From assembly GCA_017645245.1 (NCBI GenBank), contig JAGCPG010000083.1, positions 1 to 37,394 on the forward strand: a stretch of 37,394 nt of DNA. Reading direction: 5' to 3'. The notes below the pieces were generated by a model. It did not search any database. It had not been told where the DNA came from and saw nothing but the letters and a program-made list of their open reading frames with translations. Positions 1 to 37,394 of the stretch are shown here, piece by piece (the stretch's first letter is position 1; every line of letters begins with the position of its first letter). A program made the position numbers and the translations under genes. The DNA is from Bacteroidales bacterium. Its GTDB lineage: Bacteria > Bacteroidota > Bacteroidia > Bacteroidales > F082.

Positions 1-138
1 CATCTTGCGGTTTCTTTCCGTTGCCAAGATGGCCATCTTGTTAGGAATCAAATAATTGCGAGCGTATCCGTCCTTAACGGTAACGATTTCGTTCTTGTAG
101 CCTAAGTTGGCGATGTCTTGTTTCAGAATAATTTCCAT
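1..138 (-). CDS. rplI: 50S ribosomal protein L9 (partial, N-terminal part)
   Basis: The 46 N-terminal residues, beginning [19 protein letters not shown] and including [14 protein letters not shown], are the classic first domain of ribosomal protein L9, which binds 23S rRNA. The rest of the gene lies beyond the left edge. The start is set by a strong AGGAGG at 146-151, eight bases before the ATG. It is the last visible gene of the rpsF-rpsR-rplI operon and starts 14 bases after the rpsR stop. Confidence 0.95.
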
Positions 139-152
139 TTCAATTCCTCCTA

Positions 153-425
153 TTATTTCAACATGTCAGCAACGAACGGCATGAGGGCGAGATGACGAGC
201 TCTCTTGATAGCCTGTGCAACTTTCTTTTGATATTTGGTTGATGTACCGGTGATGCGGCGAGGCAAAATCTTACCCTGCTCGTTCACGAACTTCAGCAAG
301 AAGTCGGCGTCTTTGTAATCGATGTACTTGATGCGGTTCTTCTTGAAGCGGCAATATTTCTTTCTCTTGGTATCGACTGCAATAGGAGTCAAATATTTGA
401 TGTCGTTATTGTTTTGTTGTGCCAT
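153..425 (-). CDS. rpsR: 30S ribosomal protein S18
   Basis: This 90-residue protein of normal S18 length carries the family signature [14 protein letters not shown] followed by [11 protein letters not shown], and a basic C-terminal helix ([17 protein letters not shown]). S18 binds S6 in the platform of the 30S subunit, which fits the gene lying directly downstream of rpsF. A purine-rich stretch (AAAGAGAA) precedes the ATG. The gene is co-transcribed with rpsF and rplI. Confidence 0.97.
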
Positions 426-452
426 TTCTCTTTGATTTTAAAATGTTAAACA

Positions 453-803
453 TTAGGCTTGAGCTTCAGCTTTTTCCTGGGCTTTCTTGCGTTTCTTCTC
501 GTTGTAGGCGATGGCGTGCTTGTCAAGCTTCACGGTCAAGAAACGGAGAATGCGCTCGTCACGCTTCAGTTCGGTCTCAAGGTCTGCAATAACGTCTCCT
601 TCGGCCTTGTACTCTATCAACTGATAGAAGCCAGTGGATTTCTTCTGGATCGGGTATGCCAGTTTTCGCATGCCCCAGTGCTCTTCATGAACGATCTCTG
701 CGCCGTTTTTGGCCAGATGATCCTCAAATTTCTTTACCGCTTCCTTCATCTGATCTTCAGACAAAACGGGAGTAACAATGAAAACGGTTTCGTACTGATT
801 CAT
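453..803 (-). CDS. rpsF: 30S ribosomal protein S6
   Basis: The 116-residue protein starts [18 protein letters not shown] and contains [19 protein letters not shown], the S6 core that contacts S18 and 16S rRNA. The C-terminus is a charged Lys/Glu/Ala tail, as is usual for S6. There is no clear Shine-Dalgarno sequence; the leader is very A/T-rich. It is the first gene of the operon and is served by the promoter at 860-889. Confidence 0.97.
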
Positions 804-859
804 AATTTACTGATAATTAATGATTTAATAGTTTTATTACTTGCTTCGAAAAGCGAGTG

Positions 860-889
860 CAAAATTAAGGCTTTTTCTTTAAAAAACAA
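860..889 (-). promoter_or_regulatory. Promoter of the rpsF-rpsR-rplI operon
   Basis: On the minus strand TTG (889-887) is followed by exactly 19 bases and TAATTTTG (867-860), a full match to the Bacteroidota -33/-7 pattern. Just downstream a small hairpin, GCTT-TTCG-AAGC (854-843), would form the very 5' end of the mRNA. I did not find a recognisable S6:S18 autoregulatory motif in the leader. Confidence 0.75.
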
Positions 890-906
890 GGGATTACGAG
901 AAATTT

Positions 907-1842
907 TTAATTGCTCGGTATTTTATAGATGTCCTTCAATCCCATCTTGGTCCATTCGGTGGGTTGCAACTTGCTGTCAGTCATGGTGGCATCGAGGTTG
1001 GTGACGCGGCCAGACAAAGCTTGTTCGACGAAACCGCAGAATAGGTCCACAGAGCCGGGAAGCCATGAAGCCACCTCGTGCCCTATGCCCTTGAAACGGA
1101 CGATCCAATGGGGGATGCCTTGTTTCTTCATGGCCTTGGCGACGTTGTTTGAGCCGTGCAACTTCGGATGGAAAGGCAAGCCGAAACTCTTGTAGGCCAC
1201 AATCTTGTCCTCCGTACCGTGCATCAGCATGGTTGGTGCCGGTGGGGTGTTGTATTTCAGCTCGCATTTGCGGCACATCACACCGCCGGCGTAGGGTATG
1301 ACGGCGGCTGGCTTCCACCCTTTGGGCAAGGCCGATGCCTGAGCCAAACCATTGGCACGGCAATAATCCATGTCGAGCACGGTGATGGCACCCGCCGAGC
1401 AGCCAGTCAACACAATCTTCGACGTGTCGATGTCCAAGTCGGCCTGATGGTCACAGATCCAGGCGATGGCAGCAGAGCAGTCCTCAACGGCAATGTCGAT
1501 GCAATATTGGAAGAGTTTGTCAAGCTTGAGCAGTCCGCTGTTTTCCTTTACCTTGGCCTTGTCTTTTAAGCCCAAACGGTAGTCGATGCAAATGACTGTG
1601 AAACCCCGTTCCGTCAGCAATTCAGCGGTTTTTTGCATCAACTTGTCGTCGCGTGTGCCAACAACAAATCCGCCTCCAAAAACGGAAACTACCGCGGCTT
1701 TGTCGGCTCTCGGCAAAGCGGGTCGGTGAACGTCCAAAAACAATGTGGAGTCGCGTTCTACAAAAGGATAGGTTTCCTTGGTCTGCCCCATGGCGGCAAC
1801 CGCGCAAATCAGGCACAGGATTACTGAAAGCAGCCTTTTCAT
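907..1842 (-). CDS. Secreted alpha/beta hydrolase (esterase-like)
   Basis: This 311-residue protein has an N-terminal signal peptide (MKRLLSVILCLICAVAAMGQ) and an alpha/beta-hydrolase fold. An oxyanion-type GGGF lies at 56-59, the nucleophile Ser149 is in GCSAG, Asp212 is in HGTEDK, and His255 is in GIGHE, giving a complete catalytic triad. The likely role is hydrolysis of an ester in the periplasm or outside the cell; the substrate cannot be read from sequence. The frame is open further upstream, but the start at 1842 is chosen because it begins the signal peptide and sits behind a TAATTTTG box (1867-1860). It is divergent from the RND operon and not part of it. Confidence 0.82.
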   Translation of the reverse strand: MKRLLSVILCLICAVAAMGQTKETYPFVERDSTLFLDVHRPALPRADKAAVVSVFGGGFVVGTRDDKLMQKTAELLTERGFTVICIDYRLGLKDKAKVKENSGLLKLDKLFQYCIDIAVEDCSAAIAWICDHQADLDIDTSKIVLTGCSAGAITVLDMDYCRANGLAQASALPKGWKPAAVIPYAGGVMCRKCELKYNTPPAPTMLMHGTEDKIVAYKSFGLPFHPKLHGSNNVAKAMKKQGIPHWIVRFKGIGHEVASWLPGSVDLFCGFVEQALSGRVTNLDATMTDSKLQPTEWTKMGLKDIYKIPSN

Positions 1843-1859
1843 AATTTTTTTTGTTTGTG

Positions 1860-1867
1860 CAAAATTA
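1860..1867 (-). promoter_or_regulatory. -7 box upstream of the secreted hydrolase
   Basis: TAATTTTG is read on the minus strand 17 bases before the hydrolase ATG. No good TTG lies 19 bases further up. The box sits back to back with the promoter of the RND operon, so the two start regions overlap. Confidence 0.45.
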
Positions 1868-1874
1868 GAAAAAA

Positions 1875-1906
1875 TTCGTTTTTTCTTGAATAAATCTTTA
1901 TTTTTG
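1875..1906 (+). promoter_or_regulatory. Promoter of the RND efflux operon
   Basis: TATTTTTG (1899-1906) matches the TAnnTTTG -7 element and lies 25 bases before the adaptor ATG. The only candidate -33 element is a weak TTCG at 1875-1878, 20 bases upstream. I saw no obvious repressor palindrome nearby. Confidence 0.45.
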
Positions 1907-1931
1907 TCACACAAATAAAATATCCAATCTT

Positions 1932-2966
1932 ATGAGAACTCATTATCTTGGTTTAAAAGCCCTTACGCTTTTCCTTTCCATGTTTTTAATTGTCGGCTGC
2001 AACTCGAAAAAGAAACAGCCGCCGTTCAATCCAGCCATTCCTGTGGAGATTGATGTGGTAGGCAACACCGACGAAAGCAGTTACAGGAACTATGTGGGTA
2101 CGGTGCAGAGCGAGATGAAGATTGCGCTTTCGTTCCCGTTGGGCGGCACCCTGACAGGCGTTTATGTGCATAACGGACAGCGTGTCAAGCAGGGCGCGCT
2201 GGTTGCCAAGGTGGATGAGACTACCGCGAAGAGCCTTCATGATGCGGCGCTCGCCACGCTCAACCAGGCGGAAGACGGCTATCGCCGTATGAAGCAGGTC
2301 TATGACGAAGGCGGGGTCAGCCAGGTGCGCTGGGTGCAGATGGAGACGGACTTGGAAAAGGCAAGACAGACCGAGATCTCCACCCGGAAGCATCTTCAGG
2401 AATGTACGCTCTATGCGCCTCAGGACGGCATCATCAGCATGGAGGACCACGTCATTGGCGAGCACATGGCTCCAGCCGAGCCTTTCTGTAACATGGTTGA
2501 CATGGACAAGTTGATGGTATCGTTCTCCGTCCCTGAGAAGGAGATCGGCCTGATCAATATCGGTGACCACGCCACGACGACCATCCCGGCGTTGAACGAT
2601 TCGGAGAAGACCATCGTGGTTTATGACAAGGCTTTGCTTTCCAATCCTTTGGGACATTCCTACACCGTCAAGGCATCCATCTCTCCCAATGAGAAGGATG
2701 TGCTCCCCGGCATGGTGACGAAGATCAGGTTGGCCTTGAGCTCCACCCAAAGCGCTGGAATTGTGGTGCCTTCATCCTGTGTTCAGACCATACCCGATGG
2801 CATTGCGGTTTGGGTGATTCGTGGCGGGAAAGCCTATCGCCAAAAGATCGAGGTCAGCGACTATATCAAGAATGGTGTGTTGGTGAATAATGGGCTGAAC
2901 CATGGCGACACCATCGTCACCGTAGGTTACCAGAAACTCTACAACGGAGCTGTTGTTTCATTCTAA
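1932..2966 (+). CDS. RND efflux periplasmic adaptor (membrane fusion) lipoprotein
   Basis: The protein has 344 residues. A lipoprotein signal ends in the lipobox IVGC with Cys23 as the lipidation site, so it should be anchored in the inner membrane and reach into the periplasm. Residues about 60-97 (GGTLTGVYVHNGQRVKQGA) and 158-190 are the two halves of a lipoyl/barrel-sandwich domain. Between them, about 98-155, is an alpha-hairpin coiled coil (AALATLNQAEDGYRRMK). Beta-barrel and membrane-proximal domains follow. This is the AcrA/MexA-type adaptor that joins the pump to the outer-membrane channel. It is the first gene of a tight three-gene operon; the pump gene starts 12 bases after its stop. 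Confidence 0.93.
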   Translation: MRTHYLGLKALTLFLSMFLIVGCNSKKKQPPFNPAIPVEIDVVGNTDESSYRNYVGTVQSEMKIALSFPLGGTLTGVYVHNGQRVKQGALVAKVDETTAKSLHDAALATLNQAEDGYRRMKQVYDEGGVSQVRWVQMETDLEKARQTEISTRKHLQECTLYAPQDGIISMEDHVIGEHMAPAEPFCNMVDMDKLMVSFSVPEKEIGLINIGDHATTTIPALNDSEKTIVVYDKALLSNPLGHSYTVKASISPNEKDVLPGMVTKIRLALSSTQSAGIVVPSSCVQTIPDGIAVWVIRGGKAYRQKIEVSDYIKNGVLVNNGLNHGDTIVTVGYQKLYNGAVVSF

Positions 2967-2978
2967 TCCTATATCGCT

Positions 2979-5900
2979 ATGCAAAGGAAAAGGAATATCG
3001 TAGAAGCGGCGATGAGGAACAACAATCTGGTGTTCTTCTTCCTGGCAGTCATCGTCGTGTTTGGATTCATTGCCTTGCCCCGGCTTAAAAAGAACGAATT
3101 TCCCGATGTCACCATCCGTCAAGGCGTGGTGGCGGTAATCTATCCTGGCGCCACAGCAGAAGAGATCGAGGAACGTGTGGCCGGCACCGTCGAACAATAC
3201 CTGTTCACCTTTGGCGATGTGAACAAAAAGAAGACCTACTCCTATTCAAAGGATGGCATGCTGGTCGTTTTCGTCACCCTCGTTCCCGAGACCAAGGACG
3301 CCAAGATGACATGGTCGCGCATCCGTCAAGGCTTGGTGCTGTTCAAGCAGACCGACTTGCCCCAAGGGGTACTTGCCACGGCTGTGCTCGATGATTTCGG
3401 GAATGCCTCCTCGCTGCTGCTGGCCATCGAGAGTGACCAGCGTCCCTCAAGGTCGTTGCGTGAGTTTGCCGATGCGTTGGCGGAGCGTCTGCGTACCATC
3501 GAGACCATGGGCAACATCAAGATTGTGGGTGAGCAGAAAGAGGAGATTGCCATCTATATGGATCCCACCAGGATGACGCAATATGCCGTTTCGCCTTCGA
3601 TGATCACGGCAGAGTTGGCCGCCCACAGCCTGCGCACCATCACGGGCAAGGCCGACAACGACGAGGGCAACGCTGTCATTCACGTGAATGTCCCTTACAC
3701 AGATATCTATGAACTCTCTGAACTGATCGTGTTTGCCGATCCCATCACCGGCCAGGTGATCAAGCTGCGCGACATTGCACGGTTGGAACGCCGTTATCAG
3801 GAAGAGTCGCAATACATCGCCTATTCCGATACCCTTGTCACCAACAACCCTTGCCTGATCTTCTCCATGGAGATGCGTCCCGGCAACAACATCGTGGCTT
3901 TTGGCGAAGAAGTCAACAAAGTCATCAATGCGTTTTTGGCTACGGCACCGCCTGACATCAAGGTGCATCGCATCACTGACTTGCCTGTGGTGGTCAACAG
4001 ATCGGTGCTTTCCTTCCTGAGGGATCTGATTGAAGCCATCCTCATTGTGATCTTGGTCATGCTCTTCCTGTTCCCCTTGCGCACGGCCTTGGTTTCGTCC
4101 ACTTCGGTTCCGGTGTGCGTCGCGGCTACATGGGCCATCATGTATCTGCTGGGCATTGAACTGAACACGGTTACCTTGGCGGCCTTGATCGTCGTGCTTG
4201 GTATGATTGTGGATGACTCGGTGGTGGTGATTGACGGTTACACCGACATGTTGAGCACAGGCCATTCCCGATGGTATTCGGCGGCAGTCTCCACTAAGGA
4301 ATTGATGTCCTCCATGCTCATCGCCACCTGCTCCATCTCCTGCATGTTCTTTCCCATGCTTGCCTTGATGAAAGGCACCCAGATGGGCGATTTCATAAAG
4401 CTCTTCCCGTGGACTATCTTCATTTCTTTGGCGTGCAGTTTCCTGTTTGCCATTTGGGTGATTCCCTTCCTTTCAGCCAGAATCATCAGGCCTTCCAACG
4501 ATAAGAAGATGTCGAGATTGGAACGGATTCAGGCCAAATTCTTCCAAGTACTCCAAAGCAGCTATAAGCGGATTCTTGACCTCTGCTTCCGCCACAAATG
4601 GGCAACTGTTTTTGCTGCGGTTGTTTCAGTATTAATCGGAGTGTTCCTGTTTACCAAGTTGAATGTTCAGATGTTGCCCAAGGCAGAGCGCGACTGTTTT
4701 GCGGTGGAAATCCATCTTGCCACGGGCAGCTCCATCGAGGAGACGTCATTCGTTGCTGATTCCCTGACCAAGATCCTGCAAGCCGATCCTCGCGTGAAGT
4801 CGATCACGGCCTTCGTTGGCATGGCATCACCACGTTTCCACATGACTTACGCTCCTGAGGCGGTGCCCACACAGGCTTACGCCCAGTTCATCGTGAACAC
4901 CGTTTCCGAAAATGCCACCAAGGAGATGATGTATGATTATGCGCAACGCTATGAGAATTATTTCCCGATGGCACAAATCCGTTTCAAGCAAATGGATTAT
5001 CAAGTGGTGGACGCTCCGGTGGAGTATTACATCACTGGCGATGACTACTCCAAGATTTGTTCCGTCAAGGATTCCCTCATCGCCTTCATGAAACAGGATC
5101 CGAACCTGTTCTTCGTCCATTCCGACTATGACGGGATTGAAAATATCGTGGAGGTTGACCTGAACATCGACGAAGCTAACCGTTTGGGCGTCACCCAGGC
5201 GGTGCTGTCGGTTTATCTGGCAGGTGCCCTGTCGGGAAGCGATTTGGTCAAGATGTGGGAGGATGGCTACAACTTGTCTACCAAGATCTATACGGAAGGC
5301 GTACATGATATCGACTATGAACAATTGGGTGATTTGCTTGTTCCTACTGCTCATCCAGGCGTTTGGGTGCCGTTGCGTCAAGTAGCCACATTGCGGCCTT
5401 CCTTTGCACACGACAACCTCACCCGTCGCAACGGCATGCGTTGCATCACGGTGTTGGCGGATGTCATGCCTGGTGCAAGCCAACTCAGGGAATTCCAAAA
5501 AATCAACAAATACCTTGAAAGCTTTGAACTTCCTGAAGGCGTGAGGATTGAGGAAGGCGGATCAAAGGCTGTCACCAACGAGACCCTGCCGTCTATCATC
5601 CAATCCATCATCGCGGCCATCATCGTGATGTTCATCGTTCTGATCATCCATTACAAAAAGATCGGCATCTCTTTCCTGTCGCTCTCCGTCTCGGTGCTCT
5701 GCATCTTTGGATCTTCCTTCGGACTCTGGCTCTTTGGCCTGGATGTTTCGGTGACGGCCATGTTGGGCATCATCTCGCTCATTGGCATCATCGTGCGCAA
5801 CGCCATCATCATGTATGACCATGCCGCCGAGTTGCGCGTGAGGGAAAAACTCACGGTCCACGAAGCCGCTTACGAGGCTGGCTTGCGCCGTATGAGGCCG

Positions 5901-6179
5901 ATTTTCCTTACTTCCGCTACCACGGCTTTGGGCGTTATCCCGATGATCATTGCCAAAACCTTGCTTTGGGAGCCCATGGGTGTTGTGATTTGCTTCGGCA
6001 CCATCTTGACCTTCCCGTTGGTGGTGACGGTGCTTCCTGTGGCTTACTGCCTTGCCTTTGACGCCGGTGAAGCCGACCTGAAACGTCGCAACCTGTTGAA
6101 CAAATGGTTCCTGAAGAGATTGGAATTGCGTGATTCCCGTAATGAGAAGAGAAATCGAAACAACGAAAACAACAACTGA
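2979..6179 (+). CDS. RND efflux transporter, inner-membrane pump (AcrB/MMPL-like)
   Basis: At 1066 residues this has the normal RND pump size and architecture: one TM helix at the N-terminus, a large periplasmic loop (about 45-340), TM2-6, a second periplasmic loop (about 560-860) and a final TM bundle. The proton-relay pair Asp412-Asp413 is present in TM4 (GMIVDDSVVV). The position of the AcrB TM10 lysine is an arginine here (IVRNAI, Arg940). It should use the proton gradient to expel hydrophobic compounds together with the adaptor before it and the TolC-like channel after it. The substrate is unknown. The C-terminal tail is short and rich in Arg and Asn. Confidence 0.93.
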   Translation: MQRKRNIVEAAMRNNNLVFFFLAVIVVFGFIALPRLKKNEFPDVTIRQGVVAVIYPGATAEEIEERVAGTVEQYLFTFGDVNKKKTYSYSKDGMLVVFVTLVPETKDAKMTWSRIRQGLVLFKQTDLPQGVLATAVLDDFGNASSLLLAIESDQRPSRSLREFADALAERLRTIETMGNIKIVGEQKEEIAIYMDPTRMTQYAVSPSMITAELAAHSLRTITGKADNDEGNAVIHVNVPYTDIYELSELIVFADPITGQVIKLRDIARLERRYQEESQYIAYSDTLVTNNPCLIFSMEMRPGNNIVAFGEEVNKVINAFLATAPPDIKVHRITDLPVVVNRSVLSFLRDLIEAILIVILVMLFLFPLRTALVSSTSVPVCVAATWAIMYLLGIELNTVTLAALIVVLGMIVDDSVVVIDGYTDMLSTGHSRWYSAAVSTKELMSSMLIATCSISCMFFPMLALMKGTQMGDFIKLFPWTIFISLACSFLFAIWVIPFLSARIIRPSNDKKMSRLERIQAKFFQVLQSSYKRILDLCFRHKWATVFAAVVSVLIGVFLFTKLNVQMLPKAERDCFAVEIHLATGSSIEETSFVADSLTKILQADPRVKSITAFVGMASPRFHMTYAPEAVPTQAYAQFIVNTVSENATKEMMYDYAQRYENYFPMAQIRFKQMDYQVVDAPVEYYITGDDYSKICSVKDSLIAFMKQDPNLFFVHSDYDGIENIVEVDLNIDEANRLGVTQAVLSVYLAGALSGSDLVKMWEDGYNLSTKIYTEGVHDIDYEQLGDLLVPTAHPGVWVPLRQVATLRPSFAHDNLTRRNGMRCITVLADVMPGASQLREFQKINKYLESFELPEGVRIEEGGSKAVTNETLPSIIQSIIAAIIVMFIVLIIHYKKIGISFLSLSVSVLCIFGSSFGLWLFGLDVSVTAMLGIISLIGIIVRNAIIMYDHAAELRVREKLTVHEAAYEAGLRRMRPIFLTSATTALGVIPMIIAKTLLWEPMGVVICFGTILTFPLVVTVLPVAYCLAFDAGEADLKRRNLLNKWFLKRLELRDSRNEKRNRNNENNN

Positions 6180-6181
6180 TC

Positions 6182-7516
6182 ATGAAAAGATATCTCATAG
6201 CCGTTTTACTGACATTCACGGCCTTGACCATGATGGCGCAAGAGCCGCTAACACTCGACTCTTGTTTTGCCCTGGCCAAAGCCAACAATGTTACGATCAA
6301 GACCAATAAACTGGAGATCGAGAAGGCCAAAGAGGTGAAAGCCCAGGTGTTCACCAAGTTCTTCCCACAGGTGTCGTTGAACATGCTTTCCTACTATGCC
6401 ATCAACCCGATCATCGAATATGGCTTGAACGACATCAACCAAGAGGGTGAGTTCGGGGAGTTTGTCGTGGCTGTAATCGAGGCGCTGCAAGACTTGGGCG
6501 CGGATATTCCCACTGATTTCAGCACCTTAAAGAAAGGTGTCGGCGGTACGGCCATGGCGGTCGTACCGGTGTATGCGGGCGGACGTATCATTAACGGAAA
6601 CAGGCTGGCTAAACTCGGTATCGAGGCAGCGGAGTTGAAATCGGCGGTGGCGGAGCGAGATCTGTTGGAGGAAATCGAGACCTCCTACTATCTCGTGGTG
6701 GGGCTTCAGGACAAAGTGCAGACCTTGAACACGGCACTGGCGCTCATCGATTCGCTGGATCATACGGTGGATGTAGCTCTCCAAGCCGGTCTCGTCACCA
6801 ATAGTGACAAGCTCCGTGTGGCCATGAACCGTAACGAGCTTCAAGCCAAGCAGATGCAACTCAACAACGGCATCCTGCTGGCTTCGCTGCTGCTCTGCCA
6901 TCAGATTGGCATCAAGTATCCCGAGCAAGGCCTTGTGTTGGAAAACAACTTGAACAAAACGGAGATGTCGAACGACTTCGGGATTGGCTATTTCAGCCGT
7001 CCTGAAAAGCGACTGCTCCAGCTGCAGATCGATGCGGAGAAGTTCTACAAGAAGCTGACCATCGGTGAGACTCTGCCTCAGGTGGGTGTTGGCTCGCTGA
7101 CTTCTTACGGCAATATCATGGGAAAGACCAAGTTCAACAACATCTTTTTCGCTCAGGTCTCAGTGCCGCTTACCCAGTGGTGGGAGACTTCGCATAAGAT
7201 CAAGGAGCATAATTTGAAGATCAGGGAAGCGGAGCTGATGCAGGAGGACCTGGATGGAATGATGGATCTGCAGGAAAAGCAGGCCTACAACCAGATGGTC
7301 GAGGCTGAAGCTTTGCTGCGCTCCGATCATGCGGCTTATGACATGGCTCAGGAGAACTATCGTCTGGCTGAATTAAATTACCGTGCCGGCATGAACACCA
7401 TTTCCGATGTGCTGGAGGCCAACGCATTGCTGCTCCAGGCACATAACGCCATTACGGATCGGCAGATCACCTACGTCTCGGCACGGCGCCGCTATCACGA
7501 CCTGACTGGGAAGTAA
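6182..7516 (+). CDS. TolC-family outer-membrane efflux channel
   Basis: This 444-residue protein has a signal peptide (MKRYLIAVLLTFTALTMMAQ), then EPLTLDSCFALAKANN, the typical start of mature TolC-like proteins. Two repeats of long helices follow; the last contains ENYRLAELNYRAGMNTISDV, a hallmark of the family. It has no lipobox cysteine, so it resembles TolC more than the lipidated OprM group. It starts two bases after the pump stop and completes the tripartite system. It ends five bases from the convergent wecB gene. Confidence 0.93.
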   Translation: MKRYLIAVLLTFTALTMMAQEPLTLDSCFALAKANNVTIKTNKLEIEKAKEVKAQVFTKFFPQVSLNMLSYYAINPIIEYGLNDINQEGEFGEFVVAVIEALQDLGADIPTDFSTLKKGVGGTAMAVVPVYAGGRIINGNRLAKLGIEAAELKSAVAERDLLEEIETSYYLVVGLQDKVQTLNTALALIDSLDHTVDVALQAGLVTNSDKLRVAMNRNELQAKQMQLNNGILLASLLLCHQIGIKYPEQGLVLENNLNKTEMSNDFGIGYFSRPEKRLLQLQIDAEKFYKKLTIGETLPQVGVGSLTSYGNIMGKTKFNNIFFAQVSVPLTQWWETSHKIKEHNLKIREAELMQEDLDGMMDLQEKQAYNQMVEAEALLRSDHAAYDMAQENYRLAELNYRAGMNTISDVLEANALLLQAHNAITDRQITYVSARRRYHDLTGK

Positions 7517-7531
7517 ACTGTTTAGGCTTCC
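7509..7531. terminator. Possible bidirectional hairpin between tolC-like gene and wecB
   Basis: GGAAG (7509-7513) can pair with CTTCC (7527-7531), with further TAA/TTA pairing inside. The structure spans both stop codons of the converging genes. It lacks a clear U-run on either side, so it is a weak terminator candidate. Confidence 0.25.
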
Positions 7532-8655
7532 AGCATCTTTTCGAGGATGAATTCCGCCGCATGGCCGTCGCCGAAGATCTCGGGGAAGTCGACTGGAGGC
7601 TGTTGAAGGTATTGTTTGCAGGTTTGAAGAATCCTTTCTTTCTCGGCATCTACCAAGGTGGCGGATCCGGTTTCTACAATCTCCACCCATTCGGTCTCAG
7701 GCCTCAGGATGGCACAGGGTTTCCTGAAGAAATAGGCTTCCTTCTGCACGCCGCCTGAGTCGGTCATTACCAAACTGGCGTGTTTTTCCAACTGGATCAT
7801 CTCCAAAAACGACACGGGTTCCGTGATCTTGATGTTCTCCGAATGATACAGCCGGTAAAGCCTTTCGTCGTCGATCAGCTGTTCCGTCATCTTACGGGTT
7901 CTTGGGTGCATGGGAAGTACCACGGCAATTTCGTGTGATAGCGTGATCAAGGCGTCCAGTATGCTGGTCAGCCTCTCCTTGTCGTCGGTATTGCTGTCGC
8001 GGTGCAAAGTGGCTAAAACAAATGGTTTCTCCGTCAGTTCCACCCTTTGAAGGATGTCGGTCTTTTGGTCGGCAATCGTTGAGAAGTGCAGGCTGTTGTC
8101 GTACATGATGTCGCCGCAATGATACACCTTGGGATTGTCGATGGTGAAAGGCCTGGCGTTGTCCATCCTGAAGCCTTCCTTGGCAAGGTTCTCGAATCCG
8201 GCTAGGGTAGGAGTGAAGAGCAAAGTGGAGCAATGGTCGCACACGATGCGGTTGATCTCCTCGGGCATGCGCTTGTTGAACGACCGCAATCCCGCCTCGA
8301 TGTGGACGATGGGTACATGGATCTTGGAGGCGGCCACGGCACCGGCAAGGGTGGAGTTGGTGTCGCCGTAAAGCACGATGTAGTCTGGCTTTTCATCCGT
8401 CAGGATGCGCTCGATGCCTTCAATCATTCTGGAGGTCTGCACGCCATGGGTGGCCGATCCCACCTGAAGGTTGTAGTCGGGTTTCGGGATGCCCAGCTCG
8501 TCGAAAAACACTTGCGACATATTGCCGTCATAATGTTGTCCCGTGTGGACGATCACCTCCTGGATGCGGTCGGCGTAATGGTTTTTGATGGCTCGACTCA
8601 GCCCAGCCGCCTTGATGATTTGTGGCCTGGCGCCTATGATGGTGACGATTTTCAT
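7522..8655 (-). CDS. wecB: UDP-N-acetylglucosamine 2-epimerase (non-hydrolysing)
   Basis: The 377-residue length matches the family. It interconverts UDP-GlcNAc and UDP-ManNAc in the cytoplasm, giving ManNAc units for surface polysaccharides. Visible motifs are the N-terminal IIGARPQIIK, Asp98 in GDTNST, Glu120 in HIEAGLRS, PEEINR at 131-136, His218 in TLHRDSN and DSGGVQKEA at 299-307, all features of the GT-B epimerase fold. It starts three bases after the radC stop, so the two are probably co-transcribed. No other polysaccharide genes lie beside it, so its exact pathway here is open. Confidence 0.93.
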   Translation of the reverse strand: MKIVTIIGARPQIIKAAGLSRAIKNHYADRIQEVIVHTGQHYDGNMSQVFFDELGIPKPDYNLQVGSATHGVQTSRMIEGIERILTDEKPDYIVLYGDTNSTLAGAVAASKIHVPIVHIEAGLRSFNKRMPEEINRIVCDHCSTLLFTPTLAGFENLAKEGFRMDNARPFTIDNPKVYHCGDIMYDNSLHFSTIADQKTDILQRVELTEKPFVLATLHRDSNTDDKERLTSILDALITLSHEIAVVLPMHPRTRKMTEQLIDDERLYRLYHSENIKITEPVSFLEMIQLEKHASLVMTDSGGVQKEAYFFRKPCAILRPETEWVEIVETGSATLVDAEKERILQTCKQYLQQPPVDFPEIFGDGHAAEFILEKMLEA

Positions 8656-8658
8656 GTT

Positions 8659-9357
8659 TTAGTTCATTAAGCCGTTTTCGGCGAAGCTAAAATACGTATT
8701 TTCTCCGATAATGATGTGGTCGAGCACCGCAATGTCCAAAATTTTTCCTGCCTTGACCAATTTTTGGGTCAGTTGCCGGTCGTCGGCGCTGGGTTTGGCG
8801 ACCCCTGAGGGATGGTTGTGGCACAGCATGACGGCTGTGGCCTCTTTCAACAGGGCTTGCTTGAAGATGACCTTGGGGTCGGCTAGGGTGGAGGTGATGC
8901 TTCCGGTGCTGACGCGTTCCACCTTGATGATCTTGCCGCTATGGTTGAGGTAGGCCACCATGAAATGCTCCTTGGTGGGATCGTCGATGAGGGGGAGGAA
9001 ACTCTCGTAGGCTTCCTTGCTGTTGTTGATGGTATGACGTTCCTCGGGTGAGGTGATGCTCCATCGTCTGCCCAGTTCCAAGGCTGCCATGATGCTGACG
9101 GCCTTGGCCTCGCCGATGCCTTTGTGCTGCTTCAGCTCGTCGATGCTGAGCTTTGAAAGGTTGTAGAGGTTGTCGCCTACAGCGTTCAGGATGTCTCTCG
9201 ATAGCTCCACGGCCGATTGTCCTCCCGGCCCCGACCCGATCAGGATGGCGATGAGCTCTGCGTTGCTGAGCGCTCCTTTGCCTTTGCTGATCATCTTCTC
9301 GCGCGGACGGTCGTCGGCAGCCCAATGCTTGATGGATATGCGTTCCTTGTTGACCAT
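8659..9357 (-). CDS. radC: RadC family protein (JAB1/MPN-type metalloprotein)
   Basis: This 232-residue, full-length RadC has an N-terminal helical part with a helix-hairpin-helix (LKQHKGIGEAKAVSI, about 75-89). The C-terminal MPN domain has the zinc motif HNHPSG (180-185) with Asp193 (ADDRQLT). The family was once linked to DNA repair, but its biochemical role is not established. The ATG lies only three bases beyond the U-run of the rpsT terminator, which leaves no room for a conventional promoter in between. It is followed by wecB. Confidence 0.93.
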   Translation of the reverse strand: MVNKERISIKHWAADDRPREKMISKGKGALSNAELIAILIGSGPGGQSAVELSRDILNAVGDNLYNLSKLSIDELKQHKGIGEAKAVSIMAALELGRRWSITSPEERHTINNSKEAYESFLPLIDDPTKEHFMVAYLNHSGKIIKVERVSTGSITSTLADPKVIFKQALLKEATAVMLCHNHPSGVAKPSADDRQLTQKLVKAGKILDIAVLDHIIIGENTYFSFAENGLMN

Positions 9358-9360
9358 ACC

Positions 9361-9392
9361 AAAAAAACCTCCCCTAAATGTCTAGGGGAGGT
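9361..9392 (-). terminator. Rho-independent terminator of rpsT
   Basis: On the minus strand a perfect 10-bp stem (ACCTCCCCTA with TAGGGGAGGT, 9392-9383 and 9376-9367) has a six-base loop. It is followed directly by a run of seven T (9367-9361). It lies 26 bases after the rpsT stop and just before the radC start. Confidence 0.92.
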
Positions 9393-9418
9393 CAACATTA
9401 TGATGAAAAAACTCTTAT

Positions 9419-9673
9419 TTAAGCCAACTTGGCGGTGTACTTCGTCAACTTCGACTTCAGGTTACCGGCCTTGTTCTTGTGGATGATGCCGCGCTTGGCA
9501 ACCTTGTCGATGATGGAATACATCTTCGGCAGTTGGTTCTCAGCTTCTGACTTATCGGTAATGGTTCTGAATTTTCTCACTTCGTTACGCATTGACTTGG
9601 CGTAGTAACGGTTGTGCAGACGTCTCTTTTCGGTTTGACGAATTCTCTTGAGTGAAGATTTGTGATTTGCCAT
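9419..9673 (-). CDS. rpsT: 30S ribosomal protein S20
   Basis: The 84-residue, highly basic protein beginning [18 protein letters not shown] and containing [20 protein letters not shown] is a typical S20, a 16S rRNA-binding protein of the small subunit. It forms a single-gene unit with a full promoter (9718-9747) and a strong terminator (9361-9392). Confidence 0.97.
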
Positions 9674-9717
9674 TTCTTAATAATATCTTTTTGTTTTTTC
9701 TTTCTGTAATTGGGCTG

Positions 9718-9747
9718 CAAAATTACAACTTTTCTTGATACAAGCAA
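9718..9747 (-). promoter_or_regulatory. Promoter of rpsT
   Basis: On the minus strand TTG (9747-9745), 19 bases and TAATTTTG (9725-9718) repeat the exact pattern seen before rpsF and the tRNA-Glu. The -7 box overlaps the stop codon of mtaB, so the promoter lies inside the end of that gene. Confidence 0.75.
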
Positions 9748-11054
9748 TTATTTGGGATAGATTTTTTTAAAAATTTCCCGATGAAGGTCATCTTTTCCTC
9801 GTTTTCAGGATTGATTATCTCGTTGAGTTTCACTTCGATAAAGCTGTTTTTATCCAATCCGTCTCCTTGAATCTGAATGGGGACATAGTTCTCGCCATAT
9901 CCCCGAGCCACCCCCTTCGCGTCAATGCGTTCGATCAACAGCTGTTGGGTCTTGCCTTTCATCATGTCGAAGTACTTGAGCTTGTTCTCCAATGAGATGG
10001 CTCGCATCACCTCGCTGCGTTGCGTCTTGACGGCTTCGGGAACTTGGTCGGGCATCACTGCCGCCTTGGTGCCGGTGCGCTTTGAGTATTTGAAGGTATG
10101 GATATGGCTGAAGCCGATTTCACGGGCAAAGTCGCAGCTTTCCTTGAAAGTCTCCTCGATTTCACCTGGAAAGCCTACGATGATGTCGGTGGTCAGGTTG
10201 AAATCTGGGCGGAACACCTTGATGCGCTGGCACATCTCACGGAACTGCGCCGCGGTATAGAACCGATGCATCCGCTTCAAGGTGTCTTCGGAGCCGCTTT
10301 GCAGGCAGATGTGCATGTGCGGAGCCAGCTTCTCGTGCTGGAACAGCTCCAAAAAACGGTCGCTGAACTGGTCGGGTTCGATGGAGGAGACCCTTATACG
10401 GAAGTCGCCTTTTATATTAATAATGTGTTCCACCAAGGTTTCGAAATTGGTCTCACCGTCATGGTAACGTCCCATGTTGACACCCGTCAACACGATCTCC
10501 TTAAAGCCATGATCCACCACGCTCTTGATGTTCTCGTAAATGTCTTTCGCGGGACGGCTGGTCGATCTTCCTCTCACCATGGGGATGATGCAGTAGGAGC
10601 AGAAGTTGTTGCATCCATCATGGATCTTGATCAAACTGCGGGTGTGGAAGGTGTCGTAAGCAGGTTGGTAGCTGAACAAGTCGCGATCATAGCCTTCAGG
10701 GTCGCTATGGCCCTTCTTGAAATGCTCATCCACAATGTCAAAAATGGCTGATTTCCGCTCATTGTCAATCACATAGTCGGCCACACCGCTCTCAATTAAC
10801 TCTTCCTTTCTGTGGTTGACCATGCAGCCGGTGACGACCATCAAGGCCTCAGGGTGTTTGCGGCGGATTTGATGTATCGCCTGCCTACACTTCTGGTCGC
10901 TGGTGTTGGTCACCGTGCAGGTGTTCACCACAAAGATGTCGGCCTCACCCGAGTCCACCACCTCGTAACCGCCCGCCTTGAACCTCGATGCCAACGCATC
11001 GGTCTCAAAGAGGTTCACCCGGCAACCCAATGTCTTGAAAGCAATTCTTTTCAT
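9723..11054 (-). CDS. mtaB: tRNA t6A37 methylthiotransferase MtaB
   Basis: This 443-residue radical-SAM enzyme should add a methylthio group to t6A at position 37 of tRNAs that read ANN codons. The N-terminal cluster-binding cysteines are Cys11 (TLGCRVNLFETD), Cys46 (VNTCTVTN) and Cys77 (TGCMVN). The radical-SAM motif is CNNFCSYC at 148-155, and a C-terminal TRAM-like region follows. The pattern LGCRVN with CTVTN distinguishes MtaB from MiaB. The start follows a TATGTTTG box by about 20 bases. Confidence 0.92.
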   Translation of the reverse strand: MKRIAFKTLGCRVNLFETDALASRFKAGGYEVVDSGEADIFVVNTCTVTNTSDQKCRQAIHQIRRKHPEALMVVTGCMVNHRKEELIESGVADYVIDNERKSAIFDIVDEHFKKGHSDPEGYDRDLFSYQPAYDTFHTRSLIKIHDGCNNFCSYCIIPMVRGRSTSRPAKDIYENIKSVVDHGFKEIVLTGVNMGRYHDGETNFETLVEHIINIKGDFRIRVSSIEPDQFSDRFLELFQHEKLAPHMHICLQSGSEDTLKRMHRFYTAAQFREMCQRIKVFRPDFNLTTDIIVGFPGEIEETFKESCDFAREIGFSHIHTFKYSKRTGTKAAVMPDQVPEAVKTQRSEVMRAISLENKLKYFDMMKGKTQQLLIERIDAKGVARGYGENYVPIQIQGDGLDKNSFIEVKLNEIINPENEEKMTFIGKFLKKSIPNNCLYQEKL

Positions 11055-11073
11055 CTAACCATATTTTGATTTG

Positions 11074-11081
11074 CAAACATA
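11074..11081 (-). promoter_or_regulatory. -7 box of mtaB
   Basis: TATGTTTG is read on the minus strand about 20 bases before the mtaB ATG. No TTG lies at the usual distance upstream. An 11-base direct repeat, AAAATGCCGAA, occurs twice in this spacer (about 11085-11116). Confidence 0.4.
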
Positions 11082-11200
11082 TACAAAATGCCGAATTTAT
11101 TGCATAAAATGCCGAAATTTTTCGTGTTTTTGCGCCCGCAAACTTAAAGGGGTTATTATGCTCTAAATCAAGCAGAAATAAAACAGAAAATCATAAAATA

Positions 11201-11546
11201 ATGAACAAACGAATCATCATCATTCTCGCCGTGCTGCTCACGATAGGGCAGATGTCCTAAGCCTCGCGTCGTCTGACGCCAACGGCCACGTCATCGAGGT
11301 GTTCGGTAATGGTAACCTGACGCTGACCAGCAGCGTGGCGGGCGGCCAACTCACCGGCGGCTGGGCCAACAACGGCGGCGGCATCTGCAACTACGGAAGG
11401 CTGACCATCGAAAGCAATGTCACCAGCTCTTCGCCAAACAGGCACCTCTCACCTCTCACCTCTCATCTCTCACCTCCCCCGGAGTTTACGTGTTGCGTTT
11501 AACCAATGGTGAAGGCGTGAAGACCCAGAAACTGATGGTCAGATAA
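11201..11546 (+). pseudogene. Remnant of a T9SS-exported beta-helix protein
   Basis: Three pieces of one gene remain, in three different frames. First, an ATG at 11201 encodes a signal peptide (MNKRIIIILAVLLTIGQMS) and stops at 11258-11260. Second, another frame from about 11251 to 11442 encodes beta-helix-like sequence (FGNGNLTLTSS, then WANNGGGICNYGRLTIES). Third, after a heptamer tract, 11481-11546 encodes GVYVLRLTNGEGVKTQKLMV plus Arg and a stop, a typical end of a T9SS type A C-terminal sorting domain. Intact cargo of this kind is several times longer, so a large deletion plus frameshifts is the simplest reading. The end overlaps the convergent miaB stop by eight bases. The remaining part of the 11055-11538 gap holds only the mtaB promoter region. 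Confidence 0.75.
11443..11477 (+). repeat. Tandem heptamer CACCTCT, five units, in the T9SS remnant
   Basis: The five units read CACCTCT three times, then CATCTCT and CACCTCC. The tract lies exactly between the beta-helix frame and the sorting-domain frame. Five units of seven bases put the two out of frame; three or six units would put them in frame. Confidence 0.85.
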
Positions 11547-12855
11547 GCATACCCTCAATCGACAAAGCTGTTGCCGAAGTCACCTTCACGTTGACAATCT
11601 TACCGATAAGGCTCTCGTCATTCGATGCGAATCGGATGACGATCTTGCCTTCGGTGTGGCCGGTAAGGAAGCCTCCTTTGCGGTCGTAATCCTCGACGAG
11701 CATCTTTACGGTCTGGCCTACCAAAGCCTGGTTATAGACTAAGGAGTGCTTCATCAGCTCCTCGGTAAGGCTGTGATAGCGCTGGCGTTTTACCTCCTTG
11801 GGCACGTCATCCTCCCACTTTGAGGCCACGGCTCCCTCACGGACGCTGTACTGGGCGATGTAAGCCATGTTGTATTTGAATTCCTCCATGGCCTTGCGGG
11901 TGTTTTCAAACTCTTCCTCGCTCTCATGGGTGAATCCCACAATGATGTCGGTGAAGATGGTGGCCGTGGGGAGCTTTTCGCGGATGGTCTGGATGATGTG
12001 GCGGTAGGTCTCCAAATTGTGATGGCGGTTCATGCGCTGCAGCATCACGTCGTCGCCCGACTGGATCGGGATGTGGATCTGCTTGGCCAGGCAGTCGTAC
12101 TGCGCCATCACCTCAATGACCTCATCCTTCATGTCACGGGGATGAGGAGCGGTGTAATACACCCAAAACTCCTTGCCCGAAGCCTTGCCAAACTCGCCGA
12201 TTCTCCTCAACAATTCAGCGAAGTCAATCTCTTCGCCTTTCTTGTCTAAACCATACGAGTTGACGTTCTGTCCCAGCAGGGTGATGCTCTTGTAATCCTT
12301 CTCCACCAGCTCCTTCACCTCGTTCAAAATGTCCTCTGAGGGCCTCGAAACCTCACGCCCGCGGGTGTAAGGCACGGCGCAGTAGGTGCAGAAGTTGTTG
12401 CAGCCGTTCTGGATCGGGATGTAGGCCTCGAAGTTGGAGGCGCGCATCGGGCAGATCTCCCAGAATGGCTCCATGTTGGCTGACGGGTTGATCTTGTCCA
12501 TTGCGGCAGGGGTGACGATGCCGTACTGGCGGATCATGTCAGGCAGCTGCGGCAGCTCGTTCATGGTGAAAACCAGGTCGAACAGCTTCAGGAAACGCAC
12601 ACGGTCGGCGGGCAGGATGCAGCCCGACACAAAGGTGATCACGTTTTGGCGGTTCTTCATGGCGTTCCATTTCTCAATGCGCCCATATACCTTGTCGATG
12701 CCTTTCTGCCGCACCGAACAGGCGATGATGCCGAGGATGTTGGCTTCTTCTTCGTTGTCGGTGGGGGTACAGCCCATCTGCTGCAGCACGGTGCGCACGC
12801 GTTCCGTGTCGCTGAGGTTCATTTGGCATCCGAAGGGGAGGAGGAAATATTTCAT
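11539..12855 (-). CDS. miaB: tRNA 2-methylthio-N6-isopentenyladenosine synthase (MiaB-type)
   Basis: This 438-residue radical-SAM methylthiotransferase has Cys10 (FGCQMNLSD), Cys46 (IACSVRQ) and Cys79 (SGCI) for the auxiliary cluster, CNNFCTYC (152-159) for the SAM cluster, and a C-terminal TRAM domain (VKMLVEDYDRKGGFLTGHTEG). The FGCQMN motif points to MiaB, which modifies i6A37 in tRNAs that read UNN codons. The usual NTC before the second cysteine is IAC here, and the CSVRQKGIDKVYGRI stretch differs from the common CSIRDNAE type. The reading frame is open far upstream, but the ATG at 12855 starts the conserved domain; everything above it is heptamer repeat and lplA sequence. Confidence 0.85.
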   Translation of the reverse strand: MKYFLLPFGCQMNLSDTERVRTVLQQMGCTPTDNEEEANILGIIACSVRQKGIDKVYGRIEKWNAMKNRQNVITFVSGCILPADRVRFLKLFDLVFTMNELPQLPDMIRQYGIVTPAAMDKINPSANMEPFWEICPMRASNFEAYIPIQNGCNNFCTYCAVPYTRGREVSRPSEDILNEVKELVEKDYKSITLLGQNVNSYGLDKKGEEIDFAELLRRIGEFGKASGKEFWVYYTAPHPRDMKDEVIEVMAQYDCLAKQIHIPIQSGDDVMLQRMNRHHNLETYRHIIQTIREKLPTATIFTDIIVGFTHESEEEFENTRKAMEEFKYNMAYIAQYSVREGAVASKWEDDVPKEVKRQRYHSLTEELMKHSLVYNQALVGQTVKMLVEDYDRKGGFLTGHTEGKIVIRFASNDESLIGKIVNVKVTSATALSIEGMLI

Positions 12856-12890
12856 AGGTGAGAGGTGATAGGTTAGAGGTGAGAGGTGTT
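12856..12890 (-). repeat. Tandem heptamer CACCTCT filling the lplA-miaB junction
   Basis: On the minus strand five heptamers (two CACCTCT-like units, AACCTAT, CACCTCT, CACCTAT) run from the lplA stop codon to the miaB ATG. There is no other sequence in the gap and no Shine-Dalgarno sequence. Confidence 0.85.
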
Positions 12891-13786
12891 TACTGATAAA
12901 TGAGATTAATGATGTCGAGGCAGATTTCGGCGATTTCAGTGTTGAGGCTGTCGGTAGCGATCTGGATATTCTTGATCTCGTGGGTGTTTTCATCCACATC
13001 AAACCCGACCTCCACGTTGCCCCAAGGGAACTGGGCTTTCTTGACGGCATGGAAGTGCTCCCATTTGCCATAGAGATAATCGTGTGAAGTGATCTTCGCA
13101 ACGGTTTCCTTTACTTCGTCCAAAGCAGCCAAGGTCTCAAAGTCGATGTTTGAAGCCTTCATTCCATAAACTTTTTCAAAAGCTTCGATCAAAGGAGCTA
13201 CGATGTTTTCTGAGGTGATGTCGGCCAGTTCCGAGAGGTTCACCACGCGACTTGCCACGCTTTTCACGCCGTGTTTTTGCAACTTCGCCTTGTTGACGGT
13301 CAGGTAACGTTGCATCATCTCACCGTCGGTCTTTATTAATATGGTGCCATGATGCAGATTGTTGTCGGTGCCATTGTAGAAGGCGTTCCCGGAGAACTTC
13401 CTGCCTTGGCAGAGCAGGTCGTTGCGGCCTGAAATCTCAGCCTCCAAGCCGAAGGATTTCAGTGCTTCCTGGATCACTGACTGTTGCCGATGCACGTCAT
13501 AGTCGTTTTTGTCGGCAATAAAAGAAAAATTGAGATTTCCAAGATCGTGATAAACCGCTCCTCCTCCGGTGCGCCTACGCATCAGGTGACCGTCTTCCTC
13601 GTTCAAACGCTTCACGTCACATTCCGAAAAGGGATTTTGGTTCAGCCCGATGACCACCGTGCGTTCGTTTTTCCACAGATACATCGTCACCACGCCCTCC
13701 TCCTGATGGTCGGTCAGCCAAGTCTCCACCGCCAGGTTCAGGTAGGGGTTGTGTTGGTTGCTGACGATGACTTGAAGTTTTTTCAT
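12890..13786 (-). CDS. lplA: Lipoate-protein ligase A
   Basis: The 298-residue protein should attach lipoate, through lipoyl-AMP, to E2 and H proteins of 2-oxoacid dehydrogenases and the glycine cleavage system. The conserved RRTGGGAVYHDLGNLNFSF (71-89), catalytic Lys130 in GRKFSGNAF and HHGTILI (145-151) are all present, with the small C-terminal domain (about 240-298). The open frame extends back across the tRNA gene, so I placed the start at 13786 (MKKLQVIVSNQ), just after a TATCTTTG box. Only four bases separate box and ATG, so the mRNA may be leaderless. miaB follows after the heptamer tract. Confidence 0.92.
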   Translation of the reverse strand: MKKLQVIVSNQHNPYLNLAVETWLTDHQEEGVVTMYLWKNERTVVIGLNQNPFSECDVKRLNEEDGHLMRRRTGGGAVYHDLGNLNFSFIADKNDYDVHRQQSVIQEALKSFGLEAEISGRNDLLCQGRKFSGNAFYNGTDNNLHHGTILIKTDGEMMQRYLTVNKAKLQKHGVKSVASRVVNLSELADITSENIVAPLIEAFEKVYGMKASNIDFETLAALDEVKETVAKITSHDYLYGKWEHFHAVKKAQFPWGNVEVGFDVDENTHEIKNIQIATDSLNTEIAEICLDIINLIYQ

Positions 13787-13790
13787 GCTG

Positions 13791-13798
13791 CAAAGATA
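13791..13798 (-). promoter_or_regulatory. -7 box directly before lplA
   Basis: TATCTTTG is read on the minus strand, followed by CAGC and the ATG. The box touches the U-run of the tRNA-Glu terminator, and no -33 element is visible because the terminator hairpin occupies that region. Confidence 0.5.
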
Positions 13799-13825
13799 AA
13801 AAAAAGCCCGCTTGTTTGGCGGGCT
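13798..13825 (-). terminator. Rho-independent terminator of tRNA-Glu
   Basis: On the minus strand a perfect 7-bp stem (AGCCCGC with GCGGGCT) encloses a seven-base loop. It is followed by eight T (13805-13798). It begins three bases after the tRNA discriminator base. Confidence 0.93.
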
Positions 13826-13827
13826 TG

Positions 13828-13901
13828 TAGTCTCTCCGGGATTTGAACCCGAGTTACCAGGATGAAAACCTGACGTCCTGACCAGACTAGACGAAGAGAC
13901 C
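13828..13901 (-). tRNA. tRNA-Glu (anticodon UUC)
   Basis: The cloverleaf folds fully on the minus strand. The acceptor is GGTCTCT with AGAGACT (a G-U first pair), the D-arm is GTCT/GGAC, and the anticodon stem TCAGG/CCTGG has loop TTTTCAT, giving anticodon TTC. The T-arm is TCGGG-TTCAAAT-CCCGG. CCA is not encoded. A full promoter lies upstream (13940-13969) and a terminator downstream. Confidence 0.95.
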
Positions 13902-13939
13902 ATCCATCAAAAGAACCTTTAGGTTTCAAATTGACGGTG

Positions 13940-13969
13940 CAAAATTATATAAAAAATCCTTACCCACAA
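13940..13969 (-). promoter_or_regulatory. Promoter of tRNA-Glu
   Basis: On the minus strand TTG (13969-13967), 19 bases and TAATTTTG (13947-13940) match the rpsF and rpsT promoters exactly. It lies 38 bases before the mature tRNA 5' end. Confidence 0.75.
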
Positions 13970-13989
13970 CAATTTGGGATAAAAATTTT

Positions 13990-14799
13990 TTATTCGAAGG
14001 TAAGGGATACTTGTAACTGCTTGTTTTTGACCTCTTTGAACGGAGCATTGTAAAGACAATTCATGGAAGTGTCATCGGTTTTCAGGACGTTGAGCAAGCC
14101 AAAACTCATCTTGATCTCAATGCCCATCTTGAACCATTGGTTGTAGATGTCGAATCCGCTACCAAATTCAAGTGCAAGGTCGCCACGGCTGGTCTGCAAC
14201 AAAGCGGGCTCGTTGTTGTTGAGCTGGAGTTTCTTACGGCTCAGGTAGAACCGGGGATTGATGCCGCCAATAAGGTATGCCGCGATGTTGTTGTAGCGTT
14301 TGGAACGGTATTTTATGTGCATCGGGAACTCAACGAAATTGGAGTTAATGTCTTCTGACTCAATGGTTTTGATATTGTTCAGTTCGTTATCGAGGTAATA
14401 GGTGTACTTGATGTTTCTGTGCGGACCGATGGACAGGGTGGGGATGAACCTGAAATTGAAATAGTCGCCTAACCGCAAATCACCGATGACGCCAACGGAG
14501 AAGCCGACATTGTGCCAATCGCTGAGGGGCTCAATGCCAAGAATGTGGTAAGTGTGGTTTTGCGGATCGCCGGGACGATAGTTCTGCGGGAGCTGGGTCG
14601 CCGGACGGTCAATGCTTTGGTAATTGTCCTGCAAGGTCACATTGTAGGTCATATAGTTGACGCCAAGCAAAAAGCCGAAATGATAGGGCGCATGGTCGTA
14701 GTTGTGCAGGTAAATGACCTTTTTGCCTTGGGCTTGCATCTCCGTAACACAAGTCATCGACAGGATTAAAAGCAATATGATGGAAAAGGCTTTTTTCAC
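13990..14799 (-). CDS. porT: PorT-like outer-membrane beta-barrel protein (T9SS)
   Basis: The 269-residue protein has a signal peptide (VKKAFSIILLLILSMTCVTE, then MQAQG) and alternating beta strands (HFGFLLGVNYMTYNVTL, FVEFPMHIKYRSKRYN, IAAYLIGGINPRFYLSRKK) ending in a C-terminal aromatic, LQVSLTFE, as outer-membrane barrels do. In Bacteroidota the T9SS protein PorT is often encoded beside ubiE, as here, which supports the call; similarity alone would only say porin-like barrel. No ATG fits without running into ubiE, so a GTG start at 14799 is chosen because it opens the signal peptide, 40 bases after the ubiE stop. Confidence 0.7.
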   Translation of the reverse strand: MKKAFSIILLLILSMTCVTEMQAQGKKVIYLHNYDHAPYHFGFLLGVNYMTYNVTLQDNYQSIDRPATQLPQNYRPGDPQNHTYHILGIEPLSDWHNVGFSVGVIGDLRLGDYFNFRFIPTLSIGPHRNIKYTYYLDNELNNIKTIESEDINSNFVEFPMHIKYRSKRYNNIAAYLIGGINPRFYLSRKKLQLNNNEPALLQTSRGDLALEFGSGFDIYNQWFKMGIEIKMSFGLLNVLKTDDTSMNCLYNAPFKEVKNKQLQVSLTFE

Positions 14800-14839
14800 A
14801 ATTCGAATTTTAAACCGTTTAACGTGTGGATAGGCCCCT

Positions 14840-15559
14840 TTATTGTGGATTATTGGGCTTTTTTTGAACATGACCATAATATAAGGTGGCGATGCCACCG
14901 AAAAATGTCTTGCCGGCAATATCCGAAATGCCATGCGTTTTGAGCAACTCCAAGAAGGTTTCCCTTTTTGGGAAGGCCTCGATGGATGTCGGAAGATAGG
15001 TGTAGGCGGTTTGGTGTTTCGAAAACACTCGCCCGATCAACGGCAATACGTGTTGAGAGTAGATTTGGTAAGGCCATTTGACAAGGCCGTTCTGAGGATG
15101 CGAGAACTCCAGGATGGCGATGAAGCCTTGGTCTCTGGCTACTCTGAGCATTTCCCGAAGTCCGGCTTCCAAATCCTCGAAATTGCGCACGCCGAAAGCT
15201 ACGGTGACGGCATCGAAACTATTGTCGGCAAAGGGGAGACGGGCTGCATCGGCGTTCATCAGGGTGATGTTTTGATCCAGTCGTTGTCGAGCGATCTTTT
15301 GCCTGCCGATCTCCAGCATCTTTTCGGAGAGATCAACGCCTGTGATGGTTGCCGAAGGGTTGTCCTTGGCCAAGCGGATGGCGAGGTCGGCCGTGCCGGT
15401 GGCCACGTCGAGGATGGCCGTGGGCTGGCTCTTGGCGACCAAACGAGAAGTCTTCCGTCGCCAGATCTTGTCGATTTGGAACGAAAGCAGGTGGTTCAGG
15501 AAATCGTATCGGGGTGAGATGTCGTCAAACATCTCGGTGACGGCCTTTTGATCACTCAT
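14840..15559 (-). CDS. ubiE: Demethylmenaquinone methyltransferase (UbiE/MenG)
   Basis: The 239-residue SAM methyltransferase carries out the last methylation of menaquinone. It starts with the family signature VTEMFDDISPRYDFLNHLLS, has the SAM-binding motif DVATGTADL at 51-59, and has ITLMNADAARLPFADNSFDAV and FGVRNFEDLEAGLREM further on. Its start overlaps the hldE stop by eight bases, so the two are translationally coupled in the aspC-hldE-ubiE-porT run. Confidence 0.94.
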   Translation of the reverse strand: MSDQKAVTEMFDDISPRYDFLNHLLSFQIDKIWRRKTSRLVAKSQPTAILDVATGTADLAIRLAKDNPSATITGVDLSEKMLEIGRQKIARQRLDQNITLMNADAARLPFADNSFDAVTVAFGVRNFEDLEAGLREMLRVARDQGFIAILEFSHPQNGLVKWPYQIYSQHVLPLIGRVFSKHQTAYTYLPTSIEAFPKRETFLELLKTHGISDIAGKTFFGGIATLYYGHVQKKPNNPQ

Positions 15560-16547
15560 GTTGGATGCGATTGACCTCTTGGAGCAGTTTCTCCTTGTTG
15601 ATAGGCACTACGCCAACCTCCTCGCACACCAGTCCTCCGGCGAGGTTCGAAATGGCGGCGATGGTTGCGGCATTTTGCTGTAGGGACGCATCGCATGTGT
15701 CCTTCTCGAATGACGCAACACATAACGCAGCTACGCTGAGCACCGTGTCGCCGGCTCCTGAAACGTCGACGATATGTCGGGGATGCGCCGGAAGATGATG
15801 GAACTCGCCGTCACGTAAGATCATCACGCCTTGCTCTGAAAGAGTGACCATCAGGTATTGGCATTGAAGCCGCTCTTGCAGCGATTGGGCGGCTTTGCGA
15901 AGTTCGTCGATGGTCTCGGCGTTCACGCCGAGACCATCGCGAAGCTCTTTGGCATTGGGCTTGAAGAGCGTCACGCCCTGATAGGCGAAGAAGTTCTTCT
16001 TCTTGGGATCGACGGCAACGGGAATGTGCCTGGCCTTCGCCAAACCGATGACGGCTTTGATCATCTTTTCAGAAAGGACGCCTTTGTTGTAGTCCTGAAG
16101 GATGATGATGTCCGTTGTTTCAATTTGATTTTCAATGATTTGAAACAATTTGGAATACTCGTCTTCAGTCAAGTCGAAGGTGTTTTCCTCATCGATGCGA
16201 AGCAGTTGCTTGTCGCCGTTAAACACGCGGTGTTTCACAGTGGTGACTCGCTTGTCGCTTTTGACCAATCCCTCGGTGGCCAAGCCGTGTTCCCGCATTA
16301 AGGCGAGGAAATCGTCGGCATGGCTGTCGTCACCAATCACGGAACAGATCATGGGGATGGCGCCCAAAGCCTTTAGGTTGATGGCCACATTGGCGGCGCC
16401 GCCGAGCCTGCTGAACTGATCGCGCAGGTCGACGATGGGCACGGGAGCCTCGGGCGACATTCGCTCAACCACGCCTTTCGAATAGGCGTCGATCATCACG
16501 TCGCCGACCACTAAGGCTTTCAGTCCGTTAAAACCGTCTATAACCAA
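15552..16547 (-). CDS. hldE: PfkB-family sugar kinase, heptose-7-phosphate kinase type (HldE N-domain)
   Basis: The 331-residue protein should phosphorylate D-glycero-D-manno-heptose 7-phosphate at C1 during heptose synthesis. It has FSRLGGAANVAINLKALGA (46-64) and DVSGAGDT (261-268) with catalytic Asp267, the pattern of RfaE1/HldE. The cytidylyltransferase domain of bifunctional HldE is absent, so this is the kinase-only form. No ATG fits: the in-frame start is a TTG at 16547, with a stop codon nine codons upstream. The next ATG would lose the first beta strand. Another PfkB sugar kinase specificity is possible but less likely. Confidence 0.82.
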   Translation of the reverse strand: MVIDGFNGLKALVVGDVMIDAYSKGVVERMSPEAPVPIVDLRDQFSRLGGAANVAINLKALGAIPMICSVIGDDSHADDFLALMREHGLATEGLVKSDKRVTTVKHRVFNGDKQLLRIDEENTFDLTEDEYSKLFQIIENQIETTDIIILQDYNKGVLSEKMIKAVIGLAKARHIPVAVDPKKKNFFAYQGVTLFKPNAKELRDGLGVNAETIDELRKAAQSLQERLQCQYLMVTLSEQGVMILRDGEFHHLPAHPRHIVDVSGAGDTVLSVAALCVASFEKDTCDASLQQNAATIAAISNLAGGLVCEEVGVVPINKEKLLQEVNRIQHE

Positions 16548-16553
16548 CTTTAA

Positions 16554-16577
16554 TCTCTTATCTTTTATCTCTTATCT
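16554..16577. repeat. Tandem heptamer TCTCTTA in the aspC-hldE junction
   Basis: About three and a half units (TCTCTTA, TCTTTTA, TCTCTTA, TCT) are read on the plus strand, with weaker heptamer-like sequence on both sides. They fill the 24-base gap between the aspC stop and the hldE TTG start and run into the aspC stop codon. Confidence 0.7.
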
Positions 16578-17780
16578 TAATTTCGCCAGCGCCTCTTTGA
16601 TTCTCCTAGCTGCCTCGACGAGCTTGTCCAAAGAGGTCGCATAAGAGAGTCGGATGCAGTCGTCGTTGCCGAACGAATTACCAGCCACGCATGCCACATG
16701 GGCATTGTAAAGCAACCACATGCAGAGGTCGTCGCTGCCTTTGATGACGGTCTGGCCGTCGGTCTTGCCATAGTACGACTTCATTTCGGGGAACACGTAG
16801 AAGGCGCCGGCGGGGGTGTTGCACTTTACGCCGGGAATCTCGTTCAAAAGCTTCACGAGGGTGTCGCGACGTTCACGGAAATTCTTCAGCATGTACTGAA
16901 TCTCAGGTGAGTTCTCTGGGCAGAGCTCAAGGGCCTTCACGGTGGCGGCTTGAGCGATGGTGCAAATGCCGGAGGTGATTTGGCCTTGAATCTTGTTGGT
17001 GGCCTTCACGATAGCCTGCGGAGCGGCGATGTAGCCAATTCTCCAGCCGGTCATGGCATAGCCCTTGGCCACGCCGTTGACGATGACGAGACGATCCTTC
17101 AGGAAGTCGAACTGTCCCATGCTCTCGTGCTTGTGCTCGTATTGGATAAACTCATAGATCTCATCGGAGATGATGATGATGTTGGGGTATTTCCGCAGCA
17201 CCTCTGCGATGGCGGTCAGTTCGGCTTTGGTGAATACGGAGCCGCTGGGGTTGCAGGGCGTGTTGATGAGCAGGGCCTTGGTCTTGGGAGTGATGGCCTT
17301 TTCAAATTGCTCGGCAGTGATCTTAAAATCATGGGCCATGTCGCTCTTGACAATGACGGGAACGCCGCCAGCCAGCTTCACCATCTCAGGGTACGAAACC
17401 CAGAACGGGGCGGGGATAATGACCTCGTCGCCATCATTGATGATGGCCAAAAGCACGTTGTTGATGGCCTGCTTGGCACCATTGGAGACCAGGATGTCGG
17501 TGTCCTTGTAGTCGAGGCCGTTGTCGCGTTTCAGTTTGGCTGCGATAGCCTTGCGAAGTGCAGGAGTGCCGGGAACGGGCGGGTAGTGGGTGTCGTTGTT
17601 GTTGATGGCATCTACACCAGCTTGCTTGGCTGATTCCGGGGTGTTGAAGTCGGGCTCGCCGATGCTCAGGCTGATGACGTCAATGCCCTGGGCCTTCAAC
17701 TCACGGCTCTTGTTGGTCATGGCTAAAGTGGCTGACTCGGCCATGTTCAGTACTCTGTTCGAAAGGATGATTTCACTCAT
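16572..17780 (-). CDS. aspC: Aspartate aminotransferase (class I PLP aminotransferase)
   Basis: The 402-residue enzyme belongs to the class I/II aminotransferases, subgroup I-beta. PLP-binding Lys239 lies in GVAKGYAMTGWRIGY, Asp206 in IISDEIYE and the NTPCNPSGSVF loop at 173-183. It should interconvert aspartate and oxaloacetate. A close relative acting on other amino acids cannot be excluded. The frame is open ten codons further up, but 17780 (MSEIILSNRV) gives the family start. The -7 box at 17829-17822 lies about 40 bases upstream. Confidence 0.88.
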   Translation of the reverse strand: MSEIILSNRVLNMAESATLAMTNKSRELKAQGIDVISLSIGEPDFNTPESAKQAGVDAINNNDTHYPPVPGTPALRKAIAAKLKRDNGLDYKDTDILVSNGAKQAINNVLLAIINDGDEVIIPAPFWVSYPEMVKLAGGVPVIVKSDMAHDFKITAEQFEKAITPKTKALLINTPCNPSGSVFTKAELTAIAEVLRKYPNIIIISDEIYEFIQYEHKHESMGQFDFLKDRLVIVNGVAKGYAMTGWRIGYIAAPQAIVKATNKIQGQITSGICTIAQAATVKALELCPENSPEIQYMLKNFRERRDTLVKLLNEIPGVKCNTPAGAFYVFPEMKSYYGKTDGQTVIKGSDDLCMWLLYNAHVACVAGNSFGNDDCIRLSYATSLDKLVEAARRIKEALAKLR

Positions 17781-17821
17781 GTCGATATGTTTAAAAGTTT
17801 TGAAATTCAATTATTAGGCTG

Positions 17822-17829
17822 CAAAAATA
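17822..17829 (-). promoter_or_regulatory. -7 box of aspC
   Basis: TATTTTTG is read on the minus strand. The place of the -33 element is occupied by the heptamer tract at 17834-17868 and has no TTG. Confidence 0.5.
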
Positions 17830-17833
17830 CAAA

Positions 17834-17868
17834 ATTCTTACTTCTTATTTCCTACTTCTTACTTCTTT
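17834..17868. repeat. Tandem heptamer CTTCTTA between divergent promoters
   Basis: The five units (ATTCTTA, CTTCTTA, TTTCCTA, CTTCTTA, CTTCTTT) occupy nearly all the space between the -7 box of aspC and the -7 box of the rightward gene at 17897. Confidence 0.8.
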
Positions 17869-17871
17869 TTG

Positions 17872-17879
17872 TACCTTTG
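17872..17879 (+). promoter_or_regulatory. -7 box of the 17897-lpxD unit
   Basis: TACCTTTG lies 17 bases before the ATG at 17897. Its -33 region also falls in the heptamer tract and carries no TTG. Confidence 0.5.
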
Positions 17880-17896
17880 CGCAAAATCTAAAAAAC

Positions 17897-18355
17897 ATGG
17901 GCTTCTTTTTCGATAGAAAACTCAAGCTAAAGGAACTGGAAATGCGGATGAAAGCCAAGACGGAACTGCGTTTGGTGACCGCCAGGATGGTTACGCCCCT
18001 CAAGATCCAGGCCTGCGAGCGTTTTCTGCTTTTTCTGGAACGGTCGCAACTTCCGGTGTTGGTCAAGCGTATTTATTCCCCCGGGATGCTCAAGGATGGC
18101 TTTCATATCGCCCTGCTGCAAAGCATCGAGGAGGAGTTTGAACATAACCTGGCTCAACAGCTTTATGTCAGCAACGATGCATGGACGGCAGTGAAAAGTG
18201 CCAAGGAGGAACTGGTGAACCAAATCAACGCCACTTTCGACAAAACCGACGGTGGCACGGATGTTGCATTGATCGCCCAAGCCTTGGTGGCCTTGCCCAA
18301 TCCGTTCATCGATCAGGCCATCATCATGTTGAAAAAGGAGTTTAACGAAATCTAA
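17897..18355 (+). CDS. Conserved Bacteroidota protein of unknown function
   Basis: This 152-residue protein is soluble by inspection and mostly helical. Its N-terminal 35 residues are strongly charged (RKLKLKELEMRMKAKTELR), followed by IQACERFLLFLERSQLPVLVKRIY. The stretch AYERLxLFLERI-like is one I associate with an uncharacterised Bacteroidota family (DUF7935-like). Members of that family usually begin with a membrane helix; none is visible here. It lies six bases upstream of lpxD and is probably co-transcribed with it, but no lipid A role can be claimed. Confidence 0.7.
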   Translation: MGFFFDRKLKLKELEMRMKAKTELRLVTARMVTPLKIQACERFLLFLERSQLPVLVKRIYSPGMLKDGFHIALLQSIEEEFEHNLAQQLYVSNDAWTAVKSAKEELVNQINATFDKTDGGTDVALIAQALVALPNPFIDQAIIMLKKEFNEI

Positions 18356-18361
18356 ATTGTA

Positions 18362-19402
18362 ATGAAGTTTTTAGCGTCACAAATTGCGGCCTTGCTCGCT
18401 GGCACAGTGGAAGGTAATCCCAATGAGGAAGTGTGGAACGTAGCCAAGATCGAGGAGGGCGCCCCGGGAATGTTGAGCTTTCTGGCCAACCCGAAATACA
18501 TCCCTTACATCTATGAAACCAAGTCGTCCGTGGTGATCGTCAACAAGGACTTTGTGGCTGAAAAGCCTATCGCCGCCACCTTGATCCGCGTGGACGACTC
18601 TTACGCCTCGTTTGCCAAGCTGCTGGCCTACTACGACCAGCTCTCTCAAGATAAAAAAGGAGTGTCGTCGCTGGCTTTCGTGACCCCAAGCGCCAAATGC
18701 GGTGAGAACATCTATCTTGGCGAGTTTGCTTTCGTGGGTGAGAACGTCACCATCGGCAACAACGTGAAAGTCTATCCCCAAGTCTATATCGGCGACGGCT
18801 CCGTCATCGGCGACAACACCACGCTGTATCCCGGCGTCAGGCTGTATCGCAACACCGTGGTGGGCAAACGCTGCATCATCCATTCCGGTGCCGTGATCGG
18901 TGCCGACGGATTCGGCTTCGTGCCTCAGGAAGACGGCCATTACGAGAAGATCCCGCAGGTGGGCAACGTGATGATCGACGACGACGTTGAGATCGGTGCA
19001 AACACCACCATCGACCGTTCCACGATGGGTTCCACAAGAGTCCACAAAGGGGTAAAGCTCGATAATCTGGTGCATCTGGCGCACAATGTCGAAGTTGGCG
19101 AAAACACCGCCATGGCAGCTCAGGTGGGTGTCAGCGGCTCGACGCACCTCGGCAAGAACTGCGTGGTGGGAGGACAAACGGGTTTTGTAGGCCATCTGCA
19201 TATCGCTGACGGCTCGAAATTCGGTGGGCAATGCGGCGTCATGGGAAGTATCAAGGAACAAAACCAGGAATTCATGGGAACGCCCATCCAGCCTTTGCGT
19301 CAATACCTTGTCACCAACGCCCGTCTGCGCCATATTGACGAAATGGCACGAAAATTGGATAGCCTTGAAAAAGAGCTGGCGAAATTGAAAACCAGCCTTT
19401 AA
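18362..19402 (+). CDS. lpxD: UDP-3-O-(3-hydroxyacyl)glucosamine N-acyltransferase
   Basis: This 346-residue lipid A enzyme performs the third step, N-acylation of the UDP-3-O-acyl-glucosamine. The N-terminal uridine-binding domain (about 1-100) precedes a left-handed beta-helix built of hexapeptide repeats ([20 protein letters not shown]). The catalytic base His241 lies in [12 protein letters not shown]-terminal helical tail ([18 protein letters not shown]) completes the trimer-forming fold. lpxC follows after 83 bases that carry its own promoter. Confidence 0.95.
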
Positions 19403-19413
19403 ACCGATTTTTT

Positions 19414-19443
19414 TTGGACTTAACGAAAAATTCCCTATTTTTG
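19414..19443 (+). promoter_or_regulatory. Promoter of lpxC-lpxA
   Basis: TTG (19414-19416), 19 bases and TATTTTTG (19436-19443) form a complete Bacteroidota promoter. The -7 box is 42 bases before the lpxC ATG. Confidence 0.7.
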
Positions 19444-19452
19444 CGCGTTTTT

Positions 19453-19474
19453 CTTGAGACGTTATAAACTCAAG
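19453..19474 (+). other. Small hairpin in the lpxC 5' leader
   Basis: CTTGAG (19453-19458) and CTCAAG (19469-19474) form a perfect 6-bp stem with a ten-base A/T-rich loop, between the lpxC promoter and its ATG. It has no U-run, so it is not a terminator; a role in translation or mRNA stability is possible. Confidence 0.4.
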
Positions 19475-19485
19475 CTAGGATCATT

Positions 19486-20400
19486 ATGGAAGAAAAACAA
19501 TGTACGATAACTAGGAAAGTCAGCGTCACGGGAGCGGGGCTGCACACGCGTCAATGCGGCACCCTGACCTTTAACCCGGCCCCTGCCAACACGGGCATTC
19601 GCTTCCGTCGCATCGACTTGGAAAGCCAGCCCATCATCGAGGCTGACGTTGACAATGTCATCGATACGGCAAGAGGAACCACCCTTGGAAAAGGCGGTGT
19701 GAAGATATATACTGTTGAACATGTGCTCGCTTCCTTGAGAGGCTTGGGTATCGACAATGTGCTCATCGACATCGATGTGGAGGAGACGCCCATCATGGAT
19801 GGCAGCGCCAAGGAATTCGTCAAGGTGCTGAAGCAAGCCGGTATCGTTGAACAGGACGCCCTTCGCGACTATTACGAGATCAAGAACCCCATTTCCTATA
19901 AAAACGAGGTGCTGGGCATCGAGCTTTCCATCGAGCCCTGCGATACCTTCCAGGTTGACGTCACGGTGAAATACAACACCAGGGTTCTGGACAAGCAGAA
20001 CGCCACCCTGAACGATATCAAGGATTTTGAAACTGAGATCGCCCCGTGCCGTACCTTCGTGTTCCTTCATGAGCTGGAGACACTCCTCAGTCGTAACCTG
20101 ATCAAAGGTGGCGACCTGACCAACGCCATCGTGTTTGTCAACAAGAATGTCTCTTCAGAGGAACTCGACCATATCGCCGCTTTCTTCAAGAAACCCAAAG
20201 TGGAGGTTAAGGAAAATGGCATTCTCAATAACGTTGAACTGTATTTCCCCAATGAGCCTGCACGCCACAAACTGCTGGACCTCATCGGCGACCTGACGCT
20301 GGTCGGCAAACCCATCAAGGGTCGTGTAACAGCTTATAAACCAGGACATTTCTCCAATACGTCCTTTGCAAGAAAGATTAAACATTCCATGCTTCAATAG
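19486..20400 (+). CDS. lpxC: UDP-3-O-acyl-N-acetylglucosamine deacetylase (without fused FabZ)
   Basis: This 304-residue zinc deacetylase catalyses the committed step of lipid A synthesis. The zinc ligands are His79 (TVEHVLAS, with Glu78 beside it), His261 and Asp265 (RHKLLDLIGDL); His288 is in KPGHFSN. The length equals stand-alone LpxC of Proteobacteria. In most Bacteroidota I know, this gene is fused to a C-terminal FabZ dehydratase (about 460 residues in all). Here the frame stops with HSMLQ, right at the domain boundary, and lpxA follows 13 bases later. Confidence 0.94.
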   Translation: MEEKQCTITRKVSVTGAGLHTRQCGTLTFNPAPANTGIRFRRIDLESQPIIEADVDNVIDTARGTTLGKGGVKIYTVEHVLASLRGLGIDNVLIDIDVEETPIMDGSAKEFVKVLKQAGIVEQDALRDYYEIKNPISYKNEVLGIELSIEPCDTFQVDVTVKYNTRVLDKQNATLNDIKDFETEIAPCRTFVFLHELETLLSRNLIKGGDLTNAIVFVNKNVSSEELDHIAAFFKKPKVEVKENGILNNVELYFPNEPARHKLLDLIGDLTLVGKPIKGRVTAYKPGHFSNTSFARKIKHSMLQ

Positions 20401-20413
20401 GAGGATAAAAACA

Positions 20414-21208
20414 ATGGCAGCAATGAACCAACCCATGGCATATATTCACCCTAACGCTCGCATCGCCGAGGATGTAAAAATAGAGCCTTTCGCCTGGATT
20501 GGCGAGGATGTTGAAATCGGCTCCGGCTCATGGATTGGCCCCAATGCCACCATTATGGACGGCGCCCGCATTGGCAAGAACTGCAAGATCTTCCCGGGTG
20601 CAGTCATATCAGCCGTGCCTCAGGATTTGAAGTACAAGGGAGAAATCACTTATTGCTATATCGGCGACGGCACTACGGTGCGCGAATCGGCGACGGTCAA
20701 CAAAGGTACGTTGGCCTCCGGTAAGACGGTGGTGGGTAAGGATTGCCTGTTGATGGCTTTCACCCACGTGGCCCACGATTGCGTGCTTGGCGACCATGTC
20801 ATCATGTCGAACGTGGCTTCGTTGGCCGGACACATCACGGTTGACGATTGGGCTATCCTGGGCGGTTTGGCCGCAGTGAGCCAGTTCTGCCGCATCGGTG
20901 CCCATGTGATGATCTCAGGCGGTGCCATGATCAACAAGGATATTCCTCCGTTTGTCAAGACGGGTACGGGCTATCCCGTGTCGTACGCCGGCGTGAATTA
21001 CATCGGTCTTTCCCGTAGGGGTTATACCAAGGAACGCATCAATGCCATTCAGGATATTTACCGTGTCATCTATAGCGCTGGCATGAACGTCACCCAGGCC
21101 GTTCAGTTTATCAAGGCTAACCTGCCGGCTTCCCAGGATCTGGATGAAATCGTGAAGTTCATTCAGGAATCTAGGATCGGCATCATGAAGAACACCGTGG
21201 GTGAATAA
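20414..21208 (+). CDS. lpxA: UDP-N-acetylglucosamine O-acyltransferase
   Basis: The 264-residue first enzyme of lipid A synthesis transfers a 3-hydroxyacyl chain to UDP-GlcNAc. A left-handed beta-helix of hexapeptide repeats (YIHPNARIAEDVKIEPFAWI) precedes a helical C-terminal domain. The catalytic His121 is in THVAHDCVLG. The ATG at 20414 is chosen over an upstream one at 20366 because AGGAGG (20399-20404) sits ten bases before it; this site overlaps the lpxC stop, so the two are probably coupled. The gene's last 26 bases overlap the convergent glycosyltransferase gene. Confidence 0.95.
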   Translation: MAAMNQPMAYIHPNARIAEDVKIEPFAWIGEDVEIGSGSWIGPNATIMDGARIGKNCKIFPGAVISAVPQDLKYKGEITYCYIGDGTTVRESATVNKGTLASGKTVVGKDCLLMAFTHVAHDCVLGDHVIMSNVASLAGHITVDDWAILGGLAAVSQFCRIGAHVMISGGAMINKDIPPFVKTGTGYPVSYAGVNYIGLSRRGYTKERINAIQDIYRVIYSAGMNVTQAVQFIKANLPASQDLDEIVKFIQESRIGIMKNTVGE

Positions 21209-22316
21209 TCTCTCGGTACCATTCGTTGAGTAGTTTCCCAACTTGTTTCGTGTCGTATTGCTCCATCACCTGAGCCCTAAGGTTTTCAGGATCGTAATTA
21301 TTATAGGTGTGGCAGCATTGTTCCATGGCATTGGCCAAGGCTAGCGTATCAGCCGGAGGCACCAGGATGCCGTTGCTTTCATTGACGATCTCGGCGATGC
21401 CGCCTACTCGGGTCGAAACCACGGGCAGCCCGCAGCCTAAGGCTTCAAGGATCACCACAGGCATGTTCTCGTAGTTGCTGGACAACACCAAAAAGTCACA
21501 CGAGGCTAAGGTGTCGGCCAAGGTCTGTCCCTGAAGCAGTCCGGTGAATAAAACGCAGTCGTTCAGTTCTAATGTGTTGGCTTTCAGTTTCATGGCTTCC
21601 AAATCCATGCCTTCGCCGATCAACACGGCTTGATAGGGGATGCCTTTGTCTTTCAGGATTTTCAACGCATCAAGTAAACCACTGATGTTCTTGGACTTGT
21701 CCTCAAAACAGCTGACATGGGCGATTTTCGGAATGTCGTTGTGATGTGGCTTGGGCTGGAATAGCTCAAAGTTTACCACATTGGGAAGAGTGACGTATCT
21801 GTCGTTGCTGAGTCCGTGGGCTTGCATGGCTTGGGTGAGATTCTCGGTCACAGTAGTCACCATGGCGGCGTTGCGAACCACGATCTTGGTGGCCATCTTC
21901 CTTATGATGCCGCTGAAATCGTTGCCAGGCAGGTAACGCGACCAGTGCTCGGTGATCATGTAGGGCGTGCCGTGAAATAGCTTCTCAAAATAGGCCACTA
22001 CACCCATTCGGGTCAACACGTGAACGTGGATCAAATCGGGTTTTCCAGCCAACTTCAGGGCTTTTCGGCAGGCTTTGAAATAGCGTAGGGCAGAGGTGAG
22101 TTTGTTGGTTTTCTTGTAATAGACACGGATGGTGTCCACCCCGTTTTCCTTACTTCGCTCGATGTTGTACTTGGATGTGGCCTTTTCGTCAGGATGAACG
22201 TAAATGGCAGTGACTTCGTTGAATAGGGCGACAGCTTCGGCATGGCGTTGCACAAACAGCCCGAACATCGGGTCGTATTTGTGAGGATACCACCGTGCCA
22301 GGAACGTGACTTTCAT
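21183..22316 (-). CDS. Glycosyltransferase family 4 (GT-B)
   Basis: The 377-residue protein starts MKVTFLARWYPHKYDPMFG, a common opening of GT4 enzymes. It has a C-terminal nucleotide-sugar domain with SSNYENMPVVILEAL and GCGLPVVSTRVGGIAEIV. It should act in the cytoplasm on a surface glycan; donor and acceptor are unknown. Its ATG overlaps the lolA stop by four bases, so it is the last gene of lepB-ftsK-lolA-GT. It ends inside the lpxA coding sequence in the tail-to-tail direction. Confidence 0.88.
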   Translation of the reverse strand: MKVTFLARWYPHKYDPMFGLFVQRHAEAVALFNEVTAIYVHPDEKATSKYNIERSKENGVDTIRVYYKKTNKLTSALRYFKACRKALKLAGKPDLIHVHVLTRMGVVAYFEKLFHGTPYMITEHWSRYLPGNDFSGIIRKMATKIVVRNAAMVTTVTENLTQAMQAHGLSNDRYVTLPNVVNFELFQPKPHHNDIPKIAHVSCFEDKSKNISGLLDALKILKDKGIPYQAVLIGEGMDLEAMKLKANTLELNDCVLFTGLLQGQTLADTLASCDFLVLSSNYENMPVVILEALGCGLPVVSTRVGGIAEIVNESNGILVPPADTLALANAMEQCCHTYNNYDPENLRAQVMEQYDTKQVGKLLNEWYREIIHPRCSS

Positions 22317-22948
22317 CGCATGTCAATGATGTCAATGTTGGGGTTGGCCTTGGAATCGAAGCGGAAGAAGCTGTCCTTCAGGTTTTGGTCGAACTTCATC
22401 TGGATGTTTTCCAGGACCATGCTGCTGCCGTCGTCGAAGTGGAAAACGATGTTTTTTAGGAGTTTATCTTTTGGATTGATGACGGCGGTGATCTCCTTGA
22501 ACTGGCCTTTGGGGTTACTGAGCAGGACGCGTTCCAGTTGCTGTGCCTTGTCGGCTTCGCTGGTGATACTTTTGGCGGTGTAGTCCTTGTCTAGCATCGT
22601 GATCAGCTTAAGGGGAGTGTTGTCCTCGCCTTCGCTGGTGTTGCTGAGTGTAACTTCTTCGTTGTCAAAAATATAGTTCCAAATGCTTTTTCCGTCGGAA
22701 ATGATTTCCTGGTCGATCAGCTGCACCTTGTAACATTCGCCTTGAAGGAAAGCGGTACCTTGCTGTTTTTCAGAGGCGTTTTGGTCGTCAAGGGCATACT
22801 GGTAGTCGAACGTCAACTCCACGTTCTTATGGTCACGGATGTTTTTTACGGTGGCTTTGACGAGCTCGTCACTGGTGTTTTGGGCTGACGCCATGCCTGT
22901 GGCAAGCATCAGCCAAAGGCCTGCGAGGATTGTGATACTTTTCTTCAT
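22313..22948 (-). CDS. lolA: LolA-like outer-membrane lipoprotein carrier
   Basis: The 211-residue periplasmic protein has a signal peptide (MKKSITILAGLWLMLATGMA, then SAQ). A beta-rich single domain follows (NVELTFDYQYALDD, CYKVQLIDQEIISDGKSIWNY, ITAVINPKDKLLKNIVF), typical of the LolA fold that carries lipoproteins across the periplasm. The pair ftsK-lolA is common in Bacteroidota, which supports the call. Its start is one base beyond the ftsK stop. Confidence 0.85.
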   Translation of the reverse strand: MKKSITILAGLWLMLATGMASAQNTSDELVKATVKNIRDHKNVELTFDYQYALDDQNASEKQQGTAFLQGECYKVQLIDQEIISDGKSIWNYIFDNEEVTLSNTSEGEDNTPLKLITMLDKDYTAKSITSEADKAQQLERVLLSNPKGQFKEITAVINPKDKLLKNIVFHFDDGSSMVLENIQMKFDQNLKDSFFRFDSKANPNIDIIDMR

Positions 22949-22949
22949 G

Positions 22950-25547
22950 TTAAAACTCTTGTTCTTTCGTTTCGAGATCCTTCAAAATCTGTTCCAAAGC
23001 GAATTCGTTGGCCACTTTTACTTCTCTTGACTTGCTGCCGGAGAAGGGACCCACGATACCGGCGGCCTCCAGCTGGTCGATGATGCGGCCCGCGCGGTTG
23101 TAGCCGAGCTTGAGCTTGCGCTGGATCATGGAGGTGGAACCCTGCTGGGTCTGCACCACGATGCGGGCGGCATCCTCAAACAAGGGATCGCGTTCGTCGC
23201 CGTCCTCGAAGTCGCCGCCTTCGCCACTCTCTTCATCGGGCACCTCAGGCAGATGGAACGGCTCCACAAAGCCGCGTTGCTCACCGATGAAGCTGGTGAT
23301 TTCCTCCACCTCGGGGGTGTCGATGAAGGCGCATTGCAGACGCACCAGGTCGTTGCCGGTGGAGAGCAGCATGTCGCCGCGACCGATGAGCTGGTTGGCG
23401 CCGCTCTGGTCGAGGATGGTCTTGGAGTCGACAGCTGAGATCACGCGGAAGGCGATACGGGCCGGGAAGTTGGCCTTGATGGAACCTGTGATGATGTTCA
23501 CCGATGGACGCTGTGTTGCGATGATCAAGTGGATGCCGATGGCACGGGCCAGCTGGGCCAGACGGGCGATGGGCGACTCCACCTCGCGGCCTGCCGTCAT
23601 GATGAGGTCGGCGAATTCGTCGACCACCAGCACGATGTAGGGCAGGTAACGGTGACCTTCGGTGGGCAGCAGCCTGCGCGACTTGAATTTCTCGTTGTAT
23701 TCGATGATGTTGCGGCACTGGGCGGCCTTCAACAGGTCGTAACGCTGGTCCATCTCAATGCAGAGGGAGTTGAGGGTGCGCACCACCTGCTTTACGTCGG
23801 TGATGATGGCATCTTCCATGTCGGGCAGCTTGGCAAGGTAATGGCGCTCGATGCGGTTGTAGAGGGTGAGCTCCACCTTCTTCGGGTCGACCATCACAAA
23901 CTTCAGGTCGGCAGGATGCTTGCTGTAGAGCAGGGAGGCAATGATGGCGTTCAAACCGACTGACTTGCCTTGTCCGGTGGCACCGGCCATCAGGATGTGA
24001 GGCATCTTGGCCAAGTCGAACACGTAGGTCTCGTTGGAGATGGTCTTGCCGATGGCGCAAGGCAGGGCGAATTTGTTGTTCTGGAACTTCTCAGAGGCGA
24101 GCACGCTCTTCATGGAGACGGTCTCGGGCTTTTTATTGGGTACCTCGATGCCGATGGTTCCCTTGCCGGGGATGGGGGCGATGATGCGGATGCCCAGGGC
24201 GGCCAAGCTCAACGCGATGTCGTCCTCCAAATTCTTGATCTTGGAAATCCTAACGCCGGCGGCGGGAACGATTTCATACAATGTCACGGTGGGGCCGATG
24301 GTAGCCTTGATCTTGTCGATCTGAATGCCGTAATTGCCCAAAGTCTCCACGATCTTGGTCTTGTTGGCCTCCAGCTCCTCGTTGCTCACCTCGGCACGCT
24401 TGTCGCCATAATCGTTGAGCAGGTCAAGGGTGGGGAACTTGAAGTCACTTAGCTCGAAATGCGGATCAAACGGCGTATCGATGGTGTGATGCTCCTTACC
24501 TTCCTCAACGGTCTTTTCCTCAGGGGTAGCTTCGATTTCCAACTCGATGTTATCAGCAGGATTGTTGTTGTCGGTGGGATTCACAACCTCCAAAGGGGTA
24601 TCTGCCGTAGGATTGAGGTCGTTTTTCGGCTCGTTGATGATGGTGTTTTCCGAAGGCCTATGGATCACGGTGATGGGAGGCAGGTCGTCATCTTCGAAGT
24701 CCTCGAAATCATCAGGGTTCTCATCTGAATCGTTGGTGTCGTTCTCAGGATATTGGTTTTCAGGATTTTCCGTGTCGTCGATGATATTGGTCAGTTGCTG
24801 TTGTTTTAATGCTTTACGCTCCGCTCTACGCTCGCGCCATTCCTTGAAGGCATCCATGTTGAGGTTGAATTCGAAGAGCAGAAAAAGCAGGAAGACGAAG
24901 ACGATGGTAAGCACGACACCCGACTTGCCCATGAAGCTGAAGATGTTGGCGTTGAGGAATTTACCTATGGCACCGCCGAAGATCTCGCAAGCCTTGTTAG
25001 GTGCTACAAAGTTGATGAAACCAAAGAGCAACGGGATCCATGCCAACATCATGATGGCCCATTTCCACAGGTTCCACATCTTGATCTTAGAACCGAAAGT
25101 GTAATGCAATCCTATGATTGTCAGTAGATAAACGAAATAAATAGCGCCGATGCCGAACGACTCCTTGACGAGGACTTGGGCCAGGTAAGCGCCGAATGAG
25201 CCTGTGATGCTGTCGAACTGGATGGCCTTGCCGAAGAGGGTGGTGCCGGTTTCGTGGTAGGAGCCGCCGAAATAGCTGGTGAAGAAGGAGAGTATTGAGA
25301 TGGCGAGGAATAAGTCGAGGCACAGGATCAGGAATCCGGCCACATATTTGATGCGCGGATCGAAGGTGCGGGGCTGCTTTTCCTTCTTCTCTTTCTTGGG
25401 TTTCTCGGCCTTTTTGGGTTTCTCCTTGGGCTCCTCAGGCTTTTTCTTGGGCTTGGGTTCCTCTTTGGGAACGACGATCGGGTCCTCGGTCACCGTTGGC
25501 TGAGGCTTGGGCTTGAAAGTGTTTTCTCTTATCTTGTTTTCTGCCAT
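22950..25547 (-). CDS. ftsK: DNA translocase FtsK/SpoIIIE
   Basis: This 865-residue septal DNA pump acts in chromosome dimer resolution and segregation. After a Lys/Pro/Glu-rich N-terminus come about four TM helices (about 65-225), then a long acidic linker (about 255-385) and the RecA-like motor. Walker A is GATGQGKS with Lys528, and Walker B is VLVVDEFADL. The C-terminal gamma winged-helix domain (TSMIQRKLKLGYNRAGRIID) should read polar DNA motifs. It lies between lepB and lolA on the same strand. Confidence 0.95.
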   Translation of the reverse strand: MAENKIRENTFKPKPQPTVTEDPIVVPKEEPKPKKKPEEPKEKPKKAEKPKKEKKEKQPRTFDPRIKYVAGFLILCLDLFLAISILSFFTSYFGGSYHETGTTLFGKAIQFDSITGSFGAYLAQVLVKESFGIGAIYFVYLLTIIGLHYTFGSKIKMWNLWKWAIMMLAWIPLLFGFINFVAPNKACEIFGGAIGKFLNANIFSFMGKSGVVLTIVFVFLLFLLFEFNLNMDAFKEWRERRAERKALKQQQLTNIIDDTENPENQYPENDTNDSDENPDDFEDFEDDDLPPITVIHRPSENTIINEPKNDLNPTADTPLEVVNPTDNNNPADNIELEIEATPEEKTVEEGKEHHTIDTPFDPHFELSDFKFPTLDLLNDYGDKRAEVSNEELEANKTKIVETLGNYGIQIDKIKATIGPTVTLYEIVPAAGVRISKIKNLEDDIALSLAALGIRIIAPIPGKGTIGIEVPNKKPETVSMKSVLASEKFQNNKFALPCAIGKTISNETYVFDLAKMPHILMAGATGQGKSVGLNAIIASLLYSKHPADLKFVMVDPKKVELTLYNRIERHYLAKLPDMEDAIITDVKQVVRTLNSLCIEMDQRYDLLKAAQCRNIIEYNEKFKSRRLLPTEGHRYLPYIVLVVDEFADLIMTAGREVESPIARLAQLARAIGIHLIIATQRPSVNIITGSIKANFPARIAFRVISAVDSKTILDQSGANQLIGRGDMLLSTGNDLVRLQCAFIDTPEVEEITSFIGEQRGFVEPFHLPEVPDEESGEGGDFEDGDERDPLFEDAARIVVQTQQGSTSMIQRKLKLGYNRAGRIIDQLEAAGIVGPFSGSKSREVKVANEFALEQILKDLETKEQEF

Positions 25548-25569
25548 AGGTTTTCGTCTTCAGGGTTGG

Positions 25570-27084
25570 TTATTTGGGGATGCGGAACATCCTTCTCCAG
25601 CGGATGCCGCCGTTTTCCTTGTCAAGTGATAGCCATACGAACACGGCCTTGCCAACGATGTGGTTCTCAGGCACGAAGCCCCAGTAGCGCGAGTCGGCGG
25701 AGTTGTGGCGGTTGTCGCCCATCATCCAGTAGTAATCCATTGCAAAGGTGTAGCTATCGGCTGGTTTGCCGTCGATAAGGATCTGATTGTCTTTTACTTG
25801 TAGGTCGTGGAGCTCGTATGCATGAATGATGCGCTCGTACAAAGGCAGGTTCTCCAAGGTGAGCTTCACGGTCGTGCCTTTCTTAGGCAGGACGATGGGG
25901 CCGTAGTTGTCGACGTTCCAAGGATAGAGGTCGGGACGGTGCGGGAAGATTTCAGGACGGAGGTCTTGGCCCGCAGGGGTGATGTTGCGTTCCGCCGAAG
26001 TGATGAAGCTGAGCTGACGCAGCTCGGCGGCTACCTTCTCGCTGATGTTGAGGATGGCCTCGTTGGGGTTGGCGCCGCGATAACCTTCGGTGATGTTGTA
26101 TTTGTCGAGAATACGTTTGTTGATGCCGTTGCCGGTGGTGACGACGGTGTAGTTGAACTGCATGTTCTCGGGCTGGAATCCTTCCTTGCCGTCGATATAC
26201 ACGATGCCGTCGATGATCTGAAGAGTGTCGCCCGGCATGCCGATGAGGCGCTTGACGTAGTTCTCGCGCTTGTCCACAGGATGGGCGATCACGTTGCCGA
26301 AGGTCTCGTGGTCGGTCCACACGCGTTTGCGGCCGTATTCACGGATAAGGTCGTAATAGCTCACGCTGCTCTGGAACTTGTCGCACACAGTGTCACCAGC
26401 GGGGTAGTTGAACACGATGGGATCATTCCGCTTGATGATGGACACGCCTGGGTAGCGGTGATATGGCAGCTTGATCCATTCCACGTACGACTTCTTGGTG
26501 GTGCTAAAAGGCAATGTGTTGTGCACGAAGGGGAAGGCTATGGGCGTGTTGGGGCGCTTGGGTCCGTAATGGATCTTACTGACAATCAAATAGTCGCCAA
26601 CGCAGAGCGATTTCTCCATGCTAGAGGTCGGGATGGTGAAGGCCTCGAAAACGTAGGTGCGGATGATCAAGGCTGCCACCACGGCGAACACGATGGCGTC
26701 GAACCACTCACGGGCGGTTGATTTCTTGGGTCGTGTGGCGGTGTCGGGATCCTGATACTTGTCGTCCTTCACAATGAGGGGGAAGAAGATGAAAGGCAGG
26801 ATGGCAGCCATGAATTCTTCCCAGATCTTGAATCTGCCGAAGCATTTGCCTAGCTCGACGAGCATCAGGAAAAGCATGAAGATGTTGATGTACGGGAAGA
26901 TGATAAAGAACCACCACCAGAACTTTTTGTGCTTCTTGATGATTTTCAGCAGCACAAAGATGTTGAAATAAGGGATGAAGGCCTTCCAGCTTTTTTCTCC
27001 AGCGGCTTTGAACTGTTTCCAAGTGAACGCGATCGGCACGGTAAACAGGACAGGGACAATCAGTATGAAAAGGATTAAAGACAT
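25570..27084 (-). CDS. lepB: Signal peptidase I with N-terminal membrane domain
   Basis: This 504-residue inner-membrane protease removes signal peptides. The catalytic Ser155 is in IPTSSMEKSL and Lys278 is in ENYVKRLIGMPGD. The box MMGDNRHNSADSRYWGFV lies near residue 470. The first 110 residues form an extra membrane domain with several hydrophobic helices (FWWWFFIIFPYINIFMLFLM). The long size, with this domain and an insertion between the catalytic boxes, is the form usual in Bacteroidota. It is the first gene of lepB-ftsK-lolA-GT. Confidence 0.93.
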   Translation of the reverse strand: MSLILFILIVPVLFTVPIAFTWKQFKAAGEKSWKAFIPYFNIFVLLKIIKKHKKFWWWFFIIFPYINIFMLFLMLVELGKCFGRFKIWEEFMAAILPFIFFPLIVKDDKYQDPDTATRPKKSTAREWFDAIVFAVVAALIIRTYVFEAFTIPTSSMEKSLCVGDYLIVSKIHYGPKRPNTPIAFPFVHNTLPFSTTKKSYVEWIKLPYHRYPGVSIIKRNDPIVFNYPAGDTVCDKFQSSVSYYDLIREYGRKRVWTDHETFGNVIAHPVDKRENYVKRLIGMPGDTLQIIDGIVYIDGKEGFQPENMQFNYTVVTTGNGINKRILDKYNITEGYRGANPNEAILNISEKVAAELRQLSFITSAERNITPAGQDLRPEIFPHRPDLYPWNVDNYGPIVLPKKGTTVKLTLENLPLYERIIHAYELHDLQVKDNQILIDGKPADSYTFAMDYYWMMGDNRHNSADSRYWGFVPENHIVGKAVFVWLSLDKENGGIRWRRMFRIPK

Positions 27085-27134
27085 GGTAAAACGAAATATT
27101 TCTTTGTAAACGCCTAATTCTAGAAAAGCGTGTG

Positions 27135-27164
27135 CAAAGGTACGAAAAAATTGGTAATTGTGAA
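27135..27164 (-). promoter_or_regulatory. Promoter of the lepB operon
   Basis: On the minus strand TTC (27164-27162), 19 bases and TACCTTTG (27142-27135) form a near-match. The box is about 50 bases before the lepB ATG and just below the WYL gene stop. Confidence 0.55.
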
Positions 27165-27171
27165 AGGTTTT

Positions 27172-28086
27172 TTAATAGGTTTGATAACGGGATAATGAAT
27201 TGGCCAAGGAGGTTCTTATTTCTTCGCGTAGTGATTGTGGCTCAAGCACTTCGAGGTCAGGGCCTTCTTTGAGGATTTCTTGTTTGAAGTCGAATGTTGG
27301 AGCCATAAGGTATTCGTAGTCAGTGTATTGCTCTGTTGTGTTGATTTCCCGTTGGGTGTGATGCTTTGGAAGGGTGCGTAGCAGGGGAATCATTTTCCCA
27401 TAGGCACGGAGGACGATGCGGATTGGTTTTTCTTTGTCATCGATGAAGACACCGAAAAAGTATTTGAAAAAATTGTTGGCGTTGAAAGAAGGATCCATTT
27501 CGAAGGTTTGGTTTGTCTCTTTGAGTTTGATGATTCGGTCGAGAGCATAGATGCGGAGTTCATTGGGGTGCTGGTCGCTTTTAACGAGGAGGTACCAGCG
27601 TTGGCGGAACACTTTGAGGCAGTAGGGTTCGATGGCAATAGTTTTTGGGGTGGGGGAATCAAAGCCTTGATGCGTCATTTTGAGCATAATATTGTTTTTG
27701 ATGGCGTTGATGATGGTCGGCAGGTATTCCATTCCTTCGGGGATTTCTTCGAGTACAAGGCGGTCTTTGATGGAAAGGCTGTCGATGAGGATGTTGTTGA
27801 CGGTGAGGGTTTGCAGCATCCAGATTTGGGTTGAGTGATCTTTGAGTGTTTCTGGATTGCTGATGAGGTATTGGTAGCCGTCGTTGTTGTCGCAGGTGAT
27901 GATGATGCCGAACATATCCTCAATAGCTTGACGCAGTCGGTAGAAAGTGGTTCTTGAGAGCGGTTTACCGTTGTTGAGGTCGTTGTTGATCCATAGTTTT
28001 TGAATCCGTTCGAGGCTGATTTTTTTGGATTGCAAGACGGTGTTGATGAGCCAGATGTATTGGCGGAAGGTGTCTATGTTTCTCAT
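27172..28086 (-). CDS. WYL-domain transcriptional regulator divergent from the cas operon
   Basis: This 304-residue protein has an N-terminal winged-helix region (about 1-75; SRTTFYRLRQAIEDMFGI) and a WYL ligand-sensing domain. The name motif is literal at Trp164-Tyr165-Leu166 (RQRWYLLVKS), with YALDRI at 180-185. A C-terminal WCX-like extension follows. WYL regulators control several phage-defence systems, for example BrxR/CapW and the Synechocystis CRISPR regulator Sll7009. The start at 28086 is chosen because the open frame above it runs through the shared promoter region into cas3. The position opposite cas3, with a palindrome in between, suggests control of the cas operon and of itself. 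Confidence 0.85.
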   Translation of the reverse strand: MRNIDTFRQYIWLINTVLQSKKISLERIQKLWINNDLNNGKPLSRTTFYRLRQAIEDMFGIIITCDNNDGYQYLISNPETLKDHSTQIWMLQTLTVNNILIDSLSIKDRLVLEEIPEGMEYLPTIINAIKNNIMLKMTHQGFDSPTPKTIAIEPYCLKVFRQRWYLLVKSDQHPNELRIYALDRIIKLKETNQTFEMDPSFNANNFFKYFFGVFIDDKEKPIRIVLRAYGKMIPLLRTLPKHHTQREINTTEQYTDYEYLMAPTFDFKQEILKEGPDLEVLEPQSLREEIRTSLANSLSRYQTY

Positions 28087-28096
28087 ATTTTTTCTG

Positions 28097-28104
28097 CAAA
28101 GGTA
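28097..28104 (-). promoter_or_regulatory. -7 box of the WYL regulator gene
   Basis: TACCTTTG is read on the minus strand, ten bases before the ATG. The -33 position (28124-28126) has no TTG and falls inside the palindrome at 28121-28139. Confidence 0.5.
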
Positions 28105-28120
28105 AACTATTTTTTGTGTA

Positions 28121-28139
28121 TGTTTCACGTTTTGAAACA
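28121..28139. promoter_or_regulatory. 19-bp palindrome, candidate operator for WYL gene and cas3
   Basis: TGTTTCA (28121-28127), five bases, then TGAAACA (28133-28139) form perfect 7-bp arms. It covers the expected -33 regions of both divergent promoters, a good place for a dimeric regulator. The natural candidate is the adjacent WYL protein. Confidence 0.6.
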
Positions 28140-28149
28140 AGGTGAGTTG

Positions 28150-28157
28150 TAAATTTG
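28150..28157 (+). promoter_or_regulatory. -7 box of the cas operon
   Basis: TAAATTTG is followed by CAGC and then the cas3 ATG, the same arrangement as before lplA. With only four bases between box and start codon, the cas3 mRNA would be leaderless or nearly so. Confidence 0.5.
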
Positions 28158-28161
28158 CAGC

Positions 28162-30318
28162 ATGAAAGAAATAATATCGCATATTAGACCTGAAGATTGG
28201 GAAATTCAAACCAATGAGGTGCACCAACAGGGCGTAGCAAAACGAGCCGCTCAATTTGCTGCTGACTTCGGTATTGAGGAATGGGGCAGGGTGTTGGGAC
28301 TGTTGCACGATAAAGGCAAGGAGAGGCTTGCTTTTCAACAGCATATTAAGAAGGAAAGCGGAATGGATGCATCAATTCTGGTTGAAGGGGACTATAGACA
28401 TGCATATATTGGTGCATTGATAGCCAAGATATTGTTTCCAAAACATCATTTGCTGATGGATAATGCCTTGATGGGACATCATAGAGGATTGTACGATGAT
28501 GGTGATATGAAAGAGGTGTTGAAGTTGCAAATGCCTAAAGATGTGGTCATTGAGGAAATCAATGCTCGGTTGGAAATCCCTCGACTTGAGAAACCTAAAG
28601 ACATTCATCATTTGGAAAGGATGTTATACAGTTGTTTGGTGGATGCTGACTTTTTGGATACCGAGGCATTCATGCAACCCGAACAAAGCAAATTGAGGGG
28701 AAATCATGAATCACTGAAAGTGTTGGAAGGCAAATTGGATGCATTTTTGTCGGGATTGAAGAAAAATGCACCTGATACTGAGGTAAACAGAATCAGGAAC
28801 GAGGTGCAGCAATGGTGCATTATGGAAAGCGAAAAGGCGTCAGGCTTCTATAGTTTGACCGTTCCGACTGGTGGTGGCAAAACGCTTTCGTCTGTTTTGT
28901 GGGCAATCAAACACGCCGTAAAGAATGATTTGAAACGAATTATCATAGCCATTCCTTATACCAGTATTATTACGCAAACAGCCAGTGTTTTGAGAAGCAT
29001 TTTTGGTGAAGAAAATGTGCTTGAACATCATTCAAATGTTGATCGAAACAATGGGAAAGACAAGGAACTATCGCAGAAGCAAAGACTCGCAACAGAAAAC
29101 TGGGATTACCCAATCATCGTAACGACCAATGTCCAACTCTTTGAGTCATTATTTAGCAGCAAGCCGTCCGATTGCCGCAAGTTGCATAACATTGCTAAAA
29201 GTGTATTGATATTGGATGAAGTGCAAACCTTGCCGATGGATTTCCTACAGCCAATTATTGACACCTTTGACACACTGAAAAGGGTGTTTGGCGTGTCCAT
29301 CCTGTTTACGACGGCAAGCCAACCTGTACTTTCAGGGAAAATACTCGGTTCTAATCCATTTGTTTCGTTTGAGGGATTGACTCAAATCCATGAAATTGTT
29401 CCACGGGAAGCCAACCTGCACGACCGTTTGCGCCGCGTGAAAATTAAGTTTGAAGATGGTGACAGAAAAGACTATGATGAGGTGGCAGAGCAAATTGCGA
29501 AGCATTCTCGCGTCTTGTGTATTGTGAATACAAGAAACGATGCCAAGGAAATTTACTCTCGGCTGCCCAAAGACGGCATTTGCTTGCACTTGTCGCGAAT
29601 GATGTGTCCCGACCATGTGAGGGAAACCATCGCCAGGGTTAAAGTTGCGCTTAAAGAGCCATCGAACACCGTTATAAGAGTGGTGGCAACTCAATTGATT
29701 GAGGCGGGCGTGGATATTGACTTCCCCGTTGTGTTTCGCCAAGAGGCTGGGCTTGACTCAATTTTGCAAGCCGCTGGAAGATGCAATCGAGAGGGTCGTT
29801 TGGAACAGGGCGAAACCTTTGTATTTGGGTTGCAGAAGCCGATACCTCCTGGCTTTATGACGCAGACCAACAATGCCCGATTGGGGATGGGAAAAGATTA
29901 CGATTGGTTTTCGCCGGAGGCGATGGAAGCCTATTTCAAACAACTCTATTCGCGAGTCAATACCTTTGACAAGGCCAACATCAAGGAATTGCTGTATAAA
30001 TCGGAGATGCAATTTGAAACAGCCGCTTCTGAGTTCCGTTTAATTGACGACAACACGACTTCAGTCATCGTTAATTGGAAGAACAGCATGGAGTTGCTGG
30101 AACGGTTGAAGAATGAGGGTGTTTCGTATTCTTTGATGAAAGCCTTGTCTCAATTCAGTGTCAACGTTCGGGATGGAGATAAGGACAAGTTGAAAAAGGC
30201 GGGTGCTATCGAAGAAGTGTTGGAAGGTGTCTATGTGATACGCGACCAATCATTTTACAGCAAAGAAGTTGGTCTTGTTACAGATAATCATTGGTTAGAA
30301 GAATCATTAATAGTTTAA
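28162..30318 (+). CDS. cas3: CRISPR-associated nuclease-helicase Cas3 (type I-C)
   Basis: This 718-residue effector is recruited by Cascade to unwind and degrade target DNA. The N-terminal HD nuclease domain shows His21, His49-Asp50 (LLHDKGK), His80 and His106-His107. The SF2 helicase has Walker A VPTGGGKT (234-241), a DEVQ box at 352-355 and motif VI QAAGRCNREG (536-545). All expected catalytic residues are present. It is the first gene of the operon, with cas5c three bases downstream, and is divergent from the WYL regulator. Confidence 0.95.
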   Translation: MKEIISHIRPEDWEIQTNEVHQQGVAKRAAQFAADFGIEEWGRVLGLLHDKGKERLAFQQHIKKESGMDASILVEGDYRHAYIGALIAKILFPKHHLLMDNALMGHHRGLYDDGDMKEVLKLQMPKDVVIEEINARLEIPRLEKPKDIHHLERMLYSCLVDADFLDTEAFMQPEQSKLRGNHESLKVLEGKLDAFLSGLKKNAPDTEVNRIRNEVQQWCIMESEKASGFYSLTVPTGGGKTLSSVLWAIKHAVKNDLKRIIIAIPYTSIITQTASVLRSIFGEENVLEHHSNVDRNNGKDKELSQKQRLATENWDYPIIVTTNVQLFESLFSSKPSDCRKLHNIAKSVLILDEVQTLPMDFLQPIIDTFDTLKRVFGVSILFTTASQPVLSGKILGSNPFVSFEGLTQIHEIVPREANLHDRLRRVKIKFEDGDRKDYDEVAEQIAKHSRVLCIVNTRNDAKEIYSRLPKDGICLHLSRMMCPDHVRETIARVKVALKEPSNTVIRVVATQLIEAGVDIDFPVVFRQEAGLDSILQAAGRCNREGRLEQGETFVFGLQKPIPPGFMTQTNNARLGMGKDYDWFSPEAMEAYFKQLYSRVNTFDKANIKELLYKSEMQFETAASEFRLIDDNTTSVIVNWKNSMELLERLKNEGVSYSLMKALSQFSVNVRDGDKDKLKKAGAIEEVLEGVYVIRDQSFYSKEVGLVTDNHWLEESLIV

Positions 30319-30321
30319 AAT

Positions 30322-31020
30322 ATGGAATATTACGACAAGGAATTTTGTTTGGAAGTATGGGGACCGATGGCCTGCTTCACTCGTCCAGAGTTGAAAGTGG
30401 AGCGAGTGAGTTACGATGTCATTACGCCATCGGCAGCGCGAGCTGTGTTTGAGGCCATCTTTTGGAAGCCTGCCATCCATTGGCAAGTGACAAAAATAGA
30501 GGTGCTTAATCCCATCAAATGGACAACCATCAGGCGCAATGAGGTGGGTGCTGTGGCTTCGAAGAACCCCATATTCATTGAAGACAAGAGACAACAGAAG
30601 AATGCACTTGTACTTCAAGATGTCCGCTATCGAATTTGGGCAAAGTTGGAGTTTATCCCGCAATGGAAACGAAAAGAAACCAAGAATGCCCAAATTGATG
30701 CCGAAGAAGCCGAGTTACTTCGCAAAGACGAAAATCCTGGCAAGTACAATGCCATGTTTGAGCGTAGGGCAAGCAAAGGCCAATGTTTCAATCAGCCCTA
30801 TCTAGGTACTCGCGAGTTTTCGGCCTCATTCCGTTTGGTAAATCCTGAAAAAGAGGAACTTGCCTCTGCAATTGACGAAAGTCGCGATCTTGGTATTATG
30901 CTTTATGATATGGACTTTGAGAAAGATGTTAATAATCCTCCGGCATTGTTCTATCGTGCGAGGATGGAGAAAGGTGTCATAATTGTTCCACCTAAAGACA
31001 GTAAGGAGGTTTTGAGATGA
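30322..31020 (+). CDS. cas5c: Cas5c (Cas5d), crRNA-processing Cascade subunit
   Basis: The 232-residue protein starts with FCLEVWGPMACFTRPELKVE and contains SYDVITPSAARAVFEAIFWK, the signature of type I-C Cas5. In I-C systems, which lack Cas6, Cas5 itself cuts the pre-crRNA at the repeat hairpin and then caps the 5' handle. No cas6 is present in this locus, in agreement. The start of cas8c overlaps its stop by four bases. Confidence 0.95.
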   Translation: MEYYDKEFCLEVWGPMACFTRPELKVERVSYDVITPSAARAVFEAIFWKPAIHWQVTKIEVLNPIKWTTIRRNEVGAVASKNPIFIEDKRQQKNALVLQDVRYRIWAKLEFIPQWKRKETKNAQIDAEEAELLRKDENPGKYNAMFERRASKGQCFNQPYLGTREFSASFRLVNPEKEELASAIDESRDLGIMLYDMDFEKDVNNPPALFYRARMEKGVIIVPPKDSKEVLR

Positions 31021-32729
31021 TACTACAAGCGTTGTGTGACTATTATAAAAGGGATAAAAGTGCGGTTCCTTTTGGTTGGATGAAGGCCAATCTTTCATTT
31101 ATTGTAGTGATTGATAACGAGGGTCATTTTATTCGAGTAGAGGATTGCAGAAATGAAAAAGGGAAAGGACAGAGTTATATGTTGCCAAAAGGCGAACACA
31201 ATAATTCGGAAACTCCTCTGCTTTTTTGGGATAATCTTATGTATGCATTAGATTATACGGATAAACCATCTAAAACAACTCATAATAAACATTTGTCATT
31301 TGTAAAGAGATGCAGGGAAGTCTCAAGTAAATACAATGATAAAACGTTACGAGCCGTTGTCTTGTTTTATGAGCAGAAAGAATTGTTGAAGGTATATCAA
31401 GATCCCTTATGGGAAACCATGAAAAAAAATCCACAATACAATGTGTCGTTTCAGATACAAGGTTCTCTGCGGATTATTCCAAATGAAGATGTTTTCCTTA
31501 ATATTGTTCAATCGGAAGGCATAGTGGATGATACTGATGGTAAGAAAGGGATGTGTCTTGTAACAGGTGCTTTTTCAAAATTGATAAAGACAGGCACAAA
31601 AACTCCAATAAAAGGTTGTAAATCATCGGCAAAATTAGTGTCATTTCAGAAATCCTCTGGGTATGATTCTTATGGGAATGAACAAGGGTATAATGCGCCT
31701 ATCTCTGTAGAAGCTGATTTCACTTTTTCATCTGCGATAAAGAAAATGATGGAAGAAGGTTCGAGAAACAAGTTTTTGATAGGCAACCGCACTTTCTTGT
31801 TTTGGGCATCCAAAAATGACGAAGCTGGAACGCAAGCCGAAGAAAGCATATTCAATATGTTTGGATTTGCTGACGATGAGGATGACCCAAACCGAAACAT
31901 TGAACAAGTGAGAAAGACATTCAACGCCATATATTCTGGTAGTTTGAAAACTTCTCTTGACGACAAGTTTTATATCCTTGGCCTTGCGCCCAACTCGGCT
32001 CGAATTGCTGTAACATATTGGTCGGAACTTCCTCTAAAAGAGTTTGCAGCATTGATTCTCCGCCATTTTGAGGATATGAGGATTGTTGATAAGAGAGATG
32101 ATAAGAAACCATACATTGGGCTTTATTCAATATTAAAGTCTGTTACGTTAGATGGAATCATTTCTGGAGAAAAATCAAAACTCCAACCAAATCTTCCAGA
32201 GGCGGTAGTAAAGAGCATCTTTCAAGGCGTTCCATACCCATACACGCTGTTTGCTGGTTGCATACGCCGCATTCGAGCAGAACAAAACATCAACATCACT
32301 CGTGCCGCCATCATCAAGGCATATTTAAACCGAATTGACAATCAACAAAAAATAGAAGTTATGTTAGACAAAGAAAACACCAACCAAGGCTACTTGTGTG
32401 GCCGCCTGTTTGCTGTTCTTGACAAGATTCAAGAAGAAGCAAACAACCAACATTCTATTCGTGAACGCTACATGAACTCGGCAAGTTCCACACCTGCCGC
32501 AGTATTCTCCACCATTCTTAACCTCTCAAATCATCATTTTGAGAACTTGAAGAATGAAGGTCGTAAGATTTACTTCGATAAATTGAAAGGGGAAATAGTC
32601 AGTAAGATTGATGCCAACGGTTTCAAGGCTCAACTTGATTTACAAGACCAGGGGCGTTTCTTTATTGGCTACTATCATCAACGCCAAGACTTCTTTAAAA
32701 AGAACGAAGAGAGTAATGATGAACAATAA
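31017..32729 (+). CDS. cas8c: Cas8c (Csd1), large Cascade subunit
   Basis: The 570-residue protein begins [21 protein letters not shown] and contains [14 protein letters not shown] and [16 protein letters not shown], typical Csd1 sequences. It recognises the PAM and starts R-loop formation. The C-terminal 122 residues form a helical domain that in studied I-C systems is also made separately as Cas11c from an internal start; a suitable ATG is at 32361. cas7c follows after 23 bases. Confidence 0.95.
32361..32729 (+). CDS. Possible internal small subunit Cas11c
   Basis: In-frame ATG 32361 inside cas8c would give a 122-residue helical protein ([16 protein letters not shown] to the cas8c stop). 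The size fits the Cas11c known to be produced by internal translation of cas8c in type I-C systems. The upstream AAUAGAAG is purine-rich but a weak ribosome site. This is inferred from family knowledge and position, with no direct proof of use. Confidence 0.45.
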
Positions 32730-32752
32730 CAAACATTAAAAACTATACAACT

Positions 32753-33838
32753 ATGTCAGAATTAAAAAACAGAATTGATTTCGTTTACATCTTTGATGTA
32801 CAGGATGGTAACCCCAATGGAGACCCTGATGCAGGTAACTTGCCTCGCGTGGATGCCGAAACAGGCATGGGCCTTGTGACCGATGTGTGCCTGAAGCGCA
32901 AAGTGCGTAATTATGTGCAGGTGGTAAAAGGAGCAGCAAAAGGCTTTGACATCTATGTAAAAGAAAAAGCGGTACTTGGAAGAAGCCATGTGGCTGCATT
33001 CAAGGCATTAGGGTACCAGTTAGGCGAAGAGTCAAAAAAAGAAATACCCAACGAATTAAAAGAAGATCTTGAAGAATCGTCTTTGTTTGAGGGTCTCTCA
33101 ATTATTGAAGAAGATGAAATCGGATATTTGGTGGTCGAGGGAAATGCTGATAAAAAGGCAATCCAAGAATGGTTAAAAGAATCTGAATTGAGCAAACAAG
33201 CGATTAGTTTTATTAAAACTGCACTGAAGGATGCTAAATCAAGGAAGCAAACCCCAGAAGAAACCGAAGGCGGTCGTCAATGGATGTGCTCTAACTTCTA
33301 TGATATTAGGAGTTTTGGTGCTGTCTTATCATTAAAATCAGCACCTAATTGTGGTCAGGTCAGAGGCCCAATCCAATTGACTTTTGCTCGGTCGGTAGAT
33401 AAGATTGTTGCATCTGAACATTCTATTACTCGTATGGCCGTGGCTACTGAAAAAGAAGCGGAAAAGCAAGGTGGCGACAATCGAACCATGGGTCGTAAAG
33501 CCACAGTTCCATACGGCCTCTATGTTTGTCACGGTTTCATTTCAGCCAACCTTGCTAAACAGACAGGCTTTTCTGAAGAAGATTTGAACTTGTTCTGGGA
33601 AGCATTGAAAAACATGTTCGATGTTGACCGTTCGGCGGCTCGTGGTTTGATGAGTGCACAGAAACTGATTGTGTTTAAGCACGATTCCCTCTTGGGCAAT
33701 GCTCCAGCCAACAAGCTCTTCGAACGAGTAAAGGTGGAAAAGGATTGTGACGGTGCGCCTCGGAGGTTTGAGGACTATAGAATTACCATCAATAGAGACA
33801 ACCTTCCAGCTGGTGTAACCGTTGAAGAAATGATTTAA
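32753..33838 (+). CDS. cas7c: Cas7c (Csd2), Cascade backbone subunit, with an insertion
   Basis: This 361-residue protein forms the crRNA-binding filament. Conserved parts are [20 protein letters not shown], the [18 protein letters not shown] stretch (199-216), EHSITRMAV and GDNRTMGRK. Csd2 proteins are usually about 280-300 residues. Here a charged segment at about 88-175 (rich in Glu, Lys and Ser, with [15 protein letters not shown]) lies between the IYVKEKAVL strand and the [14 protein letters not shown] region. It is in frame and rich in helix formers, so it looks like an added subdomain and not damage. rhuM starts six bases after the stop. Confidence 0.94.
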
Positions 33839-33844
33839 CCGCTT

Positions 33845-34879
33845 ATGGCCGAGAGACATTTAATAAGAAACAGCACGGCAGAATTTTTGATTTTTCAGTT
33901 GGAGAATCAGGAACAGGGTATTGAAGTGATGTATGCCGATGAGACCATTTGGTGTACACAGGAGGCAATTTCAGTACTATTTGACAAAGCGCGCTCGACT
34001 ATAGCAGAGCATCTTTTGAATGCTTTCAGAACTGGAGAATTGAAGAAAGAATCAGTTTGTCGGAAATTCCGACGAACTGCCTCGGACGGCAAACCATACG
34101 ATACCCAATACTATAATCTTGACGCAATAATTAGTGTTGGCTATAGGGCAAACAGCATTCGTGCCACCCAGTTCCGTCAGTGGGCTACTAGCGTCCTTCG
34201 GGAGTTCGCTATCCGAGGATATGTGCTTGACCGTAAACGCATGGAAAACGGCACATTCCTGGGTGAGGACTATTTCGAACACCTCTTGGCGGAGATTCGT
34301 GAGATTCGCCTCTCTGAGCGACGTTTCTACCAGAAACTAACGGACATCTATGCCACAGCCATCGACTACAATCCTGATGCTCCTACAACAAGGCTTTTTT
34401 TCAAGATGATGCAGAACAAGATGCATTATGCTGTTCATGGGCATACGGCAGCTGAGCTGATTGTGGAACGTGCAGATTCTGCGCAGGAAAACATGGGACT
34501 AACTACGTGGGAGAATGCCCCTGACGGGAAGATTGTCAAGACGGATGTGGTGATTGCCAAGAATTATCTGAAAGAGATGGAACTCGCAGATATGGGTCAA
34601 CTGGTGAACGGCGTATTGGAATTGGCGGAGAGAATGGCCAAACGTCATATTCCCATGACGATGGAGGACTGGGCCAAGCAGATAGACACTATTCTTGTTG
34701 CTGGTGGTAATGAAGTGTTGCAAACCACAGGAACTGTTACGGCAGAAGAGGCAAAGGAACATGCTGAAACGGAGTTTGAGAAATATCGCATCATTCAAGA
34801 CCGATTGTTCCAAAGTGACTTCGACAAATATTTGGTTGCATTGCCATTTGAAGGGGATGGCCTTGAAACAGAGGAATAG
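33845..34879 (+). CDS. rhuM: RhuM family protein embedded in the cas operon
   Basis: This 344-residue protein matches the RhuM family (first named as a Salmonella virulence-associated protein; function unknown). Visible features are an N-terminal winged-helix-like part (EAISVLFDKARSTIAEHLLN), the core YNLDAIISVGYRANSIRATQ followed by FRQWATSVLREF (which recalls BRO-N/antirepressor domains), then FFKMMQNKMHYAVHGHTAAE and a helical C-terminus. It is not a standard Cas gene. It sits between cas7c (gap 6) and cas4 (gap 4) on the same strand, so it must share their transcript. RhuM genes are also found inside type I restriction-modification loci, which hints at a defence-linked accessory role; this is inference. 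Confidence 0.88.
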   Translation: MAERHLIRNSTAEFLIFQLENQEQGIEVMYADETIWCTQEAISVLFDKARSTIAEHLLNAFRTGELKKESVCRKFRRTASDGKPYDTQYYNLDAIISVGYRANSIRATQFRQWATSVLREFAIRGYVLDRKRMENGTFLGEDYFEHLLAEIREIRLSERRFYQKLTDIYATAIDYNPDAPTTRLFFKMMQNKMHYAVHGHTAAELIVERADSAQENMGLTTWENAPDGKIVKTDVVIAKNYLKEMELADMGQLVNGVLELAERMAKRHIPMTMEDWAKQIDTILVAGGNEVLQTTGTVTAEEAKEHAETEFEKYRIIQDRLFQSDFDKYLVALPFEGDGLETEE

Positions 34880-34883
34880 TGTT

Positions 34884-35558
34884 ATGCTGTATGATGAAGA
34901 TCAAATGCTTATGCTGTCGGGGATTCAGCACTTTGTGTACTGTCCCCGACAATGGGCATTGATTCACATTGAACAAGTTTGGGAAGAAAACCGTTTTACG
35001 GCAGAGGGTCAAATTCTTCACAAACAAGCTGATGATCCATTTTATAGGCAGAAAAATGGCGAGTTTGTATCGTTGCGTTCGGTCGCCATTTCTTCTAAGG
35101 CCTTGGGACTATATGGATTCACTGATGTGGTCGAATTGCGCCCATCGGACAAGCCCGAGAATTGCATAGTGCATCCGTCATATCCTGGCTATTGGAAGCC
35201 TTATCCTGTGGAATACAAACGAGGCCATTCGAAGCCCGATGAAAGGGATGAAGTGCAACTTGCGGCACAAGTCGTTTGTTTGGAGGAGATGCATGGCATA
35301 AGGATAGATTGCGGCTACTTGTTTTATTGGGAGACGCGTCGACGGGATGAGGTCGTTGTTGATGAACGGTTGAGGCATTTGACACAAGAATACGCGAATG
35401 AAATGCACAAAGTTTATAATACTGGTGTGGTTCCCAAAGCAGTGAAAACCCGCAAATGCTCCAACTGTTCGTTGTTTGACATTTGTCTTCCAGACACGAA
35501 GAGTAAACCTTTGGCGAGTAATTACTTGAAAAAGAATCTGTATGAGGAAACTTCTTAA
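34884..35558 (+). CDS. cas4: Cas4 exonuclease (spacer acquisition)
   Basis: This 224-residue RecB-type nuclease has an iron-sulfur cluster, for PAM selection and trimming of prespacers. Cluster cysteines are Cys20 (FVYCPRQW) and Cys192, Cys195, Cys201 (KCSNCSLFDIC). The nuclease residues are His46, Asp81, Glu110 and Lys112 (VEYKRG) and Gln125. All are present. The open frame extends back into rhuM, but the start at 34884 gives the family N-terminus. It overlaps cas1 by 17 bases. Confidence 0.94.
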   Translation: MLYDEDQMLMLSGIQHFVYCPRQWALIHIEQVWEENRFTAEGQILHKQADDPFYRQKNGEFVSLRSVAISSKALGLYGFTDVVELRPSDKPENCIVHPSYPGYWKPYPVEYKRGHSKPDERDEVQLAAQVVCLEEMHGIRIDCGYLFYWETRRRDEVVVDERLRHLTQEYANEMHKVYNTGVVPKAVKTRKCSNCSLFDICLPDTKSKPLASNYLKKNLYEETS

Positions 35559-36564
35559 TGTTTTGTATGTCACAACTCCTGAGTCTTACTTGAGTAAAGA
35601 TGGAATGAATGTGGTGGTATCTGTCGACCAGGAAGAGAAATTCCGTATTCCCATTGTAAATATCGAGGGTATTGTGGCTTTCGGCTATAAAGGCGCGAGT
35701 CCTGGACTGATGAAGTTGTGTGCCGATAATGGTGTTAGCCTGTCGTTCTTGTCGCCTAACGGCAGGTTTATTGGACGGTTTCAAGGCCCGGTTCGTGGTA
35801 ATGTGTTGCTCAGAAAAACGCAATATCAAATTTCGGACGACAAGGAAAGCGCCTTGCATTTTGCCCAATTGTTTGTCGCAGGGAAAATACAAAACTATAG
35901 AACGATTCTTCAACGCTTTGTGCGGGATAATGGCGGTAATATGGGGGTGGAAACGGCGATCAAGTCATTAGAAGCGAGCAAACACTGGGCATTAAACGCA
36001 AAAGAGGTCGGTAGTTTGATAGGAGTGGAAGGAGATGCGGCCAATACCTATTTCGGTGTTTTCCCACATTTATTGCTTCAAAAGAAAGAGGAGTTTCCTT
36101 TTCATGGAAGGAATAAGCGTCCGCCGAAAGATGCAGTGAATGCTTTGCTTTCATTCGTATATACCTTGTTGGCCAACGAAACGGCGGCGGCCTTGGAAAC
36201 GGTAGGGCTGGATCCATACGTTGGGTTTATGCATACGTTGCGCCCTGGACGAACTTCATTGGCATTGGACTTAATGGAAGAGATGAGGGCCTATTTGGGC
36301 GACAGGCTTGTGCTTTCGCTTATTAACCGAAAACAAGTCACACCCAATGATTTTGTGATGCAAGGAGAGAGTGGGGTAGTGATGACGGATAATTGTCGCA
36401 AAACGGTATTGACGGCATGGCAAAACAGAAAGAAGGAAACGTTTGTTCATCCTTATTTGGAAGAAAAGATTCCTGTTGGATTGTTGCCGTATGCTCAATC
36501 GTTATTGTTAGCAAGAGCCATTAGAGGCGATATTGATGATTATCCTGTGTTTCTAATCCATTGA
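35542..36564 (+). CDS. cas1: Cas1 integrase (type I-C)
   Basis: The 340-residue protein is the catalytic subunit of the spacer integrase. The metal-binding triad is complete: Glu163 (GVEGDAANTYF), His231 (GFMHTLRPGR) and Asp243 (LALDLMEEMR). The N-terminal beta-sandwich and the all-helical C-terminal domain are of normal length. The ATG lies inside the end of cas4, so the two are likely coupled. cas2 begins four bases after the stop. Confidence 0.96.
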   Translation: MRKLLNVLYVTTPESYLSKDGMNVVVSVDQEEKFRIPIVNIEGIVAFGYKGASPGLMKLCADNGVSLSFLSPNGRFIGRFQGPVRGNVLLRKTQYQISDDKESALHFAQLFVAGKIQNYRTILQRFVRDNGGNMGVETAIKSLEASKHWALNAKEVGSLIGVEGDAANTYFGVFPHLLLQKKEEFPFHGRNKRPPKDAVNALLSFVYTLLANETAAALETVGLDPYVGFMHTLRPGRTSLALDLMEEMRAYLGDRLVLSLINRKQVTPNDFVMQGESGVVMTDNCRKTVLTAWQNRKKETFVHPYLEEKIPVGLLPYAQSLLLARAIRGDIDDYPVFLIH

Positions 36565-36568
36565 AATC

Positions 36569-36859
36569 ATGATGGTACTGATAACATACGATGTTGAAAC
36601 CGTCACATCCAGCGGAGAAAGGCGTTTGCGTCGGGTGGCTAAAGAATGTCAGAATTATGGGCAACGTGTTCAAAACTCTGTTTTTGAATGTGTTTTGACA
36701 GAGGCGCAGTTTGTGGTTTTGCGAAATAAAATCGTCTCAATAATTGATGGGGAGAAAGACAGTGTCCGCTTTTATTTTCTTGGGAACAATTGGAATAACA
36801 GGGTGGAGTATATCGGAAAGAAAACTTCTTTTGATGTCACTTCAGAATTGATTATTTAA
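36569..36859 (+). CDS. cas2: Cas2 (spacer integrase structural subunit)
   Basis: The 96-residue ferredoxin-fold protein starts MMVLITYDVETV with the conserved Asp8. It contains RRLRRVAKECQNYGQRVQNS and FECVLTEAQF, standard Cas2 motifs. It forms the Cas1-Cas2 complex. It is the last gene of the operon and lies 169 bases before the first repeat. Confidence 0.96.
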   Translation: MMVLITYDVETVTSSGERRLRRVAKECQNYGQRVQNSVFECVLTEAQFVVLRNKIVSIIDGEKDSVRFYFLGNNWNNRVEYIGKKTSFDVTSELII

Positions 36860-36862
36860 TGC

Positions 36863-36902
36863 CGCGAAGTACAAGCATTGCAAAAAAAGTTGTATTTTCG
36901 CG
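36863..36902 (+). other. Long hairpin between cas2 and the CRISPR leader
   Basis: CGCGAAGTACAA (36863-36874) pairs with TTGTATTTTCGCG (36890-36902), leaving one mismatch or bulge and a 15-base loop rich in A. It begins three bases after the cas2 stop. There is no U-run on the plus strand, so it may be a processing or stability element, a Rho-linked end of the cas transcript, or a DNA site. Confidence 0.5.
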
Positions 36903-36924
36903 ACATCTGTTAATCAATGTGTTA

Positions 36925-36954
36925 TTCTTGATTCCATATTCAAAAATACATTTG
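36925..36954 (+). promoter_or_regulatory. Candidate leader promoter of the CRISPR array
   Basis: TTC (36925-36927), 19 bases and TACATTTG (36947-36954) match the -7 pattern, with the same imperfect -33 as the lepB promoter. It would start the pre-crRNA about 68 bases before the first repeat. The leader, 36860-37028, holds no gene. Confidence 0.5.
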
Positions 36955-37028
36955 ATTGATCAGAAAAGATTCGGTTCGCGGATTGAGTCATATAAACTAT
37001 TGATATTCCGTTGAATTGAACTTGAACG

Positions 37029-37394
37029 GTCGCGCCCCATGCGGGCGTGTGGATTGAAACAAGACAAATTATTGTTGAAGGTGGCGAAACCATTGTCGCG
37101 CCCCATGCGGGCGTGTGGATTGAAACTGCCTCTACAGATTTTGATGTGCTTTATTCTGGTGGTCGCGCCCCATGCGGGCGTGTGGATTGAAACTTAATCT
37201 GTTCCATAATTAAACCTCCATTTCTTCAGTCGCGCCCCATGCGGGCGTGTGGATTGAAACCACGCTAACCCTGAAGATGATGTTTGGAAGCAATTAAGTC
37301 GCGCCCCATGCGGGCGTGTGGATTGAAACATCTTCTGCCGCCAGTCCTTCGGCCTGCACTCGTCGCGCCCCATGCGGGCGTGTGGATTGAAACA
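37029..37394 (+). CRISPR. Type I-C CRISPR array, six repeats visible, cut by window end
   Basis: The 32-bp repeat begins GTCGCGCCCC and ends GGATTGAAAC. Copies lie at 37029-37060, 37095-37126, 37162-37193, 37229-37260, 37298-37329 and 37362-37393, all identical. The five spacers are 34, 35, 35, 37 and 32 bp. Inside the repeat CGCCC and GGGCG form a stem, the expected site for Cas5c cleavage. The sequence and the ATTGAAAC end are typical of type I-C and fit the cas genes. The leader side faces cas2. The array continues beyond 37394, so its full size is unknown. Confidence 0.97.

What the first reader, a model, noticed from the sequence alone, without database searches (positions are those of the whole stretch)
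33845..34879. RhuM gene built into a complete type I-C cas operon between cas7c and cas4
In the standard I-C order cas7 is followed directly by cas4. Here a full-length RhuM-family gene sits between the interference and adaptation genes with gaps of 6 and 4 bases, so it must be co-expressed. Its N-terminal half recalls DNA-binding BRO-N/antirepressor proteins. Options: an accessory interference or acquisition factor, a regulator, a guard against anti-CRISPR proteins, or a passenger that landed without breaking the operon. RhuM is also found inside type I restriction loci, so a general defence role is possible.
Basis: partly seen in the sequence, partly recalled or inferred. Interest (0 to 1): 0.75.

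Follow-up and report, generated by a model that had tools for sequence, protein, structure and literature searches.

The report
RhuM gene plugged into CRISPR operons
In gut and rumen Bacteroidales, a DNA-binding gene called rhuM, which usually stands alone and may be a defence gene, has repeatedly settled at one and the same spot inside the type I-C CRISPR immune operon, which suggests that this operon serves as an expression site for an interchangeable second layer of defence.

Summary
In detail: a full-length RhuM gene (33845-34879, PF13310) lies between cas7c and cas4 of a complete I-C operon, with gaps of 6 and 4 nt. It is not a one-off. 14 of the 80 closest relatives occupy the same slot, co-directional and tight on both sides; in an order-level sample 5 of 15 readable I-C operons have it. 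At least three RhuM lineages sit there (four if the window counts apart). The window's copy falls outside the main CRISPR clade, among stand-alone copies, though its junction and codons 21-40 look CRISPR-type. Three blocks assort independently (cas3-5-8-7; rhuM; cas4-1-2), and the helix-turn-helix comes in four swapped classes, all found inside I-C operons. This argues against a Cascade or Cas1-Cas2 subunit and against a dedicated cas regulator. Best reading: an autonomous, optional, probably defensive plug-in expressed from the cas operon. Slot tolerance is a serious rival: the same slot also takes Bro-N, DUF559, HicA, PIN and IS200-like genes. Function is untested. RhuM near cas genes is in print; this slot was not found described in my searches of one open-licence library.

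The parts
27172..28086 (-). WYL/WCX-domain regulator divergent from cas3; the listed ORF runs to 28344 but its first 86 codons overlap cas3, so the start is probably 28086
   Evidence: ORF; PF13280, PF25583; translation from 28086; start is inference
28122..28138 (.). palindrome GTTTCACGTTTTGAAAC between WYL and cas3, operator-like; exact pattern also in four rhuM-less same-genus I-C loci and in no other of 221 loci
   Evidence: function is inference
28162..30318 (+). cas3 (type I-C)
30322..31020 (+). cas5c
   Evidence: TIGR01876
31017..32729 (+). cas8c / csd1
   Evidence: TIGR01863
32753..33838 (+). cas7c / csd2, with an extra stretch of roughly 80 residues after residue 76 relative to 283-284-aa relatives
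   Evidence: (TIGR02589)
33839..33844 (+). 6-nt cas7c-rhuM junction CCGCTT, of constant length in 17 of 17 distinct loci
33845..34879 (+). rhuM, 344 aa
   Evidence: PF13310; PADLOC PDC-S05
33983..34114 (+). RhuM residues 47-90: variable helix-turn-helix/wing cassette, class H4 (STIAEHL with CRKFRRT)
   Evidence: HTH assignment is by sequence pattern, no structure
34052..34804 (+). RhuM residues 70-320 matched by PF13310; residues 91-240 are the conserved core, 281-300 a second variable stretch
34884..35558 (+). cas4
   Evidence: TIGR00372
35542..36564 (+). cas1 (cas1c)
   Evidence: TIGR03640
36569..36859 (+). cas2
   Evidence: TIGR01573
37029..37394 (+). CRISPR array, six copies of a 33-nt repeat, running to the end of the window

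Best explanation
rhuM here is an optional plug-in gene carried in a module-boundary slot of I-C operons. It encodes an autonomous protein: a sequence-variable N-terminal helix-turn-helix (recognition part) joined to a strongly conserved RhuM core (executing part). SHOWN: place, recurrence, at least three separate lineages in the slot, no promoter motif of its own inside the operon, independent assortment from both cas blocks, swapping of the helix-turn-helix among four classes. INFERRED: the cas promoter, divergent from a WYL regulator, drives rhuM together with the cas genes, so that RhuM is made when the CRISPR system is on; the helix-turn-helix recognises DNA (or another feature) of incoming elements, and swapping cassettes changes what is recognised; the core then blocks the invader or stops the cell, as a second layer that does not need Cascade or Cas1-Cas2. 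Because it works alone, the same gene can also live as a single gene elsewhere and move in and out of CRISPR loci.
For: Separate lineages: main clade, G272/L143 and G708/L196 (starred branches force 4 changes, window included). Embedded: 14 of 14 tight on both sides (20 nt or less) against 1 of 66 stand-alone copies; TAnnTTTG within 120 nt in 0 of 14 against 28 of 64, p 0.0014. Autonomy: rank correlation of rhuM body distances with each cas gene between -0.12 and 0.09 in 15 loci, against 0.71-0.80 within cas3-5-8-7 and 0.61-0.83 within cas4-1-2. Variable recognition part: four classes, 25 changes on a tree built without those columns. Defence link: the 25 PADLOC models shown, of 37 matched, are candidates PDC-S05 or PDC-S23; RhuM is on several streptococcal satellite phages. 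Selection: dN/dS 0.05, but only 2 of 171 pairs were unsaturated; window against L006 dN 0.12, dS 1.37.
Against: No phenotype of any RhuM in phage defence was found. Among 97 scanned neighbours of stand-alone copies no PADLOC model and no Pfam family matches more than 3, so defence-island placement of stand-alone copies is not shown. The slot also takes unrelated genes. rhuM is absent from most readable I-C loci (present in 7 of 44 pooled). Independent assortment could arise from crossovers within rhuM itself. No structure could be predicted, and PDB sequence searches found no relative.
Confidence: 0.55

Rival explanations
1. Slot tolerance: the cas7-cas4 junction is a weak link where any gene that keeps the operon readable can land; rhuM is common in Bacteroidales and is there as a passenger or selfish single gene without a role in CRISPR loci.
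For: The same slot holds Bro-N (L175), DUF559 (L176, L193), IS200-like Y1 transposase (L178, L207 by Pfam; L182 by eye), HicA (L204) and PIN-domain genes (L198 by Pfam; L197 by eye); the cas3-cas5 slot holds an AlbA_2 gene (L145) and a split YhcG gene (L152) in 2 of 30 loci, while inserts of 200 nt or more are absent from 8-7 (0 of 62), 4-1 (0 of 52) and 1-2 (0 of 31). rhuM seems to have left the operon again: leader relics in 4 of 92 non-CRISPR copies, what reads as a cas7 tail upstream of L075.
Against: rhuM fills the slot in 7 of 44 pooled readable I-C loci, about as often as all other identified genes together (8 of 44); it is co-directional and tight on both sides in the main clade and in L143, whereas the HicA and PIN genes lie on the other strand; the reading frame is intact in the 19 distinct full-length CRISPR copies, and main-clade proteins are 70-76% identical to the window's while synonymous sites are mostly saturated.
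Confidence: 0.27
2. RhuM is an accessory part of the machine: a subunit or cofactor of Cascade/Cas3 interference or of Cas4-Cas1-Cas2 spacer uptake.
For: Position exactly between the two blocks, tight spacing, 6-nt gap kept in 17 of 17 loci.
Against: No correlation of rhuM divergence with any cas gene (15 of 18 loci); the same RhuM clade occurs in I-C lineages whose Cas8c share only 23-28% identity with the window's in the aligned part; stand-alone copies outnumber operon copies (66 of 80); close relatives with similar Cas proteins lack it (L148-L151).
Confidence: 0.1
3. RhuM is the transcriptional regulator of the cas operon, binding upstream of cas3 or of the array.
For: N-terminal helix-turn-helix by sequence pattern; autoregulated operon genes are common (recalled).
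Against: All four helix-turn-helix classes occur in I-C operons (9, 4, 3 and 1 of 17 distinct loci; one search lists 19 rows, two of them duplicates). A WYL gene is divergent from cas3 in the window, and the exact palindrome in front of cas3 is shared with the four rhuM-less relatives and with none of the other rhuM-bearing I-C loci (the cas3 upstream region is missing from L053, L145 and L196, and variant operators were not sought).
Confidence: 0.07

Closest known systems
RhuM family, PF13310
   Same: Window protein matches over residues 70-320 at E 3e-104; single-gene and satellite-phage forms exist
   Different: Published contexts that I saw are a Salmonella pathogenicity island, prophages and restriction loci; here a fixed slot in a cas operon
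Fic proteins with a Virulence_RhuM domain in type I cas loci (PMC3936711; passages and section 15 read)
   Same: RhuM domain encoded among type I cas genes
   Different: These are some of 10 Fic proteins; the window protein has no Fic match, and the slot is not described in what I read
Bacteroides fragilis II-C loci with two RhuM-domain ORFs between cas1 and cas9 (PMC5704556; passage and section 19 read)
   Same: RhuM at the border between the effector gene and the adaptation genes
   Different: Type II-C, two ORFs, described with type I restriction genes; no recurrence analysis in the section read
PADLOC candidate PDC-S05 (PMC12988326, PMC13356809; one passage each read)
   Same: RhuM proteins as a widespread single-gene defence candidate; PMC13356809 counts 3275 in rumen genomes
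   Different: Called a candidate; no link with cas operons in the passages read
RhuM proposed as toxin in restriction loci and DOC fusions (PMC3710099; passages read)
   Same: Idea of an added effector layer in a defence operon
   Different: Restriction loci with PrrC-like genes; proposal from gene neighbourhoods

Membership tests
Type I-C CRISPR-Cas | cas3, cas5c, cas8c, cas7c, cas4, cas1c, cas2 in order with an adjacent array | tested here: met
   repeat ends GTGTGGATTGAAAC
RhuM (PF13310) | profile match above curated cut-off over nearly the whole domain | tested here: met
   348 bits against cut-off 33.7, profile positions 1-249 of 252
PADLOC PDC-S05 (candidate defence) | match to the PDC-S05 models | tested here: met
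   best 4.5e-147
PADLOC PDC-S05 (candidate defence) | protects against phage | not testable with these tools
   needs a plaque assay
Fic/RhuM fusion toxin | Fic domain in the same protein | tested here: not met
   no Fic match in the window protein; 1 of 38 aligned RhuM proteins has one
Bro-N / phage antirepressor | PF02498 above its cut-off | tested here: not met
   9 of 38 members match, best E 0.0035; the window protein itself does not match
Core Cas protein of I-C | present in the subtype and co-evolving with its partners | tested here: not met
   in 7 of 44 pooled readable loci; no co-variation
Dedicated cas-operon regulator | recognition helix and target conserved together | tested here: not met

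The most novel reading that the evidence does not exclude
RhuM is a free-standing immune receptor-effector with a swappable recognition cassette (four coupled helix/strand classes, two wing types), and CRISPR loci of several types serve as its expression sites: I-C cas7-cas4 slot, distal ends of II-C and V-A arrays, upstream of cas9. Operons and arrays would thus be docking places for an innate, recombining recognition repertoire that travels independently of the adaptive machinery.
Probability: 0.22. Interest if true: 0.8.

Novelty: new variant of a known kind. Interest (0 to 1): 0.6.

Why it matters
It would make I-C operons mixed immune loci in which an independent single-gene defence shares the CRISPR promoter, and it gives a concrete handle on what RhuM, a common family without a molecular function in what I read, does: compare one operon with and without it, and compare the four recognition classes. 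It also marks the border between the interference and adaptation blocks as a place to look for unknown defence genes.

Tried and rejected
PDB sequence searches: only chance-level hits with one sequence, none with a profile. PHROGs gave no match. The promoter/terminator scan of 33600-35100 found no more than shuffles. The idea that rhuM travels with the adaptation genes was tested and dropped. The idea that the window copy is simply a member of the CRISPR clade was tested and rejected (holding all 19 CRISPR rows together is rejected, AU p 1e-55). Mosaic origin is likely but not certain: codons 21-40 are nearer CRISPR copies, codons 1-20 are undecided (83 against 82%), codons 241-300 are nearer stand-alone ones (17 hand-picked stand-alone rows), and at fourfold sites the nearest rows are L006, which sits beside an I-C-type array, and the stand-alone L009 (both 0.50; best CRISPR-clade copy 0.43; median 0.33). 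Enrichment of rhuM near all CRISPR types was checked in 80 genomes and not found outside I-C (0 of 56 other cas1), although 5 of the 66 non-slot loci among the 80 nearest relatives lie beside II-C- or V-A-type loci (a sixth, L024, was flagged by the repeat script but reads as a simple repeat). Whether decoupling of the two cas blocks depends on rhuM was checked in 12 rhuM-less loci: correlations across blocks are 0.51-0.67 there against about 0 in rhuM-bearing loci, but the taxonomic spread differs, so no conclusion. Apparent cas5-cas8 gaps of 404 and 407 nt in L047 and L054 come from my start choice: ORFs of 719 and 716 aa reach further back.

Full report
OBSERVATION. The window carries a complete type I-C operon, cas3-cas5c-cas8c-cas7c-rhuM-cas4-cas1-cas2, followed by an array. 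rhuM is at 33845-34879, 344 aa, PF13310 at E 3e-104, with 6 nt to cas7c and 4 nt to cas4. A WYL-domain gene is divergent from cas3, with the palindrome GTTTCACGTTTTGAAAC between them.

RECURRENCE. In 14 of 80 rhuM lies between cas7c and cas4 on the same strand: L041, L047, L051-L054, L059, L067, L070, L071, L077, L079-L081 (L077 has only a fragment of cas4 and no cas1 or cas2 hit). Three samples not chosen by rhuM: family, cas7c in 7 of 173 genomes, one of them (G146) a weak hit without other cas genes and dropped, rhuM in the slot in 2 of 6; order, cas8c in 16 of 393, slot readable in 15 (G539's contig ends), rhuM in 5; phylum, cas7c in 48 of 395 genomes, of which 30 were fetched, rhuM in the window and in L196. 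Pooled without duplicates and counting only loci where cas4 is in reach, rhuM is in 7 of 44 and another identified gene in 8 of 44. In 80 of the 180 rhuM-positive genomes, those with the best hits, there are 64 cas1 genes; comparing one search's capped list of rhuM places with them by eye, rhuM is within 10 kb of 5 of 8 I-C cas1 and of 0 of 56 others (Fisher 7e-6).

ONE SPACING, SEVERAL LINEAGES. The cas7 stop to rhuM start distance is 6 nt in 17 of 17 distinct loci (window plus 16), although Cas7c of the more distant ones shares only 45-58% with the window's in the aligned parts. On a tree without the helix-turn-helix columns, 18 of 19 CRISPR rows (16 distinct loci and two duplicates from another collection) fall in a clade of 31 (support 98/87) with 13 non-CRISPR copies. 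The window copy falls outside, among stand-alone copies; all 19 together are rejected (AU p 1e-55). In nucleotides its codons 21-40 are 92% identical to the best CRISPR copy (best of 17 chosen stand-alone copies 75%), codons 1-20 are undecided (83 against 82%), and codons 281-300 are 80% identical to the best stand-alone and 43% to the best CRISPR-clade copy. At fourfold sites it is nearest to L006 and L009 (0.50 each). I read this as a mosaic: CRISPR-type junction and part of the 5' end, body from a stand-alone gene; a separate arrival is the alternative. Two further lineages sit in the slot: G272 (L143, 49% identical, 12-nt gap) and G708, of another class of the phylum (L196, 52%, after what reads as a broken Bro-N gene).

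GOING OUT AGAIN. Four of 92 non-CRISPR copies keep at least 7 of 9 letters of the leader TAACCGCTT (L006, L039, L043, L045) against 0.13% of 6093 background ATGs. L075 keeps what reads as the end of cas7c. In L006 the rhuM stop codon runs straight into an I-C-type repeat, with a II-C-type locus and array upstream. In Xylanibacter brevis ATCC 19188 (L056) the rhuM stop is followed by half of a V-A-type repeat, then the array, a cas2-like and a Cas12a-sized gene. L043 reads as rhuM, a Bro-N-like ORF, cas9, cas1, cas2, array; L044 and the IMG/VR contig L214 have rhuM behind a II-C-type array. The types II-C and V-A and these genes are named by eye from ORFs and repeats, not from profile searches. 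Thus 5 of the 66 non-slot loci are beside other CRISPR types; I have no matched control for this figure, and the 80-genome scan shows no such excess.

STAND-ALONE COPIES DIFFER. For the 66 non-slot loci (120 of 132 possible neighbours present), median gaps to the next ORF are 157 nt upstream and 197 nt downstream; tight on both sides in 1 of 66 (L061, which reads as hsdM-rhuM-hsdS), against 14 of 14 CRISPR copies. The Bacteroidota promoter motif TAnnTTTG (recalled) is within 120 nt upstream in 28 of 64 stand-alone and 0 of 14 CRISPR copies, p 0.0014; in the latter this stretch is coding, so composition may contribute. I scanned 97 of the 119 usable neighbours (22 left out by hand to keep the set small): no Pfam family and no PADLOC model matches more than 3. 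So among near relatives the I-C slot is the only context that I found to recur in more than a few loci.

THREE BLOCKS. In 15 of 18 rhuM-bearing loci (L053 and L077 lack a gene, L143 set apart), rank correlations of pairwise protein distances are 0.71-0.80 within cas3-5-8-7, 0.61-0.83 within cas4-1-2, -0.13 to 0.14 between these blocks, and -0.12 to 0.09 between rhuM and any cas gene (ORF starts were picked mechanically). RhuM therefore does not track its neighbours.

RECOGNITION CASSETTE. Residues 41-90 are the most variable stretch apart from the tail and 281-300, while 141-160 hardly vary. By loose motif rules, 86 of 90 proteins fall in four coupled helix/strand classes (AISKHL+SKME 27; TDN+TEK-like 32; SVITKHL+CAKF-like 14; STITEHL-like+CRKF 13); 3 more are TDN with a TAEK variant and 1 has a deletion; no cross combination occurs. 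Within the first two classes both wing types occur. The classes change 25 times on the tree made without them (shuffled mean 43). The 17 distinct CRISPR loci hold 9, 4, 3 and 1 of H1, H2, H3 and H4. A dedicated cas regulator should not do this, and the exact palindrome before cas3 is found only in the window and in four rhuM-less relatives among 221 loci.

THE SLOT. Other inserts between cas7 and cas4: Bro-N (L175), DUF559 (L176, L193), Y1 transposase (L178, L207; L182 by eye, without cas4 in reach), PIN (L198; L197 by eye), HicA (L204). Between cas3 and cas5: AlbA_2 (L145) and a split YhcG-type gene, PADLOC PDC-S02 (L152), 2 of 30. None of at least 200 nt in 8-7 (62 loci, one genome twice), 4-1 (52) or 1-2 (31). 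The block borders thus take plug-ins in general; rhuM is the commonest single kind in the pooled samples.

MECHANISM. Shown: recurrence, separate lineages, lack of a promoter motif, autonomy in evolution, cassette swapping. Inferred: co-expression, DNA recognition, defence by a second layer. Not shown: any activity. Literature: RhuM with Fic in type I cas loci (PMC3936711), RhuM between cas1 and cas9 in B. fragilis (PMC5704556), RhuM as proposed toxin (PMC3710099), RhuM as PDC-S05 (PMC12988326, PMC13356809), RhuM listed as a toxin against eukaryotic cells in Pseudomonas islands (PMC12629846, one passage), RhuM part dispensable for the tested effects of a streptococcal RhuM-Fic protein (PMC6529018, passages), no clear molecular function known as of PMC4293111 (passages). 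A description of the cas7-cas4 slot was not found in the listings of searches of one open-licence library, nor in the passages read; supplements were not searched.

Noticed in passing
window 32753-33838: Cas7c is 361 aa against 283-284 in many relatives; roughly 80 extra residues after residue 76. Similar lengths in L105 (372 aa) and open frames of 374-380 in L201-L203.
   Followed up: no
L056 10001-11240: In cultured Xylanibacter brevis ATCC 19188 rhuM ends exactly at a half repeat of a V-A-type array, as if it had recombined into the array end.
   Followed up: partly
L006 10001-11480: rhuM stop codon overlaps the first base of an I-C-type repeat, no I-C cas genes in the fetched stretch, II-C-type locus with its own array just upstream.
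   Followed up: partly
L214 (IMG/VR contig): Contig in a viral collection carries cas1- and cas2-like genes, a 30-repeat II-C-type array and a rhuM 92% identical to a CRISPR copy (L067); probably bacterial DNA.
   Followed up: partly
phage records H11, H14, H16-H19: RhuM is carried by streptococcal satellite phages; in five of these six records it lies about 1480-1494 bases from the start of the record.
   Followed up: no
L145 1872-3446; L152, cas3-cas5 gap on the minus strand: The cas3-cas5 border of I-C operons also takes inserts: an AlbA_2/HTH gene and a YhcG-type nuclease gene in two frames.
   Followed up: partly
L196 slot: What reads as a Bro-N remnant with broken frame directly before rhuM in an I-C slot of another class; a Bro-N-like ORF and rhuM are also neighbours before cas9 in L043.
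   Followed up: partly
G000 C18:3369 and C132:2614: Two further RhuM-like genes in the window's own genome, 45% identical to the window copy in the matched parts.
   Followed up: no
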